DNA of 64,000 bases from Erythrobacter sp. (GTDB lineage: Bacteria > Pseudomonadota > Alphaproteobacteria > Sphingomonadales > Sphingomonadaceae): NCBI GenBank assembly GCA_024642565.1, contig JAHEAV010000007.1:1-64000 (forward strand), written 5' to 3'. The notes below the pieces were generated by a model that saw only the letters and a program-made list of their open reading frames with translations, was not told the origin of the DNA and made no database searches. The position numbers and the translations under genes are program-made. Numbering within the stretch: position 1 is the first letter of the stretch; every line of letters begins with the position of its first letter. Of this stretch, positions 1 to 64,000 are shown piece by piece.

Positions 1-105
1 GAACTGATTGAAACCTATGGCGAACAGGGTAGACTGATCATCGAATATGCAAGCGGTTGTTGGCGGCTATCGGAAGACAGTATTACGCCGGCTGACGGCA
101 ATTAA
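1..105 (+). CDS. C-terminal end of an unidentified protein (cut by window edge)
   Basis: Frame 1 is open from the first base to a TAA stop at 103-105 and gives 34 residues ending in ITPADGN. The gene starts outside the window. I do not recognise a family from this tail; it is mildly charged, with one Cys and one Trp and no membrane segment. It is the only frame on this strand that reads cleanly into the window. The 141 bases after it, before the TonB receptor, hold no further gene that I can support. Confidence 0.45.
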   Translation, partial: ELIETYGEQGRLIIEYASGCWRLSEDSITPADGN

Positions 106-246
106 GCGAATATCTGCAAGGGCCCGCTCTCATCGCATTATGGAGCGGAATTGTTTTGGACGCAGCGCAAATGCGCTTCACCGCATTTTCTCCAAGGACG
201 TCCGTTTGTGGATTGCGTTCAGTCACCTAATCGCTAGTGCGTTGAT

Positions 247-2397
247 ATGTTGTATCGTCAAGTCGGACGCCGATGCGTTCTTTCCGTTTCTTTCCTCGCG
301 CTGACTGCCGGGCTGTCCCCCAACCCTGTCGTAGCGCAGGACACTACCGCAAGTTCTGCCGCTTCGAGCGCATCCTCCGAGAAAGCAGGTGCACAGAAGG
401 CATCTGACGATTTTCATGATCGGCGCAACGACTTCAGCGGAACAATTGTGGTGAGCGCAATTGGTGTGAACCAGCTTGACGTTCTTGCGGGCACTTCAGT
501 TTTGGAAGGTGTGGACCTTCAGCGAAATCTTGCTGGGCAAGTGGGTGATGTGCTGGCCAAACTGCCCGGTGTATCGACCACCAGCTTTTCTCCCGGTGCG
601 TCCCGCCCGGTTTTGCGGGGTTTTTCCGGCGAACGGGTTAAAGTCTTGGTTGACGGGATCGGATCGATCGACGCGTCTAATGTTTCGGCCGATCATGCTG
701 TGTCGATTGATCCGCTCACAGCCGAAAGGATTGATGTTCTGCGCGGCCCGGCAGTGATGCTTTACGGCAGTCAGGCCATTGGCGGCGCGGTCAACATTAT
801 CGACAAGCGTATCCCGCTGCGCCCACTGGAGGAGCCGGTACATATCGATGCCACACTTGGCGGCGATCTGGTTTCCAATCTGCGTGAGGGCGGAGCATCG
901 GCAGACATTCGTGCCGGCAATCACGTGGTCGTCCACATCGACGGATCCTATCACAAGACCGATAATCTCGAAGTGCCCGGCTTTGTGGCGTCGGCACCAT
1001 TGCGTGCGGAATTGCTGGCTGATGCCGCTGCCGCCACCGATCCGGCAGCGGCTGCACAATTGCGCGCAGCCGCTGACATACGCGGTATCCTGCCGAACAG
1101 CGCTACCGAGACGAAAAGCGGCAATTTCGGTGTGGCCGTGTTCGAAGGCGACAGCAATATGGGCGTCGCGTTCGGCATTTATGACACAGTCTATGGCGCG
1201 CCCGTTCGTCCTGGTGGCGCCGAGTCAGGCAATGTCACCATCGATCTGAAGCAGAAGCGTGCCGATTTTCGCGGCGAACTGGATTTGGGAGCAGGTTTTT
1301 TCTCCGCGCTCCATACCCGCTTCGGTTATAGCGATTACTCGCACTCCGAACTTGACGATGGCGTGGTGGGTACGATCATCAACGTCAAAGGATTTGAAGG
1401 CAGAGCGGAGCTTGAGCAGGCAGAGCACGGAACCTGGAAGGGTTCGCTCGGAACACAATACAGCTTCCGCGACTTTGAGTCCCTTGGTGAAGAGGCCTAC
1501 ATCCCGGCCAACCTGACCGAACAATATGCATTTTTTGGTTTGCAGGAAGCCGCTGTCGGGCCCCTCCAATTGCAATTCGCAGGCCGATATGAACGCAGTA
1601 ACGTTTCCGCGCTGACGGTAGGCTTCCAGCGCGGTTATGACAGCGTTTCGGCGGCAATCAGCCTCGCGCATGAAACGGACGGCGGGTTGCGATTCGGGAT
1701 CAACGGTTCGCGTGCACAAAGAGCGCCGAGCGCGGAAGAATTGCTGGCCAACGGCGCGCATGCCGCAACGCAGTCCTTCGAAATTGGCGACCTGAACCTG
1801 ATCAAGGAAACGGCCTGGGGCATCGAAGGTTTTATGCGTGGGAAGATCGGCGCTGCCACGATCAATGTCGCTGCCTTCCGCAGCTGGTTCAGGGATTACA
1901 TCTATCTCGACGATACCGGCGGTTTTCAAGATGATCTGCCGGTGTTCCGATACCGTCAGGCGGATGTGACATATTCCGGAGTGGAGGGCGAATTCAATAT
2001 CCCGCTGCACCAGAATGGCCCGCTCAAAATTCTCGCCGACCTGCGCGGTGATTATATCCGCGCGTCGCTGTCGGACGGGACCCCGATTCCACGGATTCCG
2101 CCGGTTAGCCTGCTGGGGGCCCTGGAATTGCAATCCGACGTGTTCGATGTGCGTGCCGAACTGCAATATTTCGGCAAACAGAACCGCGTCGGTGCTCAGG
2201 AAACGCCAACAGATGCATTTGCCATGGTGAATGCATCGGTCGCGTGGAAGCCCTTGCGGGGGGATGCGAACCTTACTTTATTGCTGCAAGCGGACAATAT
2301 TTTTGACGTTGAAGGCCGGCGAGCCGCCAGCTTCACCAAGGATTTTGTCCCCTTGCCGGGCCGCAATTTCAAGATCAGTGCAAGGGCAAGTTTCTGA
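247..2397 (+). CDS. TonB-dependent receptor, ZnuD-like
   Basis: Outer-membrane beta-barrel receptor of 716 aa for TonB-driven uptake of a scarce nutrient. Residues 1-30 form a signal peptide ending near VVAQ. A TonB-box-like stretch (GTIVVSAIG) precedes the plug, which carries LPGV, RPVLRGF, DPLTAERIDVLRGP and GSQAIGGAVN. That plug wording resembles the ZnuD/zinc-receptor branch rather than the siderophore type. The barrel ends in the expected aromatic residue (RASF). The start is the first ATG able to give a signal peptide; no clear Shine-Dalgarno precedes it. A GATATGTT half-site overlapping the start resembles a Zur half-operator. The substrate is inferred, not shown. It converges with the next gene, with 3 bp between stop codons. 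Confidence 0.9.
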   Translation: MLYRQVGRRCVLSVSFLALTAGLSPNPVVAQDTTASSAASSASSEKAGAQKASDDFHDRRNDFSGTIVVSAIGVNQLDVLAGTSVLEGVDLQRNLAGQVGDVLAKLPGVSTTSFSPGASRPVLRGFSGERVKVLVDGIGSIDASNVSADHAVSIDPLTAERIDVLRGPAVMLYGSQAIGGAVNIIDKRIPLRPLEEPVHIDATLGGDLVSNLREGGASADIRAGNHVVVHIDGSYHKTDNLEVPGFVASAPLRAELLADAAAATDPAAAAQLRAAADIRGILPNSATETKSGNFGVAVFEGDSNMGVAFGIYDTVYGAPVRPGGAESGNVTIDLKQKRADFRGELDLGAGFFSALHTRFGYSDYSHSELDDGVVGTIINVKGFEGRAELEQAEHGTWKGSLGTQYSFRDFESLGEEAYIPANLTEQYAFFGLQEAAVGPLQLQFAGRYERSNVSALTVGFQRGYDSVSAAISLAHETDGGLRFGINGSRAQRAPSAEELLANGAHAATQSFEIGDLNLIKETAWGIEGFMRGKIGAATINVAAFRSWFRDYIYLDDTGGFQDDLPVFRYRQADVTYSGVEGEFNIPLHQNGPLKILADLRGDYIRASLSDGTPIPRIPPVSLLGALELQSDVFDVRAELQYFGKQNRVGAQETPTDAFAMVNASVAWKPLRGDANLTLLLQADNIFDVEGRRAASFTKDFVPLPGRNFKISARASF

Positions 2398-2400
2398 CGG

Positions 2401-3582
2401 TCAGTTTTCTAACGCGAAGCTGAGGTCCGCATGTTCCTGAAGCCGATCAACCAGCGTTTCGCCCAGAAATGATCCGGGCGTACCGATACCTCCTGGCGCA
2501 TCGCAAGATAGCAGGGCAATCCCGGTTTCGGAAAGCATCCGGCTGGTTGATCCATAGCCCGGATCATATTTGCCTTTGACCCCAAAATTGATCGTCTGGC
2601 CATCGGGCATTTCGCCAACAAACAGGACGTCATAGAAGCCGTTCTCACGTTCTTCCTTGCTTGGTCCTTCACCGGGTTTCGGTCCACCGTCGCCGAAGGG
2701 TGCTTTCAGCATCGATGCAACGGCAGATGCCGCCTGCTTACCCATCTCGCCCAAACCGGTCAGCATCATTTCATCATAGCGGAAATCCTCCCCATAGGGA
2801 TGGCCGCGCAGAAAGTTGGTGCGGTGAACATTTTTGGTGTTGATTGTTGCCATGATGAAAGGTGCTGCCCAGCTTTCCAGCTTTGCATCGTATTCCGGGA
2901 TAAGGCCCATTGGCTGTGATGGACCGGAAAAACCCGGTGTCAGCGCAAATGGATCCTGCAGCAGGCCTATCAGCTTGGGGTTCTTGGCGGCAGCTTTCAT
3001 TGTGGCCTTCAGACTGGCTGCGGTGCCACCCGAAAATGTCCCCTGCATCTTGCGCACCCGGCCTTTGACCCGAGGTGCCGGCTTGCCGAAGCGCTTTACC
3101 GCCTCTTTCTGCAACATGAGCACTCCGAGATCGAAGGGAATCGAATCGAAGCCGGAAGAAAAGCAGATGTGGGCACCGCTGGCCTTTGCGGCTTCTTCAT
3201 GCGCGTCGATCATTTGTCGCATCCAGGCCGGTTCTCCGCACAAATCGGCATAGTCAGTGCCGGTTCGTGCACAGGCCTCTACCAATTCGTTGCCGTAAAG
3301 CTGGTATGGTCCAACGGTGGTGAGCACTACGCGAGTCCGGTTGCACATTGCTGTGAGACTGGCAGGATCGGATGCGTCAGCCACTACCAGCGGCGTGTCT
3401 TTCGGGGCACCGATAAGATCGCGCACTTCCTCCAACTTGGCTTGACTGCGACCGGCCATCGCCCATTTTGGACCGTCATCGCGGCCAGCATAATGCTGAG
3501 CCAGATACTCCGCCACAAGGCGGCCGGTATAGCCGGTGGAGCCATAGACAATGATATCGAACTCGCAGGCGGCCTTGGTCAT
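2401..3582 (-). CDS. Saccharopine dehydrogenase-like / trans-acting enoyl reductase family protein
   Basis: A 393-aa NAD(P)-binding protein. The N-terminus has a Rossmann glycine motif, VYGSTGYTGRLVAEYL (about residues 12-27), followed by DASDPASL and TTVGPYQLYG, typical of the saccharopine-dehydrogenase-like family that includes mycobacterial trans-acting enoyl reductases. CFSSGFDSIPFDLG (about 140-153) is another family signature. The ATG at 3582 follows a purine-rich GGAGAGAATT. Length fits the family. The substrate cannot be told from sequence; lipid or polyketide reduction is one possibility in this family. It stands alone between the TonB receptor and dcd on the same strand as dcd, 80 bp away. 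Confidence 0.8.
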   Translation of the reverse strand: MTKAACEFDIIVYGSTGYTGRLVAEYLAQHYAGRDDGPKWAMAGRSQAKLEEVRDLIGAPKDTPLVVADASDPASLTAMCNRTRVVLTTVGPYQLYGNELVEACARTGTDYADLCGEPAWMRQMIDAHEEAAKASGAHICFSSGFDSIPFDLGVLMLQKEAVKRFGKPAPRVKGRVRKMQGTFSGGTAASLKATMKAAAKNPKLIGLLQDPFALTPGFSGPSQPMGLIPEYDAKLESWAAPFIMATINTKNVHRTNFLRGHPYGEDFRYDEMMLTGLGEMGKQAASAVASMLKAPFGDGGPKPGEGPSKEERENGFYDVLFVGEMPDGQTINFGVKGKYDPGYGSTSRMLSETGIALLSCDAPGGIGTPGSFLGETLVDRLQEHADLSFALEN

Positions 3583-3633
3583 TAATTCTCTCCTGATCTC
3601 GTGTCTGGATGGACCCGCAGTTGATCTGTGTCA

Positions 3634-3657
3634 AAGGCGCGGCATAAGCGCCGCCTT
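3634..3657 (-). terminator. Weak hairpin downstream of dcd
   Basis: AAGGCG and CGCCTT form a 6-bp stem, with a two-base mismatch and two more pairs inside, directly 3' of the dcd stop. There is no U-run, so it is a poor intrinsic terminator and may only be a 3' stabilising or pausing structure. Confidence 0.25.
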
Positions 3658-3662
3658 GCGTC

Positions 3663-4217
3663 TCACAACTTTGGCAATGTAACCCCGCGCTGCCCCATAT
3701 ATTTGCCTGCGCGGTCAGCGTAGCTGGTTTCGCAGCGTTCATTGCCCTGCAAAAACAGAAACTGACACGCACCTTCATTGGCATAGATCTTGGCCGGGAG
3801 TGGGGTGGTGTTGGAAAACTCCAACGTCACATGCCCTTCCCAACCTGGTTCCAATGGGGTGACATTCACGATGATACCGCAGCGAGCATAGGTCGATTTG
3901 CCGAGACAGATTACCAACACATCTTCCGGCACACGGAAATATTCGACGGTGCGGGCCAGCGCGAAACTGTTGGGCGGGATGATGCAAACATCGGTTTCCC
4001 GGTCGACAAAGCTTTTTGGGTCAAAATTCTTCGGATCGACAACACTGGAATCGACATTGGTGAAAATCTTGAATTCTGGCGCCACACGCGCGTCATAACC
4101 GTAAGAGCTGAGCCCGTAGGAAATGCAGCCATCGCGCCGCTGTGCCTCCACGAAGGGTTCGATCATCCCGTGTTCGAGTGCCTGTGCACGGATCCATTTA
4201 TCGCTAAGAATCGCCAT
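3663..4217 (-). CDS. dcd: dCTP deaminase
   Basis: Cytosolic enzyme of pyrimidine nucleotide synthesis that converts dCTP to dUTP, the precursor of dUMP for dTTP. The 184-aa product begins [10 protein letters not shown] and shows [19 protein letters not shown] (nucleotide loop) and [19 protein letters not shown] with the catalytic Glu region. Length matches the family. The ORF in the track is longer (from 4334), but homology and the typical MAILSD start place initiation at 4217. Functionally it pairs with dut (59044), which hydrolyses dUTP, and with cdd. The C-terminal end [13 protein letters not shown] is complete. Confidence 0.96.
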
Positions 4218-4276
4218 GGCCGTTTGATTGACCAGAGCAGCACGGTGAGCAAGCCTTGTTCTCGGGCTTTTCCCCG

Positions 4277-4807
4277 TTACTTCACCTGCTTTGCATGCAT
4301 TTGTGGGTTCAGCGCCGTGATATGGTTCAGCCACTGCTTGGGCTTGCGCAGCAATTTCTGCGGGAAATCGACCTTCAGGCCCATGATTTCTGCAATCTTG
4401 CCAACAAAATGAATGCAGTTGCGATTATCGAGCGAATAATATTTGCCGGGCGCATCGCGCCAGGCCTTCATCTCCGCAACGACCTGCCAATATTGTGCAT
4501 CGGTCATCTTGATTGAAAAGTGGTGATTGGTGCCGAGTATATATTTCTCCGGCTCCGAAACGACCTTGTGCTCCACAGGTCCCGACAGAATTGCCGGTGA
4601 AACGCTTTTTGCGGTGAAGCCGTAGTTTTCGTGAACCTTCTGCCCGTTGGCATCAAGCGTCCCATCAAGCGAGACAAACGTGTGCGGATAACGTCCGAAC
4701 AGCACGGACCCGTTGAAGCTGTGGAAGGTCATGGTGACGGATGCCAGCGCAGGCAGTGACCAGAAAAGCGCGATGGCGCTGGCAAACAAAGATAGGAGGC
4801 GACGCAT
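4277..4807 (-). CDS. Secreted protein, possible permuted papain-fold (NlpC/P60-like)
   Basis: A 176-aa protein with a clear signal peptide ([22 protein letters not shown]). I do not recognise a named family. Two pieces stand out: PHTFVSLDG near residue 40 and [13 protein letters not shown] near residue 130. A histidine before a cysteine in this order is the arrangement of circularly permuted papain-like (LRAT/NlpC-type) enzymes, so a periplasmic hydrolase or amidase is possible. This is inference from two motifs. The gene lies between dcd and the second TonB receptor on the same strand, 60-70 bp from each. Confidence 0.6.
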
Positions 4808-4875
4808 TCATCGCCTCCTATCAAGTCAGACACATCAACAAAACAGGAATTTCCAGTTTGCGATGAAACCTTTGG

Positions 4876-7239
4876 TTAGAACTTAACCGTTCCAGTAATG
4901 AAAACCTGCCGAGGGTTACCGTAGAACGCCGTTAGCGTCCCTTCCTTGCCAAGCGACGGTACCGGATATCCGTTGGTTCCCAGGGGAATGGCCCCCGTAA
5001 CAGCGTTGGCGCCAACAAAGGTGTAGCCCGAAGTCTTGTATTCCTTGTTGGTCAGATTGCGGCCATGAACACCGATGCTCCAGCGATCATCAGGAGCGGT
5101 GTAGACAAGGTTTGCATCAAACAATGCGTAGCCCTTCTGGTCGATGTATGGGTTCGGCACTTCGAACTGGTAGGTTTTGGAACGATACGAGACGGTTGAG
5201 CTGAAGGCGAGTTCCCCTGCGCCCACTGGTGTCGAATAGGCAAGAGTGCCGCTAGCCGACCATTTCGGCGTGTTTTGCACTTCGCGGAAATCAGCCACAT
5301 CGGTCGGTACCCCGCCGATGTTGGTGATGTACTTCTTGTACTGCGCGTCGATGTAGCCAAGCGAGCCGGCCAGCGACAGACGGTCGCCTGCCGCCATCAG
5401 ATCACGGCCGAGCCGAGCCGTTGTCTCGAGTTCCAGCCCCTTGAATTGGGCCTTGCCGGCGTTCGAAACAACCCCGCAGAAGGTCTGGATGCCGCTCACC
5501 CTACAGGCGACTGATCCGGGAATCTGCACGTCGGTATAGTCGGCATAAAAACCGGCAAGCGCCACATAGAGCGCACCGTCAAGCAGGCTGCCCTTGTAGC
5601 CGACTTCATAACTGTCGACCTTTTCCGGGCGGAAGCTGAGGAAGGATGCAACTTCGGCATTTGTCGGTGCGCCCGGTGTTGCCGCCGGAGCGTTCACGCC
5701 CACGCCGCGCGGGTCGAAGCCGCCGCCCTTAAAGCCCTGTGAATAGCTGGCGTAAAGATTGTGATCGGGCGTCGGCTTGAAGCTGAGCGAGGCGCGCGGT
5801 GTGAACTTCTTGAATTCCCGGCTGCCGGAGAAGTTTGTGCTCGCACCGCCAAAAGGCACACCAAGACCGCCAAATACCGGCGATCCGCCGCCCAGATAGT
5901 TCTGCCGCAAAATGTCGGCACTGCGCGTGTCCCAGGTGTAGCGTCCTCCGACCGACAAGCTGAGCTGGTCGGTGAAATCGAAGGTTGCATCCGCGAACAC
6001 GGCGTAAGTCTCTGTGTCCACATCAGCTTCGGTGAATGCGGTAAAGCCGTTAAATGTCGTGAAAAGCCGCACGTCGAACAATGTGTCGGCCTTGGCATCC
6101 AGATAATAGAAGCCCAGCAATGCCGAGATCGGCCCCTTGTCGTAAAGCAACTGGAGTTCCTGGCTCAGTTGCTCGTTGCGGTAGATGCCCGGAACATCCA
6201 GATCGACTGCAGGCAGAGCATCAAAATCGATGGGGGTATACGTACTGTCTTTGCGCCAAGCGGAAATTGACCGGAAGGTCACGGCATCGGAAAGATCAAT
6301 CGAAACATTCATCGCTACGCCGTAGGCTTCGATGTCCTGCTTCGGATCATTCAGTCCGCCACGTGTATCAAACACATTGCCAAGCACGGGTGCGTTAGAG
6401 GCCAGGCCGGGGATCAGGCGATGGCCGCCGCGCGGATTGCTCTTGTCCTTGGTATAATCGCCGGTGATGCGGATCGATACCGGTTCGCCGTAACCGCCAA
6501 GTTCGAAAGTGCCACGCGCAGCCAACAGGTCCTTGTTGTAATTATCGAGCCCGTTGGTGAGGTTTGTTCCGAAACCATCGCGAGTTAGGCGGGCCACTGC
6601 ACCGCCGACGCGGACCATGTCGGTAATGGGCGCCGATGCGCTGAGCACTCCGTCTATCTGGTTGAAGCTGCCGTAAGTCCCTTTGACCTGCACGGACAGA
6701 TCCTGCGGTAATGCGCGCGTCACATATTTCACCGCGCCGCCAACGGTGTTGCGTCCGTATAGAGTGCCCTGCGGGCCGCGCAGAACTTCGATCCGTTCAA
6801 CATCATAAATGTCGAGAACCGCGGCTTGTGGTCGATTCAGGTAGACATCATCGAGATAAATTCCGACGCCCTGTTCGAAACCGGAAACAGGATCTTGTTG
6901 GCCGACACCGCGGATGAAGGCGCTGAGTGTGGAGTTGGTCCCGCGCGATGCCTCAAGCGTAGTGTTCGGTGTGGTTTGTCCGATATCGGTGATGTCAATT
7001 GCGCCGGCTTGCTGCAATGCGGCGGCGCTATAGGCCGTAACAGCAATCGGGACATTGATAAGGCTTTCTTCGCGGCGGCGCGCGGTGACGATGATCGTTC
7101 CTTCGCTATCACTGGAAGGCGAAGCGTTGGTTTCGGCGTCGTCAGGCAGTCCCTGCGCAAAAGCGGGCGTGGCAAATACGCTGAGCGCAAGCGAAGTGAC
7201 TAATGCAATTCGGCTGGTGATATGTGCTGGGCGTCGCAT
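4876..7239 (-). CDS. TonB-dependent receptor (FecA/FhuE-like large family)
   Basis: A 787-aa outer-membrane receptor. The start at 7239 (MRRPAHITSR) is chosen over the longer ORF because it is preceded by a strong GGAGAG Shine-Dalgarno and gives a signal peptide ending ATPAFAQ. Then come a TonB box (GTIIVTARRREES), a plug with IDVERIEVLRGPQGTLYGRN and a barrel ending in FITGTVKF. This is the common sphingomonad type that takes up aromatic compounds, polyols or siderophores; the substrate is unknown. It is transcribed divergently from a TetR regulator with a dyad between them, suggesting ligand-dependent control by that regulator. Confidence 0.93.
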   Translation of the reverse strand: MRRPAHITSRIALVTSLALSVFATPAFAQGLPDDAETNASPSSDSEGTIIVTARRREESLINVPIAVTAYSAAALQQAGAIDITDIGQTTPNTTLEASRGTNSTLSAFIRGVGQQDPVSGFEQGVGIYLDDVYLNRPQAAVLDIYDVERIEVLRGPQGTLYGRNTVGGAVKYVTRALPQDLSVQVKGTYGSFNQIDGVLSASAPITDMVRVGGAVARLTRDGFGTNLTNGLDNYNKDLLAARGTFELGGYGEPVSIRITGDYTKDKSNPRGGHRLIPGLASNAPVLGNVFDTRGGLNDPKQDIEAYGVAMNVSIDLSDAVTFRSISAWRKDSTYTPIDFDALPAVDLDVPGIYRNEQLSQELQLLYDKGPISALLGFYYLDAKADTLFDVRLFTTFNGFTAFTEADVDTETYAVFADATFDFTDQLSLSVGGRYTWDTRSADILRQNYLGGGSPVFGGLGVPFGGASTNFSGSREFKKFTPRASLSFKPTPDHNLYASYSQGFKGGGFDPRGVGVNAPAATPGAPTNAEVASFLSFRPEKVDSYEVGYKGSLLDGALYVALAGFYADYTDVQIPGSVACRVSGIQTFCGVVSNAGKAQFKGLELETTARLGRDLMAAGDRLSLAGSLGYIDAQYKKYITNIGGVPTDVADFREVQNTPKWSASGTLAYSTPVGAGELAFSSTVSYRSKTYQFEVPNPYIDQKGYALFDANLVYTAPDDRWSIGVHGRNLTNKEYKTSGYTFVGANAVTGAIPLGTNGYPVPSLGKEGTLTAFYGNPRQVFITGTVKF

Positions 7240-7293
7240 GAATTCTCTCCTCAGGGCGCGGCTTGGTTGTGCGCCTATACCGGCATGTCGATA

Positions 7294-7316
7294 TTGAAAT
7301 CTGAACCGACTTTCAA
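7294..7316. promoter_or_regulatory. Inverted repeat, possible TetR operator
   Basis: TTGAAA and TTTCAA face each other across 11 bp, in the 123-bp gap between the divergent TonB receptor and TetR genes. The centre-to-centre spacing of the arms fits a dimeric TetR regulator. Position and symmetry are seen; binding is inferred. Confidence 0.45.
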
Positions 7317-7362
7317 CTTCTTTCATTGCGTAACCCAAATTCTCGGACTATTCCGTTGCGCT

Positions 7363-7995
7363 ATGGCCACAGCCAAGCCTTCTTCGAGTGCCGCCAGCCC
7401 CGGCAAGGAACCGCGCACTGCCCGCGGGGCAGCAACGATGCGCCGCTTGCTTGACGCTGCGGCCATGGAATTCGGTGAAAGTGGTTTTTACGAAGCGTCG
7501 ATCAGCGGGATTACCCGCCGGGCTGGCACGGCGTTGGGCACCTTCTACACCTATTTCGACAGCAAGGAGTCGATCTTTACTGCGCTGGTCCGGGACATGA
7601 GCGCGTCGGTTGCAAAGGCTGCCGCGGCGGGCGTTTCACCGGGCAGCCGCGGCGTTGACCGGGAGCGTGAAGCACTGGCCGCGTTCCTTCGTTTCGCGCG
7701 GGAGCATAAGGAGATTTACCGAATCATCGATGAAGCGGAGTTTGCCGATCCCGTCAGCTACCGCGCGCATTATCAGGGCACGGCCCAACGCATTGCCGGA
7801 CGACTGGATGAAGGAGTCGCGGCTGGTCTGATCAGCCACGGTGACAATGAAGTGCGCGCCTGGGCGATCATGGGCATGAACGTCTTCCTCGGTTTACGCT
7901 TTGGTGTGTGGGACGATAGCCGCCCAATCGGCGTAATCGTCCCGGCTGTCGAAGCGCTGCTTAGTGCGGGCATTGCCATTCCGTCGAAGCGTTAG
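7363..7995 (+). CDS. TetR/AcrR family transcriptional regulator
   Basis: A 210-aa repressor-type protein. The N-terminal helix-turn-helix reads MRRLLDAAAMEFGESGFYEA then SGITRRAGTALGTFYTYFDS, the standard TetR pattern. The C-terminal half is a helical ligand-binding and dimerisation domain without recognisable ligand residues. The start at 7363 is the first ATG close to the domain; the ORF-track extension runs into the divergent gene. It most likely controls the adjacent TonB receptor through the 7294-7316 dyad and may control itself. Its stop overlaps the convergent putA stop by 4 bp. Confidence 0.9.
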   Translation: MATAKPSSSAASPGKEPRTARGAATMRRLLDAAAMEFGESGFYEASISGITRRAGTALGTFYTYFDSKESIFTALVRDMSASVAKAAAAGVSPGSRGVDREREALAAFLRFAREHKEIYRIIDEAEFADPVSYRAHYQGTAQRIAGRLDEGVAAGLISHGDNEVRAWAIMGMNVFLGLRFGVWDDSRPIGVIVPAVEALLSAGIAIPSKR

Positions 7996-10900
7996 CCCGC
8001 CAGCAGACTTGCATTTCCTCCGGCTGCCGTCGTGTCGATGCACACGACTCTTTCGGTCGCAAAGCGCGCGAGATAATGTGGCCCACCGGCCTTTGGACCA
8101 GTGCCGGACAGGCCCTCCCCCCCAAAGGGCTGGCTTTCTACCACCGCGCCAATCTGGTTACGATTGACATAGAAATTGCCGACTTTCGCGTGGGCTTCAA
8201 CCAGCCGCCGGGTGGAAGCGATCCGGCTATGCAGCCCCAAGGTGAGGCCGTAGCCTGCAGCGTTGATGTCATCCACCACCAGCTTCAACTGGTCCCCGCG
8301 GTAACGCGCGACATGCAGCACGGGGCCGAAATTTTCGCGTTTCAGGTCACGAATGGAATCGATTTCAATAATTGTCGGTGCAACAAAACAGCCCGCCTTG
8401 GCCGAACGTGGCAAAGACCGCTGCCAAATTTGATGACCAGCCTTCTTGCAACCGTTGATATGGTGTTCGAGAGCGGATTTGGCGTCGGCGTCAATCACCG
8501 GGCCAACGTCCGTAGCAAGCTGTGCCGGATCACCGATTTCGAGAGCCTCGAAAGCGCCGCGGATCATGGTCAGCATGCCTTCCGCCACATCTTCCTGCAA
8601 ATAGAGCATTCGCAGTGCCGAACATCGCTGACCAGCGCTCTGGAAAGCGCTTGCCACAACATCACGCGTGACCTGTTCAGGTAGAGCCGAGCTATCGACG
8701 ATCATCGCATTTTGGCCGCCGGTTTCGGCAATAAAGGTCGCCAGCGGCCCGCCGCGCGCCGCCAGCGCCCGGTTGATGACCCGCGCAGTCTCAGTCGATC
8801 CGGTAAAGGCAACGCCCGCAATTCGCGGGTCCGCGGTGATCATTGCGCCGACATCGCCAGCGCCTGGAACCAACTGCAAAACTTCTTCGGGAATACCGGC
8901 GTCATGGCACAGTTTCACGGCAAGGGCGGCAATCAGAGGCGTCTGTTCGGCAGGCTTGGCAAGGACCGTGTTGCCCGCCGCGAGCGCCGCCGCGGCGGGG
9001 CCGATGAAGATCGCCAAAGGGAAATTCCACGGGCTGATTGTGGCGAAGACACCTCTTCCGGCCAGCGAAAGACGGTTCTCCTCGCCTGTCGGGCCGGGGA
9101 GCATTCGAGGCCCTGTGAACAGACGGCGCGCTTCGCCGGCGTAATAGCGCATGAAGTCGACAGCCTCGCGCAGTTCCAGCACGGCATCGGCCAGCGTTTT
9201 GCCTGCCTCGCGTTGGCACAGAGAAAGAAATTCGTCGCTATGCTCTTCAAATCTATCGGCGGCAGCTTCAAGAAGGAGCGCGCGCTTTTCGCCGCCCAGC
9301 CCATTCCAGCCAGGCTGGATTGCATCGGCGCGCGTGATTGCATCCTGCACTTCGGCTGGCAGGGCATCGCGGCATGTGCCGACCAAGGCGGAACGGTTCT
9401 GCGGTGACGTGATCGTGGCGGTCGGGCCCGCGTCCTCTCCGCAGAACGTCGGCGCAGCGTGCCACTCGCGGCTTGCCAGTTCAGCAAGCCGCGCAATCAA
9501 GGGTTCACGCACCAAAGGGTCGGCAAGGTCGATGCCCGCGCTATTGCGGCGCAGAGGAAAAATTTGCGACGGCAGCGGGATCGCCGAATTGCGTTTCGGC
9601 TCTAACGCGAGAAGATCTGCCACTGGATCGCTGGTAAGTTCGCTTACCGGCACCTCAGCATCGGCCATGCGGTTGACGAAACTGGAATTGGCCCCGTTTT
9701 CCAACAAACGGCGGACGAGATAGGCAAGCAGATCCTTGTGCCCACCGACTGGTGCATATACCCGCACGGGCGTCCGGTCGGCTCCCTCCTGCGCGGCAAG
9801 TTCGGCATAGACATCTTCGCCCATGCCATGCAGCCGCTGGAACTCGAATTTGGTGCCAGAACCCGCCAACGCTTTGACGGCTGCCACAGTATAGGCGTTA
9901 TGCGTCGCAAAGGCAGGGTAGATCACGTCCCTGGCTTCAAGCAGTTTCGCGGCGCATGCGAGATAGGATACATCCGTCGCCTGCTTGCGCGTGAACACAG
10001 GATAATCCTGGAAACCGCCGATCTGGCTCAACTTGATTTCGCTGTCCCAATAGGCGCCTTTGACCAGTCGGACCATGACCCGCCGGCCGTGGCGCCGCGC
10101 CAGTTTCGCGACCCAGTCGCATAGTGGAACAGCCCGTTTCTGATAGGCTTGCAAAGCCAGGCCAAATCCGGCCCAATCCTTGGAAAAAAGATCGTCGTCG
10201 GCAACCAGTGCTTCGATAATATCCATCGACAGCTCCAGCCGTTCGGCCTCCTCGGCGTCGATGGTGAAATGGATATCTGCATCGCGGGACTTGGCTGCCA
10301 GCGCTTTCAGGACCGGCACCAGATGGGCTTTCGCATCGTCAGCGTGGAGAAAATCATAACGGGGGTAGAGCGCGGAAAGCTTCACTGAGATGCCCGGAGC
10401 GCGCACCACTCCGCCCTTCGCATCGCGCGCCAGCCGTTCAATAGCGGCTTCGTAAGACAGCCTGTAACGTTCGGCATCTGCAAACGTCATTGCAGCTTCG
10501 CCAAGCATGTCGAAACTGTGGGTCAGCCCGCGTTCCTGCTCGGGCCGGGCTCGCTTGAGAGCCTCTTCGATAGTGCGCCCGAACACAAATTGACCGCCAA
10601 GGATCCGCATCGCTTGCAGCGTGGCCGTGCGGATGACTGGTTCTCCCAATCGTCCGATGGCTCGTTTGAGCGTGGCCCCCATGCCGCGCTGATGCATTTC
10701 GGGGCGTTCCAGCACTTCGCCGGTCAACATCAGGGAAAATGTCGCGGCGTTGACGAAGGTGGAGGAACTGTCCCCCAAATGCTCGCCCCAGTCGACATTG
10801 CCCAATTTGTCGCGGATCAGAGCGTCAGCGGTGGCGGTATCGGGCACGCGCAGCAAAGCTTCGGCAAGGCACATCAGCGCCACGCCCTCCTCGGTCGCCA

Positions 10901-11105
10901 GGCCGTAGGTCTGCAGGAAAGCGTCCAGCCCACTTGCCTTGCGCCCTCGCGCGCCCTTGATCAGTCGTGCGGCCAATTCAGCAGCCTGGCCATGCACCGC
11001 CGAAGCCGGCGCAGCCTGACGCAAACGGTCTTCGATGCAGACCTGCTCTTCCTGACGGTAAGCTGCACGCAATATGGAACGATCGAGCGTGGTCATGGCT
11101 GGCAT
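7992..11105 (-). CDS. putA: Bifunctional proline dehydrogenase / glutamate semialdehyde dehydrogenase
   Basis: Oxidises proline to glutamate in two steps: an FAD proline dehydrogenase (about residues 150-470, with VMVRLVKGAYWDSEIK) and an NAD-linked P5C dehydrogenase (about 530-1000). The second domain shows SPWNFPLAIFIGP, FTGSTET, AETGGQNAMI and the catalytic Cys in SAGQRCSALRM. At 1037 aa it is the short PutA type without the N-terminal ribbon-helix-helix DNA-binding domain, so unlike E. coli PutA it should not regulate its own gene. Electrons pass to the quinone pool at the membrane. The start could also be the ATG 9 bp downstream. Confidence 0.96.
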   Translation of the reverse strand: MPAMTTLDRSILRAAYRQEEQVCIEDRLRQAAPASAVHGQAAELAARLIKGARGRKASGLDAFLQTYGLATEEGVALMCLAEALLRVPDTATADALIRDKLGNVDWGEHLGDSSSTFVNAATFSLMLTGEVLERPEMHQRGMGATLKRAIGRLGEPVIRTATLQAMRILGGQFVFGRTIEEALKRARPEQERGLTHSFDMLGEAAMTFADAERYRLSYEAAIERLARDAKGGVVRAPGISVKLSALYPRYDFLHADDAKAHLVPVLKALAAKSRDADIHFTIDAEEAERLELSMDIIEALVADDDLFSKDWAGFGLALQAYQKRAVPLCDWVAKLARRHGRRVMVRLVKGAYWDSEIKLSQIGGFQDYPVFTRKQATDVSYLACAAKLLEARDVIYPAFATHNAYTVAAVKALAGSGTKFEFQRLHGMGEDVYAELAAQEGADRTPVRVYAPVGGHKDLLAYLVRRLLENGANSSFVNRMADAEVPVSELTSDPVADLLALEPKRNSAIPLPSQIFPLRRNSAGIDLADPLVREPLIARLAELASREWHAAPTFCGEDAGPTATITSPQNRSALVGTCRDALPAEVQDAITRADAIQPGWNGLGGEKRALLLEAAADRFEEHSDEFLSLCQREAGKTLADAVLELREAVDFMRYYAGEARRLFTGPRMLPGPTGEENRLSLAGRGVFATISPWNFPLAIFIGPAAAALAAGNTVLAKPAEQTPLIAALAVKLCHDAGIPEEVLQLVPGAGDVGAMITADPRIAGVAFTGSTETARVINRALAARGGPLATFIAETGGQNAMIVDSSALPEQVTRDVVASAFQSAGQRCSALRMLYLQEDVAEGMLTMIRGAFEALEIGDPAQLATDVGPVIDADAKSALEHHINGCKKAGHQIWQRSLPRSAKAGCFVAPTIIEIDSIRDLKRENFGPVLHVARYRGDQLKLVVDDINAAGYGLTLGLHSRIASTRRLVEAHAKVGNFYVNRNQIGAVVESQPFGGEGLSGTGPKAGGPHYLARFATERVVCIDTTAAGGNASLLAG

Positions 11106-11252
11106 TCGGGCGGCTCTTGCAAGTTCAACAGACGTGCCGCTCTGAACCTGGTTTCAGGTGTAATCAAGTGGGGTCAAGCGGCTGTGATGGCTCGACAAGG
11201 GAAGCAGGACGCGCAATGGTCTGCCTTCACAGGCAAAGCAGGAACAGTAACC

Positions 11253-11711
11253 ATGGCAGGGCGCTTCTTCGACCAATGGCAAGTGGGTGATCGGATCGAG
11301 CATGAGATTCGGCGAACAGTAACCGAAACCGACAATCTGCTGTTTTCGACCATGACCCATAATCCGCAACCGCTCCATCTGGATGCCGAAGCCGCGCGGG
11401 CGAGCGAGTTCGGCCAGATTCTGGTCAACGGGACCTTTACGTTTTCACTGATGGTCGGCCTGTCTGTTGGCGACACTACTTTGGGCACGCTGGTGGCAAA
11501 CCTTGGCTATGACAGACTGGTGATGCCCAAGCCTGTTTTCATCGGCGATACAATGCGCGCCACCAGTGAAGTCACGGAATTGCGCGCTTCAAAATCGCGA
11601 CCGGATGCAGGGATCGTCACTTTCTCACATCAGCTGATCAACCAGCGTGATGAAGTGGTGTGCCAATGTCTGCGTTCAGCCTTACTGAAGCGAGCCGATT
11701 CCTCTGCCTGA
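11253..11711 (+). CDS. MaoC-family dehydratase
   Basis: A 152-aa single hot-dog-fold hydratase. The motif FSTMTHNPQPLHLDAEAA contains the conserved Asn, His and Asp region of (R)-specific enoyl-CoA hydratases, followed by GQILVNGTFTFSLMVGL and PVFIGDTMRA. The ORF track extends upstream to 10518, but that part only mirrors putA; the ATG at 11253 with GGAACAG before it matches the family start. The role is probably in acyl-CoA or mesaconyl/methylsuccinyl-CoA type chemistry; the exact substrate is not visible. It is divergent from putA and 77 bp upstream of the DUF3604 gene. Confidence 0.85.
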   Translation: MAGRFFDQWQVGDRIEHEIRRTVTETDNLLFSTMTHNPQPLHLDAEAARASEFGQILVNGTFTFSLMVGLSVGDTTLGTLVANLGYDRLVMPKPVFIGDTMRATSEVTELRASKSRPDAGIVTFSHQLINQRDEVVCQCLRSALLKRADSSA

Positions 11712-11788
11712 CCAGCCTTGACCTGCGGCTGCATTTGGGCACAATCTCTGCTTGCACGCCGAAAAGTCGGCGGCAGGGGGGGAACTCG

Positions 11789-13708
11789 ATGGGCCGCAAG
11801 GGTATAATCGTGTCGGTCGCCGCTATTGCGGCCGTCTTAGGGGCTGGAGCATGGTGGTTATCGCAGCCTAAGTCTATCAATCCAGCGGAAGTAGCCGATG
11901 CCGAAAGGGCGGTTACGCCCAGCGAATTTCCCGACCGCCCCTTGTTCGGCGACACCCATCTCCACACGGACAATTCGATCGATGCTTTCGGTTTTGGTGT
12001 CCGTCTTGGACCCGAAGATGCGTTGAAGTTTGCCCGCGGGGACGAAGTTACCTCGACGACGGGAATCAAGGCAAAGCTGGCACGACCACTCGATTTTCTG
12101 GTTATTGCCGATCACAGCGATGGCCTGGGCGCGACGCGCCGCCTCTTCGATGCGCCCCGTCTGCTGATCCGTGATGCGACATTGCGCCGATGGCACGACA
12201 TGATGCATGAATCGCCCCACCAGTCGCAGCGCGCAATTGCCGAACTGATCACTGCGGCGGCCAACAACACGCTGCCGGAAGCCCTTCGCGATCCCGAGCG
12301 GCAGAAGGAGGCAACCAAAACGATCTGGACTGCAGGTTTGGCGATGCTTGATCGTTACTACAAGCCAGGTGTGTTCACACCGATTGCAGGCTTTGAATAC
12401 ACGTTGATGCCAAACGGCAATAATCTCCACCGCGTGGTGATGTTCCGCGACGGGTTCGACCGGACGTCAAAGGTCCTGCCATTTCCTGGCATAGGTGCAG
12501 GCCCGGTCGATGGGCTGTGGGATTACATGGATGCTTATGAGAAGACGACTGGCGGAAAAGTTCTGGCGATCCCGCATAATTCAAACCTGTCCAATGGGCT
12601 GATGTTCGAACTGACTGGGTCTGATGGCGGGCCGATGACCGCCGCATACGCCCGACGCCGCGCCGCGCATGAACCCTTGGTCGAAGCAACCCAGATCAAG
12701 GGCGACAGTGAAACCCACCCTTATCTCTCACCAAACGATGAATTTGCCGGTTTTGGCGTAAAGGGATGGGAATTGGGCAATTTGCCGCTGACCGCAAAAA
12801 CCACCCCGGACATGTTTGCCGGTAATTACCTGCGGGAAGCGTTGAAGCGCGGTCTATCGATCGAGCAGCGTACCGGGGCCAACCCCTATAAATTCGGGAT
12901 GATCGGATCGACCGATAGCCACACGGCACTCGCAACCGGCGACGAGAATAATTTTTTCGGCAAGCACACAGGCAATGAACCAAACAAAGTCCGCGCACTG
13001 GCCCCGCAAAATCTGGGAACACGGGTTGGCCGCTTTGGTTGGAATTACCTTGCCGGGGGTTATGCGGCGGTGTGGGCGCGGGCCAATACGCGCGCTGAAA
13101 TTTTCGACGCGATGATGCGGCGTGAAACCTATTCAACCACTGGCCCGCGTATGGTCGTTCGCTTTTTTGGAGGATATGATTTTGCCGAAAATGCGTTTGA
13201 AGGCGACTGGATACGTAACGGCTATACCAAGGGCGTCCCGATGGGCGGCGAACTTGCCGACAATGGCAAGGCGCCGCATTTCCTGATCTCTGCCCTGATG
13301 GACCCGGATGGTGCCCGGCTGGACCGGGTGCAGGTGATCAAGGGCTGGACCGATGCCAGCGGCAAAACCCAGGAAAAGATCTATGATGTTGTCTGGTCCG
13401 ACATGGATAAACGCCGCGCAGTCAATGGCAAAGTACCGGCAGTCGGAGACACGGTTAACCGGGCCGATGCGACCTACACCAACACAATCGGGGCACCGGA
13501 ATTGCGCAAGGTTTGGACCGACCCCGACTACCGGCCGGGCCAACGGGCTTTTTACTACCTTCGTGTTCTGGAAATTCCTACGCCGCGCTGGCCGCTGTTT
13601 GATGCCGTGCGCTTCGGCTTTGAACTGACGGCTGATGCTATGGCTGATGCCGTCGCGCAGGAGCGCGCTTATACTTCGCCGATCTGGGTGGGGCCCGCGA
13701 AGAGATGA
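11789..13708 (+). CDS. DUF3604 protein, PHP-like metal-binding hydrolase candidate
   Basis: A 639-aa exported or membrane-anchored protein: residues 6-22 form a hydrophobic N-terminal segment (IIVSVAAIAAVLGAGAWWL). The body carries histidine motifs in the order expected for a PHP-like metal hydrolase: GDTHLHTDNSIDA, VIADHSDG, AIPHNSN and GSTDSHTA. This matches DUF3604, whose biochemical role is unknown to me. The start at 11789 follows a strong GGGGGGGAA; the track start at 11660 would overlap the MaoC gene. It overlaps the next gene by 4 bp (ATGA) and heads a three-gene operon with a parvulin-like PPIase and a HupE-like membrane protein. Confidence 0.88.
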   Translation: MGRKGIIVSVAAIAAVLGAGAWWLSQPKSINPAEVADAERAVTPSEFPDRPLFGDTHLHTDNSIDAFGFGVRLGPEDALKFARGDEVTSTTGIKAKLARPLDFLVIADHSDGLGATRRLFDAPRLLIRDATLRRWHDMMHESPHQSQRAIAELITAAANNTLPEALRDPERQKEATKTIWTAGLAMLDRYYKPGVFTPIAGFEYTLMPNGNNLHRVVMFRDGFDRTSKVLPFPGIGAGPVDGLWDYMDAYEKTTGGKVLAIPHNSNLSNGLMFELTGSDGGPMTAAYARRRAAHEPLVEATQIKGDSETHPYLSPNDEFAGFGVKGWELGNLPLTAKTTPDMFAGNYLREALKRGLSIEQRTGANPYKFGMIGSTDSHTALATGDENNFFGKHTGNEPNKVRALAPQNLGTRVGRFGWNYLAGGYAAVWARANTRAEIFDAMMRRETYSTTGPRMVVRFFGGYDFAENAFEGDWIRNGYTKGVPMGGELADNGKAPHFLISALMDPDGARLDRVQVIKGWTDASGKTQEKIYDVVWSDMDKRRAVNGKVPAVGDTVNRADATYTNTIGAPELRKVWTDPDYRPGQRAFYYLRVLEIPTPRWPLFDAVRFGFELTADAMADAVAQERAYTSPIWVGPAKR

Positions 13709-14493
13709 ATTTGCCTTCCTGGGCGCGCGAACCGCTCGTCCACTTTATGATCGGTGGGGCGGCGCTTTTCACCTTTTTTGCCTGGCAGGGAGAACCCGCC
13801 GATCCGGCAAGCCGCACGATTACGGTCACACGAGAAGATCGCGCTCTGTTGGCACTGCAATGGGAACAGACCATGCAGCGCCCACCGACCGATGCCGAAC
13901 TCGACAGTATGGTCGAGACGTTCCTGCGCGAGGAGGTGCTCTATCGCGAAGCTCTTCGCCTCGGTCTCGATCGCGATGATCCGGTGGTACGCAAACGCCT
14001 GGCAAACAAAATGGATTACCTTGCGGCCAGCATGGCCGAAACTGCGCCTGTATCGGATGCCACCTTGCGGCAATATTATGCGGATCATCCCGAACGGTTT
14101 GCCGGTGAGGTTCATTACAGTTTTGACCAGCTCTATTTCGCTGAAAAAGCGGATGCAAAGCGCGCACTGACTGGCCCGAAGTCGGGCCAATCCATATCGC
14201 TTCCCGGCAATTTCACGCGTGCGACACGCGGTGAAATTGCCGGACGCCTGGGCTCGCAATTTGTTGATGCACTCGACAGCGTGGCCGTGGGCAAGGATTG
14301 GGCAGGGCCGCATGCCTCCGGATTTGGTTGGCATTTGATCCGCTTGACGCGCCGCGAAGCGAGCCAGGTTCCACCCTTCGATGATATTCGTGATCAGGTC
14401 GAAGCCGATTGGCGCAGCAGCACCGAGGCTGACCGGCGTGAACAGGCGTACCATGCGTTGCGCGACGCCTATCGGATCAAGATCGCGCGATGA
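13705..14493 (+). CDS. Parvulin-like peptidyl-prolyl isomerase, membrane anchored
   Basis: A 262-aa protein with one N-terminal membrane segment (FMIGGAALFTFFAW), then a SurA/PpiD-like helical chaperone region (LDSMVETFLREEVLYREALRLGL) and a short PPIC-type domain with VHYSFDQLYF and GWHLIRLTRREASQ. It should act in the periplasm on folding of exported proteins. Start and stop both overlap neighbours by 4 bp, so translation is likely coupled to the DUF3604 gene before it and the HupE gene after it. A dedicated folding helper for the DUF3604 enzyme is a reasonable inference. Confidence 0.85.
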   Translation: MNLPSWAREPLVHFMIGGAALFTFFAWQGEPADPASRTITVTREDRALLALQWEQTMQRPPTDAELDSMVETFLREEVLYREALRLGLDRDDPVVRKRLANKMDYLAASMAETAPVSDATLRQYYADHPERFAGEVHYSFDQLYFAEKADAKRALTGPKSGQSISLPGNFTRATRGEIAGRLGSQFVDALDSVAVGKDWAGPHASGFGWHLIRLTRREASQVPPFDDIRDQVEADWRSSTEADRREQAYHALRDAYRIKIAR

Positions 14494-15470
14494 AATTGCT
14501 GATCGCTGTGCTGGCCACAATGTTGCTCAGTCCTTCTGCCGCATGGGCCGATGAACTGCGGCCGGGCTATCTTGAATTGACCGAACAGCAGGCTGGACAG
14601 TGGCATGTAGGCTGGAAGTTGCCACTTGCCGCGCCGCCAGTGGGCGCAATCAATCCTCCGCAATTGCCGGCCAATTGCCGCTTTGATCCGGATGTTAAGA
14701 GCGGCGTGGTCGGAGGGGCAATCGTGGGCAGTGCCAGCGCGCATTGCCGTGGCTCCATGATTGGTGGGAAAATCGCTATGCCTGCCTTGTCTGGGCAGGG
14801 CGATATGCTTGTTCGCGTTCAGCCGCTTGAACAACCAATGCAGACATTACGGCTGACTTCCGCGCAACCATCCGCGGAAATTCTGGCGGCACCTGCTGTG
14901 ACACAGGTCTGGCGCAGTTATTTCCGTATCGGTGTTGAGCATATTCTGGCCGGCTGGGACCACCTGCTTTTTGTTATCGCGCTGGTACTGCTGCTACGGC
15001 GGTGGCGCCCGGTGGTACTTGCGGCGACGGCGTTCACCGTTGCTCATTCATTCACTCTCGCCGGTGCTGCGCTGGGTTGGTTATCGCTGCCGCAGCGACC
15101 GGTAGAAGCGTTAATCGCGCTGTCGATCCTGTTTCTGTCGCTTGAAATTATGCGAAAGCCTGACGAAAGGACTAGCCTCACGGTCCGATACCCCTGGGTG
15201 ATCGCGTTTCTGTTTGGCCTGCTTCACGGATTTGGCTTTGCCAGTGCGCTTGCCGCGATTGGCCTGCCCGAAGGGGACATTGTCCCGGCCTTACTAACCT
15301 TCAATCTCGGGGTCGAAGCTGGACAATTATGCATAATCGCGGCGGTGCTGACCGCGATCTTCTTTATCCGGACAATGTCAAAACACGCGCTAGTGCCCAT
15401 GATTCGCATCGCGACCTATGCCATCGGCATCACCGCATCTTATTGGCTGTTTGCGCGCATCGTGGTTTGA
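14490..15470 (+). CDS. HupE/UreJ-family membrane protein
   Basis: A 326-aa protein: signal peptide (ending SAAWA), a periplasmic beta-rich part to about residue 140, then about seven membrane helices. The membrane part starts with VEHILAGWDHLLFVIALVLL, the HupE/UreJ signature H-x4-G-x-D-H, and has HSFTLAGA and FGLLHGFGFASAL with conserved histidines. HupE/UreJ relatives are nickel or cobalt permeases, but this longer branch is of unknown specificity. It is the last gene of the DUF3604 operon, overlapping the parvulin gene by 4 bp. It converges with the outer-membrane factor gene, with a 31-bp overlap of the coding ends. Confidence 0.85.
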   Translation: MKLLIAVLATMLLSPSAAWADELRPGYLELTEQQAGQWHVGWKLPLAAPPVGAINPPQLPANCRFDPDVKSGVVGGAIVGSASAHCRGSMIGGKIAMPALSGQGDMLVRVQPLEQPMQTLRLTSAQPSAEILAAPAVTQVWRSYFRIGVEHILAGWDHLLFVIALVLLLRRWRPVVLAATAFTVAHSFTLAGAALGWLSLPQRPVEALIALSILFLSLEIMRKPDERTSLTVRYPWVIAFLFGLLHGFGFASALAAIGLPEGDIVPALLTFNLGVEAGQLCIIAAVLTAIFFIRTMSKHALVPMIRIATYAIGITASYWLFARIVV

Positions 15471-16867
15471 TCGCCGCCGAGGGATTGCCACAGGATTACT
15501 CGCGCCCGTTCGGCAGCGCCCCGCGCCGCCGCCACCCGTTCACCCGAAGCATCGGCGTTGCGCCGGGCATCCAGCACAGTGAGAAAATCCGACAAGCCAG
15601 CGCGGTAACGCACATCGGCCAGCCGCGCGGCACGTTCGTTTGCCATGCGCTCACGTTCGGTCACCGAAAGCGCATTGTCGGTTGCGGCGACTAATCCGTA
15701 GGCAGCTTCGGCATCGCCCAGCGCAGCGAAAACCGTGCCGCGATAGGTTTCGAATGCGATCCGCTTGTCAGCTTCGGCGCTGTCGATTTCCGCCGCGATC
15801 CGCCCGAAATCGAGTAGCGGGGCGAGGAGTGAACCGCCGACTGATCCGACGACCGAGTCTGTGTCGAACAGGCTGCCCAGATCAAAGGCAAGAAGCCCAA
15901 GCGTGGCCGAAAGGCTGAATTTCGGAAAGCGCCGCGCAGCCGCGGCGTAAAGGTCGGAATCGCTAGCGGCCAGCCGGGCAGCGGCCGCAAGTACATCGGG
16001 CCGGTTGGCCAGCAGGTCTGACGGCACGCTGGCCGGTGCAGCAATCTGCGCAAGGTCGCCAGCGGGTTGTTCCAAGGCGGCACGCACCTTCTGCGCCGAT
16101 TGCCCGGTGAGAGTAACCAGCCGCCCGATTAATTGCGCTCTGGCGCCGGGCAAAGCCGCGATTCGGCCTCGGCTGGCTTCGGCTGTGGCTTCGGCACGGA
16201 CCCGGTCGAAATCCGGTGCGATGCCGGAGCGTTCGCGGATTTCGGCCAATGTCACCAGGGTTTCAGCCGCGATCACATCCTCTTCAAGCGCGGCTTGGCG
16301 TGCATCAAGTGTCCGCCAATCAATTACGCTGGCCGCCACTTCGGCAACCAGCGCCAGCCGCACACCAGCCGCATCGGCACCCGCAGCATCAATCCGTGCA
16401 ATGGCGGCGCGTTCCTGCGCGCGCAACTGACCGAACAGATCCGGGTCCCAAGCCGCGACAAGGCTGGTTCCAAAGCTGACCCGTTCGGTATCAAGGGTAA
16501 CAGTCGGAGGAAGACTGGCACCCAATTGCCGGGGATTGGTGCGTGTCCCTGTGACGGATGCGTTTGCGCTGACTTGCGGGAAGCGCTGGGAACTTGCCCC
16601 GCTCGCGGCGGCGCGCGCCCGATCGATGCGGGCCAGCGCAACCGCCAGTGTTGGCGCGTCAGCCAAGGCCAGTTGCGCAAGGTCGGCATAGGCAGGATCA
16701 TTGCTTGGCAAAAGTGTTGCCAGATTGCCCGATGTCGCTGCGTCGGCTGCAAAGGCGAAGTCCTGCGGCAGGGCTGGCGGTGATGTGTCAATATCGGCAG
16801 GCGGCCCTGCCACGCAACCGGCCAAGGCTAGGGCTCCGCAGGCTACAAGCAGGTTTGTGCGGTTCAT
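15440..16867 (-). CDS. Outer-membrane factor lipoprotein (NodT/OprM, TolC-like)
   Basis: A 475-aa lipoprotein with lipobox LALAGC (Cys about 18). It contains two OEP repeats rich in Ala/Leu coiled coil, with FGTSLVAAWDPDLFGQLRAQ and LLANRPDVLAAAARLAAS as typical NodT-family wording. It forms the outer-membrane duct for a tripartite exporter. Its start overlaps the stop of the HlyD-like adaptor by 4 bp, so it belongs to the ABC exporter operon running from 19760 down to 15440. Its 3' end overlaps the convergent HupE gene by 31 bp. Confidence 0.92.
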   Translation of the reverse strand: MNRTNLLVACGALALAGCVAGPPADIDTSPPALPQDFAFAADAATSGNLATLLPSNDPAYADLAQLALADAPTLAVALARIDRARAAASGASSQRFPQVSANASVTGTRTNPRQLGASLPPTVTLDTERVSFGTSLVAAWDPDLFGQLRAQERAAIARIDAAGADAAGVRLALVAEVAASVIDWRTLDARQAALEEDVIAAETLVTLAEIRERSGIAPDFDRVRAEATAEASRGRIAALPGARAQLIGRLVTLTGQSAQKVRAALEQPAGDLAQIAAPASVPSDLLANRPDVLAAAARLAASDSDLYAAAARRFPKFSLSATLGLLAFDLGSLFDTDSVVGSVGGSLLAPLLDFGRIAAEIDSAEADKRIAFETYRGTVFAALGDAEAAYGLVAATDNALSVTERERMANERAARLADVRYRAGLSDFLTVLDARRNADASGERVAAARGAAERARVILWQSLGGDQTTMRANSQ

Positions 16868-17901
16868 TCCTTGACGCCTTCCTCGGCGGGCTTTGGCTTG
16901 ACGGCATTGGTCCGCTTGGTGACCATCTTTGCCGGGATAAAGGCATCGACTTGCTGCCCTGTACGGAATCGTATCCCGTCGGCCGGCAATTCATAAAGCA
17001 CTTGAAGAACACGCACATCGACCCGTTCGCTGGCGCTGTTTGTCAACGACCGTTTGGGCGTGATCTGCGGTTCGGCGCGAACGAATTTGGCTTTTACCTG
17101 CTGGCCAGAAGCGCCGCGCGGGCTGACGGTTGCGGATTTCCCCAAATCCAGTCGCACCGCCTCGTCTTCGTCGATATCGATCCGGACATATAGCGGCCTT
17201 GTCTCACCCAATTCGATATAGGGTTCGGCATTACTGCCTTGGGGTCTGCCGGCCTGCACGAATTCGCCAGGGCGGATATTCACAGCAAGAATTTCACCGC
17301 CAATGGGTGCGCGAACTGTCAGTTTGCCAAGTTCGGTCTGTGCAGTTCCAGCCACAGCTTCGGCGGATACGAGCTGGGCATGGGCGAGTGCCAGCCGGTT
17401 GCGAGCAGCTTCGGCATCGCCTTCAGCGCGGATCACTTCGGACCTTGAAACGGCAGCGGCATCTTCGATCTTGCGGTAAAGCTCAAGCTGCCGCGACGCG
17501 GTGTTGCTAGCGGCACTGGCCTCGGCAATGGCTGCCTTCGCCTGGGCAATGGCCGCAGACGCTTCGTTAAGTCGCGCCCGCGTTGACCGGTCATCGACGG
17601 TGAACAGTGGTTGGCCACCTGCGACATAGTCGCCCGGACGGACAAATACCTTCATTACAAGGCCAGATACTGAGGTGCCCAGATCGACTATCTCGCTGGA
17701 CGGCTCGACAACCCCTGATCCGGCAACCCGCGGCGCATCAGCAAGCGTACCTGTGGCGTGCGCAGGCAATTCCACCGGGTCGTCCAAGGACCGATCGGGT
17801 TTACCACTGAATATGAGATAGATCGCGAGCAACAGGCCGATAACAGCCAGCACCGGCAAAGCCCGTCTCGAAAAACTCCATCCCTTTGGCGCGTTCGCCA
17901 T
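16864..17901 (-). CDS. HlyD/DevB-type periplasmic adaptor
   Basis: A 345-aa membrane fusion protein: one N-terminal membrane helix (VLAVIGLLLAIYLIFSG), two halves of a lipoyl/biotinyl-like domain (GLVMKVFVRPGDYVAGGQPL and TVRAPIGGEILAVNIRPGE), and between them a coiled-coil hairpin of about 90 aa. It links the inner-membrane ABC pump to the outer-membrane factor. It lies 3 bp downstream of the ATPase gene and overlaps the outer-membrane factor gene by 4 bp. The four-gene order permease-ATPase-adaptor-OMF recalls DevBCA-TolC exporters. Confidence 0.9.
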   Translation of the reverse strand: MANAPKGWSFSRRALPVLAVIGLLLAIYLIFSGKPDRSLDDPVELPAHATGTLADAPRVAGSGVVEPSSEIVDLGTSVSGLVMKVFVRPGDYVAGGQPLFTVDDRSTRARLNEASAAIAQAKAAIAEASAASNTASRQLELYRKIEDAAAVSRSEVIRAEGDAEAARNRLALAHAQLVSAEAVAGTAQTELGKLTVRAPIGGEILAVNIRPGEFVQAGRPQGSNAEPYIELGETRPLYVRIDIDEDEAVRLDLGKSATVSPRGASGQQVKAKFVRAEPQITPKRSLTNSASERVDVRVLQVLYELPADGIRFRTGQQVDAFIPAKMVTKRTNAVKPKPAEEGVKE

Positions 17902-17904
17902 GGT

Positions 17905-18624
17905 TTATCCTTCCTGCGACAAATTTGTGCCATCACGGGTAATTCGTCCGTCATCCAGCGTGAGGATGCGGTCGGCCAAGTCAAAAATTCGGTTGTCATG
18001 GGTAACGATGATGACCGAACGGTTCTCCGCCACGGCCACTTCGCGCAGCAAATCCATTACCCGGCGCCCGGAACGTGCGTCCAGCGCCGCGGTCGGCTCA
18101 TCGCATACCACCAGCCGCGGCCCATGGACCAGCGCGCGGGCGATGGCGACACGCTGCTGCTGTCCGCCTGAAAGCGTGGAGGGCAGCTTGCCCGCCTGAT
18201 CGGCAATATTGAGCTTCTCCAACATGTCGCAGGCGATCTCGCGCGCTTCGCTGCGCTTCATGCCCCTTGCCATCAGCGGGACTGCGGCGTTGGATGCCGC
18301 ATCGATCGTCGGGATCAAATTATATTGCTGGAAAATGAAGCCGATGTTGGCGAGGCGGAATTTGACCAATTCCGTGTCATCCAATGCATAGATGTCCTGA
18401 CCAAAAACGTGCACTTCCCCGATAGTGGGCCACAGGATTCCCGCGATGATTGAAATCAGCGTGGTCTTCCCGGATCCGGATTCGCCAACCAGATAGGTCA
18501 GTTCTCCCGATTGCACATCGATATCGATGTCGTGCAGGACCCGGATCGTGTTTTGCCCCGCCTGAAAATCGCGCGAGACATTGCGAACCCTTATCGCAAC
18601 CTTGCTGTCCACCGCGCCGATCAT
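17905..18624 (-). CDS. ABC transporter ATP-binding protein (MacB/DevA/LolD-like)
   Basis: A 239-aa nucleotide-binding subunit with Walker A GESGSGKTT, Q-loop NIGFIFQQYNLIP, ABC signature LSGGQQQRVAIARAL, Walker B RLVVCDEPTAALD and switch His in VTHD. This belongs to the LolD/MacB/DevA class that energises lipoprotein, macrolide or glycolipid export. The track ORF is longer, but the ATG at 18624 overlaps the permease stop by 4 bp (ATGA), which fits translational coupling. It works with the permease upstream and the adaptor downstream. Confidence 0.93.
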   Translation of the reverse strand: MIGAVDSKVAIRVRNVSRDFQAGQNTIRVLHDIDIDVQSGELTYLVGESGSGKTTLISIIAGILWPTIGEVHVFGQDIYALDDTELVKFRLANIGFIFQQYNLIPTIDAASNAAVPLMARGMKRSEAREIACDMLEKLNIADQAGKLPSTLSGGQQQRVAIARALVHGPRLVVCDEPTAALDARSGRRVMDLLREVAVAENRSVIIVTHDNRIFDLADRILTLDDGRITRDGTNLSQEG

Positions 18625-19760
18625 CGGAAAACCTCCGCCGGTTCGGTCTTCATGACGCTGCGCAGCGCCAGCCAGCCGGTCATTGCCAGAATGATGATGA
18701 CCGGGATCAGGCAGATCAAGGGTATCTGCCAAGGCGAATAGAAGCCCTTGAATTCGGGTTTGATTTTCTCAAACCAGTAAATAAACACCACGGATCCAAG
18801 GATGCCGAAGGCATAACCGATCGAGCCGACTATGGCGGCCTGAGTCGCAACCATGCCGGCAATCTTGCGGTTGGTAACGCCGATGGCCTTCAGGGCGCCA
18901 AATTGTTTGATATTGTCGCGAATGAAAAGACTGAAGGTCAAACCGACGATCGCGACGCCGACAATAAATCCCAGCGCAACAGTAATCCCGAAATTGAACG
19001 GAATGCCGGTATTGGCAATCACGAACATGATCCCGTCATACGCAAATTCGTCGCGCGTGCGGGTTTTCCAACCCGTCTGATCGGCGATCCTTTTGGCCAG
19101 CACTTCCGGTGTTACGCCGTCTTGAGCGCGCGCCAGCACAAAGCTCAGCCGGTTTCGCGTGCCCGGGACATAGGAAAGTGCGCGCGAATAACGCGTGTAG
19201 AGAAACACCTGACTGGTAAATGTGGGTGTGGCATCGACCACGCCGCGAATGATCGCGCGCTGGTCGTTCATTTCCAACCGCTGGCCCACGGGATTGACCC
19301 CGACGCCAAACATTCTCCCGGCGCCAACATCGTCAATGATAACCGCATCGGGTTCTGCCAGAACGCTGGCAGTGCCATAGACCATCTTGTGTGGCAGGCC
19401 GATTAGCGTGGTATCGTCAACTCCGACAATTGCCACGCCTTCAAGATCGCCATCGGCTGAGCGAACTGAGGCTGCGGACCTGAGATGTGGCACCGCCCAG
19501 GCAACCCCGGGCACGGAGCGGACTTCGTCCAACGCGGTTTCTGGCATGGCGAAGTTGACTTCGGGTGTGCGGGTAACCGGATCCATTACCCATACATCGG
19601 CTGAATATTCATTGTAGACAGCATTGGCGCCGCGCTGCACCAGATTGACCAGAATGGTCATCTGCTGGGCAATCAACAGCGTCGAAAAGGCGATGCCGAA
19701 CACCAGCCCATAGAATTTCGTCCGGTCGCCAGTAAGCATCCGGATCGCGATCCAGTTCAT
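18621..19760 (-). CDS. ABC transporter permease (DevC/FtsX-like)
   Basis: A 379-aa inner-membrane subunit with one N-terminal helix (FYGLVFGIAFSTLLIAQQ), a periplasmic MacB-like domain of about 220 aa, and three C-terminal helices in an FtsX domain that includes IKQFGALKAIGVTNRKI. This is the DevC/MacB topology. The start at 19760 is chosen because GGAGGG lies 7 bp upstream; the track ATG 21 bp earlier has no such site. It is the first gene of the exporter operon. The cargo is not shown by sequence; DevBCA relatives export glycolipids and MacB relatives export small amphiphiles or peptides. Confidence 0.9.
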   Translation of the reverse strand: MNWIAIRMLTGDRTKFYGLVFGIAFSTLLIAQQMTILVNLVQRGANAVYNEYSADVWVMDPVTRTPEVNFAMPETALDEVRSVPGVAWAVPHLRSAASVRSADGDLEGVAIVGVDDTTLIGLPHKMVYGTASVLAEPDAVIIDDVGAGRMFGVGVNPVGQRLEMNDQRAIIRGVVDATPTFTSQVFLYTRYSRALSYVPGTRNRLSFVLARAQDGVTPEVLAKRIADQTGWKTRTRDEFAYDGIMFVIANTGIPFNFGITVALGFIVGVAIVGLTFSLFIRDNIKQFGALKAIGVTNRKIAGMVATQAAIVGSIGYAFGILGSVVFIYWFEKIKPEFKGFYSPWQIPLICLIPVIIILAMTGWLALRSVMKTEPAEVFR

Positions 19761-20084
19761 TGCAAACCCTCCGGCGCCCAACTGAACCGACCTGCCGGAA
19801 CCGTTGAAACGCCCATCCCTGATTGTCGCGCGCGACCGATTGTGTTCTTGAAAATGTGCGACAACTGAGACTCGATAGCGAATCCACCTCCTATGTCAAA
19901 GGGATAAGCTTAGCTCTGAAAGTGAGCCTGCTGCGGCGCGCGCGAATGGCTGCCGGCACAATCTGCCCTGCCAGAGTGCGCTTTCAGCCGGGTAGAACGG
20001 CCCAATTGTTCACCCTTGCCGCGTTAGCTTGCCATTCACTTTGTTGTCCCCATATTGTCACCACATGAAAGGACGGATTCGTCG
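19761..20084. other. Intergenic region between ABC exporter operon and ftsH
   Basis: 324 bp with divergent genes on either side. It holds the GGAGGG ribosome site of the permease gene at its left edge and the heat-shock-like promoter of ftsH at 20028-20056. The short ORF at 19823-20068 has no ribosome site or protein-like composition, and I treat it as chance. I see nothing else. Confidence 0.5.
20028..20056 (+). promoter_or_regulatory. Sigma-32 (RpoH)-type promoter of ftsH
   Basis: CTTGCC at 20028-20033, 14 bp, then CCCCATATT at 20048-20056. This fits the RpoH consensus (CTTG, 13-17 bp, CCCCATnT). Predicted start of transcription is near 20063, about 20 nt before the ftsH ATG. FtsH is a known heat-shock gene in proteobacteria. 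Confidence 0.65.
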
Positions 20085-22031
20085 ATGAATGATGACAAGG
20101 AACCGCAGCTGCCCAACCCCTGGCTGAAGAGCCTATTGGTATGGGGAGGAATTTTCCTCGCACTGCTGATGGTGGTGACAATGTTCAGCAATGTTTCTCA
20201 GCCAGCGGGGACCGAGATCGCCTATTCCGACTTCCGCGCCAAGGTTGCGGAAGGCAGCGTGCAAAAAGCGCAAATCGGGTCCGATGTGATCATGGGTACG
20301 CTTAAGAACGGTGATCAATTCACGACTATTCCGGTCGAAGGCGATACGCAGTTGACCCGGCTCCTTGATGAAAAGGGCGTGCAGTATACCGGCACCGCCC
20401 CTGAGCGGACGAACATGCTGCTCTATCTTCTGATCAATGCACTGCCATTCGTTTTGATTCTCGGCATTGCTTTCTTCGCGCTGCGCCAGGTGCAAAAGGG
20501 CGGCGGGGGCGGCGCAATGGGTTTTGGCAAGTCCAAGGCCAAGATGCTCACTGAAAAGCAGGGCCGTGTCACGTTTGAGGATGTCGCCGGGATCGATGAA
20601 GCCCGCGAAGAATTGGAAGAGATCGTCGAATTCCTGCGTGACCCGCAGCGCTTTTCAAAACTGGGCGGCCAGATTCCCAAGGGTGCGCTTCTGGTTGGAT
20701 CGCCCGGTACCGGCAAGACGCTGCTCGCGCGCGCCATTGCGGGCGAGGCAGGCGTGCCGTTCTTCACCATTTCTGGTTCGGATTTCGTGGAAATGTTCGT
20801 CGGCGTCGGTGCAAGCCGGGTGCGTGATATGTTCGAACAGGCAAAGAAAAACGCACCCTGCATAGTTTTCATCGATGAAATCGACGCCGTCGGTCGCCAC
20901 CGTGGTCACGGCCTTGGTAATTCGAATGACGAACGCGAACAGACATTGAACCAGCTGCTGGTCGAAATGGACGGTTTTGAGGCCAATGAGGGCATAATTA
21001 TCATTGCCGCCACCAACCGACCCGACGTGCTCGATCCGGCACTGCTCAGGCCCGGCCGGTTTGATCGGCAGGTCGTGGTTCCGATCCCTGATATTGACGG
21101 CCGCGAGAAAATTCTCGGCGTGCACATGAAGAAGGTGCCACTCGCGCCCGACGTCAATTCGCGCACGATCGCGCGCGGGACGCCCGGATTTTCCGGGGCC
21201 GATCTGGCGAATCTGGTGAATGAAGCTGCACTGCTGGCGGCGCGTCGTAACAAGCGTTTGGTGGCGATGCAGGAATTCGAAGACGCCAAGGACAAGGTGA
21301 TGATGGGCACCGAACGGCGCAGCATGGTCATGACCGACGATGAGAAGAAGATGACGGCCTATCACGAGGCTGGCCATGCGCTGGTTTCGGTCAACGAAGC
21401 GGCTTCGGATCCAATTCACAAGGCCACCATCATCCCGCGCGGCCGCGCGCTTGGCATGGTCATGCGCCTGCCCGAACGGGACAATTACTCCTATCACCGC
21501 GACAAGATGCACGCCAATCTGGCAGTCAGCATGGGTGGCCGTGTGGCTGAAGAACTAATCTTCGGTCACGACAAGGTGTCCTCAGGCGCATCGTCCGACA
21601 TTCAGTATGCGACCGATCTCGCCCGCAATATGGTCACCAAGTGGGGCATGTCCGACAAGCTTGGCCCATTGCAGTACGAAGCCAGCCAGGAAGGTTATCT
21701 CGGCATGGGCCAGACCCAACGCACCATGGCGGGTGCCGAAACCAACAAGCTGATCGATACCGAGATCCGTGAACTTGTCGATAATGCCCACAAGCGGGCC
21801 ACTGAGATTCTGACCAAGCAGGAAGACAGGTTGCATCTCATCGCGCAGGCGATGCTCGAATATGAGACATTGACCGGCGAAGAGATTGATCAGCTGCTTG
21901 AACATGGCAAGATCGACCGGCCCGATGCGCCAAAGGGCACAGCGGTACCAAGGCCCTTGCACGGTTCCAACGTACCCAAGGCAGGCAAGAAATTCGGGGG
22001 TTCAGGAGATACGGCGACGCAGGGGGCATAA
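20085..22031 (+). CDS. ftsH: ATP-dependent zinc metalloprotease FtsH
   Basis: A 648-aa inner-membrane AAA+ protease that degrades misfolded membrane proteins and regulators such as RpoH. Two membrane helices lie near residues 12-32 and 105-125, followed by a KGGGGG linker. The AAA domain has Walker [12 protein letters not shown], Walker [13 protein letters not shown] and the second region of homology [20 protein letters not shown]. The protease zinc site is HEAGH, with the third ligand further on. The start at 20085 follows AAAGGACGG; the track start 30 bp upstream would lie in the leader. Controlled by the RpoH-type promoter just upstream. Confidence 0.98.
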
Positions 22032-22105
22032 GCACCTGTATTAACTTGCCATTCACATCGTCAGGCGCAATCGGCTTCCTGCATATTTTGGGAAGCTGAT
22101 TGAAC

Positions 22106-22480
22106 ATGAAAAGTAGCCTTGCCGCTTTGCTTGCGTGCGTTGTCTTGGCATCACCTGGTCTTGCGAAAGACGGGGACATGACCGTTGCGGCGTTCCTCGA
22201 CAAGGCCGAAAAGCTTGAGGCTAAGGGCGCGATGGCTTTGTTTTCATCAGACTTGAAAATCCTCAAGTCAGAAATGGCATCCGCCGGGATGAGCTACAGA
22301 AGTCGGATCGATGGCGACAAGGCTGCTGGGCGCAAACCACATAGCTGCCCGCCGGAAAAAATCGCGATGAAATCCGATGATCTCATGAAGGACCTGAAGG
22401 CTATTCCGCCAGAGCGACGGACAACCCTTCCGGTCCGGGATGCCTTTGTCGAAATGATGAAGAAGAAATATCCCTGTTAG
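22106..22480 (+). CDS. Small secreted protein, Rap1a/Tai-like
   Basis: A 124-aa protein with a signal peptide (SSLAALLACVVLASPGLA). The mature part has HSCPPEKIAM and ends MKKKYPC; a mid-chain CxP and a terminal aromatic-P-C, separated by an amphipathic helix pattern, is the pattern of Rap1a/Tai immunity-like proteins, where the two cysteines pair. The match is by eye and only moderate. The ATG at 22106 is preferred over the TTG at 22100 because GGAAGC is better spaced. No effector gene lies beside it, so a role in toxin immunity cannot be claimed. Confidence 0.6.
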   Translation: MKSSLAALLACVVLASPGLAKDGDMTVAAFLDKAEKLEAKGAMALFSSDLKILKSEMASAGMSYRSRIDGDKAAGRKPHSCPPEKIAMKSDDLMKDLKAIPPERRTTLPVRDAFVEMMKKKYPC

Positions 22481-22538
22481 GCGCTGACGGAGCATCTTTG
22501 AAATTGTCGCGGGCGCGCATGGATCTGGTCTCTACCTC

Positions 22539-23603
22539 CTAGAAGGCCCCGATCACCACCAGCAGTTGCAGGAATAATACCAGGATCACGCAAACGCAGA
22601 TCAGCAGTACAATTACCCTCCAGCCAGCTGAGAACCGCGACAAGGCATATCCGACGCGGAGCTGCTTATACATATGGAGCGGCGGAATCAGCATCGCTGC
22701 CAGACCTATCGCGGCGCTAGAAACACCAAGAACTCCCATCACCGAAAGCGCCACGAACAGCAGCGACATAAAGGCCAGTGAGTAGGTCACAAAGATCGCG
22801 TGGTCATAAGCCTTGTACTGGCGCCGCCAGAAAAACATCAGCCACACAAATGGGATCGAAAGCGGAATCAGAAGCCAGGAAAATTTGTAGCTGTTTGCCT
22901 GGAGCTTGTAGAGCATTAACTCTGGGTGCTTACGCCATTTGTCCAGCCCTTTGTCGAGCCAGTCCCAGCCGGATTTGTCCAGGCTAAGCTTGTTTGTGCC
23001 GCTATCTCCGAGAACAAAGGTCTGTGTCCCTTCGAGCGCCCGCACCGTTGCCTCGTCCTCCTTTACCGCTTGTTCGGCGCGCGCAAATTCTTCGCTTCCC
23101 ACGGGCGCCTGTGCAAGTGCCTTCCGATCGGTTTCCAGCGCTGTTTGCGCCTCGGTCTTTGCTTTCGCCAGACCCTTCTCCATTTGCGGCGGTGCCTCGA
23201 TGTCTGTGGGTGCGGTGATCCCAACCGCCTGAAAAACCGCGAACATCAGAAAGACGGCGAACAGGAACAGCGCCATGGGAGAAACGAAACGGGCACGCTC
23301 GCCTGCGATATAGCGGCGGGTAAGCGCACCGGGGCGGAAAAACAGCATTGGCAAGGTGTGCCAAATCTTGCCTTCGAAATGCAGTGCGCCATGCAAAAGG
23401 TCGTGCAGGAATGCACCGATGGTACGATGAATACGCGCAGGCTGGCCGCAATTGTGGCAATAAGGGCCAATCATTGCCGCGTCGCAATTCAGGCAGACGG
23501 CATCCGGTGATATTCCGTTTCCCTCACCGGATTTTGGTTCGATAGCCCGAGCATAGAGGCCCCCTTCGGTAAGGGTTCCGACTGCCTCCGTAATATCGCT
23601 CAT
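22539..23603 (-). CDS. DUF3667 membrane protein with N-terminal zinc ribbon
   Basis: A 354-aa protein. A zinc-ribbon, CLNCDAAMIGPYCHNCGQ, is followed by the conserved HRTIGAFLHDLLHGALHFEGKIW segment and FRPGALTRRYIAGERARFVSP, the DUF3667 signature. A membrane helix follows (about 115-135), then a charged coiled-coil loop of about 110 aa, and three or four C-terminal helices. Function is unknown. The ORF track starts 123 codons earlier, inside the ParA gene; the ATG at 23603 is the natural start. It is 52 bp downstream of the orphan ParA gene, on the same strand. Confidence 0.85.
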   Translation of the reverse strand: MSDITEAVGTLTEGGLYARAIEPKSGEGNGISPDAVCLNCDAAMIGPYCHNCGQPARIHRTIGAFLHDLLHGALHFEGKIWHTLPMLFFRPGALTRRYIAGERARFVSPMALFLFAVFLMFAVFQAVGITAPTDIEAPPQMEKGLAKAKTEAQTALETDRKALAQAPVGSEEFARAEQAVKEDEATVRALEGTQTFVLGDSGTNKLSLDKSGWDWLDKGLDKWRKHPELMLYKLQANSYKFSWLLIPLSIPFVWLMFFWRRQYKAYDHAIFVTYSLAFMSLLFVALSVMGVLGVSSAAIGLAAMLIPPLHMYKQLRVGYALSRFSAGWRVIVLLICVCVILVLFLQLLVVIGAF

Positions 23604-23655
23604 CGCGCCACCATATCGCCAGTCTATCGCGCATCGGAGATCGGGTCGAGAGGGT

Positions 23656-24399
23656 TCAGTTTTTTCGCGAAGCGAGCTTGCGTTCGATTGCGGTCCATAA
23701 TTGCTGCAGGCCGCGGGCCGAAGGCGACCTTGGTGCGAAGACGCCAACAGGCTGCCGGCGCACTGCACATTGCTCGATCGCGCTCGACAGTGGGATTGCC
23801 GGCCAGTCCGGATTGGCCACACGCGCTGCGCAGTGCAGTTTGCGGCGCATATCCAGCATAGACAATACCGGCAGGATCGGCGGGTGAGGCTTTCCGTCAC
23901 TACTTGCCCGCACTTCATCCACGACGATCTCGAAGGCGCGCGCTGAAAGTGGAGAAGGCGGCAACGGCACAATTACCAGATCGGCAGCGCGCATGACCTG
24001 TGCGCTCACTTCGTTCAGCACAGGAGGACAATCGATAATTATCCGTTCGTAATCGCGGGATAGTTGCCCGGCTAACTTCGCCAATCGCTTGCGCTTTCCT
24101 ATTGCGAGCAGCTGGCTGTCCAAGGCGCGCAAGCTGTCATCGGCGGGCAGCAGGTCGAGGTTGGGGTAGGCTGTGTGTTGGATCAGCTTGGCCGGTTCGC
24201 GTTCTCTGGCAAAAATACTGTCCGCGGTGCGTTTGGGCTTGGGGTCGATCCCCAACAGAAAACCGGCGCCGCCCGCCGCATCAAGATCCCAAAGCAACGT
24301 ACGCCGGCAGGAAATGTTCGCGGCGCACCACGCCATATTGGCCGCCAGCGTTGTCTTTCCTACCCCGCCCTTGATGCTGTAGACTGCAACGACCGCCAT
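23656..24399 (-). CDS. Orphan ParA/MinD-family ATPase
   Basis: A 247-aa ATPase with the deviant Walker A SIKGGVGKTT, then LWDLDAAGGAG and IIDCPPVLNE (Walker B). This is the fold used for plasmid or chromosome partition, flagellar or chemoreceptor placement, and related positioning. No ParB, MinC or FlhF gene adjoins it, so it is an orphan ParA whose cargo is unknown. The nearest partner is the DUF3667 membrane protein downstream in the same direction. Length and start (MAVVAVYSIKGG) are normal. Confidence 0.88.
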   Translation of the reverse strand: MAVVAVYSIKGGVGKTTLAANMAWCAANISCRRTLLWDLDAAGGAGFLLGIDPKPKRTADSIFAREREPAKLIQHTAYPNLDLLPADDSLRALDSQLLAIGKRKRLAKLAGQLSRDYERIIIDCPPVLNEVSAQVMRAADLVIVPLPPSPLSARAFEIVVDEVRASSDGKPHPPILPVLSMLDMRRKLHCAARVANPDWPAIPLSSAIEQCAVRRQPVGVFAPRSPSARGLQQLWTAIERKLASRKN

Positions 24400-24504
24400 A
24401 CGAAGCTCATCATCTCCTGAATGTTTCGATACATCCGTGTCGCGCGATGGTCAGCTTTCCTCTGGGGCTTGTAAAGGCCTGCCTTGATCCTTTGCCAAAA
24501 AGCA

Positions 24505-24534
24505 AAGGGGCCGCTCCCGAAGGAACGGCCCCTT
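24505..24534 (-). terminator. Intrinsic terminator of rpoZ with UUCG tetraloop
   Basis: On the minus strand AAGGGGCCG pairs with CGGCCCCTT over 9 bp. The apex can extend to TCC-TTCG-GGA, a stable UUCG loop. TTTGCTTTTT follows. It lies 38 bp beyond the rpoZ stop. Confidence 0.8.
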
Positions 24535-24571
24535 GTTTCGTCCTGCGCGGGGAACCGCGCGGTCAGATAGT

Positions 24572-24916
24572 TTAACCGTCGTAATCCGATCCAATGGAAG
24601 TCGAGCGTGCCGGGGCCGAAGCGGTGATCCGCATGGCTTCGGCAGACTGGCTGAGCGAACCGATCTCATCCGCATCATCATCATCGTCAGGCAGAATTTT
24701 CTGCAAGCCTGTGACAACGCTTTCCATCAGATACTTGGGCTTGACGGTCTGTTCCGCGATTTCGCGCAACGCAACGACCGGATTTTTGTCCCGATCACGG
24801 TCAATGGTCAGTTCGGCACCGCCCGAAATCTCGCGCGCACGCTGTGCGGCAAGTAAAACCAGATCGAACCGGTTGGGGATCTTGTCGATGCAATCTTCGA
24901 CTGTAACGCGCGCCAT
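24572..24916 (-). CDS. rpoZ: RNA polymerase omega subunit
   Basis: A 114-aa omega subunit that helps assemble RNA polymerase by clamping the beta-prime chain. [20 protein letters not shown] and [13 protein letters not shown] are near-invariant in alphaproteobacteria. The C-terminus has an acidic run (PDDDDDADE) and a variable tail, common in this group. The ATG at 24916 is preceded by GGAGTGCCCC. It is a single gene ended by a strong terminator. Confidence 0.97.
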
Positions 24917-25070
24917 GGGGCACTCCGATAAACAAATGTTTCAGGAAAGGCGCGGCCCTAAGCAGAAGCCCCGCGGGAGTCAAGAAAATGCGTGGTTTGA
25001 CCTGTCATGAAGAGTGCCGCCAAGGACAAGGCTTGCCCGCATTGGATTGCACCGCCAAAACAGGACTCGC

Positions 25071-26243
25071 ATGACCGATGAATTAGCCCCGTTCGCTTAT
25101 CGCGACCCGGCGCCTTTGGCACTTTCGGCTGCCGGGCACGAATTGCGAATTTATCCGGCTGGGGCCGATCGGCTCGAAGCCCTTTTGTCCATGATCGCAG
25201 CGGCTGAAAAATCGTTGCAGATCGTCTATTACATCTTTCAGTCCGATGTGTCGGGAACCAGAGTGCGCGATGCGTTGGTTGCCGCGGCGCGGCGCGGGGT
25301 GAAGGTGCATTTGCTGGTCGACCGTTTCGGCAGCGATGCGCCTGACAGCTTCTTCGCACCCATTGTCGATCATGGCGGGCGCTATGCTGCGTTCAGCCCG
25401 CGCTGGAATGTCAGTTACCTGATCCGCAACCATCAGAAGTTTGTGATTGCGGATGGGGCGCGGGTAATGCTTGGCGGGGCCAATGTCTCCGATCCTTATT
25501 TTGCGCCGCCAGCTGAAAATGGCTGGTGCGATCTGGGTGTTGCGATCGAAGGGCCAGTGGCGGCAGATTTCCAGCGTTGGTTCGTTCAACTTGCCGACTG
25601 GACTGATAAGCCCAAATCGCAATTTCTGGCGATCCGAGACATGGTTCGTGAATGGGAGCCCGGTACGGGGCCAGTGCGGCTGATGTTGGGTGGCCCCACG
25701 CGCGTTCCCAGCAGTTGGGCACGGCAGGTAAAGAGGGATCTGACGCAGGCATCGCGGCTTGATCTTGTAATGGCCTATTTTTCGCCCCCGCGCAGCTTTC
25801 GCCGGTTGATCCAGCGAATCGCGGAAGGGGGCAGAGCCCGGCTGATCATGGCTGGCAAATCGGACAATGGGGCGACCATCGGCGCCGCGCGCGCACTTTA
25901 CGGGCAATTGCTCCGTTCCGGCGCAAGGATTTACGAATTTCAGCCGTGCAAGCTGCATATGAAGCTGATTGTGGCCGATGACGTGACGTATTTTGGCAGT
26001 GCCAATTTCGATATGCGCTCTATCCGGCTCAATCTGGAATCAATGGTGCGGATCGAAGATGCCGGCCTGGCTGCCGAAATGCGCAAACTGATCGATGGGA
26101 TGGAGGCTGCCTCGGCGGAAATAACCCGGCAGAAGCACCGCCGCGAATCCACCCTGATTCACCAGATTCAGTGGCGAGCAAGCTGGTTTCTGGTTTCAGT
26201 GCTGGATTATACGGTAACGCGGCGGCTCAATCTGGGGATGTAG
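25071..26243 (+). CDS. Phospholipase D-like protein, cardiolipin synthase type
   Basis: A 390-aa protein with two HKD active-site motifs, NHQKFVIADGARVMLGGAN (about residues 123-141) and LHMKLIVADDVTYFGSAN (about 302-319). Two HKD motifs in one chain define the PLD superfamily; length and the YYIFQSDVSGTRVRDAL segment suggest the bacterial cardiolipin-synthase branch, though the usual N-terminal membrane helices are absent. The start at 25071 is preceded by CAGGACTCGC; the track extension adds an unrelated basic stretch. It probably transfers phosphatidyl groups at the inner membrane. It stands alone between rpoZ and dnaB. Confidence 0.88.
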   Translation: MTDELAPFAYRDPAPLALSAAGHELRIYPAGADRLEALLSMIAAAEKSLQIVYYIFQSDVSGTRVRDALVAAARRGVKVHLLVDRFGSDAPDSFFAPIVDHGGRYAAFSPRWNVSYLIRNHQKFVIADGARVMLGGANVSDPYFAPPAENGWCDLGVAIEGPVAADFQRWFVQLADWTDKPKSQFLAIRDMVREWEPGTGPVRLMLGGPTRVPSSWARQVKRDLTQASRLDLVMAYFSPPRSFRRLIQRIAEGGRARLIMAGKSDNGATIGAARALYGQLLRSGARIYEFQPCKLHMKLIVADDVTYFGSANFDMRSIRLNLESMVRIEDAGLAAEMRKLIDGMEAASAEITRQKHRRESTLIHQIQWRASWFLVSVLDYTVTRRLNLGM

Positions 26244-26264
26244 AGCAGGTTATACCCGTTCGCA

Positions 26265-27770
26265 TCAATCATAACTGCTGTTGTAATCGCCTTCGGCCAG
26301 ATCGCTGAACTTGGTGATTCGGGGTTCGAATTTCAGCCGGACCTTGCCTGTCGCACCGTGGCGCTGTTTGGCAACAATCAGTTCCGCCAGACCATAAACC
26401 CGCTCCATCTCCGCCATCCAGGCCGCATGGGCTTCGTGGGTTTTGGTATCGTCGCTTTCCACCGGGCGTTTTGGTTCGCGGCTGGCAACGTAATAATCTT
26501 CGCGAAACACGAACCAGACCATGTCCGCATCCTGTTCAATCGAGCCGGATTCGCGCAAGTCGGATAGCATCGGGCGCTTGTCATCGCGTTGTTCGACTGC
26601 CCGGCTAAGCTGGGACAGTGCGATCACCGGCACTTCGATTTCCTTGGCCAGTGTCTTCAAGCCGCGGCTGATTTCCGAAATCTCGTTCACCCGATTGTCA
26701 TTTGCGCGGCCCGATCCTTGCAGCAGCTGGAGGTAATCAACCACGATCAAGCCAATGTTGTGCTTGCGCTTCAGCCGCCGCGCACGGGTACGCAAGGCCG
26801 CAATTGTCAGCGCCGGTGTATCGTCAATATACAGCGGCAGTTCCGCCAATCGCTGGCTGGCAAAGCTCAATTGCTGGAAATCTTCGCGGCTGATCTTGCC
26901 CATGCGCAGGGCTTCGGAAGAAATGCCTGCCTGTTCGGAAAGGATACGTGTGGCCAGCTGGTCGGCACTCATTTCCAGACTGAAAAAGGCGACACCGGCA
27001 CCAACAGATTCGGTGATCCCATCGCGTTGATCGCGGAGCAGCCGGTCCGCGCAATTGAACGCAATATTGGTAACGAGCGAGGTTTTGCCCATGCCCGGTC
27101 TTCCGGCCAGGATGATAAGGTCCGAATTATGAAGCCCGCCGATTTTTTCGTTGATCGAAGTTAGTCCGGTGGTTTTCCCGGAAATGTGGCCGCCCGAATT
27201 GATCGCCATTTCGATCATGCCCAGCGCTTTGTGCGTGGCCATGCCGAAGCTGGCGGCCTCGTTTTGGCTGGAGGCCCCTTCCGCAACCTTGAACAGGGCG
27301 GCTTCGGCTTCCTCCACCTGTTTCATCGGTGCAACCGAATCCGAAGTATCGAGCGCGCCTTCAACCAGATTGCGACCGACGCTGACCAGTTCACGCAGCA
27401 GCGCCAGATCATAAATCTGTTCGGCCAGCTCGCGCGGGGCGAGCAAGCCCTGACCATCGGCGGTCAGTCGGGCAAGATAGGTTATTCCGCCCAGTTCCCG
27501 AAGCGCCTCATCCGCTTCGAAATAGGGTTTGAGCGTAACCGGTGTGACGACAGCGCTGCGGTCGAGAAGGGTCAGGATTCGTTCGAATACCCGTTGGTGT
27601 ACCGGTTCGAAGAAATGTTCGGGCCGAATCGGGCTGGGCAGTTCTTCCAGCACCCGATTATCGATGAGAACGGCACCCAGAAACGCCGCTTCTGCCTCGA
27701 TATTGGCGGGCAGAGCGCGGATTTTGGGAGATTCGGTGTCGGGCCTGGATAGAAGTTCTTGGGTTGCCAT
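26265..27770 (-). CDS. dnaB: Replicative DNA helicase
   Basis: A 501-aa hexameric helicase that unwinds DNA 5'-3' at the fork and recruits primase. The N-terminal domain begins near RALPANIEAEAAFLGAVLID; the RecA-like domain has Walker A GRPGMGKTS, FSLEMSADQL, VVDYLQLLQG (Walker B) and ALSQLSRAVEQRDDKRP. The ATG at 27770 fits the family; the track start at 27899 runs into the divergent UPF0262 gene. A near-consensus DnaA box, TGTGGATAG, lies at 27829-27837 in the divergent promoter region. Confidence 0.98.
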   Translation of the reverse strand: MATQELLSRPDTESPKIRALPANIEAEAAFLGAVLIDNRVLEELPSPIRPEHFFEPVHQRVFERILTLLDRSAVVTPVTLKPYFEADEALRELGGITYLARLTADGQGLLAPRELAEQIYDLALLRELVSVGRNLVEGALDTSDSVAPMKQVEEAEAALFKVAEGASSQNEAASFGMATHKALGMIEMAINSGGHISGKTTGLTSINEKIGGLHNSDLIILAGRPGMGKTSLVTNIAFNCADRLLRDQRDGITESVGAGVAFFSLEMSADQLATRILSEQAGISSEALRMGKISREDFQQLSFASQRLAELPLYIDDTPALTIAALRTRARRLKRKHNIGLIVVDYLQLLQGSGRANDNRVNEISEISRGLKTLAKEIEVPVIALSQLSRAVEQRDDKRPMLSDLRESGSIEQDADMVWFVFREDYYVASREPKRPVESDDTKTHEAHAAWMAEMERVYGLAELIVAKQRHGATGKVRLKFEPRITKFSDLAEGDYNSSYD

Positions 27771-27897
27771 GGGCTCGCTTTGCGCGCGAAATAGGCGTGA
27801 GCGCAAGTGCCAGATGGACGCACATGGCTGTGGATAGTGGGGATGATATCGGAAAGTCTTGCACCGCCCCCTTCGCATCTGCGAAAGCAGCTTTTCC

Positions 27898-28380
27898 ATG
27901 TCCGATTATCGTATCTCCCATATTGCGCTCGATGAAGACACAATCTTGTGGCGCAATGCCGATGTCGAACAGGAACGGCGCGTAGCGATCTTTGATCTGA
28001 TCGATGAAAACACCTTCAAGCCACTGCGCGCGGTTTCAGCCGGGCACGGCGGCCCTTACCGTCTGCAATTGGCGGTGCGGGATGGGCGATTGTCGCTCGA
28101 AATCCGGGACGAAGCGGGGCTTGAGCTGGAAACGTTGATCCTGGGCCTGGCGCGCTTCCGGCGCCCGATTCGCGACTATTTTGCAATTTGTGACAGCTAT
28201 TATCAGGCGATTCGCAAGGCGACTGCTGCCGAGATCGAAACAATCGATATGGCCCGGCGGGGCATTCATAATAATGCTGCCGAAATGTTGCTCGAAAGGT
28301 TGGAGGGCAAAGTTGAAACCGACTTTGCAACCGCCCGGCGGCTGTTCACGCTGATCTGCGTACTTCACATCAAGGGCTGA
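27898..28380 (+). CDS. UPF0262 family protein
   Basis: A 160-aa cytosolic protein matching the alphaproteobacterial UPF0262 family in length and in segments such as RISHIALDEDTILWRNADVE, ERRVAIFDLIDEN and YRLQLAVRDGRL. The C-terminal half is helical, with ETIDMARRGIHNNAAEMLLE. Its function is unknown. It is divergent from dnaB, as a shared 127-bp promoter region. The start at 27898 is chosen because the family begins close to DYRI; the track start adds an unrelated stretch. The GH25-like gene begins 3 bp after its stop, so the two are probably one transcript. Confidence 0.85.
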   Translation: MSDYRISHIALDEDTILWRNADVEQERRVAIFDLIDENTFKPLRAVSAGHGGPYRLQLAVRDGRLSLEIRDEAGLELETLILGLARFRRPIRDYFAICDSYYQAIRKATAAEIETIDMARRGIHNNAAEMLLERLEGKVETDFATARRLFTLICVLHIKG

Positions 28381-28383
28381 AAG

Positions 28384-29091
28384 GTGAAGAAATTGGCACG
28401 CAGGAAAAAGGCATCATGGGGCCTGCGCGTTGCAGGCGCGCTGGCTCTTATGGCGATCATGGCGGGTGGCTGGCTGTGGTGGGATGTGATCCACTGGACT
28501 CCGGATGAGGCCACCTTTCCAGACCAAGGTGTGCTGGTTGGCGCGGAAGGGGGGACCGTTGATTTTCGGGCCGTTCGTGCGCTGGGCGGCAGTTTCGCCT
28601 ATCTTGAGGCGAGCAACGGGGCAGGCCATCAGGATCTGCGCTTTTCACGAAATCTTGCCGCAGCCCGCGCTGCCCGGCTGCTGGTGGGCGCATTGCACCG
28701 CTTCAACCCCTGCGAAATGGCCGACGGGCAATCGGCCAATTTCACCCGTCTTGTACCCCGTGATACCAGTTTGCTTCCCCCGGTGATTGCCTTGTCGCAA
28801 ACCGCCGATGGATGTGACGAACGGGTGAGCGATGCTGCGGTTGAAAGCGAGCTCATGACACTGATCAACCAGATCGAGAATCACGCGGGCAAAGCGGTGA
28901 TCCTCAAGATCGATCCGGAGTTCGAAGCGCGCTACCATCTCGCGGGGCAGATCGAACGCAATCTCTGGGTGGCCCGCACGCGGTGGCAGCCGGACTATGC
29001 CGGACGCCCTTGGCTGCTGTGGACTGCCAATGAAGCGCTGCGCAGCGAAGCGAGTGCGACTCCGGTGCATTGGGTGGTGGTTCAGCCTTGA
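28384..29091 (+). CDS. GH25 lysozyme-like protein with degenerate active site
   Basis: A 235-aa protein with an N-terminal membrane anchor (GALALMAIMAGGWLWWDV). The rest aligns by eye with GH25 muramidases: QGVLVGAEGGTVDF for the usual QGIDVSxHQGxIDW, FAYLEASNG for FAYIKATEG, and VGALHRFNPC. However, the expected acids are missing: D is L in GVLV, E is N in EASNG, and the later DxE reads ALSQ. It is therefore probably not an active lysozyme but may bind peptidoglycan. It starts with GTG at 28384, 3 bp after the UPF0262 stop. Confidence 0.7.
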   Translation: MKKLARRKKASWGLRVAGALALMAIMAGGWLWWDVIHWTPDEATFPDQGVLVGAEGGTVDFRAVRALGGSFAYLEASNGAGHQDLRFSRNLAAARAARLLVGALHRFNPCEMADGQSANFTRLVPRDTSLLPPVIALSQTADGCDERVSDAAVESELMTLINQIENHAGKAVILKIDPEFEARYHLAGQIERNLWVARTRWQPDYAGRPWLLWTANEALRSEASATPVHWVVVQP

Positions 29092-29190
29092 ATGCGCAGT
29101 GCGGCCAATCTACCGCGGTTGGTGTTGACCGTATTGGGGACAGGTTCAGGTCATTTGGGATGACTTTGTCCAACAGGAGTGGTTTTTTGT

Positions 29191-29604
29191 ATGGATAGCC
29201 AGCCCGAAGCAGATCTTATCGCTGCCGCCCGTGCTGCTGCGGGGCATTCCTATTCCCCATATTCCCATTTTGCGGTGGGTGCGGCCCTGCTTTTCGCAGA
29301 TGGACGGGTGATTACCGGAACCAATGTCGAGAACGCCAGCTATGGGCTTGCCCTTTGCGCAGAAACCGTGGCCGTCGCAAAAGCCATGGCCGATGGCGTG
29401 CGGGGCGGTTTGGAAGCGATTGCCGTTACGGGGCCGGGAACGGAACCGATCACGCCATGCGGGCGCTGCCGGCAGGTGCTCAATGAACTTGCCCAATTGG
29501 GCGGAACCGATCCGGTAGTGTTGTGCGTGGGTCCGGATGAGGTGAAGCGTACCCGCTTGTCAGCACTGCTTCCGGACGCCTTTGGACCGGCTAGCCTTGG
29601 ATAG
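29191..29604 (+). CDS. cdd: Cytidine deaminase
   Basis: A 137-aa tetramer-type cytidine/deoxycytidine deaminase of pyrimidine salvage. The zinc site is complete: NVENASYGLALCAETVAVAKA gives the Cys and the catalytic Glu, and PCGRCRQVL gives the other two cysteines. SHFAVGAAL near the N-terminus binds substrate. The ATG at 29191 has AACAGGAGTGG upstream; the track start 12 bp earlier lacks spacing. The M14 peptidase gene converges 24 bp beyond its stop. Confidence 0.96.
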   Translation: MDSQPEADLIAAARAAAGHSYSPYSHFAVGAALLFADGRVITGTNVENASYGLALCAETVAVAKAMADGVRGGLEAIAVTGPGTEPITPCGRCRQVLNELAQLGGTDPVVLCVGPDEVKRTRLSALLPDAFGPASLG

Positions 29605-29628
29605 CCGAAATACCGGATTGCCTGCCGC

Positions 29629-30765
29629 TTAGGATTCTTGCTCCAGCCACTCGACCAAGGCAGCCAGACATTCCCGGCCGAGCAGCTTGCAGCGCTCCGG
29701 GCTCCAGCCTTGCTCGGGATCGGGCAGATCGCGGTTGTCCTTGAAGGGCATTTCCAGTGTCATCGCAGTACAATTAAAGCGTTCGGCCAGCTGGTTGGTG
29801 CTCATCGACAGATTCGCTGTCCCCGCTTTGGCCTTGGGATAGCCCAGCTCGACCTGGAAATCCGGAGTCCGCCGGGCAAGGATTGCCTGATAGCGGTCAT
29901 AACCGGCTTGCAAGCTCTCGCTCCACGATGGAATTCCGTGAAAGCCAGCCAGGAAAACCGCCGGGATCGCCTCGTCGCCATGCACATCGATGGCAAAGTC
30001 AACGCCGGTTTGGTCCATCGCCTTGCGGATGCAGAGCACTTCCGGCGATTTTTCCGCCGTTGGATTGCTCCATTCCCGGTTGAGGTTGGAGCCAACGGCA
30101 TTGGTCCGCAAATGGCCTCGGCGCGATCCGTCAGGATTGCAGTTGGGAACGATATGCAGGCTGCACTTCTGGCGCAGGCTGCGGCCCACCGGATCTGCCG
30201 GATCGGTAAGGCATTCGAGCGCCCCCTCCATCCACCATTCGGCCATACTTTCACCCGGATGCTGGCGGGCATAAAGCCAGACCTGCGTTTCGCCTTTGCC
30301 CATTTCCAGGCAGTCAATCGGCTGCCCGTCCAGCGTCGTGCCGAGCTTGCGATAGGATACGCCATCGCTAGCGGCGCATTCAGCAATGAGATCGTGATGC
30401 CGTTCCATCGAATAGGGCGCGAAATAGGCGAACCAGGCGATATCGCTTTGTCCGGTGTAACGGATTGTCAGGGTGCCATTTTCCTCGTTCTTGTCGAAGC
30501 TGGAAACGGCACGGCCCCAGTAGGTCCGGTCTTCCGAAACACAGGCATTATAATCCGGCCAGCCCCCGGGATAGGCGGAAGCGTTAAGATTGGTCAGCTT
30601 CAGGACCAGTTCGCGACCCGCAAACCCGCTGACGCGAAAATGAAACCACTGGTTGAAGTCGGACATATGATCCTTGCGGATCGCGAGTTTTGCCGACGAT
30701 CCGTCGATCGACAGCACCTCCACATTGCCGCTGTCGAAATTACAATCGATCTGGATATCGCTCAC
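29629..30765 (-). CDS. M14-family zinc carboxypeptidase (cytosolic CCP6-like)
   Basis: A 378-aa protein without signal peptide. The N-terminal beta domain (about 1-130) is followed by a carboxypeptidase domain with [17 protein letters not shown] (zinc His and Glu), [17 protein letters not shown] (third zinc His) and TLEMPFKDN carrying the catalytic Glu. This order and the N-terminal domain match the bacterial relatives of cytosolic carboxypeptidases (M14 subfamily D/CCP6). All metal and catalytic residues appear intact. It overlaps the DUF4136 lipoprotein gene upstream by 4 bp, so they share a transcript. Confidence 0.88.
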
Positions 30766-31391
30766 TTTGTTTTGACTTTCACTTCTATGGTTTCGCCATT
30801 GTTGCCTGGAAATTCACGAAACAATGCGCCGGCCATGGTGCTGGCGTTGGCCTCTCTAATGGCGAGCGGTGAATCAATACCTACCGAAAAACCGGCGCGG
30901 CCTTCCCACAGTACTGCTGTGCTGGCAACTTCACGGATGCTGACCGCCAACTGCGTTGCGACCAACTGGCTCGGCTTGTTGCCGCCCAGATTGATGCCGA
31001 TTCCCAGACCGACACCGCCGCCTGAACGATAACCGCCGGTCCCGCCGCCAATACCGGCCCCGACTGAGACCGGGCTGCGTTTCGGTGCCGGTTCGGATAC
31101 TTCGCGTTCAAGACTGACCTGAGCGATCTGCGCAGCGTCCCGCCGCGCCACTTCGCGGTAGCCCAGCTTGGCCAGTTCGCGCGCGACGGCAGCCTTGTAT
31201 GGCGCCAGTTCGAGGGAGCCGGTGTCCTGCCCAGGTGCATCTTCGATAAAGATCGTAGTCTGGCCGAGCTGCGCGGCGCGGGCCGACTGGTGAAAGCGGG
31301 TCACTTCAACCGGACCGACCGGTGTGGTGGCACAGGCAGACAATGCCGCGGCACCAAGCGCCAGCAGGACCATTCGAGAAACTTTCTTCAT
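30762..31391 (-). CDS. DUF4136 lipoprotein
   Basis: A 209-aa lipoprotein with lipobox LSAC (residue about 20) after a charged start and hydrophobic core. The DUF4136 body begins [21 protein letters not shown], has a Gly-rich middle ([20 protein letters not shown]) and ends [16 protein letters not shown]. The start at 31391 follows GAGAGGAAAAGCG. The last segment closely matches that of the second DUF4136 protein here (59893-60594), so they are paralogues. The role is unknown; the family is anchored in the outer or inner membrane of many Gram-negatives. Confidence 0.85.
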
Positions 31392-31527
31392 CGCTTTTCC
31401 TCTCGGCACAATTCGCTGTGCCCGCTTTATCGCCACGCCCACCTAGCCAAGCCTCGCATCAGGCGCCAGATAAGGCATTGCGCCTGCGTTAACTTTAATG
31501 TCGAACCTAGCAATTAAATAGGCGGAA

Positions 31528-32541
31528 ATGGAAAGCAGCAACAAGGTCCCTGTTCTGGTCACCGGCGGTGCCGGTTATATTGGCAGCCATGCGGTGCTCG
31601 CCCTGCGCGATGCCGGATGGCCGGTTGCCGTGGTGGATAATCTTTCCACTGGCTTCCGCTTTGCCATTCCCGATGGCGTACCGTTTTATGAGGGCGATAT
31701 CGAGGACGGCACGCTTCTGGAGCGGATATTCGCCGAACAGAATATCGGTGCGATCATGCATTTCGCAGGTTCGATCGTCGTACCCGAATCGGTCGAAAAT
31801 CCGCTAAAATATTATCACAACAACACGGTGAAGAGCCGTGCATTGATCGAATCGGCGGTGGCGGCAAGTGTACCGCATTTCATTTTCAGCTCGACTGCGG
31901 CAACGTATGGTTTGCCTGAAGTATCACCAGTTACCGAAGACAGCCTGCAGGCACCGATCAATCCCTATGGCTGGTCGAAATTGATGACCGAGCAAATGCT
32001 GAAGGATGTGGCAGCGGTCCACCCGATAAGCTTCTGCGCTTTGCGCTATTTCAATGTTGCCGGGGCCGACCCACAGGCGCGGAGCGGGCAATCGACGGCG
32101 GGGGCCACCCATTTGATCAAGGTCGCGGTCGAAGCCGCTTTGGGCAAAAGGGATAAGGTTGCGGTCTTCGGTACCGATTACGACACGGCTGACGGAACCG
32201 GGGTGCGTGATTATATCCATGTCTCCGATCTCGCGGCGGCCCATGTGCTGGCGCTCGAAGCGCTCATTTGCGAACCCCGGCGTTCGCTCACGATGAATTG
32301 CGGTTATGGCCGCGGCTTCTCTGTGCTGGAGGTGCTTGATGCTGTTGATCGGGTAACCAATCGCAAGCTTGAGCGCGAATTGCAGCCGCGCCGCGCAGGC
32401 GATCCGGCTTCGCTGATTTCGGATCCTGCGCGAATTCGCAGCACCCTGCCGTGGCAGCCACAGCATGCTGATCTGGACGAAATCATTGCCCATGCTTTGC
32501 AATGGGAGCGCAAGCTGTCTGAAATTCGCGGAATCGGTTGA
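31528..32541 (+). CDS. galE: UDP-glucose 4-epimerase
   Basis: A 337-aa short-chain dehydrogenase-type epimerase interconverting UDP-glucose and UDP-galactose for surface polysaccharides. VTGGAGYIGSHAVLALRDAG is the NAD-binding motif; IFSSTAATYG and NPYGWSKLMTE supply the catalytic Ser/Thr and the YxxxK pair; RYFNVAGADP and GTGVRDYIHVSDLA are GalE signatures. The ATG at 31528 follows AGGCGGAA. Its last bases (GGTTGA) overlap the -35 element of the rpmJ promoter, and a terminator-like hairpin follows at 32583. Confidence 0.96.
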   Translation: MESSNKVPVLVTGGAGYIGSHAVLALRDAGWPVAVVDNLSTGFRFAIPDGVPFYEGDIEDGTLLERIFAEQNIGAIMHFAGSIVVPESVENPLKYYHNNTVKSRALIESAVAASVPHFIFSSTAATYGLPEVSPVTEDSLQAPINPYGWSKLMTEQMLKDVAAVHPISFCALRYFNVAGADPQARSGQSTAGATHLIKVAVEAALGKRDKVAVFGTDYDTADGTGVRDYIHVSDLAAAHVLALEALICEPRRSLTMNCGYGRGFSVLEVLDAVDRVTNRKLERELQPRRAGDPASLISDPARIRSTLPWQPQHADLDEIIAHALQWERKLSEIRGIG

Positions 32542-32566
32542 CTTGGGCCACCTGCGCCCTTATCGG
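32538..32566 (+). promoter_or_regulatory. Promoter of rpmJ overlapping the galE stop
   Basis: TTGACT at 32538-32543 and TATCGG at 32561-32566 with 17 bp between (or TTATCG with 16). The 10-mer TTGACTTGGG is identical to that in front of rpmH at 38036. Transcription would begin near 32573, just before the hairpin at 32583. Confidence 0.5.
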
Positions 32567-32582
32567 CGCGGCTAGAAATTCC

Positions 32583-32616
32583 GGCATCGGAGTAGATCTC
32601 CGGTGCCACTTTTTTT
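32583..32616 (+). terminator. Terminator-like hairpin in the rpmJ leader
   Basis: GGCATCGGAG and CTCCGGTGCC form a 10-bp stem (one T-G wobble) with loop TAGAT, followed by ACTTTTTTT. Only 12 nt separate the U-run from the rpmJ ATG, and they hold the ribosome site. It could end galE transcripts and also act as an attenuator for rpmJ. Confidence 0.8.
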
Positions 32617-32628
32617 GGAAATAGAACC

Positions 32629-32754
32629 ATGAAGATCCGCAACAGCCTCAAGTCGCTGAAGAGCCGCCACCGCGATTGCCGCGTGATTCGCCGTCGTGGT
32701 CGCACCTATGTGATTAACAAGACCAACCGCCGCTTCAAGGCACGCCAAGGCTGA
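32629..32754 (+). CDS. rpmJ: 50S ribosomal protein L36 (zinc-free type)
   Basis: Too short for the ORF track. ATG at 32629 to TGA at 32752-32754 gives 41 aa beginning [14 protein letters not shown] and ending FKARQG, a clear L36. Only one Cys is present (in HRDCRV), so this is the cysteine-poor C- form (YkgO type), which does not bind zinc, rather than the C+ form with three Cys and one His. Such forms are often favoured under zinc limitation in bacteria that have both; whether a second copy exists cannot be seen here. The ribosome site is TTTGGAAATAG, directly after the leader hairpin. Confidence 0.95.
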
Positions 32755-32802
32755 TTTCGGCTTTGGCTGATCCGGCTTTTGCGGGATCAGGATTGGAAAT
32801 TC

Positions 32803-32840
32803 GGCCCGCCTCCTGAACGGAGTGCGGGCCGTTTCCGTTT
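32803..32840 (+). terminator. Terminator downstream of rpmJ
   Basis: GGCCCGC-CTCC pairs with GGAG-T-GCGGGCC (11 bp, one bulge), loop TGAAC, followed by the broken U-run GTTTCCGTTT. It sits 48 bp after the rpmJ stop and just before the HAD gene. Confidence 0.55.
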
Positions 32841-32856
32841 GGTAAGGGGCGTGGGC

Positions 32857-33471
32857 ATGGGAAAACCGATAAAGGCGGTAGTGTTCGATGTCGGTCGAGT
32901 GATCGTCCAGTGGGACCTGCGCAGCCTCTTCGCCAAGCTGATTCGTGATCAGGCCGAGCTTGACTGGTTTTTAGCCAATGTCGTTACCGAAGAATGGCAT
33001 TTCCAGCATGACGCCGGACGCCCGCTCGCGGAAATGGTGCCCGAACGCAAGGCGCAGTTCCCGCGCTATGCTCACCTTATCGATGCTTACGCGGAACGAT
33101 TTCTCGAATCGATACCCGGCCCGATACCGGGGACAGGGGAATTGATCCGGGCGCTTGACGCGGCCGGCCATCCGCTTTTTGCGATCACCAATTTCGGGGC
33201 CGATTTCTGGGCCATGTTCAGGCCCACCGAGCCGGTACTCGATTATTTCCGCGATATTGTGGTTTCAGGAAGCGAGCGCATGGCAAAGCCGGATACGGCG
33301 ATTTTCCGGCTGGCTGAATCGCGTTTTGGTTTCGCTGCGCCGGAAATGCTGTTCATTGACGATAGTGCAGCAAACATCGCGGCGGCAGAGGCCGATGGAT
33401 GGCAGGTCCACCATTTCCAGAATGCCGAAAACCTGGCGGCCGATCTGATCAAACGCGGGCTGCTGAATTGA
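32857..33471 (+). CDS. HAD-family hydrolase, YihX-like
   Basis: A 204-aa haloacid-dehalogenase-fold protein. Motif I is VFDVGRVIVQWD, with the nucleophile Asp but Gly at the +2 position, as in YihX-type sugar-phosphate phosphatases and dehalogenases. Motif II is FAITNFG, motif III Lys is in MAKPDTAIF and motif IV is FIDDSAANIAAA. Length suits HAD subfamily IA. The ATG at 32857 follows AAGGGGCGTGGGC. Substrate unknown. A strong terminator for the opposite strand follows its stop. Confidence 0.85.
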   Translation: MGKPIKAVVFDVGRVIVQWDLRSLFAKLIRDQAELDWFLANVVTEEWHFQHDAGRPLAEMVPERKAQFPRYAHLIDAYAERFLESIPGPIPGTGELIRALDAAGHPLFAITNFGADFWAMFRPTEPVLDYFRDIVVSGSERMAKPDTAIFRLAESRFGFAAPEMLFIDDSAANIAAAEADGWQVHHFQNAENLAADLIKRGLLN

Positions 33472-33475
33472 TCGA

Positions 33476-33518
33476 TAAATAAAGAAGCGGGCTCCCGGGT
33501 GATGCACCGGGAGCCCGC
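33476..33518 (-). terminator. Intrinsic terminator of the CC_3452-type gene
   Basis: A perfect 12-bp stem, GCGGGCTCCCGG / CCGGGAGCCCGC, with an 8-base loop. On the minus strand it is followed by TTCTTTATTTATC. It ends transcription of the gene at 33560-33916; the plus side lacks a U-run. Confidence 0.8.
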
Positions 33519-33559
33519 AAGTTCCACCCACCTGGAGGGGGAGGGGTGGGGGGACTGGA

Positions 33560-33916
33560 TTACTTGGTGTTGCAGGCAGCCAGTTTGTCGGCCTGCAGTT
33601 CTTCGCCATTGGCGGCGAATTTGGTAACTTCACCGAATTCGCGGGCCACGCGCTTGCACATGACTTCCGGGCGCGAACTGGCCTTACCGGCCAGGCATTC
33701 GGTTCCGCTGCACTGAAAGACAACGCCGCCAATGATGCTGCGCGCTTCGCTGGCGGGAGCCGCCAGTTCAACCGTGTAATACGGTACGGCGGTACGCGCT
33801 TCGACCGGGGCCGGGCTGATTGCTGCGCCAAAGGTGAGGCCGGTCCAGACCAGTGCCAGACCGATCGCGCTCAAATTGCGGGGGGTATTGCGGGGGAGGG
33901 GGAGGGAGAGAGTCAT
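33560..33916 (-). CDS. Small secreted CC_3452-family protein
   Basis: A 118-aa protein with a signal peptide (about residues 1-40, ending PAPVEA). The mature part VPYYTVELAAPASEARSIIG, GGVVFQCSGTECLAGKASSR and MCKRVAREFGEVTKF matches the short CC_3452-type family common in Caulobacterales and Sphingomonadales; four cysteines probably form two disulfides. Function unknown. The ATG at 33916 follows AAGGAAATGCAACG. The first codons are proline- and leucine-rich because the DNA there is a long G/C-skewed tract. Confidence 0.75.
   Translation of the reverse strand: MTLSLPLPRNTPRNLSAIGLALVWTGLTFGAAISPAPVEARTAVPYYTVELAAPASEARSIIGGVVFQCSGTECLAGKASSRPEVMCKRVAREFGEVTKFAANGEELQADKLAACNTK
33880..33906 (+). 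other. G-quadruplex-capable tract inside the start of the CC_3452-type gene
   Basis: Plus-strand runs of 6, 5, 5 and 3 G separated by loops of 6, 1 and 1 bases (GGGGGGTATTGCGGGGG then A-GGGGG-A-GGG). This meets the usual G4 rule. It overlaps codons 4-12 of the minus-strand gene, so the template strand is G-rich. Confidence 0.6.
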
Positions 33917-34044
33917 CGTTGCATTTCCTTGTTGTTCGTGCGGCCCGATTATCCCTTTGGACCACTTTCCGAATTAGCATTGGGAGCCAATTGAGTTTCG
34001 ATTGACAACCAGTTGCGAATCACTACCTAATGAATTAGATTGCA

Positions 34045-34065
34045 AGTTGCAACTAAAAACTTAGT
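34045..34065. promoter_or_regulatory. Overlapping dyads, possible HxlR operator
   Basis: A perfect 10-bp palindrome AGTTGCAACT (34045-34054) overlaps a second dyad ACTAA-AAAC-TTAGT (34052-34065). They lie between the divergent CC_3452-type and HxlR genes, 56 bp before the HxlR start. HxlR proteins bind such symmetric AT-rich sites as dimers. Confidence 0.45.
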
Positions 34066-34121
34066 TTGGGTTTTGTGACGAGCGAAAACCGAGCTAGACG
34101 TAACGGCGGAGAGAGATTCTG

Positions 34122-34694
34122 ATGGGTGATATTCGCGAACCGTTGAAAGAACTGACCGTCTGTGGGCTGCCACAGGCGCTTGAAACCATGGGGGAACGCT
34201 GGTCCTTTATGATTCTGCGCGCGTCCTTCAACGGGCTGCATCATTTTGAAGAATTTCTGACCGAACTTGGGATTGCGCGGAACATATTGTCCAATCGGTT
34301 GGCCAAATTGGTCGACCACGGCATCCTGAACCGCGAACCTTGCCCTGATGATCGCCGCCGAATCGAATACCGGCTGACAGAGAAAGGCCTCGATCTGCTA
34401 CCCGCAATGCTGGCGCTTCGTCAGTGGGGCCAGAAATACGGAGCCGAAAAGGAGGAAAATCCAGTGCTGGTTGATGAACGCGACCGGTTGCCGATTGGTC
34501 CCGTTTCGATCCTGGCGCATGATGGGCGGATCCTCAGTTACATGGATTTGAACCTCGCCACGCGCGACCTCGTTGGCCATCGGGCTGACGGAACCAAAGC
34601 AGTAGAAACGCGCGGCGGCTGCGCACCGGGCAGCTTTGCCAGTATGCTCAGCGAACGCGGTGACGATGCTAGACCGTTAGCCGCCAATGGCTAA
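34122..34694 (+). CDS. HxlR-family transcriptional regulator
   Basis: A 190-aa winged-helix regulator. CGLPQALETMGERWSFMILR, then HHFEEFLTELGIARNILSNR and LTEKGLDLLPAMLALRQWGQ is the HxlR pattern. The conserved N-terminal Cys (residue 14) is present and could sense thiol or redox stress, as in some HxlR relatives. A C-terminal extension of about 80 aa follows the DNA-binding domain; it has no motif I know. The ATG follows GGAGAGAGATTCTG. Its stop overlaps the next, convergent gene by 4 bp. Confidence 0.88.
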   Translation: MGDIREPLKELTVCGLPQALETMGERWSFMILRASFNGLHHFEEFLTELGIARNILSNRLAKLVDHGILNREPCPDDRRRIEYRLTEKGLDLLPAMLALRQWGQKYGAEKEENPVLVDERDRLPIGPVSILAHDGRILSYMDLNLATRDLVGHRADGTKAVETRGGCAPGSFASMLSERGDDARPLAANG

Positions 34695-35512
34695 TTGCGC
34701 CGCAAGTCGTAATCGATCCTGATCCGGACCCATTCACCAACCTTGGACCTGCCGCCTACGCGAGGCGGGCGCACGCGAAATTGCCACGACGCTGCCAGCA
34801 CGGCACGGCCAATCCCCGAACCTCTTGGAAATTCCCCCTCGATCACGCAATCGTCGACGCGAAAATCCGGAACTGTGCGGCAATTGATCAAGCCCCACCC
34901 CGGCCCGCTGGCGGTAGACAAATAGCCGCTCAATTCATCCGGATAGGGTTCACGGTACCAGGCAGCTGCATAAAGAGGCTCTCCGTTCGGACCACTTCCG
35001 CCAACGCGCTGCGAATCGCCCGGTGTGCCAGAATTCGGCGGCCCCTGCGGACCTTTGATTACAGCTCTGGGTTTGGCGGGCTTGCTCGGCACTTCAGCAG
35101 CCGCAGCCTGCTCCTGCGATAATGGGATCGCGGCCTGAGCGGGCGGTAGGGGTACGACTGGCGGCGATTCGGGCGGCGTCGGCGGCGCTTCAGCAAAGAC
35201 CGGAGGGGTCAGCGCGGCAGGCTTGGCCTCTTCCTCTTCCACGGTCTGTTCAGGGGTGGGATCAGGCGCCTTTGCCTCGTCAGGGCTTGCCGCGAAACTG
35301 ACCAGCGATTCCAGGGCGTCCTTTTGCCCGGCACGCGACTGGCCCAGAGTGAGCAGCAACGCGATGATTCCGGCTTCCAACACTACGGTCAGCGTAACGC
35401 CGATCAACCGCCGGCGGTTCTCGGGCGTTATTTCCGACCAGGACCGGGGCCAAGGCTCCCGATACAACCAAACAGGTAGAACGCCGCGAATCGCGCGGCT
35501 GGGCTGGAACAT
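34691..35512 (-). CDS. TonB-like proline-rich membrane-anchored protein
   Basis: A 273-aa protein: one N-terminal membrane helix (VTLTVVLEAGIIALLLTLG, about 42-60), an acidic then proline-rich spacer (PPVFAEAPPTPPESPPVVPL), and a C-terminal domain ending GEWVRIRIDYDLRRN. The helix-proline spacer-small beta domain plan is that of TonB/TolA energy transducers, although no ExbB/ExbD genes adjoin. The start at 35512 is the ATG preceded by CGAGGTTCC; the track start is a TTG without a ribosome site. A link to the TonB receptors here is possible but unproven. Confidence 0.6.
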   Translation of the reverse strand: MFQPSRAIRGVLPVWLYREPWPRSWSEITPENRRRLIGVTLTVVLEAGIIALLLTLGQSRAGQKDALESLVSFAASPDEAKAPDPTPEQTVEEEEAKPAALTPPVFAEAPPTPPESPPVVPLPPAQAAIPLSQEQAAAAEVPSKPAKPRAVIKGPQGPPNSGTPGDSQRVGGSGPNGEPLYAAAWYREPYPDELSGYLSTASGPGWGLINCRTVPDFRVDDCVIEGEFPRGSGIGRAVLAASWQFRVRPPRVGGRSKVGEWVRIRIDYDLRRN

Positions 35513-35637
35513 GGAACCTCGAATTCGATCAGCGCAGATTCGCGACAATTTGAACGCAATAGGCTGTCACATACCGATACGCATCAAATTTGGATCGGCA
35601 ATTAGCAGTCGGTGGCTGAACGGTAGCAAAATAGTCT

Positions 35638-37146
35638 CTACCCTCGCGGTGCCCGCCTTCGATAACTGAGTGCTTCGGCAATATGGATGCGTCCGACGTG
35701 CTCCACACCGGCCAGATCGGCGATTGTCCGCGCGACCCGCAGCATCCGCGTGTAGCTGCGCGCCGACAGGCGCATTGCGTCCGCCGCCTGAAGCAGAAGT
35801 TTTCGTCCCGCTTCGTCCGGCGTAGCGTGTTTTTCGAGGTGGGCGCCATCCAGCTCGGCATTGGTACGCGCGCCAGTCTCTCCAGACCGGCCACTCTGGA
35901 TGAACCGCGCCGATGCCACTCGGGCGGCGACTTCGGCACTGCCTTCTGCCGGGGGCGGCAGGGAAAGGTCGGCGGCGCTTACCGGATCAACGTCCACATG
36001 CAGATCGATCCGATCCAGCATCGGACCTGAAACCTTGCTCTGGTAATCGGCAGCGCAGCGGGGCGCGCGGCTACATGCAAGTGCCGCGTCCGCAAGATAA
36101 CCGCAGCGGCACGGGTTCATTGCCGCAATCAGTTGGACCCGTGCGGGGAAGGTGACATGGGCATTGGCACGCGCAATATCGACCTTGCCCGTTTCCAGCG
36201 GCTGCCGGAGGGAATCCAGCACAGCGCGCTGGAATTCGGGCAATTCATCAAGGAACAATACGCCCAGATGGGCCAGACTGACCTCCCCCGGCTTCACTTT
36301 CAACCCGCCACCGGTCAGTGCCGCCATGCTGGCCGAATGATGCGGCGCGCGGAACGGGCGGGCCCGGCTGATCCGCCCGCTCTCCAGCATACCGGCAACC
36401 GATTGCACCATCGAGACTTCCAGTGCCTCGGCCGGGGTAAGGTCAGGCAGGATACCCGGCAAGCAAGAGGCAAGCAGGCTTTTGCCAGCGCCAGGCGGGC
36501 CATTCATAAGGAGATTATGCCCGCCAGCCGCCGCGATTTCGAGTGCGCGCTTGGCGACTTCTTGCCCTTTGACCTGCTTCAGATCCGGACCCGGGGGCGC
36601 AAGCTCGACCTCGCCGGGCTGCGGCGGGGCCAAGGTCTGCGTACCCTTGAGGTGGTTGAGGAGACTGATCAAGTCGGGCGCGGCGCAGATGGGAATACCC
36701 GCTGCCCAGCGCGCCTCCGCCCCCTGTGCCGCTGGGCAGATCAGCCCAGAATCCTCTTGGCTCGCATGGATGGCCGCCAGCAATACACCCGGCGAGCCAA
36801 CAACCCGGCCATCCAGCGCCAATTCGCCGACTGCAATCCAATCGTGCAATTGTTCGCCGTCGGTCACACCCATCGCGGCGAGCAGGGCCAGCGCGATCGG
36901 CAAATCGTAATGCGATCCTTCTTTTGGCAGATCAGCCGGAGAAAGATTGATGGTGATTCGTTTTGGCGGCAATGAAAGGCCCATCGCGGCAAGGGCCGAT
37001 TGCACCCGTTCCCGGCTTTCGCCCACGGCCTTGTCTGCCAGACCGACGATATTGAAGCGCGGCAGCCCGGGCGCGATCTGGCACTGCACTTCAACGCTGC
37101 GCGCATCCAGCCCGAGATAGGCCACCGTCCGGACCAGTGCGACCAC
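35638..37146 (-). CDS. YifB/ComM-family Mg-chelatase-like AAA+ ATPase
   Basis: A 502-aa cytosolic protein starting with GTG. The N-terminal LonC/ChlI-like domain begins VALVRTVAYLGLDARSVEVQ and has GLADKAVGESRERVQSAL; the AAA core has Walker A GPPGAGKSLLA and Walker B VLFLDELPEF. C-terminal CRCGYLAD with two further Cys may bind zinc. Relatives (ComM) promote branch migration during natural transformation. It is expected to act in recombination rather than chelation. Confidence 0.92.
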   Translation of the reverse strand: MVALVRTVAYLGLDARSVEVQCQIAPGLPRFNIVGLADKAVGESRERVQSALAAMGLSLPPKRITINLSPADLPKEGSHYDLPIALALLAAMGVTDGEQLHDWIAVGELALDGRVVGSPGVLLAAIHASQEDSGLICPAAQGAEARWAAGIPICAAPDLISLLNHLKGTQTLAPPQPGEVELAPPGPDLKQVKGQEVAKRALEIAAAGGHNLLMNGPPGAGKSLLASCLPGILPDLTPAEALEVSMVQSVAGMLESGRISRARPFRAPHHSASMAALTGGGLKVKPGEVSLAHLGVLFLDELPEFQRAVLDSLRQPLETGKVDIARANAHVTFPARVQLIAAMNPCRCGYLADAALACSRAPRCAADYQSKVSGPMLDRIDLHVDVDPVSAADLSLPPPAEGSAEVAARVASARFIQSGRSGETGARTNAELDGAHLEKHATPDEAGRKLLLQAADAMRLSARSYTRMLRVARTIADLAGVEHVGRIHIAEALSYRRRAPRG

Positions 37147-37299
37147 TTCAAACCCCTGTGTTTTGCCAGCTCTACTGGCCTGAATTTCGCGGTAAGTCGA
37201 GAGCCAAGTACCTGAAATTATGGGATCGATCCGCCGTCAATCAAATCGCAACCATACAGGCTAGGGAAACGGCAAGGTGACAGCGCGCAGTGCAATCCG

Positions 37300-38061
37300 A
37301 TGCGCAGTCTGGCGGCCATATTCCTTGCTCTTTGCAGCATCCTCGCGGCTCCCGTGCATGCACAGGTCTTGTCGGTTGCAACCTATGTAGAGGAATGGGA
37401 CCCGGTCGCGCAGCAATGGTTGCGCATCCAGGACGGTGCCGAACGCCTGGTCCCTGCCCGAGCCAGACCCGCGGCAAGCGCAATTGCCGCATATGGCCCT
37501 TTCCGTGTGCTTGATGCAGCCCGCGCCGCGCTGGTCGATACTACAGACAGCCGGAGCCCGGATCAGTTTGCAGCCATGCTGCGGGATTATCCCGATCTGA
37601 CCACGCTGGAAATGGTCGAATGCCCTGGCACCGATGATGATCGGGCGAATATGCGATTGGGTCATATGATTCGTGCGGCGGGCATGATCACGCATGTTCC
37701 GGATGGTGGTTCTGTCCGGTCGGGCGCGGTTGAACTGTTTTTGGCAGGGGTGCGGCGGCAAATTGATGATGGCGCAGAGTTTGCGGTGCACAGCTGGTTG
37801 GACGATAGAGGCCGCCAGCCGCGGGATTTCGCCCCCGATTCGCCTGAAAACCGACTCTATCTCGATTATTATACCGAAATGGGCATGGCCAAGGCCGATG
37901 CTTCTGCTTTTTATGATATGACCAATTCTGTCGGCTTTGCGGGCGCAAAATGGCTTACGGCGCAGGACATGCGCGGTTGGCTGGGTGAAACGGAAAACAG
38001 CGCCTCTGCGGCCGGCAATCGGGTAATTGCTTATCTTGACTTGGGGGCAACCATCCCCTAA
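37300..38061 (+). CDS. Secreted ClpP/crotonase-like protein (COG3904 type)
   Basis: A 253-aa protein with a signal peptide (SLAAIFLALCSILAAPVHA). The C-terminal half has GGSVRSGAVELFLAGVRRQI, FAVHSWLDD, YLDYYTEMGM and WLTAQDMRGWL, the wording of a family of periplasmic ClpP-like proteins. In SGAVELFLAG the Ser is a candidate nucleophile, and the following His (VHS) a candidate base; this is inference by analogy to ClpP. The match is moderate. The 3' end contains the rpmH promoter. Confidence 0.6.
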   Translation: MRSLAAIFLALCSILAAPVHAQVLSVATYVEEWDPVAQQWLRIQDGAERLVPARARPAASAIAAYGPFRVLDAARAALVDTTDSRSPDQFAAMLRDYPDLTTLEMVECPGTDDDRANMRLGHMIRAAGMITHVPDGGSVRSGAVELFLAGVRRQIDDGAEFAVHSWLDDRGRQPRDFAPDSPENRLYLDYYTEMGMAKADASAFYDMTNSVGFAGAKWLTAQDMRGWLGETENSASAAGNRVIAYLDLGATIP

Positions 38062-38064
38062 CCG
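38036..38064 (+). promoter_or_regulatory. Promoter of rpmH inside the end of the preceding gene
   Basis: TTGACT at 38036-38041, 17 bp, then TAACCG at 38059-38064. The 10-mer TTGACTTGGG is the same as in the rpmJ promoter. Transcription would start near 38071, before the hairpin at 38081. Confidence 0.5.
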
Positions 38065-38080
38065 CGCGGCTTGATTTTTG

Positions 38081-38110
38081 GCCGACCCGGCTTGGGCGGC
38101 TCTTTTATTT
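38081..38110 (+). terminator. Terminator-like hairpin in the rpmH leader
   Basis: GCCG-a-CCC pairs with GGG-CGGC (7 bp, one bulged A), loop GGCTT, then TCTTTTATTT. It ends 14 nt before the rpmH ATG. It begins 45 nt from the -35 element, exactly as in rpmJ. Confidence 0.65.
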
Positions 38111-38124
38111 GTTTCGAGGATAAC

Positions 38125-38259
38125 ATGAAGCGGACTTTCCAGCCCAGCAATCTCGTGCGCGCCCGTCGCCACGGCTTCTTCGCCCGCAAGGCGACAGTCG
38201 GTGGTCGCAAGATCCTGCGCGCACGCCGTGCCCGTGGCCGCAAGAAACTTTCTGCCTGA
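38125..38259 (+). CDS. rpmH: 50S ribosomal protein L34
   Basis: A 44-aa basic ribosomal protein beginning [20 protein letters not shown] and ending [10 protein letters not shown], a textbook L34. The ATG follows CGAGGATAAC. It opens the conserved rpmH-rnpA-yidD-yidC-engB cluster, which supplies ribosome parts, tRNA processing and membrane protein insertion. Its leader holds the promoter at 38036 and the hairpin at 38081. Confidence 0.98.
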
Positions 38260-38668
38260 GGCGAACGGGCCGGAGGCGGTTCAGCCGCCAGAAAAGCTGG
38301 CGGTGCTGACGCGCCGCGCCGACTTTCTCTCTGCAAACCGGGGCTTGCGCGTAGCACGTCCCGGTTTCGTTTTGCTGGCCCATCCAAATGACGGCAAGGG
38401 CAAGCGTTACGGGATTACGGTAACAAAGAAGATCGGGAATGCAGTCGTCCGGAACAGGATGAAGCGCCGTTTCCGTGAATTGTTACGTGCGGCGCTGCCT
38501 GATCTTGGGCTGGCTGATCATGATCATATACTGATTGGCCGTGAAGGGGGAATCGAGCGGGACTTTGCCCGGTTGGAAGTGGAGCTTTCCCAAGCGCTTG
38601 GCAAGGCAGCGGTTGGTCAGGGCGATCCGCCCCGCAAAGGCCCGCCGCATCGTTCTCGGCGCAAATAG
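38201..38668 (+). CDS. rnpA: Ribonuclease P protein component (start uncertain)
   Basis: Basic protein partner of the RNase P RNA, which trims the 5' end of pre-tRNAs. Core motifs are [39 protein letters not shown] and KRRFREL, the last carrying the conserved RNR box. The start is unclear: no ATG exists before the core. GTG at 38201 (155 aa) has AAGG 9 bp upstream but overlaps rpmH by 59 bp; GTG at 38303 (121 aa, MLTRRADFL) fits the usual family length but has no ribosome site. I list the longer frame. The tail is basic and proline-rich. Confidence 0.9.
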
Positions 38669-38706
38669 ACTGGTCGATCGGCAATTTCTCCCTATTTAGA
38701 AGCTTA

Positions 38707-38916
38707 GTGAAATATGTGTTCATCCTGATCGCCCGAGCGTGGCAATGGGGCCCTTCACGTATTTTGCCGCCTTCCTGCCGCTACGCGCCCACTTGCAGCG
38801 ACTATGCAATTCAGTCGCTGCAAAAATATGGGGCGATCAAGGGTGGATGGTTGGCGACTAAGCGTATACTGCGCTGCCACCCATGGGGCGGGCATGGGTA
38901 CGACCCTGTGCCCTGA
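38707..38916 (+). CDS. yidD: Membrane protein insertion efficiency factor YidD
   Basis: A 69-aa protein that sits at the inner membrane and aids YidC-dependent insertion. The family pattern is clear: [39 protein letters not shown] and YDPVP at the end, with three conserved Cys. It starts with GTG at 38707. It lies between rnpA and yidC as in most bacteria. Confidence 0.96.
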
Positions 38917-38962
38917 TACGCCCCTGATATTGTAGACACTCAAGACTTACGGGATCCGATCT

Positions 38963-40756
38963 TTGGACAATCAGCGTAATCTCCTGCTTGCTGTGGTGCT
39001 ATGCGCCGTTCTCTTCCTTGGCTGGGAAGCCGGTATGAGCTGGCTCTATCCGCAGCCCGAACCCAAGCCTGGGGTTACCGCTTCGGTAAACCCGGTTGCA
39101 GCGGAGCCTGGCGCGCAAACTTCAGCCAAGCCCAAGGCGACGCGTGAAGGTGGGTTGACCGATCCGCTGGCAATTGCCGAGGAAAAGAAGGATCTTGCTG
39201 CTGACCTTGCCGCGCCGACCCGGGTCAGGATTGAAGCGCCCGAAGTGTTGGGTTCGATCAACCTCGTGGGTGCGCGGATTGATGATATTACCCTGAAGAC
39301 CCACCGCCAGACGGTGAAGAAGGACAGCGGCCCGGTACGGCTTTTCTCTCCGCTCGGCACGCCTGCGCAGCAGTTTGCACAATATGGCTGGATCGTGGAT
39401 GGCGATGCCATTCCTTCCGATGCGATTTGGCAGGCATCTTCCGGCCAGCTTACCCAGGATAATCCGGTCACGCTCAGCTGGGATAATGGCAAGGGCCAGC
39501 AATTCCGGATCAAGCTGTCTATCGACCAATATTACATGGTCACAGCCGAACAGACTGTGACCAACTCAGGCAGCGCACCAGTGGTGGTGCGCCCCTATGC
39601 GACCATCAACCGCACCAGCGCCACGGCCAGCCTCGATTCCTGGAATGTCCATTCAGGCCCGATTGGCGCGTTCAGCGATTCGGTCAGCTTTGACACCGAT
39701 TATAGTGATGTCGCCGAGGCGGTTGGCGGCACTGTAACGCCCGAAGGACGGACCAACTGGATCGGATTTACCGATATCTATTGGTTGTCCGCGTTGGTGC
39801 CGCAAGAAGGCAGCAACCCGGCCGCCGATTTCCGCGCGTTGGGCAAAAATGTCTATCGTGCGGATCTGATTTACCAGCCGGTCAGTTTGGCTGCCGGCAC
39901 ACAATTCACCCGCACAACCCGACTGTTTGCCGGGGCAAAGGAAACGCCGGCGCTTGACCATTACGAAGCCGCCGGTGTCACCAAATTTGGCTATGCGATC
40001 GATTGGGGCTGGTTCAGCTGGTTCGAGAAGCCGATCTTCTGGATGCTGAGCAAGCTGTTCAGCCTGGTTGGCAATTTCGGCCTTGCGATAATCCTGCTGA
40101 CCGTTGTGATCCGCGGCCTTATGTTCCCGATTGCGCAGCGCGGCTTTGCCAGCATGGCGGCGATGAAGGCCATTCAGCCCAAGATGAAGGCGCTGCAAGA
40201 ACGCTACAAGGACGACAAGCAGAAGCAGCAACAGGAAATCATGGCGCTGTACAAGACTGAAGGCGTCAATCCCCTGGCCGGTTGTTTGCCGATGCTGATC
40301 CAGATTCCGGTGTTCTTCGCACTTTACAAGACACTGATCCTGACCATCGAAATGCGCCATCAGCCTTTCATTCTCTGGATCAAGGACTTGTCTGCGCCTG
40401 ATCCGGCGATGATCCTCAATCTGTTCGGTATGCTGCCGTTCACCCCGCCCAGTTTCCTCGGGATTGGTGTTCTGGCCGTGTTGCTCGGCGTAACAATGTG
40501 GATGACTTTCCGCCTCAACCCGGCGGCGATGGACCCGATGCAGCAGCAGATTTTCAACATCATGCCATGGATGCTGATGTTCGTGATGGCGCCTTTTGCC
40601 GCCGGTCTGCTGGTTTACTGGGTAACCTCCAATATTCTTACGCTGGCGCAGCAAAGCTATCTTTATTCCAAGCACCCGCAATTGAAGGCGCAGACGGCGA
40701 AGGATAAGGAAGACGCAGCTCGGGCCGCCGCGCGGGATGGGAAGGGCAAACCGTGA
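38963..40756 (+). CDS. yidC: Membrane protein insertase YidC
   Basis: A 597-aa insertase for Sec-independent and Sec-linked membrane proteins. An N-terminal helix (LLLAVVLCAVLFLGWEAG) is followed by a large periplasmic beta domain (about 60-355), then the core helices with VIRGLMFPIAQRGFASMAAM, the positive loop KMKALQERYKDDKQKQQQ and GCLPMLIQIPVFFALYKTL. The start is TTG at 38963 (LDNQRNLLL); no ATG or GTG lies near, and alphaproteobacterial YidC begins like this. It overlaps engB by 4 bp. Confidence 0.98.
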   Translation: MDNQRNLLLAVVLCAVLFLGWEAGMSWLYPQPEPKPGVTASVNPVAAEPGAQTSAKPKATREGGLTDPLAIAEEKKDLAADLAAPTRVRIEAPEVLGSINLVGARIDDITLKTHRQTVKKDSGPVRLFSPLGTPAQQFAQYGWIVDGDAIPSDAIWQASSGQLTQDNPVTLSWDNGKGQQFRIKLSIDQYYMVTAEQTVTNSGSAPVVVRPYATINRTSATASLDSWNVHSGPIGAFSDSVSFDTDYSDVAEAVGGTVTPEGRTNWIGFTDIYWLSALVPQEGSNPAADFRALGKNVYRADLIYQPVSLAAGTQFTRTTRLFAGAKETPALDHYEAAGVTKFGYAIDWGWFSWFEKPIFWMLSKLFSLVGNFGLAIILLTVVIRGLMFPIAQRGFASMAAMKAIQPKMKALQERYKDDKQKQQQEIMALYKTEGVNPLAGCLPMLIQIPVFFALYKTLILTIEMRHQPFILWIKDLSAPDPAMILNLFGMLPFTPPSFLGIGVLAVLLGVTMWMTFRLNPAAMDPMQQQIFNIMPWMLMFVMAPFAAGLLVYWVTSNILTLAQQSYLYSKHPQLKAQTAKDKEDAARAAARDGKGKP

Positions 40757-41418
40757 CCGAAACCGAAACCAGTCTGGAGGACCGCGAGCGGGAACTTCTC
40801 GCACGGCGCGCGGCAAAGCTGTTCTCCGGCCGGGTCGATTTTCTTCTTTCAGCGCCCCAGTTGAAGTTCCTTCCCGAACCGACCGTGCCGGAAATTGCCT
40901 TTTGTGGACGGAGCAATGTTGGCAAAAGTTCACTCCTCAACGCGCTGACAGGACGAAAGGCGATCGCCCGCGCTTCGGTCACGCCGGGGCGGACGCAGGA
41001 ACTCAACTATTTTGAAGTGGGCGAACCGACCTTGTTCCGGCTGGTCGATATGCCCGGATATGGCTTCGCCAAGGCCCCGCCCAAAGTGGTCGAAAAGTGG
41101 AAGGCGCTGGTCCGCACTTTTCTCAAAGGCCGTCAAAGCCTTCACCGCACATTGCTGCTGGTCGATAGCCGCCACGGATTGAAGGAGGTTGACCGCGAGA
41201 TGATGAAAATGCTCGACGAAACCGCTGTCAGTTATCGCGTGGTAATGACGAAGGCCGATAAGATCAAAGCGAGTGAGTTGGACGCTGTGGTAGCGAAAGT
41301 TGCGGAAGAGACGCGACTTCACCCGGCGGCCTTTCCGGAATTACATATAACCAGTGCGGAAAAAGGGATGGGAATTCCCGAATTGCGCGCAGCCGTGCTG
41401 GCAGACGCCGGCGTATAA
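40753..41418 (+). CDS. engB: Ribosome biogenesis GTP-binding protein EngB (YihA/YsxC)
   Basis: A 221-aa GTPase for 50S subunit assembly. G1 FCGRSNVGKSSLLNAL, G2 region TPGRTQELNYF, G3 VDMPGYGFAKAP and G4 VMTKADKI are all intact. The GTG start overlaps the yidC stop (GTGA). It closes the rpmH-to-engB cluster. Confidence 0.97.
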   Translation: MTETETSLEDRERELLARRAAKLFSGRVDFLLSAPQLKFLPEPTVPEIAFCGRSNVGKSSLLNALTGRKAIARASVTPGRTQELNYFEVGEPTLFRLVDMPGYGFAKAPPKVVEKWKALVRTFLKGRQSLHRTLLLVDSRHGLKEVDREMMKMLDETAVSYRVVMTKADKIKASELDAVVAKVAEETRLHPAAFPELHITSAEKGMGIPELRAAVLADAGV

Positions 41419-41479
41419 TTCTTGCGCGTATAGCGATGCGCAATCATCCCCCAATTGAAACTTAAGGACACCGATCTAA

Positions 41480-41803
41480 ATGCCGCCATTTACAGAGCCA
41501 AGCTTTCAGGAACGCGCAGCAATGGCGGCCAAGGCGAAGCAGGCAGCGCTGAAGAAATTGCAATCCAAGGCACCGGTAAGCGAAGAAGTCATTGCTGAAC
41601 GCCGGGCGGCCCGCCTCGCCCGCGAGGAAGCCCAGGCTGCCGCGCGTGCGGAGAAACTGGCCGAACGGGAACGGATAAAGGCCGAGCGCGAAGCTGCAAA
41701 GGCAGAAGCTTTGGCAAATGCGCCGGCTGTACTTACCGAAGAAGAAAAGAAGGCTGCCCGCGACGCGCGCTATGCGGCCAGGAAAAATCGCCGCAGAAAG
41801 TAA
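41480..41803 (+). CDS. DUF6481 family protein, charged helical
   Basis: A 107-aa protein almost wholly made of Ala, Glu, Lys and Arg, starting MPPFTEPSFQERAAMAAKAK and ending ARYAARKNRRRK. The pattern is one long charged helix or coiled coil; this start and tail fit DUF6481, a small alphaproteobacterial family of unknown role. Its basic C-terminus could bind nucleic acid, which is a guess. The ATG is preceded by TTAAGGACACCGATCTAA. The nitroreductase gene converges 19 bp beyond. Confidence 0.8.
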   Translation: MPPFTEPSFQERAAMAAKAKQAALKKLQSKAPVSEEVIAERRAARLAREEAQAAARAEKLAERERIKAEREAAKAEALANAPAVLTEEEKKAARDARYAARKNRRRK

Positions 41804-41822
41804 AGGTTGCGGAGCCGCGCCG

Positions 41823-42497
41823 TCAGTCAAACCCGACAAAGACGGCTGCTTCGTTCACGCTTTTGCGTTCCGAAACTACCGCATTCGCAGGGAAGCTCTC
41901 ATCGGGCCAACCCAGCGCGATGCTTTTCATGATCACCTGATCATCCGCAATGCCGGCGTGTTCGCGGACAACGGGGCTTTGCATGATACCCTGACTGTTG
42001 ATCACTGCGCCCAACCCGCGCGACCAGGCGGCATTAACCAGGGCCGTGGCAACTGCGCCGCAGTCAAAGGCCGTGTCATCGCTGCTGCTTAGTTCCTTGT
42101 CATAGGTTACGATCACGCAGACCGGTGCGTCGAACTGGCGGAAACCGCGCAGCACCCAGTCTTGCCGGGCGTCCTTATCATCCCGCTCAATTCCCATCGC
42201 GCTGAACAATTGCTTGGCTACTCCGATCTGCCGTTCCCGGTGCTGCCCGGCGAACGCTTCCCCGGTGCGAAATTCGCGGCTTTGCGGTACGCCTGCTATC
42301 ATTCTTTCGGTATTGCCTGCGCGGATTCGATCAAGCGCCTCACCTGTAACGACATAGAAATTCCACGGCTGGGTATTCATCGATGATGGCGCGCGCATTG
42401 CCAGCGCCAGGACTTCTTCGATCAACGCCTGCGGAACCGGATCAGGCTTGTAACCTCGGATGGAGCGGCGCCCCAGAATGACCGTATCGAATTCCAT
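41823..42497 (-). CDS. Nitroreductase-family FMN enzyme
   Basis: A 224-aa dimeric flavoprotein of the NfsB/FRase type. RRSIRGYKPDPVP and MRAPSSMNTQPWNFYVV bind FMN phosphate, and LGWPDESFPAN near the end is also typical. It likely reduces nitro compounds or quinones with NAD(P)H; the physiological substrate is unknown. The ATG at 42497 with AAGGGATAACA upstream is preferred; the track extension crosses into the divergent promoter of the GST gene. Confidence 0.9.
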   Translation of the reverse strand: MEFDTVILGRRSIRGYKPDPVPQALIEEVLALAMRAPSSMNTQPWNFYVVTGEALDRIRAGNTERMIAGVPQSREFRTGEAFAGQHRERQIGVAKQLFSAMGIERDDKDARQDWVLRGFRQFDAPVCVIVTYDKELSSSDDTAFDCGAVATALVNAAWSRGLGAVINSQGIMQSPVVREHAGIADDQVIMKSIALGWPDESFPANAVVSERKSVNEAAVFVGFD

Positions 42498-42635
42498 TGT
42501 TATCCCTTGTCTTGCCAGTCTGCCTGCAATCCATACAGCCTTCATCGCCAGGGGGAAGGGTTGGAAATTGTTCAGCCTCGACACTGCAATGATGAATGCG
42601 TATCGAAGCGCCACATTAGGCACAGGGACAATGCA

Positions 42636-43301
42636 ATGAAGTTGATTGTCGGCAACAAGAATTATTCCAGCTGGTCCCTGCGCGGCTGGCTGGCGATCAA
42701 GCAGTCAGGCCTTTCGTTCGAGGAACTGACGGTAAATATCGGCGGCGATGAATGGGAAACCGTCAAGCGCCAATCGGGCGAGATCATGCCGGCTGGCAAG
42801 GTGCCGATCCTTTGGGACGGCGAAACGGTGATCTGGGATAGTTTGGCTATAATGGAATATCTGTCGGACAAAGTCGGGCGTGACCGGTTTTGGCCCAAGG
42901 ACGATGCTGCCCGCGGAATGGCCCGTTCGATGGTTGCCGAAATGCATAGTTCCTTTCAGACTTTGCGCCGCGAATGCCCCATGAATGTGCGCTCAATCCA
43001 TGAAGGTGTCGAAATCTCGGACGACTGCCGGCGAGACATCGTCCGTATCCTGCAATTATGGGCCGAAGCACGGGCCCGTTTCGGGCAAGGTGGGCCATTT
43101 CTGTTCGGCACCTTCGGCGCTGCGGACATATTTTTTGCTCCTGTAGTTAGCCGCTTTATCACCTACCGGATCGCGGTACCCGGATTTGCCGAGGTCTATA
43201 TGCAGGCCTTGTGGGAACATGAATGGATGCAGACATGGGTGTCTGCGGCAGAGGATGAACAATGGGTGCTCGAACAGTACGAAGTCGATTCAGTTACCTG
43301 A
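42636..43301 (+). CDS. Glutathione S-transferase family protein
   Basis: A 221-aa GST. The thioredoxin-like N-terminal domain begins KLIVGNKNYSSWSLRGWLAI, with the expected Ser near residue 11, then AGKVPILWDGETVIWDSLAI (cis-Pro and Glu/Ser glutathione site). The C-terminal helical domain follows. The ATG at 42636 has CACAGGGACA upstream. Its final 40 nt overlap the start of the S1/P1 nuclease gene in another frame, so the two are co-transcribed and possibly translationally coupled. Confidence 0.92.
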   Translation: MKLIVGNKNYSSWSLRGWLAIKQSGLSFEELTVNIGGDEWETVKRQSGEIMPAGKVPILWDGETVIWDSLAIMEYLSDKVGRDRFWPKDDAARGMARSMVAEMHSSFQTLRRECPMNVRSIHEGVEISDDCRRDIVRILQLWAEARARFGQGGPFLFGTFGAADIFFAPVVSRFITYRIAVPGFAEVYMQALWEHEWMQTWVSAAEDEQWVLEQYEVDSVT

Positions 43302-44173
43302 TCGCGGGCTTTGCCCTGGCGATTTCCGTATTGGCTTCGGGACCAGCAATGGCTTGGGGTGCCTATGGCCACCGGGCCACGGCCGCCATTGCGCTGGCCA
43401 ATGTCAAACCTTCGACCCGTGCAGCAATCGCGCGGCTGATCGCAGCTGATGGGCAACTGGGTACGCCTGATTGCCGTATCCGAAATCTTGAAGATGCCGC
43501 GACCTGGGCTGATTGCATCCGCCGCGACGGCTGGCGCTGGGGTTATAGTTTTGCCTGGCACTACCGTACGGCACCAATATGTGAGGCTTACGACCCAAAG
43601 AAGAACTGCAGTGGTGGAAATTGTATTCTTGCCCAGATCGACCGCAACCAGAGGATTCTGGCCGACGAATCCTTGCCATCGAACGTTCGGATCGAAGCGT
43701 TGGCATTCCTGGTTCATTTTATCGGCGATGTGCACCAACCGCTCCACTCGGGCGACGATGATGACAAAGGCGGTAATGACAGGGTGACCGATTACGGTAT
43801 CGTGCCCGATCTCAACCTTCATTCCATCTGGGACGGGCCGCTGGCGGAGCGCGCGATTTCGTCGGCGCAGCCATCGCTGGTCCGTCACTATTCGTCGGCG
43901 GAGCGGGATCAACTGGCGGCCGGCACGCCGGCCGATTGGGGCCGCGAGAGCTGGCAGCTGGCGCGCGATGTCGTTTACCCCGGAGCTTTCAACCGTGATG
44001 TGTGCAAGGACGAAGTGCCCGAACATGCCGCGCTTGATCAGGAAGATATCCATGCTGCGATTCCAGTCGTCCAACGCCGGATCGAGCAAGCGGGCTTACG
44101 CATGGCCAGGATGCTGGATGAAGCTTTCGCGCCCGGGCCACTCCCGACGCCGGAGCGGCCAGGCGGGTCCTAG
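43262..44173 (+). CDS. S1/P1-family nuclease
   Basis: A 303-aa secreted zinc nuclease for single-stranded DNA/RNA. The signal peptide ends GPAMA, so the mature chain begins with Trp (WGAYGHRA), whose free N-terminus and side chain are zinc ligands in P1 nuclease. Further ligands are visible: WADCIR, WHYR, FLVHFIGDVHQPLHSGDDDD and NLHSIWDG. It looks fully active. The ATG follows GAGGATGAACA, inside the end of the GST gene. It probably feeds on extracellular nucleic acids. Its stop overlaps the convergent LysE gene by 4 bp. Confidence 0.93.
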   Translation: MGARTVRSRFSYLIAGFALAISVLASGPAMAWGAYGHRATAAIALANVKPSTRAAIARLIAADGQLGTPDCRIRNLEDAATWADCIRRDGWRWGYSFAWHYRTAPICEAYDPKKNCSGGNCILAQIDRNQRILADESLPSNVRIEALAFLVHFIGDVHQPLHSGDDDDKGGNDRVTDYGIVPDLNLHSIWDGPLAERAISSAQPSLVRHYSSAERDQLAAGTPADWGRESWQLARDVVYPGAFNRDVCKDEVPEHAALDQEDIHAAIPVVQRRIEQAGLRMARMLDEAFAPGPLPTPERPGGS

Positions 44174-44784
44174 CGCATAGCCCCGTAGAGAAACCATACG
44201 CCGACCAGTGCCATGGTCAGTGCCAGTACGCGCCGAAAGGGCTGATTGAGGTGGGGATCGGAAACAAAGTTCCGCAAATGACTGGCGCTCAATACCAGTG
44301 TCAGGTGAACCAGAGTCGCCACGGCAACGCTGATCATGCCCAGCACCAGTATCTCGCTGAAATGGGCGTTCGGGCCTGAAATGAATTGCGGCACCACGGT
44401 GACGAAGAAAATCGCCGCTTTGGCATTGAGCAAATTGATTCCTACTCCGGCGAGGAAATCACGATCCGGACGATACACGGCCACTGCTGCGGTCGACGTC
44501 TCGCCGCTTTCACGCCAGCCGCGCGCAGTCAGCCAGAACATCATCAGGGCTGCCGCAATCCCTATCCAGCGGGTAATCCAAGGCATGTTGGCGAGCACTG
44601 CACTTAGTCCAAAGCTGGACAGCGCCGCGTTGATTGCCAGACCCAGAGCGATCCCAATGGTGGCGGCCAGACCGGCGCGGCGTCCATCCGACAGGGTAAG
44701 CGATACCAGCCAGGCCATGTTGGGGCCCGGCGTGATTTCGATCAGCAATACCGCGAAGGCGAAACCCAGCCAGTCCAATGCCAC
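44170..44784 (-). CDS. LysE-family translocator
   Basis: A 204-aa inner-membrane exporter with about six helices. ITPGPNMAWLVSLTLSDGRR (about 16-35) is the LysE/RhtB signature. It may export amino acids or homoserine-type compounds; the cargo cannot be assigned. The gene is tail-to-tail with the nuclease (4-bp overlap) and 15 bp downstream of the cupin gene on the same strand. Confidence 0.88.
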   Translation of the reverse strand: MALDWLGFAFAVLLIEITPGPNMAWLVSLTLSDGRRAGLAATIGIALGLAINAALSSFGLSAVLANMPWITRWIGIAAALMMFWLTARGWRESGETSTAAVAVYRPDRDFLAGVGINLLNAKAAIFFVTVVPQFISGPNAHFSEILVLGMISVAVATLVHLTLVLSASHLRNFVSDPHLNQPFRRVLALTMALVGVWFLYGAMR

Positions 44785-44799
44785 CTCTCCAGTTCTGGC

Positions 44800-45264
44800 C
44801 TATTTCACCCGCTCGGTTCCGTAAGGTGTGCCGTCGCGGCGGTAATACCCATTTTCATCGAAGATCATGTCGATATCCGAATAACTGCCACCGGACAGCT
44901 TCTCACCGGCTCCGACCACAAGGAAACTGCAGTCTTCATCGCTTAGATTACGCAAGTGGTGGCCGTTGCCATCGCCAGCCGGAAAGGCCGCAACATCGCC
45001 GGGCTTCAATGGCGTTTCGCCATCATCATCGACCAGCACGGCTTCGCCGGTCAGCATCACCAACAATTCATCCTCACCATCATGCCAATGGCGCTGGGAA
45101 GACCACGCCCCAGGTTTGAGCACCACGTGACTTGCGCCCATATGTGTGAGGCCCGATGGCGGGGCCAACCGGCGGTACCAGCGGCCTTTGACTTCGCGAT
45201 CATACGGCGCAGGATAGCCAGTCGTATTGGTCTGCGGGATATTGGCGAGATCAAGCTTGGGCAT
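44800..45264 (-). CDS. Cupin-domain protein
   Basis: A 154-aa single-cupin protein. The metal-site motif is QRHWHDGEDELLVMLTGEAV followed by LKPGDVAAFPAGDGNGHHLRN, giving the His/His/Glu and final His ligands. Small cupins of this type are often sugar isomerases, dioxygenase-like or sensor proteins; none is indicated. The start at 45264 has GGAG 10 bp upstream; the ATG 15 bp earlier is also possible. It is divergent from dapE, and the two share a 52-bp gap. Confidence 0.82.
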   Translation of the reverse strand: MPKLDLANIPQTNTTGYPAPYDREVKGRWYRRLAPPSGLTHMGASHVVLKPGAWSSQRHWHDGEDELLVMLTGEAVLVDDDGETPLKPGDVAAFPAGDGNGHHLRNLSDEDCSFLVVGAGEKLSGGSYSDIDMIFDENGYYRRDGTPYGTERVK

Positions 45265-45316
45265 GACAGCGAACTCCATCTGGAAAGCGGGCCTCCACTG
45301 CTTTACGCAGCTTTGC

Positions 45317-46450
45317 ATGACTGACAACTGCACCGCCGTATCGCTGACGGAAAAACTGATCGCTGCCGAGAGCGTAACCCCCGCCAGTGGTGAAGTTTTT
45401 GCCGTGATGGAAGCGATGCTGGCTCCGCAGGGCTTCGATGTGCACCGGTTCATGGCCGGCGATGCGCCAGATGGGCCGGTGGAGAACCTTTTGGCGATCC
45501 GGCGCGGCCCCACGGGATCCAGGCACTTTGCCTTTGCCGGGCATCTTGATGTGGTTCCTCCCGGTGATGGTTGGGCGAGCGCGCCGTTCACACCCGAAGT
45601 ACGGGGCGAATTGTTGTATGGCCGCGGTGCTGTCGACATGAAGGGCGCGATTGCCGCAATGGTGGCAGCGACGGAAAATATTCCCGCTGAGGCCGGAACA
45701 TTGAGCTTTATCATCACCGGAGACGAGGAAGGGCCCGCGGTTCACGGCACACGCGCGCTTATCGAACTCATTCGGGAACGCGGTGAAGTCCCGGACCTGT
45801 GTCTGGTAGGGGAGCCGACTTCGGTGAACCGCCTTGGCGACATGATGAAGATCGGGCGGCGCGGTTCGCTTAATATCTGGCTGGAGGTTGCAGGCACGCA
45901 GGGCCATGTCGCCTATCCGCATTTGGCCGATAATCCTGTGCCCAAACTGGTTCGCATGTTGGCCGAACTGGATGCTCTGCTGCTGGATGAGGGAACCGAC
46001 TGGTTTCAGCCATCAAACCTAGAGATAACCGAACTTGAAGTCGGCAATCCGGCGCATAATGTCATTCCAGCTACGGCCAAGGCGCGCATTTCGATCCGTT
46101 TCAACGATTTGCACAGCGGTTCCCAATTGTCCGAACGGATCACCGCGATTGCCGAAAAGCATGGCGGCATGGCGACGCCAATCATATCCGGAGAACCTTT
46201 TCTCACCCCGCCCGGTGAATTCTCGCACATGATTGCCTCTGCGGTTCAGGCCGAAACAGGTAACACGCCAGAACCATCAACGACTGGCGGAACTTCCGAT
46301 GCGCGGTTCCTTCGCGACCTGTGCCCAGTGATTGAATTCGGTTTGTGTAACGCCACGATGCATAAACGCGATGAAGCGGTCGCGATCGCGGATCTGGACA
46401 CTTTGGCGCGGATCTATGCCCGCATCGCTGCGGCTGCACTGGCCGGGTAA
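45317..46450 (+). CDS. dapE: Succinyl-diaminopimelate desuccinylase
   Basis: A 377-aa M20 metalloenzyme of lysine and meso-DAP synthesis (succinyl branch). FAFAGHLDVVPPGDGW carries the first zinc His and Asp, GDEEGPAVHGTRALIE the catalytic and metal Glu, and LCNATMHKRDE the late His. The dimerisation lid (about 185-295) is present, with NPAHNVIPATAKARI. The start at 45317 replaces the track start, which runs back into the cupin gene. It works with dapB, 2.1 kb away. Confidence 0.96.
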   Translation: MTDNCTAVSLTEKLIAAESVTPASGEVFAVMEAMLAPQGFDVHRFMAGDAPDGPVENLLAIRRGPTGSRHFAFAGHLDVVPPGDGWASAPFTPEVRGELLYGRGAVDMKGAIAAMVAATENIPAEAGTLSFIITGDEEGPAVHGTRALIELIRERGEVPDLCLVGEPTSVNRLGDMMKIGRRGSLNIWLEVAGTQGHVAYPHLADNPVPKLVRMLAELDALLLDEGTDWFQPSNLEITELEVGNPAHNVIPATAKARISIRFNDLHSGSQLSERITAIAEKHGGMATPIISGEPFLTPPGEFSHMIASAVQAETGNTPEPSTTGGTSDARFLRDLCPVIEFGLCNATMHKRDEAVAIADLDTLARIYARIAAAALAG

Positions 46451-46532
46451 TGGTGCGTTACCGGGCTTGCTGTCCCTTGCGATAGGCTGCACAAGCAGAC
46501 AGAACAGATTTTCGGGTGCAGGGGGCTATTTG

Positions 46533-47768
46533 ATGACACGCTGGTTCGCAATTCCGCTGTGGCAGCGCGTGGTCGCTGCCCTGATTCTCGGCATTATTGT
46601 TGGCCGTATCTGGGGCCCGGGGGCGGAAAACATCAAGATTGTTGGCGATGTCTTTGTGGCCTCGATCAAGATGCTTGTGGTTCCGCTGATTTTCTTCAGC
46701 CTTGTCTCAGGCGTCGCGGCGATTGGTGATTTGCGCAAGTTGGGGCGCGTAGGCGGACGTGCGATGTTGCTGTTTGTGGTGACTGGCCAGATCGCCGTGT
46801 GGCTCGGGCTCTGGCTTGGTACCGTGTTCGGTCCGGGGCTGGGGGTTGATACCAGCGCGATCCAGATGGGCGTTACGCCCCCACCTAACGACACCACATG
46901 GCGCGATATGGTCATGTCGATCATTCCGCAAAGCCCGGTTCAGGTCATGGCCGATGTTGCGGTCTTGCCGCTGATCGTATTTTCGTTGCTGATCGGTATC
47001 GGGATCCTGATGTCCGGGGAAGATGGGGCACCGGTCCAGAAGATTTTCGATAGCGGGTCGGTGGTGATGCAAAAAGTTACCGCAGTGGTGATGGAACTGA
47101 CCCCGTTCGGCGTATTTGCTCTGATGTCATGGGTCGCTGGAACCTTGGGTTTCGACGCGCTCTATGCGCTCGCCAAGCTGGTCGGCCTCAACTACCTCGG
47201 CTGTTTCCTGATCATCTTCGTCATGTATTCGGGAATGATCAAATTCCTTGCCCGGCTGCCGGTAATCCATTTCTACCGAGGGATCGTCGATGCGATGGCC
47301 GTCAGCTATTCGACCGCCAGTTCCAACGCGACCTTGCCGGTGACATTGCGCTGCGCTGAGCGCAACCTGGGGGTTAGCAATTCGGTCGCCAGTTTCGTGA
47401 TTTCGCTGGGCGCGACGATCAATATGAACGGCACGGCCATGTATCTTGGCCTGGCCACATTGTTCGGTGCGCAGGTTTTTGGGGTTGATCTGACCTGGGG
47501 GCAATATTTCCTGATCTCGATTCTCGGCACGCTGGGCGCAATTGGTGCGGCGGGTATTCCCGGTGCGGGCCTGATCATGATGGCGCTGGTATTTGGCGCT
47601 GTTGGCGTACCGTTGGAAACTATCGCCTTCGTCGCCGGGGTGGACCGGATCATGGATATGATGCGCACTGTCACCAATGTCAGCGGTGATGCGGCCGTGG
47701 CCGTAACCGTTGCCAGCATGACGGGTGAGATTGACCGCGAGGAAATGATCTCGGCCGACGATGTCTAA
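46533..47768 (+). CDS. Dicarboxylate/amino acid:cation symporter (DAACS)
   Basis: A 411-aa transporter with eight membrane segments and two hairpin loops. SYSTASSNATLPVTLRCAER is the first serine-rich hairpin, and SLGATINMNGTAMYLGLATL the NMDGT-like motif that binds cation and substrate; here it reads NMNGT. Close relatives (GltP/DctA) carry glutamate, aspartate or C4-dicarboxylates with H+ or Na+. The ATG at 46533 follows CAGGGGGC. It is 82 bp after dapE, perhaps on the same transcript. Confidence 0.92.
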   Translation: MTRWFAIPLWQRVVAALILGIIVGRIWGPGAENIKIVGDVFVASIKMLVVPLIFFSLVSGVAAIGDLRKLGRVGGRAMLLFVVTGQIAVWLGLWLGTVFGPGLGVDTSAIQMGVTPPPNDTTWRDMVMSIIPQSPVQVMADVAVLPLIVFSLLIGIGILMSGEDGAPVQKIFDSGSVVMQKVTAVVMELTPFGVFALMSWVAGTLGFDALYALAKLVGLNYLGCFLIIFVMYSGMIKFLARLPVIHFYRGIVDAMAVSYSTASSNATLPVTLRCAERNLGVSNSVASFVISLGATINMNGTAMYLGLATLFGAQVFGVDLTWGQYFLISILGTLGAIGAAGIPGAGLIMMALVFGAVGVPLETIAFVAGVDRIMDMMRTVTNVSGDAAVAVTVASMTGEIDREEMISADDV

Positions 47769-47896
47769 TCGTTTGGCCGGGAGAGGGTGATAGCAATGCG
47801 CAACTTCACGTCTGCGGTTGCCGCGCTGTTGGGCGAATTCTCCAGCCAATAGGTGTGGTGATTGAGTTTCGCTTTGGCTGCTGGTCCGACACCCAT
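47765..47896 (-). CDS. Candidate small protein, 43 aa
   Basis: Below the ORF-track cutoff as a separate gene. From the ATG at 47896 the frame reads MGVGPAAKAKLNHHTYWLEN and ends LRIAITLSRPND before TAG. Composition is protein-like rather than random, and its stop overlaps the convergent transporter stop by 4 bp, as other real pairs here do. It begins 20 bp downstream of nth, on the same strand. There is no strong ribosome site and no family known to me, so it remains a candidate. Confidence 0.3.
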   Translation of the reverse strand: MGVGPAAKAKLNHHTYWLENSPNSAATADVKLRIAITLSRPND

Positions 47897-47916
47897 AGTT
47901 TCGCCAGCCGAGTAAG

Positions 47917-48567
47917 TTATCGCCCCTTCGGCTGCTCCAGCACTTTTTTCCGGTAGCTGCACAAATCCGCGACCTTGCAGCGCCAGCATTCGGGCGTGCG
48001 TGCCTTGCACACGTAGCGGCCATGTAGGATCAACCAATGATGCGCATGCAGGCGGAAGGGGGCAGGCACCCGCTTTTCCAGCTTCGCCTCGACCGCTTCG
48101 GGTGTCTTGCCCTTGGCCAGGCCAATGCGGTTGCCCACGCGAAAAATATGGGTGTCGACCGCAAAGGTTTCCTGCCCGAACCAGCAATTGAGCACAACAT
48201 TTGCTGTCTTGCGCCCGACGCCGGGCAGCCGAACCAGTTCTTCGCGGGTTGGTGGGACTTCGCCGCCGAAATCTTCGATCAGCATTTGTGACAGGGCGAT
48301 CACATTTTTGGCCTTGGAATTGAACAAACCAATGGTCTTGATGTGGTCTTTCAGGCCGCTTTCCCCCAGATCAAGCATCTGCTGCGGTGTCTTGACCTTG
48401 GCAAACAGTCCTCGTGTCGCCTTGTTTACCCCGACATCGGTCGCTTGCGCGCTCAGGGCCACAGCAACCACGAGCTGATAGGCATTGCCATATTCGAGCT
48501 CGGTTTCAGGCGCTGGATTGTCTTCTGCCAATCTGCGGAAGAATTCGAAAATCTGGTCTTTGGTCAC
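47917..48567 (-). CDS. nth: Endonuclease III
   Basis: A 216-aa DNA glycosylase/AP lyase that removes oxidised pyrimidines. The helix-hairpin-helix LPGVGRKTANVVL holds the catalytic Lys, VDTHIFRVGNRIGL the catalytic Asp, and the C-terminal cluster CKARTPECWRCKVADLC keeps the C-x6-C-x2-C-x5-C spacing for [4Fe-4S]. The ATG lies 4 bp downstream of dapB. With mutM it covers both purine and pyrimidine oxidation damage. Confidence 0.97.
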   Translation of the reverse strand: MTKDQIFEFFRRLAEDNPAPETELEYGNAYQLVVAVALSAQATDVGVNKATRGLFAKVKTPQQMLDLGESGLKDHIKTIGLFNSKAKNVIALSQMLIEDFGGEVPPTREELVRLPGVGRKTANVVLNCWFGQETFAVDTHIFRVGNRIGLAKGKTPEAVEAKLEKRVPAPFRLHAHHWLILHGRYVCKARTPECWRCKVADLCSYRKKVLEQPKGR

Positions 48568-48571
48568 GCGT

Positions 48572-49300
48572 TCAAAGCCCGAGCACGTCCTGCATGGCGT
48601 AACGGCCTGCCTGCTTGCCGAGCAGCCAATCCGCAGCCTTTACCGCCCCGCGGGCAAAGATCATCCGGTCTTCGGCCAGGTGGGTCAGGGTAAGGCGTTC
48701 CTCGTCTCCGGCGAAAATCACACTATGGTCACCGGCCACGCTGCCGCCGCGCAGGGCGGCAAAGCCGATAGCGCCCTTGGCCCGGGCACCTGTATGACCA
48801 TCCCGCCCACTTTCGGTGTTGGCCGCGAGATCAATTTGGCGGCCCTCAGCGGCGGCTTGACCCAGCAACTGCGCTGTTCCGGAAGGCGCATCCACCTTCA
48901 TCCGGTGGTGCATTTCCACTATCTCGATGTCCCAATGATCATCCAGCCGCTTGGCCGCCTCGCGCACCAAATGCGCCAGCAATGTCACGCCGAGCGAAGT
49001 GTTCCCCGTTTGCAGGACGGCAATCGACAGGGCGGCCGAATCGATGGCTGCATGGTGTGAAAGATCAAGTCCGGTAGTGCCAATCACAAGCGGCGTGGCC
49101 ACAGCGGTGGCAGCTTCCAGATTTTCTCCTAGCGCCGCGGGCGCCGAAAAATCGACAAGTACATCGCTTGCCTGCGCCAGCGCCGTTACATCGCCGCCCT
49201 TGTCCACGCCGCCTGCATAATCATGGCCCGCATCAGCGATGGCTTGCATCAAAGCATGGCCCATACGTCCTTCGCTGCCGATAATTCCGATCTTGGCCAT
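48572..49300 (-). CDS. dapB: 4-hydroxy-tetrahydrodipicolinate reductase
   Basis: A 242-aa enzyme of the DAP/lysine pathway. The N-terminal GIIGSEGRMGHALMQAI binds NAD(P)H; IVEMHHRMKVDAPSGTA carries the catalytic His pair and Lys. GDHSVIFAGDEERLTLTH lies in the C-terminal part. The start at 49300 fits homology; the track start 57 bp earlier is in the divergent promoter. Translation of nth follows at once, so the two form an operon. Confidence 0.96.
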   Translation of the reverse strand: MAKIGIIGSEGRMGHALMQAIADAGHDYAGGVDKGGDVTALAQASDVLVDFSAPAALGENLEAATAVATPLVIGTTGLDLSHHAAIDSAALSIAVLQTGNTSLGVTLLAHLVREAAKRLDDHWDIEIVEMHHRMKVDAPSGTAQLLGQAAAEGRQIDLAANTESGRDGHTGARAKGAIGFAALRGGSVAGDHSVIFAGDEERLTLTHLAEDRMIFARGAVKAADWLLGKQAGRYAMQDVLGL

Positions 49301-49554
49301 GCAATTTTCCCGGTGAGAGGTTAGCGCAGGCGGCAAGAAGTCTTCCGCCCTCCGCATTATTCAAATGATAATATTCGAAATAGAGCGGATGGCCGCCCGC
49401 GACAATGTTGGTTTTATCACCTTTCCGCAGTCCCAAGGTGGCGATGAGGGCACAGGGGAAAGCTCGGTCGGAGCTGACAGATAAAATAGCCAGCGCAACA
49501 TACCATCAGTCTCATCCGACTTGTGCAACAGGGCGATATGGTCAAATTTGCCCT

Positions 49555-50256
49555 ATGAAATCGGAAATCCACAATATCGTCATCCTTACCGGAGCGGGCG
49601 TCAGCGCCGAATCGGGCATCGACACTTTCCGTTCCGAAGGCGGTCTGTGGGAACAGCATCGGATCGAAGATGTCGCCACCCCGGAAGGATTCTCACGAGA
49701 CCCCGATCTGGTGTTGCGATTCTATGACATGCGCCGCGCGGCTATTCAGACCAAGCGGCCCAACCCGGCGCATCAGGCGCTGGCGAGGCTGGACGCTGAA
49801 TGGCCGGGGGAACTGTTGATCGTGACGCAGAATGTGGACGATTTGCACGAGCGGGCCGGCGCGTCGCGCGTTCTCCACATGCATGGCGAACATTTGAATG
49901 CCTGGTGCATCGCCTGCGACACGCGATCGCCCTGGACCAAATCCCTGATCGAGCGGCCGCCATGCCCGGCGTGCAATGCGCGCGCATTGCGGCCCGATGT
50001 CGTTTGGTTCGGGGAAATGCCTTACCGCATGGACGAAATTTACGCCGCAATGGCCCGGGCTGACCTGTTCGTGTCGATTGGCACTTCGGGCGCGGTCTAT
50101 CCGGCGGCAGGGTTGGTGCGCAATGCGCGCGAGATCGGCATTCAAACTCTGGAGCTCAATCTGGAGCGCAGCCAGGGTTCGCAGTGGTTCCATGCAACGC
50201 GGCTCGGCCCTGCAAGTGAGGTGGTGACGGGCTGGGTGGAGGAGATGCTCAGCTGA
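49555..50256 (+). CDS. cobB: NAD-dependent sirtuin deacylase
   Basis: A 233-aa SIR2 protein. GAGVSAESGIDTFRS binds NAD, TQNVDDLHERAG and MHGE contain the catalytic His region, and the zinc pairs are CIAC and CPAC. YDMRR near residue 60 contains the YxxR pair of class III sirtuins, which prefer succinyl or other acyl groups. The ATG at 49555 is preceded only by a weak site. The track extension reads into a 254-bp upstream region where I see no gene. Confidence 0.94.
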   Translation: MKSEIHNIVILTGAGVSAESGIDTFRSEGGLWEQHRIEDVATPEGFSRDPDLVLRFYDMRRAAIQTKRPNPAHQALARLDAEWPGELLIVTQNVDDLHERAGASRVLHMHGEHLNAWCIACDTRSPWTKSLIERPPCPACNARALRPDVVWFGEMPYRMDEIYAAMARADLFVSIGTSGAVYPAAGLVRNAREIGIQTLELNLERSQGSQWFHATRLGPASEVVTGWVEEMLS

Positions 50257-50340
50257 CAAACCGTTTGGGATTTCACCGTGGCGGGATTGTTTGCCAAGGG
50301 ACCATGCCCGATCTTCAGCCAGACTGGACGGCGCCAGCCC

Positions 50341-51111
50341 CTAAACCTCGGCACAAGCCTTACAGGCCGGGTCCTTGGCGATCGTGAAGCTGCGTAGCGC
50401 GGGTGCCATGCCATCAAGCAAATGCACTTTGCCATATTGCGCATCGCCGAAGGCCGCATGGCCTTCGAGCAGCAGGCGCACCGCCTGCATGGCCGCAAAA
50501 GTGCCGGCCCAGCCCGCCATCGCGCCCAACATCCCGTCTTCTGCGCAGGTATCGCAATCTTCCGCATCGAACGCATCGCCGACGAAGCAGCGGTAGCAGG
50601 GCTGACCTGGCAAATGTCCGCCAAAAGCACCGACTTGCCCCTGAAAGCGGCCGACAGCGGCACTGAGTAGCGGGATCCCTGCGGAAACACAGGCGTCCGA
50701 GACCACCAGGCGGGTCGCAAAATTGTCGGTCCCGTCGAGAACCAGACTGGCGGCCCCAATCAGCTCTGTGGCATTCGCCGCAGAGACGCGATCATCGTGG
50801 ACGGCAACCGAAATTGCCGAATCGAAATTGGCTAGCCAACGCCGCGCGGCAACGGCCTTGGCATGACCGATATCGCGCTGGGTGTAGATCGTTTGCCGTT
50901 GGAGGTTGGACAGTTCCACATCGCCATCGTCAATCACAGTCAACTGGCCAATCCCTGCCGCTGCCAGATATTGCAGAGCGGGCGAACCGATCCCGCCCAG
51001 GCCCACCAGCACGACATGAGTTTCCATCAGCGCCACCTGACCTGCGCCACCCAATTCGGGCAGCACGATATGACGGGCAAATCGGTCGAGACGTTCTGGG
51101 GGCAGGCTCAT
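50341..51111 (-). CDS. MoeB/ThiF-family adenylyltransferase (E1-like)
   Basis: A 256-aa enzyme that adenylates the C-terminus of a ubiquitin-like sulfur carrier (MoaD or ThiS). VGLGGIGSPALQYLAAAGIG binds ATP, VLDGTDNFATR is conserved, and CYRC with CKAC bind zinc. The catalytic-type Cys lies in CDTCAEDGMLG. It has no fused rhodanese domain. No moa or thi gene adjoins, so the target carrier is undetermined. It lies 110 bp downstream of dnaA on the same strand. Confidence 0.92.
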   Translation of the reverse strand: MSLPPERLDRFARHIVLPELGGAGQVALMETHVVLVGLGGIGSPALQYLAAAGIGQLTVIDDGDVELSNLQRQTIYTQRDIGHAKAVAARRWLANFDSAISVAVHDDRVSAANATELIGAASLVLDGTDNFATRLVVSDACVSAGIPLLSAAVGRFQGQVGAFGGHLPGQPCYRCFVGDAFDAEDCDTCAEDGMLGAMAGWAGTFAAMQAVRLLLEGHAAFGDAQYGKVHLLDGMAPALRSFTIAKDPACKACAEV

Positions 51112-51221
51112 GACATGGCTTTAGGCGGGCCGGTCACGGCCTGTCGACAAGTCTGTGGGGAGACCTGCGGACAGACGGTGGATTATCGGTGGAGTAACCT
51201 TAAGCTACCTTCTGTAATGTT

Positions 51222-52646
51222 TCAGCTTTCCAGTTGCCGAAGGAGGCTGCGGACATCCCCATCCATATCCGCATCGCGGGTGCGCAAATCTTCGATCAGG
51301 CGAACGGCATGGATCACGGTCGAATGGTCACGCCCGCCGAATTTGCGCCCGATTTCCGGATAGCTGCGCGGGGTCAGCACCTTGGAAAGATACATCGCAA
51401 CTTGCCGAGGGCGGACCACAGCGCGCGCGCGGCGCTTGGATGACATTTCCGAACGGTCAATCCGGTAGAACTGGCACACTGTCCGCTGAATTTCGTCAAT
51501 CGTGATTCGGCGGCGATTGGCGGAAAGAATGTCGGTCAGCTGTTCTTCCGCCAGCTGCAGTGACACCGTTTGCCCGGTTAACTGGGCATAGGCGATCAGC
51601 TTGTTGAGACCACCAACCAATTCACGCACATTGCGAGTGATAGTGCGGGCGAGGAATTCGATGACGTCGCCCGGAACTTCCAGCGGCGCAAAGCGGGTCA
51701 GTTTTGATTCGAGAATCTTGCGCCGCAGTTCAATATCCGCCGGGGCAATGTCAGCAACCAGACCCATGGAGAGGCGACTGAGAAGGCGCGGTTCAACCCC
51801 GTCCAGCGCTTGCGGAGCGCGGTCAGCGGCGAATACCAGCCGTTTGCCTTCGGCCAACAGCGCATCAATCGTGTAAAGCAGTTCTTCCTGAGCGGAGGCT
51901 TTGCCAATGATAAATTGGATATCATCCACCAGTAACAGGTCAAAGCTGCGTAGCCGCGCCTTGAATTCCATCATCTGGTTTTGCTTCAGGGCCTGAACGA
52001 ATTCGACCATGAAACGCTCGGCACTGCAGTAGAAGATTCGGGCACGCGGGTGGCTGGATAAATAGGCATGGCCAATCGCGTGCAGCAGGTGGGTTTTGCC
52101 CTGGCCAGTCGCGGCCTTGAGATAAAGTGGCGAAAACTGCGGCGTCTCTGTGGCTGCCATTCGCTGCGCGGCATTGCAGCCAAGAACATTCGTCTCACCG
52201 GTGACGAAGGCACCGAAGGTCAGCGAAGGATCAAGCCCAACCGAAGATGTGAATCCCTGTTCGCCAATCGTGCCCGCAGCGACCGCGATCATGGAGGAAG
52301 AGCTACCGTCATTGGCAGCAGACGGACCATTGCCATAGGCCGATCCGCTCAGGGTCATCTCAGGCAATTTACGGCGACCGGGATGCACGGCGATTCGCAC
52401 ATGGCGGACTTCGCTACGGGCAATTTTCCACGCCAGAGAAAGGCGGTCGGCGAAACGGTCCTGCACCCAATTGGCGGAAAAATCCGTCGGCAAATAGAGA
52501 TCGAGCGTGCCTGTGTCCTTGCAGAAACCACCAAGCTGAATCGGCCGGATCCATTGGCTATGAAGTTGATGCCCGAGATCCTTGCGCAACCCTTGGCTAA
52601 TGTCTGACCAATCCGCCGCCAGGTTAACTGCTTCCAGATCTTCCAT
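51222..52646 (-). CDS. dnaA: Chromosomal replication initiator DnaA
   Basis: A 474-aa initiator. Domain I is at 1-80 (WSDISQGLRKDLGHQLHSQW), with a linker to about 150; the AAA+ domain has Walker A ATGQGKTHLL and Walker B LLLVDDIQFI, and domain IV has RPRQVAMYLSKVLTPRSYPE and FGGRDHSTVIHA for DnaA-box binding. The ATG at 52646 is set by homology. It follows rpsT on the same strand with a long leader. The origin itself is not evident here. Confidence 0.98.
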   Translation of the reverse strand: MEDLEAVNLAADWSDISQGLRKDLGHQLHSQWIRPIQLGGFCKDTGTLDLYLPTDFSANWVQDRFADRLSLAWKIARSEVRHVRIAVHPGRRKLPEMTLSGSAYGNGPSAANDGSSSSMIAVAAGTIGEQGFTSSVGLDPSLTFGAFVTGETNVLGCNAAQRMAATETPQFSPLYLKAATGQGKTHLLHAIGHAYLSSHPRARIFYCSAERFMVEFVQALKQNQMMEFKARLRSFDLLLVDDIQFIIGKASAQEELLYTIDALLAEGKRLVFAADRAPQALDGVEPRLLSRLSMGLVADIAPADIELRRKILESKLTRFAPLEVPGDVIEFLARTITRNVRELVGGLNKLIAYAQLTGQTVSLQLAEEQLTDILSANRRRITIDEIQRTVCQFYRIDRSEMSSKRRARAVVRPRQVAMYLSKVLTPRSYPEIGRKFGGRDHSTVIHAVRLIEDLRTRDADMDGDVRSLLRQLES

Positions 52647-53056
52647 CTTGTTTTCGTTACCCCTGCGGTTTGCCGTGCCTATGCCGCTATCTTTGTTTGC
52701 CATCGACATTCCAAATCCCAACCCCACGGCATTAAGCCGGTATTTTCCGTCCAAGCGCGATAGGCATAGCGCCGCTGAGCACGGAAACCCCCATTCCCGG
52801 GCTGCCCCCTATCGGCCACTCATGTAAAAACCCAGACTGTCCTGTTCCGGGCAGAAACGTTGTTATGAACCGGTTTGTCTGTGACGCAAGACCTATCCCC
52901 GTAAAAAAACTGAAATAAAGCTGTTGACTCGCTTCAACCCGCAGAGATGCGTTCAACACTCTGTTTACTATCGTTTTTTACCAAGACCGGGGTGCGAATC
53001 GCCGGTCTTCCTAGACTTATCAAGCTGATGGCGCGGTCATCGCGGTGCAACAAGAA
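52647..53056 (-). other. Long upstream region of dnaA without a gene
   Basis: 410 bp with no supportable gene on either strand. Two GANTC sites (52926-52930, 52996-53000) fall here, and a third lies at 53135. Inverted GTTGA/TCAAC copies lie around 52923-52953. I find no consensus DnaA box, so I do not call it an origin. It probably holds the dnaA promoter, but I cannot place it. Confidence 0.4.
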
Positions 53057-53081
53057 GGGCCGGTGTCAACGACACCGGCCC
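53057..53081 (-). terminator. Terminator between rpsT and dnaA
   Basis: A perfect 11-bp stem, GGGCCGGTGTC / GACACCGGCCC, with a 3-base loop, followed on the minus strand by TTCTTGTTG. It separates rpsT transcription from dnaA. Confidence 0.7.
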
Positions 53082-53104
53082 AAATTGCTTGATCTGCCTG
53101 CAGT

Positions 53105-53124
53105 GGAGCCCTGCGCAGGGCTCC
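53105..53124. repeat. Perfect 20-bp palindrome downstream of rpsT
   Basis: GGAGCCCTGCGCAGGGCTCC reads the same on both strands with no spacer. It lies 51 bp past the rpsT stop and 23 bp before the terminator hairpin. As RNA it would fold with a small apical loop; as DNA it could bind a dimeric protein. Confidence 0.6.
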
Positions 53125-53175
53125 GTCATTCACTGATTCAGGCGCAATGCGATTCGCCCGAAGGGATGTCCCAAA

Positions 53176-53436
53176 TCAGAGAGCTGCAACGCGCTTCGTT
53201 AAGCGAGACATTTTGCGCGATGCTGTATTCTTGTGCATCACGCCGCGGGCCACACCGCGCGCCAGCTCAGGCTGTGCAGCCTTCAGAGCTTCTGCTGCCA
53301 CAACCTTGTCGCCGCCTTCGATGGCCGATTCGACCTTCTTCACGAAGTTGCGAATGCGGCTAATGCGCGCACCGTTGATTTCGGCACGGCGATCATTGCG
53401 ACGGATACGTTTGCGGGCTTGCGGCGAATTGGCCAT
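53176..53436 (-). CDS. rpsT: 30S ribosomal protein S20
   Basis: An 86-aa basic protein starting [20 protein letters not shown] and containing [20 protein letters not shown], both diagnostic of S20. The ATG at 53436 is preceded by AAAGGACAGAC. Position between mutM and dnaA is the usual alphaproteobacterial order. Its leader of about 80 nt contains several hairpins, and E. coli S20 is known to control its own translation, so regulation there is plausible. Confidence 0.97.
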
Positions 53437-53524
53437 GTCTGTCCTTTATCGGGCCGCCACCAGAGCGGCCGGAAGTCTTGAATTTATGCGTTCGGAAACG
53501 ACAGTTTCCTGCCGGAAAGCGCGC

Positions 53525-53553
53525 CCCTTACCGGCGTTGGCCCGAATCGTCAA
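53525..53553 (-). promoter_or_regulatory. Promoter of rpsT
   Basis: On the minus strand TTGACG (53553-53548), 17 bp, then TAAGGG (53530-53525). The leader downstream holds GGCCGC/GCGGCC (53452-53470) and two hairpins that exclude one another: GGAAAC/GTTTCC (53494-53509) and TTTCC/GGAAA (53505-53518). Confidence 0.5.
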
Positions 53554-53571
53554 TATCTAGTCGCCCCGCCT

Positions 53572-54387
53572 TTATTTCTGGCAGACGGGGCAGAACCAGC
53601 TGCTTCGCCCGCCCTGCACGATACGCTGGATCACGCCGCCATCCTTGCGTTTGCATGTCTCTCCTTCGCGCCCATAGACGTCAAAGCGAGTCGCGAAATA
53701 GCCGAGTTCACCGTCAGGTCTGGCATAGTCGCGCAAAGTTGACCCACCGTCCTCAATCGATTGCTGCAAAACTTCGCGAATCGCGGTGATCAGCTGTGCG
53801 AGCGCGGCATTTGTCACCTTGCCACTGGGTTTGCGTGGGTCGATTCCGGCTCTGAATAGTGCCTCACAAACATAAATATTACCCAAGCCAGCCACGATTC
53901 GCTGATCAAGCAGCATCAGCTTGATCGCCTGAAGGCGGCCCCGCATTGCCATGCGGAGATGCGGGGCCGTGAGTCCGGACTCAAGCGGTTCTGGACCCAT
54001 GGCGGCAAATGGTGGCCACGCATCGAGGCCAGCAGTTTCGACCAGGTCAACCCAGCCAAAGCGCCGAGGATCGCAAAGGGCGAAACGGTGAAGAGCTGTT
54101 TCGATCACGAAATGGTCGTGCTTGTCAGCCTCAGCCGGATCGATCCGCCAGCGCCCGCTCATGCCCAGATGAAAGATCAGGCTTCGCGCGCGGTCAGTGT
54201 GGATCAGCCCGTATTTTGCGCGGCGGCTGAGTCCGGTCACGGTGGCACCGGTCAGAGCCTGAACCAGATCGACCGGAAACGGACGGCGCATATCCGGTCG
54301 GTTGACTGCGACACGGGTGATGCGTTCTCCATCAAGGTAGCGGGCAAGGCCACGCACCGTGGTTTCGACTTCGGGAAGTTCTGGCAT
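53572..54387 (-). CDS. mutM: Formamidopyrimidine-DNA glycosylase, atypical zinc finger
   Basis: A 271-aa glycosylase/AP lyase that removes 8-oxoguanine. The mature N-terminal Pro and Glu (MPELPEVETTVRGL) are the catalytic residues; GNIYVCEALFRAGIDPRKP is the helix-two-turn-helix. The C-terminal finger reads GETCKRKDGG and WFCPVCQK: the first pair is C-x2-K, not C-x2-C, so one of four zinc ligands is a Lys. The codon is AAG, not a frameshift. The fold may still hold without full zinc coordination. It is divergent from ubiE. Confidence 0.95.
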   Translation of the reverse strand: MPELPEVETTVRGLARYLDGERITRVAVNRPDMRRPFPVDLVQALTGATVTGLSRRAKYGLIHTDRARSLIFHLGMSGRWRIDPAEADKHDHFVIETALHRFALCDPRRFGWVDLVETAGLDAWPPFAAMGPEPLESGLTAPHLRMAMRGRLQAIKLMLLDQRIVAGLGNIYVCEALFRAGIDPRKPSGKVTNAALAQLITAIREVLQQSIEDGGSTLRDYARPDGELGYFATRFDVYGREGETCKRKDGGVIQRIVQGGRSSWFCPVCQK

Positions 54388-54441
54388 GCGCCTTTCCTAA
54401 CACTCTTTGCGCCAGCGGCAATTCCCCCTAAGGCGGCGCGC

Positions 54442-55173
54442 ATGAGTGAGACAGTTTCTTTCGGCTACAAAGATGTCGATGCAGCAGAAAAAACCGCGCT
54501 GGTGGGCGAGGTCTTTTCCAGTGTGGCAGCCAAATACGACATCATGAATGATGCCATGTCGGGCGGAATGCACCGTCTGTGGAAGGACCGCTTCGTAAGG
54601 CGGGTCAAGCCGCAGGCTGGTGAAGCGATTCTCGACATGGCTGGCGGCACCGGCGATATCGCTTTTCGTATGGCGGAACTCGGTGCGTCCGTAACAGTGT
54701 CGGATATCAATCAGGACATGCTCGATGTTGGCATCGAAAGGGCGATGGAACGCGGCATCGATGGATTGGTGTGGTCTTGCCAGAATGCGGAAGAACTTAC
54801 TTTTTCAAGCCGCACGTTCGATGCCTATACGATTGCTTTTGGCATCCGCAATGTGACCCATATCGACAGGGCGCTGGCCGAAGCACACCGGGTGCTCAAG
54901 TATGGCGCGCGGTTTTACTGTCTGGAATTTTCGACCACCGAATGGCCTGGCTTCAAGGAAGTCTATGATCTCTATTCACATCGGCTGATGCCCAAGATTG
55001 GCAAGGTTATAGCCGGTGATGAGCAAAGTTATCGCTATCTGGCCGAATCGATCCGGCGATTCCCGAAGATGCCGGAATTCGAACAGATGATCCGGGCGGC
55101 AGGCTTCTCGCAAACCAAGGTGGAACCGATCCTTGGCGGGGCGGTGGCGATCCATTCCGGTTGGAAAACCTGA
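54442..55173 (+). CDS. ubiE: Ubiquinone/menaquinone C-methyltransferase
   Basis: A 243-aa SAM-dependent enzyme that methylates the ring carbon of the demethoxy-quinol intermediate of ubiquinone synthesis. FSSVAAKYDIMNDAMSGGMH, ILDMAGGTGDIAFRMAE (SAM motif I) and AFGIRNVTHIDRAL are UbiE signatures. The start at 54442 follows CTAAGGCGGCGCG; the track start lies 160 codons upstream inside mutM on the other strand. ubiB begins 4 bp after the stop. Confidence 0.97.
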   Translation: MSETVSFGYKDVDAAEKTALVGEVFSSVAAKYDIMNDAMSGGMHRLWKDRFVRRVKPQAGEAILDMAGGTGDIAFRMAELGASVTVSDINQDMLDVGIERAMERGIDGLVWSCQNAEELTFSSRTFDAYTIAFGIRNVTHIDRALAEAHRVLKYGARFYCLEFSTTEWPGFKEVYDLYSHRLMPKIGKVIAGDEQSYRYLAESIRRFPKMPEFEQMIRAAGFSQTKVEPILGGAVAIHSGWKT

Positions 55174-55177
55174 CCCA

Positions 55178-56734
55178 GTGACACGGCCTTCCAAGCATAT
55201 CTGGCGACTTCTTTCCTGGGGTCGAACACTGGCGAAGCACGGTGCGCTTCGTGGGATCGAGCGCGATCCCAACACTCCGCTGCAGGTCAAGCGGCTGGCA
55301 CGAATTGCGCGGTTTGGTACTTTTCAGCCGCAGCAGCCGGACTATGCCGGGGCTTTCCGAGATATCGGACCGGCCGCGATCAAGCTGGGCCAGTCGTTAG
55401 CCACCCGGCCTGACATTGTTGGTGAAGAAGCGGCCAACAATCTGCTTTCGTTGCAGGACGATTTGCCGCCAGTGGCCTTTGCCGAGATAAAGCAGGTCAT
55501 CGAAGCGAGCTTTGGCAAGCCGATCGAGGCGCTGTTTGCCAGTATCGATCCCGATCCTGTTGGCGCAGCGTCGATTGCGCAAGTCCACAAGGCCGTGACG
55601 ACTGACGGGGTCAAGGTTGCCGTAAAAGTGCTGCGCCCCGGTATTCGTGAACGATTCGCGCGCGATATCGAAACCTATGAATGGGCTGCCGCGCATCTTG
55701 AAGCAATGGGCGGAGAGGCCAAGCGGCTGCGCCCACAATTGACGATCGCCAATTTCAAACGCTGGACCAACCGCGAACTTGATCTGCGGCGGGAAGCCGC
55801 ATCAGCCAGTGAACTGGCCGAAACCATCAAGGCGGTGCCGGGCTATATTATTCCCGGTATCGACTGGGATCGCACAAACGGCCGGGTCATGACGATCGAG
55901 TGGGTCGAAGGGGTTAAAATCAGCAAGCGCCACGAATTGGTCGCTGCCGGTCATGACCTACCCGAACTGGCCCGCCGGCTGGTTCTTGCGTTTCTGACCC
56001 AGGCGATCAGTGGCGGATTTTTTCATGCCGATATGCATCAGGGCAATCTGTTCGTCCGTGCTGACGGGACCATTGTGGCCATTGATTTTGGCATCATGGG
56101 CCGGATCGACCGCCGCGCGCGGGTCTGGTTGGCCGAAATCCTTTATGGCCTGACCACTGGCAATTACCGCCGCGTGGCCGAAATTCATTTCGAGGCGCAA
56201 TATGTGCCGTCCTATCATTCGGTTGATGAATTTGCGACTGCGTTGCGCGCTGTTGGCGAACCGATGCGCGGCAAGCCGGTTAGCGAACTCAGTGTCGGTC
56301 AGATGCTCGACGGATTGTTTGCTATCACCCGTGATTTCGACATGCAGACCCAGCCTCATCTCCTGCTGCTGCAGAAGACGATGGTTATGGTCGAAGGGAT
56401 CGCGACCCAGCTCGACCCACAAATCAATATGTGGGACGTTTCTGAACCATTCGTGCGCGCATGGATCCGCGATGAATTGGGGCCGGAAGCAGCGATTGCC
56501 GATCGGATTCGCGAAGACGCGGACACTTTGATGCGTATCCCCGCCCTGATCCGGCGGTTGGAAGATCAGTTTCCACCGCGCGGCGGCGCACCCGAGGCAC
56601 CGCCTCTGCCGCATATTCCGCTGATGTGGGAACGCCCTGTGCGATCCCGAATCCGCTGGCTGCAACTGCTGGTGGGCGCGCTGATTGGCGCAGGTATGGT
56701 TGGCGGCGCGATTGTTGGCGGGCTGTTCGGCTAG
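55178..56734 (+). CDS. ubiB: UbiB-family atypical kinase for ubiquinone synthesis
   Basis: A 518-aa ABC1/ADCK/UbiB protein. AAIKLGQSLATRPDI is the KxGQ motif that limits kinase activity, VKVAVKVLRPGI the ATP-binding Lys, and GFFHADMHQGNLF with VAIDFGIMG the catalytic loop. Two glycine-rich membrane helices end the chain (LLVGALIGAGMVGGAIVGGL). It supports ubiquinone synthesis as an ATPase or lipid-handling factor. The start is GTG at 55178 (TRPSKHIW), 4 bp after ubiE; the track start overlaps ubiE. Confidence 0.96.
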   Translation: MTRPSKHIWRLLSWGRTLAKHGALRGIERDPNTPLQVKRLARIARFGTFQPQQPDYAGAFRDIGPAAIKLGQSLATRPDIVGEEAANNLLSLQDDLPPVAFAEIKQVIEASFGKPIEALFASIDPDPVGAASIAQVHKAVTTDGVKVAVKVLRPGIRERFARDIETYEWAAAHLEAMGGEAKRLRPQLTIANFKRWTNRELDLRREAASASELAETIKAVPGYIIPGIDWDRTNGRVMTIEWVEGVKISKRHELVAAGHDLPELARRLVLAFLTQAISGGFFHADMHQGNLFVRADGTIVAIDFGIMGRIDRRARVWLAEILYGLTTGNYRRVAEIHFEAQYVPSYHSVDEFATALRAVGEPMRGKPVSELSVGQMLDGLFAITRDFDMQTQPHLLLLQKTMVMVEGIATQLDPQINMWDVSEPFVRAWIRDELGPEAAIADRIREDADTLMRIPALIRRLEDQFPPRGGAPEAPPLPHIPLMWERPVRSRIRWLQLLVGALIGAGMVGGAIVGGLFG

Positions 56735-56791
56735 ACCTGCCGGCAGCGCGTCTTTTCAGGCTGCTTCGGAAATTACGGCACGGATGCTGCC

Positions 56792-57190
56792 TCAATCGTC
56801 TTCGTGATTGATCGCGACATGCGGCAAGGCGCGGCTGCCGGAAAGCGAAAGTGCGACGGCCAGCGCCTCCACCATCATCGGTTGCCAGTACCCGGTATAG
56901 GCACCGAGCAGCACCAGATTTACCGCGCGGCCTGCGAAAGCAATGCCGAACAGAGCAGCGGAGATCAGCAACGGGTCACCGTTTCGCTTCCACGCGCCCC
57001 AAACCATGCAGCCGCCGCCAACGATAAAGAAGGCGGTAAAGTCGGCCCGCAAACTGGCGAGTCCCATTGTTCCGCTGGGGACGAGACCGAAATCACCTGC
57101 CGCCGTTTCCGGATTGATCATGAATCCTGCGCCCAGAAACAGGAACAGCAGGCCAACGGCAAACAGTGAAGCAGTCAAGATCAGTCGCAT
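56792..57190 (-). CDS. DUF4345-type four-helix membrane protein
   Basis: A 132-aa protein with four membrane helices: LFAVGLLFLFLGAGFMI, LRADFTAFFIVGGGCMVWGA, LLISAALFGIAFAGRAVNLV and PMMVEALAVALSL. The helix spacing and the ASLRADFTAFFI motif fit DUF4345. Function is unknown. The gene is tail-to-tail with ubiB (57 bp) and divergent from coaBC, interrupting the otherwise canonical ubiE-ubiB-coaBC-dut order. Confidence 0.75.
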   Translation of the reverse strand: MRLILTASLFAVGLLFLFLGAGFMINPETAAGDFGLVPSGTMGLASLRADFTAFFIVGGGCMVWGAWKRNGDPLLISAALFGIAFAGRAVNLVLLGAYTGYWQPMMVEALAVALSLSGSRALPHVAINHEDD

Positions 57191-57377
57191 AAAACACTCT
57201 CCCTTTGGTCAAAGGTTAACACATGAGTCGGGATATTTCGCTACACAAAACTTAACTATAGGGATGCAGGGCTGGTCTGGGGCCGTACGTGGCGCTAAGC
57301 ATTTGCAAGAACGAGCAGGGGAGACCTGAGATGACGCCGCCAGGCTGCCTTTTCGGGGCCGAAGCGAGAATGGCTGC

Positions 57378-59051
57378 ATGAACGCCGGGGCAATCCCGCG
57401 CGTATTGTTGGTCGTGGGCGGCGGTATCGCAGCCTATAAGTCCTGCGAGCTTGTGCGCCTGATCCGCAAGGGCGGCGGCGATGTTACCTGCGTGGTGACA
57501 AAGGGAGGACAGCAGTTCGTTACTCCGATGGCGCTGGCGGCGCTTAGCGAAAACCCTGTCCACACGACCTTGTGGGACTTGAAGAACGAAGCGGAAATGG
57601 GCCACATCCAGTTGAGCCGGGAAGCCGATCTGGTGGTGGTCTGCCCGGCGACGGCGGATCTGCTCGCCAAGATGGCCGCTGGCATTGCCGACGATTTGGC
57701 AACCACCCTGATCCTGGCCACCGACAAGCCTGTGATGGCCGTACCCGCAATGAATGTCCGGATGTGGCAACACGAAGCCACTCAGCGCAATGTCACCTGG
57801 TTGCGGCAGGCGGGCGTAAATGTAGTTGATCCCGACATTGGCCCTATGGCTTGCGGCGAATTCGGCCCTGGCCGAATGCCCGAACCCGAAGCGATATGGG
57901 CCCAGATTGCTGACTTTCTTGGGCTCGAACATGATTATGCGCCGCCAGAGGAATATTACGAAGCGGATCGCGACGAGGAAGAGGCCATTGAATCCGGCGA
58001 AACCGGTCGGTCGGGCCGCGGCGGCGGATTGGGCGGATTGCTCTCATCGCTGATTCCTCGCAGTATGCCCAAGCGATCAGCTGAAGAAATCGAGCAGGAT
58101 TGGGCGGATGAACCGCTGGGTGAACCCTTGGACGAAGAAGAAGTCCTGGATGACCCAGTGCCAGGTGATGCCAAGCCGGGTTTCTCTTCACCGCTGTTGG
58201 CCACCAAGGGCGCGGCAGCGTCTGCACCGCCCACTGACCCGGAAGCGATGAACCATCTCGTCAAGACCGGTGCCGGAGAAGCCGAACCGGAACCGATTGA
58301 AGGTGATGAGCACGCCATTTCTGTCGGTGCTGACCCTCTTGCTGGTCAACCCGATTTTGACATGGACCCGGAACATCGCCCGCTGTTCGGCAAGCATGTG
58401 CTGGTTACCGCCGGACCAACCCATGAACCGATCGACCCGGTCCGCTACATCGCCAACCGGTCTTCGGGCCAGCAAGGTTTTGCGATCGCCGCCGCTGCCG
58501 CTGCGGCCGGGGCACGCGTAACGCTGGTCGCGGGTCCGGTTACTCTGGATACGCCCCCGGGTGTGGACCGGATCGATGTCGAATCAGCGATCGAAATGGA
58601 TGAAGCCGTCAAGAAGGCCTTGCCCGCCGATGTCGCGATCATGGTTGCCGCTGTGGCTGATTGGCGAAGCAAGGATGTTGCGCCGGAAAAGATGAAGAAA
58701 CGCGGTTCCGCGCCGCCTGCTCTGCGGTTGATGGAAAACCCCGATATTCTGGCCAGCGTGGCTGCGGGTACCAAGCGTCCGGGCCTGCTGATTGGCTTTG
58801 CTGCTGAAACTGAGAACATTGTCGAAAACGCCACGGTCAAGCGCAAGCGCAAGGGTGCCGATTGGATCGTTGCCAATGATGTGTCGGGCGGCAAGGGCAA
58901 GAGCGTAATGGGAGGGACCAACAACAAGGTCCATATCGTCACGAGTGAAGGGGTCGAAAAGCTGCACGATATGCCGAAGCAGGATGTTGCCCGGGCGCTC
59001 ATCGAGCGGGTGATCGATGCGCTGGCGGAAAAGGAACCGGAAGATGCCTGA
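57378..59051 (+). CDS. coaBC: Bifunctional CoaBC with long acidic linker
   Basis: Makes 4'-phosphopantetheine for CoA in two steps: CoaB joins cysteine to phosphopantothenate, and CoaC decarboxylates the product. The CoaC flavin domain (1-180) starts [20 protein letters not shown] and has [20 protein letters not shown] and [14 protein letters not shown]. The CoaB domain (about 335-557) has [20 protein letters not shown] and [11 protein letters not shown]. Between them about 150 residues rich in Asp/Glu/Pro/Gly ([16 protein letters not shown]) are extra: the family is near 400 aa, this is 557. dut overlaps its end by 8 bp. Confidence 0.96.
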
Positions 59052-59490
59052 CGCTGTGGGTGTAAAGCTGATGCGCCTTCCCCACGGCCACGGCATCGAT
59101 CTGCCGCAATATGTTAGCGACGGTGCAGCGGGGATGGATGTTGTCTCGGCCGAAGCGGTCCGGATCGCCCCGGGTGGGCGCCATGCGGTTGCCACAGGTC
59201 TGGCCATGGCGATTCCCGAAGGTTATGAAATTCAGGTTCGCCCGCGGTCCGGCCTGGCCCTGAAGCACGGCATTACTGTTCCCAATACGCCCGGCACGAT
59301 CGATTCCGATTATCGCGGGGAGTTGAAGATAATCCTGATCAACCATGGCAGCGAACCTTTTGCCATCGAACGCGGCGACCGAGTGGCGCAATTGGTGTTG
59401 GCGCCGGTTACCCATGCGCGTTGGATAATGGTTGAGGAACTGGACGAGACGGTGCGCGGTGCAGGCGGTTTCGGTTCGACCGGAATGTAA
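59044..59490 (+). CDS. dut: dUTP diphosphatase
   Basis: A 148-aa trimeric dUTPase that makes dUMP and keeps uracil out of DNA. All five motifs are visible: [47 protein letters not shown] and [10 protein letters not shown]. The ATG at 59044 overlaps the coaBC stop by 8 bp. Together with dcd it forms the dCTP-to-dUMP route. Confidence 0.97.
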
Positions 59491-59825
59491 TGCCGACCTT
59501 GGCATCTTCAGGCATGGGGCGCGCGATCCTTATCCTGATGATTGTGCTGGCCTGGATCGTGATGCTGGTGTGGATTTCCGCACGGGTCCAGAATTTCGTG
59601 AAGCGGAAAACCGGCTGGCGAGTGCAGGACTGGCGCAATTTGCTGGTAAGCTTTTTGGCCCTGGTAACGGCGATTCATCTTGGCAATTTCGCGATCGACC
59701 TTTTCGACCGCTGGATCAAACACGGCAATTACAGACTTGAGTTGACCTTCCCCGGTGCCTTCCTCTGCGGATCGGTGGCGATTGGGATTGGGATTGCAGC
59801 CGTGCGGTCGCGGGCACGCAAGTAA
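59490..59825 (+). CDS. Small membrane protein, unknown
   Basis: A 111-aa protein with three likely membrane helices (AILILMIVLAWIVMLVWISA, LLVSFLALVTAIHLGNFAI and GAFLCGSVAIGIGIAAV). Basic residues after the first helix suggest the loop is cytosolic. No family recognised. The ATG shares one base with the dut stop, so it is coupled to dut; the ATG at 59514 is an alternative start. A bidirectional terminator follows. Confidence 0.65.
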   Translation: MPTLASSGMGRAILILMIVLAWIVMLVWISARVQNFVKRKTGWRVQDWRNLLVSFLALVTAIHLGNFAIDLFDRWIKHGNYRLELTFPGAFLCGSVAIGIGIAAVRSRARK

Positions 59826-59840
59826 GCGTCTGCAAGCAAA

Positions 59841-59875
59841 AGGCGGGTCATCGCAGACCCGCCTTCCTGTTTTTC
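59841..59875. terminator. Bidirectional intrinsic terminator
   Basis: AGGCGGGTC / GACCCGCCT, 9-bp stem, loop ATCGCA, followed on the plus strand by TTCCTGTTTTT and on the minus strand by TTTTGC. It ends the coaBC-dut transcript and also the DUF4136 gene. Confidence 0.8.
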
Positions 59876-59892
59876 AGAGGGTGGAAACCGTA

Positions 59893-60594
59893 TCAGTCAA
59901 TTTGGCGAACGGTCTTCTTTTCCGGTGCGATGGAAATACGTACCGTTTCCCCCGAATTGCCCGGAAAATCGGTGAACATCGCCTCTACCAGATTGGGTAC
60001 CAGATATTGCAACCGGTTGCTGGTGGACATAGCCTGAGCCTTGCCTTCGAACAGCCGTTCGCCATCCTTTCGATCAATCTTCACATCGATCCCGCTGGTG
60101 TAGATGGTGTAGCTTTCAACGCCCGGCCCATCGAAAAACGGATCATAAAAGCCATAGCCCCAAGCGCGGCTGGGGAAATAACCCAGCCGTGATCGGCCGA
60201 AATAACCGCGCCGCCCATAGCCGTACCACGGGCTGTAAAAGGGATCGGTGAAGCCGGTGGAACGCATTTTCTCGCGCCCCTTGTCCACGCCATAGTCAAA
60301 GCGAACCAGCAAGGTTGCGTTTTCCGGCGCTGTGGGAGTGTAGCCGAGGCGTACCATCTGCTTGTCCACCAAGGACGCATATTGTGAAAATTCCAAGCCA
60401 CCCGCCAACGCCGGATCATCCGCAACAACGGCAAATGTCTGTCCGGCGGGAGCCGGCAATTGCGATTGGAAGCGCGAGACATCTGCATTGAACGGCGAAG
60501 CGCAGGCCGCCAGCGCCGACAGCACAAACGGTACCAAAGCAAGCTTTGCTATGCGGAGGTAACGCGAGCCGGGACGTATGGTCTTGTCGTTCAT
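59893..60594 (-). CDS. DUF4136 lipoprotein, second paralogue
   Basis: A 233-aa lipoprotein: lipobox LAAC near residue 30 after a basic start and hydrophobic core (LALVPFVLSALAAC). The DUF4136 body has FNADVSRFQSQLPAPAGQTF and ends AMFTDFPGNSGETVRISIAP, close to the other copy at 30762. A Tyr/Gly/Phe-rich stretch (SPWYGYGRRGYFGRSRLGYF) sits in the middle where the other copy has a Gly-rich stretch. Function unknown. Confidence 0.85.
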   Translation of the reverse strand: MNDKTIRPGSRYLRIAKLALVPFVLSALAACASPFNADVSRFQSQLPAPAGQTFAVVADDPALAGGLEFSQYASLVDKQMVRLGYTPTAPENATLLVRFDYGVDKGREKMRSTGFTDPFYSPWYGYGRRGYFGRSRLGYFPSRAWGYGFYDPFFDGPGVESYTIYTSGIDVKIDRKDGERLFEGKAQAMSTSNRLQYLVPNLVEAMFTDFPGNSGETVRISIAPEKKTVRQID

Positions 60595-60724
60595 TGACTT
60601 GCCTTTCGAACAATCAGGCGGCGCGCGCCCAATCGGGGTGTCGCGCGCAGGCTGTCATCGTTGAAGCGTGTTGTAAAGCCGGCCGAATGAACCTTCTTTG
60701 AATGGGGCAGATCCCAAGCGGCTC

Positions 60725-60741
60725 GAAACCCTTGGGGTTTC
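60725..60741 (-). terminator. Hairpin at the trpS stop codon
   Basis: GAAACCC / GGGTTTC, 7-bp stem with a 3-base loop, beginning inside the trpS stop codon. No U-run follows, so it may only slow or stabilise the transcript end. Confidence 0.3.
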
Positions 60742-61756
60742 AGCCGCGCACCAGGCCCAGGGCTGCATAAGTCGCGTTCAGGGTCGGGCCGCCCAGCTCA
60801 CGTGCTTTGGCCGCGCCGCGTGCAAGAATGGCGTCCAGAGATTCCCGATCCTGCTTCAGCGCGTTGAAGCGTTCCGAAATCGGGCTGATCGTTTCGACCA
60901 GCAGTTCGCCCAGCGCCGGCTTGAACCGGCCAAAGCCCTCGCCGCCAAAGCGGGACAGGACCTGATCGATGCTCTCGCCCGTTACCGCGGCATAGATCGT
61001 CACCAGGTTCAAGGCTTCGGGCCGGCCGCCCAAGCCTGCTTTTTCCGATGGCAGCGGTTCCGCATCGGTCTTGGCTTTCTTGACCTTTTTCATGATTGTG
61101 TCGGCATCGTCCGACAGGTTTATCCGGCTCATGTCGGAAACATCGGACTTGCTCATCTTTGCCATGCCGTCTCGCAGCGACATGATCCGCGCAGCCTCTG
61201 GCGGCACGATCGGGTCAGGCAGAGTGAAAACGGGTGCGGATTCCGAACAGAAATCATTGTTGAATTTTTGTGCAATGTCGCGCGCCAGTTCCAGATGCTG
61301 CTTCTGGTCGTCTCCTACCGGTACGTGGGTTGCCTGATACAGCAGAACGTCAGCGGCCTGCAGCACGGGATAGGTGAACAGCGCGATGCTGGCGCCTTCC
61401 CGGTTCTTGCCGCTTTTATCCTTGAACTGGGTCATCCGGTTCAGCCAGCCCATTCGCGCAGTGCCGTTCAGCAGCCATTGCAATTCGGCATGGGCGGGCA
61501 CCTGGGCCTGATTGAACAGTACCGATTTCGCCGGATCAATCCCGCAGGCGACCAGTGCCGCAGTCATCTCCAGCGTTCCGCTGCGCAGTTCAGCCGGATC
61601 ATGAGGCATGGAAATTGCGTGCAAATCAGCCAGGAAGAACAGGCAGGTGCTGCCCGGTTTCATGCTGTCCTGCATGCGAACCCAGTTGCGGATAGCCCCG
61701 AGGTAGTTTCCGAGATGAAGATTTCCGGTGGGCTGGATGCCCGAAACGACGCGCAT
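60740..61756 (-). CDS. trpS: Tryptophanyl-tRNA synthetase
   Basis: A 338-aa class I synthetase that charges tRNA-Trp. The HIGH-like motif is SGIQPTGNLHLGNYLGAIRN and the KMSKS loop is DGMAKMSKSDVSDMS; VPVGDDQKQHLELARDIAQK is also diagnostic. The ATG at 61756 is fixed by homology (MRVVSGIQ); the track adds 36 unrelated residues. It lies 19 bp after murJ on the same strand. Confidence 0.97.
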   Translation of the reverse strand: MRVVSGIQPTGNLHLGNYLGAIRNWVRMQDSMKPGSTCLFFLADLHAISMPHDPAELRSGTLEMTAALVACGIDPAKSVLFNQAQVPAHAELQWLLNGTARMGWLNRMTQFKDKSGKNREGASIALFTYPVLQAADVLLYQATHVPVGDDQKQHLELARDIAQKFNNDFCSESAPVFTLPDPIVPPEAARIMSLRDGMAKMSKSDVSDMSRINLSDDADTIMKKVKKAKTDAEPLPSEKAGLGGRPEALNLVTIYAAVTGESIDQVLSRFGGEGFGRFKPALGELLVETISPISERFNALKQDRESLDAILARGAAKARELGGPTLNATYAALGLVRG

Positions 61757-61775
61757 AATGGGTTCCGTCAGCTGA

Positions 61776-63368
61776 TTATTCGGCCAGGTCGACCGGTTTG
61801 GCGGCCTTCTTGCGCCGTAGCTGGGCCAGAAGGTCCTTGTCGAGAGCGCCCGTGAGATAAGCAACGGTGAAGAAAACGGCCGTACCCACCAGCACCAGGG
61901 CGCCCAGTGACCAGATTTTTTCCACTACGCGGCCGGTATAATGATCCGCCAGCAACGGCATCAGGTAATAAAGCGCAACAGCCATTGCTGCTGTCGCGGC
62001 GAGCTGGCGCAAGATCCTGCCGCCTAGCTTGGCACTCAAATGGAACCAGCCACGAATTTGCAGGATGGTATAAAGCGTCAGCACGTTGAGGGTGGCCGTG
62101 AAGGCCGTTGCCGCCGCAAGCCCGACAATGCCGTAGCGCGGTACCACATAGATGTTGATCGCAATATTGATCAGCAGCACCGCCGCAGCGACATAGACCG
62201 GCGTGCGTGTGTCCTCCCGGCTGAAGAAGGCGGGCTGAAACACTTTGACCAACACATAGGATGGCAGACCGGCGACCAGTGCGACCACGATATTGGCCAT
62301 CATTGCGCCGTCCGCCACGGTCATTTTGCCGCCGACAAAGAAAGCGCTGACAAAGGCTGGTGCACAAACCGCGAGTGCAGCGGCGGCAGGCAAAGTGAGC
62401 AGGGTGCCAATCTCCACCGCATTGTTCTGCAATCGCTGCGCTTCTGAATTGTTGTTGGTCTGGATGTGCCGCGCCAACATCGGCAGGATTGCCGTGCCCA
62501 GCGCGATCCCGACTATGCCCAGCGGCATTTGGTTCAGCCGGTCGGCATATTTGAGCAGAGTCAGCGATCCTTGCGGCAAGCTGGTGGCGAAGAATGTGTC
62601 GACGAACTGGCTGATCTGGTAAACACCGGCCCCGAACGTAGCTGGCAGGATCAGCATGCCCAGCCGCTTCACCTGCGGAGTGATTCTGGGCATGGTCAGT
62701 TTGAAGCGAACCCCGGCCTTGCGCGTGGCCCAAACCATGTAAAGCAATTGCGCAAGCCCGGCGAAAGCCAGGGATATCGCCAGCGCGTAGGCAACAACTA
62801 CATCGTCACCACTGGATCCGCGGAGATACCAACCGGCCGAAATCCCGCCGATCATCACGATGTTGAGCAGCACTGGCACAAAAGCACCGGGGGCAAAGCG
62901 GGAATGCGCATTAAGCAGGCCGGACAGCATCGCCACCAGACTGACCAGCCCGAGATAGGGAAAGGTAATTCGTGACAGGGTCGTGGCCAGTTCGAATTTG
63001 CCGGGGATGGCCTGAAAATCGCGTGCCAGCATCCACACCAATGCCGGCATGGCAATCATCAGCACGGCCGAAAAGCCGAGCAGAACCCACACAAACACCG
63101 CCAGCACATCGTTGGCGAATTTTTCTGCCGCGTCCTCGCCCCCTTCGGAATTGAGTGTGCGCGTATACATCGGCACAAAGGCGACGCTGAACGCCCCTTC
63201 GGCAAACAGCCGCCGAAAAGTGTTGGGCAAGGTAAAGGCAAGCTGCCACGCGTCCGCTGCCAGCCCGGCACCAAGTACGCGGGCAAGCAACATATCACGG
63301 ACAAAGCCGAACACGCGGCTCAGCGCCGTCAGGCCGCCGATTGTTCCGACGTTCCTGACCAGGCTCAT
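61776..63368 (-). CDS. murJ: Lipid II flippase MurJ (MviN)
   Basis: A 530-aa inner-membrane protein with about 14 helices that flips the peptidoglycan precursor lipid II. NVGTIGGLTALSRVFGFVRD, the N-terminal loop with LAADAWQLAFTLPNTFRRLF, and GALDKDLLAQLRRKKAAKP at the C-terminus are typical for alphaproteobacterial MviN. It precedes trpS in the same direction, following secB by 60 bp, so secB-murJ-trpS may be one operon. Confidence 0.96.
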   Translation of the reverse strand: MSLVRNVGTIGGLTALSRVFGFVRDMLLARVLGAGLAADAWQLAFTLPNTFRRLFAEGAFSVAFVPMYTRTLNSEGGEDAAEKFANDVLAVFVWVLLGFSAVLMIAMPALVWMLARDFQAIPGKFELATTLSRITFPYLGLVSLVAMLSGLLNAHSRFAPGAFVPVLLNIVMIGGISAGWYLRGSSGDDVVVAYALAISLAFAGLAQLLYMVWATRKAGVRFKLTMPRITPQVKRLGMLILPATFGAGVYQISQFVDTFFATSLPQGSLTLLKYADRLNQMPLGIVGIALGTAILPMLARHIQTNNNSEAQRLQNNAVEIGTLLTLPAAAALAVCAPAFVSAFFVGGKMTVADGAMMANIVVALVAGLPSYVLVKVFQPAFFSREDTRTPVYVAAAVLLINIAINIYVVPRYGIVGLAAATAFTATLNVLTLYTILQIRGWFHLSAKLGGRILRQLAATAAMAVALYYLMPLLADHYTGRVVEKIWSLGALVLVGTAVFFTVAYLTGALDKDLLAQLRRKKAAKPVDLAE

Positions 63369-63428
63369 CGCATGCTCCCCTCAGCGAATATCGGGCACAT
63401 CCGAAATAACCCTGCCCTTTTCAAAGGA

Positions 63429-63953
63429 TCAGGCGTTGCCGACTGGAGCCGGCCCAGCGGCGGCCTCTTCATCTACCTTGCGCTGCAATTGTTGGACGTA
63501 GAGACCATTGAAATCAATCGGATCAAGCATCAAAGGCTGGTATCCGGCGTCGCGTGTGGCATCGCCAATGATGCGGCGGGCAAAGGGAAACAGAATCCGC
63601 GGCGCTTCGGCATAAAGGAAGGCATGCATCTGTTCGTCGGGCAGGTTGCGCATTCCAACCAGGCCGCAATAGCTGAGCTCGACCAGATAGGCGTTGCCTT
63701 TTTCCGCCTTGGCGGTGACGTTGATCTTGAGTTCGACTTCATGGATTTCGTCGTTGACCGGACTGGCCCCGATGTTGAACTGAAGGTCGATCTGCGGCTG
63801 ATCATTCCATTGGTAACTGTCCGGCGCATTGGGGTTTTCGACGGACAGGTCTTTCACATATTGCGAAATGATCCCGGCCACCGGCTGTGTATCTTCGCCG
63901 TTGGGGGCGGGGTGCATGTTGAGATCGGTGAGAACGTCGCCTTCTTCGGCCAT
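63429..63953 (-). CDS. secB: Protein-export chaperone SecB
   Basis: A 174-aa tetrameric chaperone that keeps preproteins unfolded for SecA. IISQYVKDLSVENPNAPDSY, LVELSYCGLVGMRNLPDEQM and LYAEAPRILFPFARRIIGDA are SecB signatures, and the acidic C-terminal region is present. The ATG at 63953 has a plain upstream region reaching the window edge, where I see nothing else in the last 47 bases. Confidence 0.97.
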   Translation of the reverse strand: MAEEGDVLTDLNMHPAPNGEDTQPVAGIISQYVKDLSVENPNAPDSYQWNDQPQIDLQFNIGASPVNDEIHEVELKINVTAKAEKGNAYLVELSYCGLVGMRNLPDEQMHAFLYAEAPRILFPFARRIIGDATRDAGYQPLMLDPIDFNGLYVQQLQRKVDEEAAAGPAPVGNA

Positions 63954-64000
63954 GATATCGGGTGCTTTCTATTTAGTTGTGTAGCTTTGCCCGCATCAAG

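Follow-up and report, generated by a model that had tools for sequence, protein, structure and literature searches.

A DUF3604 gene (D), a parvulin-like gene (P) and a HupE_UreJ_2 gene (H) form a translationally coupled trio in the window, namely the whole stretch of 64,000 nucleotides of Erythrobacter sp. DNA that was analysed, and they recur together in genomes of about ten phyla. We propose, at about even confidence, that the trio is a dedicated exoenzyme-maturation operon, in which P and H would mature D, an exported PHP metallohydrolase, by folding it and loading its metal. According to this proposal, D would be a Sec-exported and membrane-tethered enzyme, of the phosphoester or carbamate type judging by its family, and P a membrane-anchored parvulin-like chaperone that would keep the newly exported D open or fold it, so that the multi-ligand site of D could fill with the right metal. 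H would be a metal transporter of the HupE/UreJ type, presumed to move metal, and its exported N-terminal domain, through a free-amine first residue that is His or Asp, would hold a divalent metal or pass it on, on the outward-facing side of the membrane. We infer both the action of P on D and the joint purpose of P and H, i.e. the metal loading of D, from the gene neighbourhoods, predicted structures and published precedents set out below.

In the window, D is followed by P and then by H in the same direction, and successive genes share 4 bp at each junction (Table 1), exactly as the original prediction had described. The D start codon is the ATG at 11789 with a purine-rich AGGGGGGGAA just upstream; an in-frame GTG at 11660 is a possible alternative start. 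H is the last gene of the operon, and 31 bp at its 3′-end are shared with a convergent efflux gene. A promoter and terminator scan returned signals at chance level only. A MaoC gene (11205–11711) lies just upstream of D; MaoC adjoins D in three close relatives and lies one gene away in two more, and was not found beside D beyond close relatives.

Table 1. Positions of the D-P-H genes, their junctions and the predicted functional residues in the window.
Feature	Position	Strand	Description or basis
Gene D	11789..13708	+	exported DUF3604 (PF12228) protein, 639 aa
PHP motif I: H57-x-H59 and D65 (HLHTDNSID)	11957..11983	+	invariant in 26 sequences
PHP motif II: D108-H109 (ADH)	12110..12115	+	invariant in 26 sequences
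PHP motif III, part: E203 and H214 (GFEYT ... NLHR)	12395..12430	+	invariant in 26 sequences
H263 (IPHN)	12575..12577	+	invariant in 26 sequences
PHP motif IV: D376-x-H378 (TDSH)	12914..12922	+	invariant in 26 sequences
D-P overlap, 4 bp, ATGA	13705..13708	+	sequence
Gene P	13705..14493	+	parvulin-like protein, 262 aa; Rotamase_2 match
P-H overlap, 4 bp, ATGA	14490..14493	+	sequence; same overlap in 55 of 78 P-H pairs
Gene H	14490..15470	+	HupE_UreJ_2 (PF13795) protein, 326 aa
Predicted first mature residue of H: Asp21 (AWA|DELRPGYLEL)	14550..14552	+	predicted from AxA motif only

The recurrence of the trio was followed in a class survey, in which 289 genomes of the same class were scanned for DUF3604 and HupE_UreJ_2, and about 100 regions taken from it had their genes called and labelled with iterated profiles. 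The D-P-H arrangement recurred repeatedly in the class, in some cases with tandem D genes and in others with D divergent from P-H or convergent on it. A strong D and a P of the subfamily occurred together in 26 of the 289 genomes, versus two with P only, three with D only and 258 with neither (Fisher p = 1.8e-31, in genomes that are related and not independent). One of the two P-only genomes has only a second PHP subfamily and the other only weak or partial matches, and two of the three D-only cases are fragments. In one genome of the survey (G052), D was present with neither P nor H detected, and two small genomes carry D-P with no adjoining H. A scan that covered named genomes identified 80 D loci, 41 of them with P and H near D; among the 55 loci flanked on each side by 2.5 kb or more, P and H were both found in 34, a lower bound because the gene caller missed some P genes, and neither was nearby in 13. 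The trio loci come from about ten phyla and show several gene orders, the carriers including the isolates Microseira wollei (P-H-D), Xanthomarina spongicola, Haloferula rosea, Mesorhizobium, Ensifer and Microvirga. A gene-neighbourhood survey had been suggested as a check of the original prediction, and the three families indeed adjoin in many genomes.

The P-H overlap of exactly 4 bp is shared by most pairs (Table 1), whereas the D-P spacing is variable, which argues that P-H is a tight unit and D its partner. Three genomes of the survey encode four strong D genes per one strong P-H pair. Furthermore, the second PHP subfamily (740–775 aa, with a weak CehA/McbA match only) has a P-H pair of its own, so the P-H link appears to go with the PHP active site and not with a single enzyme family. 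With D in surplus over P-H in some genomes and a second subfamily that has its own pair, P-H has the look of a module that serves exported PHP enzymes, and the recurrence of the trio in about ten phyla suggests that it is probably one machine, whose helpers would fold the enzyme and load its metal.

D matched Pfam DUF3604 at 784.5 bits (cut-off 20.4) over profile positions 3–591 of 591, i.e. at full length, and the NCBIfam search gave no match below E 0.001. Alignment of 26 divergent sequences, which takes in three members of the second PHP subfamily at 22–24% identity, revealed invariant H57, H59, D65, D102, D108, H109, E203, H214, H263, E299, D376 and H378. The HxH, ADH, HN and DSH motifs that had originally been pointed out correspond to H57/H59, D108/H109, H263 and D376/H378, and they are as invariant as E203 and H214; D65 presumably sits where some PHP proteins (YcdX) have a third His. 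The AF2 structure prediction was confident (pLDDT 88, pTM 0.89), and D is read as comprising an N-terminal membrane anchor or signal, a PHP-like domain and a C-terminal beta-sandwich. By Foldseek, the solved structure that matched the model best was a PHP domain, that of RNase AM (7ug9; E 1.5e-3, prob 1.00, TM by target 0.49), a good but remote match, while the beta-sandwich weakly matched Ig-like and RhoGDI-like folds; the sequence search for solved relatives of D found none. Because the expected metal ligands of motifs I–IV (H57, H59, D108, H109, E203, H214, H263, D376 and H378) are all invariant and lie on a confidently predicted PHP-like fold, as the structure prediction once proposed for the DUF3604 metal site was meant to reveal, D qualifies as a PHP-type protein whose predicted metal-ligand set is complete. 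A hydrophobic N-terminal stretch spans about residues 5–24 of the window D, and such a stretch is present in 142 of 147 D proteins, with a lipobox-like motif in 38 of the 147; judged by these signals, D is a predicted exported protein that is often membrane-anchored.

P matched Pfam Rotamase_2, a PpiC-type domain, at 55.9 bits (cut-off 27), and its parvulin matches in the NCBIfam search were all below cut-off. Its hydrophobic N-terminal stretch is followed by a helical region that resembles SurA-N and then by a PpiC-type domain, which is degenerate. The N-terminal stretch, EPLVHFMIGGAALFTFFAW in the window with the family consensus REPLxHFxxxG, scores under the 1.6 hydropathy cut-off in the window P and is probably a single membrane anchor. 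The GxH of the parvulin motif is retained (G208 and H210, as GWH), and the GGDLGW-type segment and the first-strand His were not visible in the alignment; P may be read as carrying a weakened isomerase site and playing a holding role. In the periplasmic folding helper of the original prediction, the parvulin motif region is therefore degenerate. The P profile separated a clear subfamily (100–340 bits) from the generic parvulins (50–80 bits), and the sequence search for solved relatives of P produced marginal matches of the SurA/PrsA type only. PrsA is a parvulin-type foldase.

H matched Pfam HupE_UreJ_2 at 169.5 bits (cut-off 24.5), with no NCBIfam match below E 0.001, and its AF2 model (pLDDT 90.6) comprised a signal helix, a beta-sandwich (strands 26–130) and then six to seven long transmembrane helices, in agreement with the HupE/UreJ-like multi-helix protein called at the outset. 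In 78 P-linked H proteins, H151, D157, H158, H186, E206, E219, H246, N272 and E276 are kept at 94–100%, the HxxxGxDH motif included, and the conserved ionisable residues (His, Asp and Glu) are such as a metal path would be expected to have. Right after the predicted AxA signal-peptidase site, 60 of these 78 proteins have His and 18 have Asp, and no other residue occurs there; Asp occurs in the window and its sphingomonad relatives, and the His/Asp switch amounts to at least seven changes on the tree. In the Ang-1 domains related to H, the N-terminal His binds Cu2+ and Ni2+ and has been called 100% conserved (PMC12537917). The binary His/Asp first residue would correct this published claim of full conservation, and it points to a metal-ligand role. 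As regards the original idea of a metal-permease family, the N-terminal metal-binding His of this HupE type is a predicted Asp in the window H. No solved relative of H was found by sequence search, the H profile reached no anglerase structure, and Foldseek on the H model gave generic or weak matches only.

A precedent for such a division of labour comes from Bacillus subtilis, in which the TerC transporters MeeF and MeeY metalate exported Mn enzymes, e.g. LtaS, and co-purify with PrsA (PMC10550928). By analogy with this precedent, the best-supported reading of the trio would be the same logic placed in a dedicated operon, where H may supply or hold the metal, P may keep the enzyme loadable and D would be the client. 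Since the three families adjoin and the metal ligands are invariant on a PHP-like fold, the general guess, that a metal hydrolase works in the periplasm with a chaperone and a metal channel of its own, has become the best reading, though with no sign of nickel use, with a degenerate parvulin motif region and with Asp in place of the N-terminal His of H. A more specific version, to which we lend tentative and clearly lesser confidence, is that D-P-H represents an undescribed, phylum-wide machine dedicated to the metallation and folding of exported PHP enzymes, in which the repeatedly swapped His/Asp first residue of H passes metal to a client held by P. Against maturation count the 13 roomy D loci and G052 with neither P nor H nearby, so that some D may mature alone or use distant copies, as well as the two genomes whose D-P has no adjoining H, and the published view that an anglerase-HupE captures metal for import, not for exoenzyme loading (PMC12537917).

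The main rival to maturation is uptake of something that D releases. D would hydrolyse an organic compound, phosphate- or chelator-like, outside the inner membrane, H would import the metal or small product, and P would be a general folding aid, a scenario that we rate as rather unlikely. The HupE family is known for nickel import, and it has been proposed that the Ang-1 domains angle for metal that is to be imported (PMC12537917). A Pfam scan of 87 close co-directional neighbours of the trio supplied some further backing for scavenging, in that a few of these neighbours encode TonB receptors (4 of 87), sulfatases (4) or alkylsulfatases (2). However, these neighbours were distributed over 104 diverse and mostly unrelated families, none of them dominant, and this argues against scavenging, as do the four D genes that one P-H pair can accompany and the absence of urease or NiFe hydrogenase enrichment in P-H genomes. 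For the same diversity, a fourth core component or a pathway drawn from the neighbours was rejected, and the earlier statement that no pathway could be named holds, the neighbours having given neither a pathway nor a substrate.

We consider it improbable that the trio is an envelope or stress module, with D as a phosphodiesterase that would be positioned by a membrane complex of P and H and would attack polymers of the envelope or outside the cell (nucleic acid, teichoic-like or lipid-linked phosphates). The RNase AM PHP domain as the closest fold of D and the anchored or lipoprotein nature of D, with its lipobox-like motif in part of the family, are consistent with such a module, but polymer-biosynthesis neighbours do not recur.

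Classical nickel supply, in which H would serve urease or hydrogenase as a nickel importer and would have its neighbours by accident, is very improbable. Only the family name and the HupE precedent (reference in PMC12537917) speak for it, but neither a urease alpha subunit nor a NiFe hydrogenase was found in the window genome (100% complete), which makes this role unlikely. Across the class survey, urease was present in 7 of 28 P-positive genomes versus 72 of 261 others (p = 1) and NiFe hydrogenase in 0 of 28 versus 9 of 261; moreover, the neighbours of H are conserved across phyla. Nickel supply is thus contradicted by both the own-genome search and the 289-genome class comparison, and no sign of nickel use was seen. 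That D, P and H are unrelated neighbours kept together in some lineages by chance or inheritance, as D loci devoid of P-H might suggest, is hardly credible, being refuted by the cross-phylum recurrence in different gene orders, the neighbour counts, the co-occurrence statistics and the independent P-H pair of the second PHP subfamily.

In the open literature, which leaves subscription journals outside the scope, almost nothing was found on DUF3604 except a passing mention in a transposon hit list, and neither PF12228 nor the trio, including a HupE in an operon with a peptidyl-prolyl isomerase, was found. The D, P and H families are all known; what appears new is that they occur as one set, how widely this set is distributed and that the first residue of H is either His or Asp. 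It is an open question how exported enzymes come by their correct metal once outside the cytosol, and the TerC work is among the few answers known. If D-P-H is a maturation operon, a client enzyme family with its own transporter-like protein and foldase would make metal loading testable with three genes; DUF3604 would acquire a function, and many ‘HupE/UreJ’ annotations would be reassigned away from nickel enzymes.

Among known systems, the PHP metallohydrolases (RNase AM/TrpH, YcdX and the CehA/McbA family) resemble D in the HxH, DH, E, H and DxH ligands and in the fold, whereas the full-length DUF3604 protein is exported and has an additional C-terminal beta-sandwich. P is like the SurA/PrsA/PpiD chaperones in its SurA-N-like region, PpiC-type domain and probable membrane tether, but belongs to a distinct HupE-tied subfamily that has lost the parvulin motif in part. 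With the Ang-1/HupE-UreJ-2 anglerases (PF13795; PMC12537917), H shares a signal peptide, an exported beta-sandwich, a ligand-type first residue and a C-terminal HupE_UreJ_2 membrane domain, and it may work like an Ang-1 anglerase; the window H is predicted to start with Asp, not His, and is therefore not filed as Ang-1, and its pairing with P and D is absent from the main text of that paper. MeeF and MeeY (PMC10550928), by contrast, are not in an operon with their client, which is the Mn-dependent LTA synthase rather than a PHP enzyme, and the hhalign probability between TerC and H is 26% (E 7e-4 for one comparison); what likens them to the trio is that a metal transporter with multiple helices provides exported enzymes with metal and co-purifies with a foldase.

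Two small genomes (∼1.4 Mb; G270 and G174) were found to carry the DUF3604 PHP-like gene and its parvulin-like partner with no adjoining HupE_UreJ_2 gene, and each of them also holds another PHP-parvulin-HupE set. An exported second PHP subfamily, with proteins of 741-774 aa, is paired with its own parvulin-HupE, and its matches to DUF3604 and to CehA/McbA are both weak. Separately, short HupE_UreJ_2 proteins (204-349 aa) occur in other contexts, with no parvulin partner.

Genes flanking the trio and related loci
Feature	Location	Description
MaoC-like hydratase gene	window 11205-11711	same strand, directly upstream of the DUF3604 gene
Efflux set	window 15440-19781	convergent; an outer membrane factor and a HlyD-type adaptor, followed by ABC-type genes (labelled from gene size and position)
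Second PHP subfamily with parvulin-HupE pair	L105:3826-8096; also L107, L108, L111-L114, L116	
DUF3604-parvulin pair, no adjacent HupE	L104 (G270); G174:C2:757-3423	
Short HupE_UreJ_2, no parvulin	L117, L118, L120-L122, L044	

The efflux set adjoins the trio in close relatives as well (L046, L135-L137 and L139), and the MaoC-like gene, 75-85% identical in five close relatives, lies adjacent to the DUF3604 gene or one gene away in these five only.

Among the Foldseek matches of the model of the window's HupE (residues ∼137-325), one of high probability (0.99, E 0.042) is to 7xzi_A, which belongs to the TOC-TIC supercomplex of Chlamydomonas; this resemblance may be due to chance. The HupE proteins of the second PHP subfamily are longer (∼400-440 aa) and start with His. 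Asp, not His, is the predicted first mature HupE residue in the window (14550-14552) and in 17 relatives, with at least seven switches at this residue on the tree, a position where His has been described as 100% conserved (PMC12537917).
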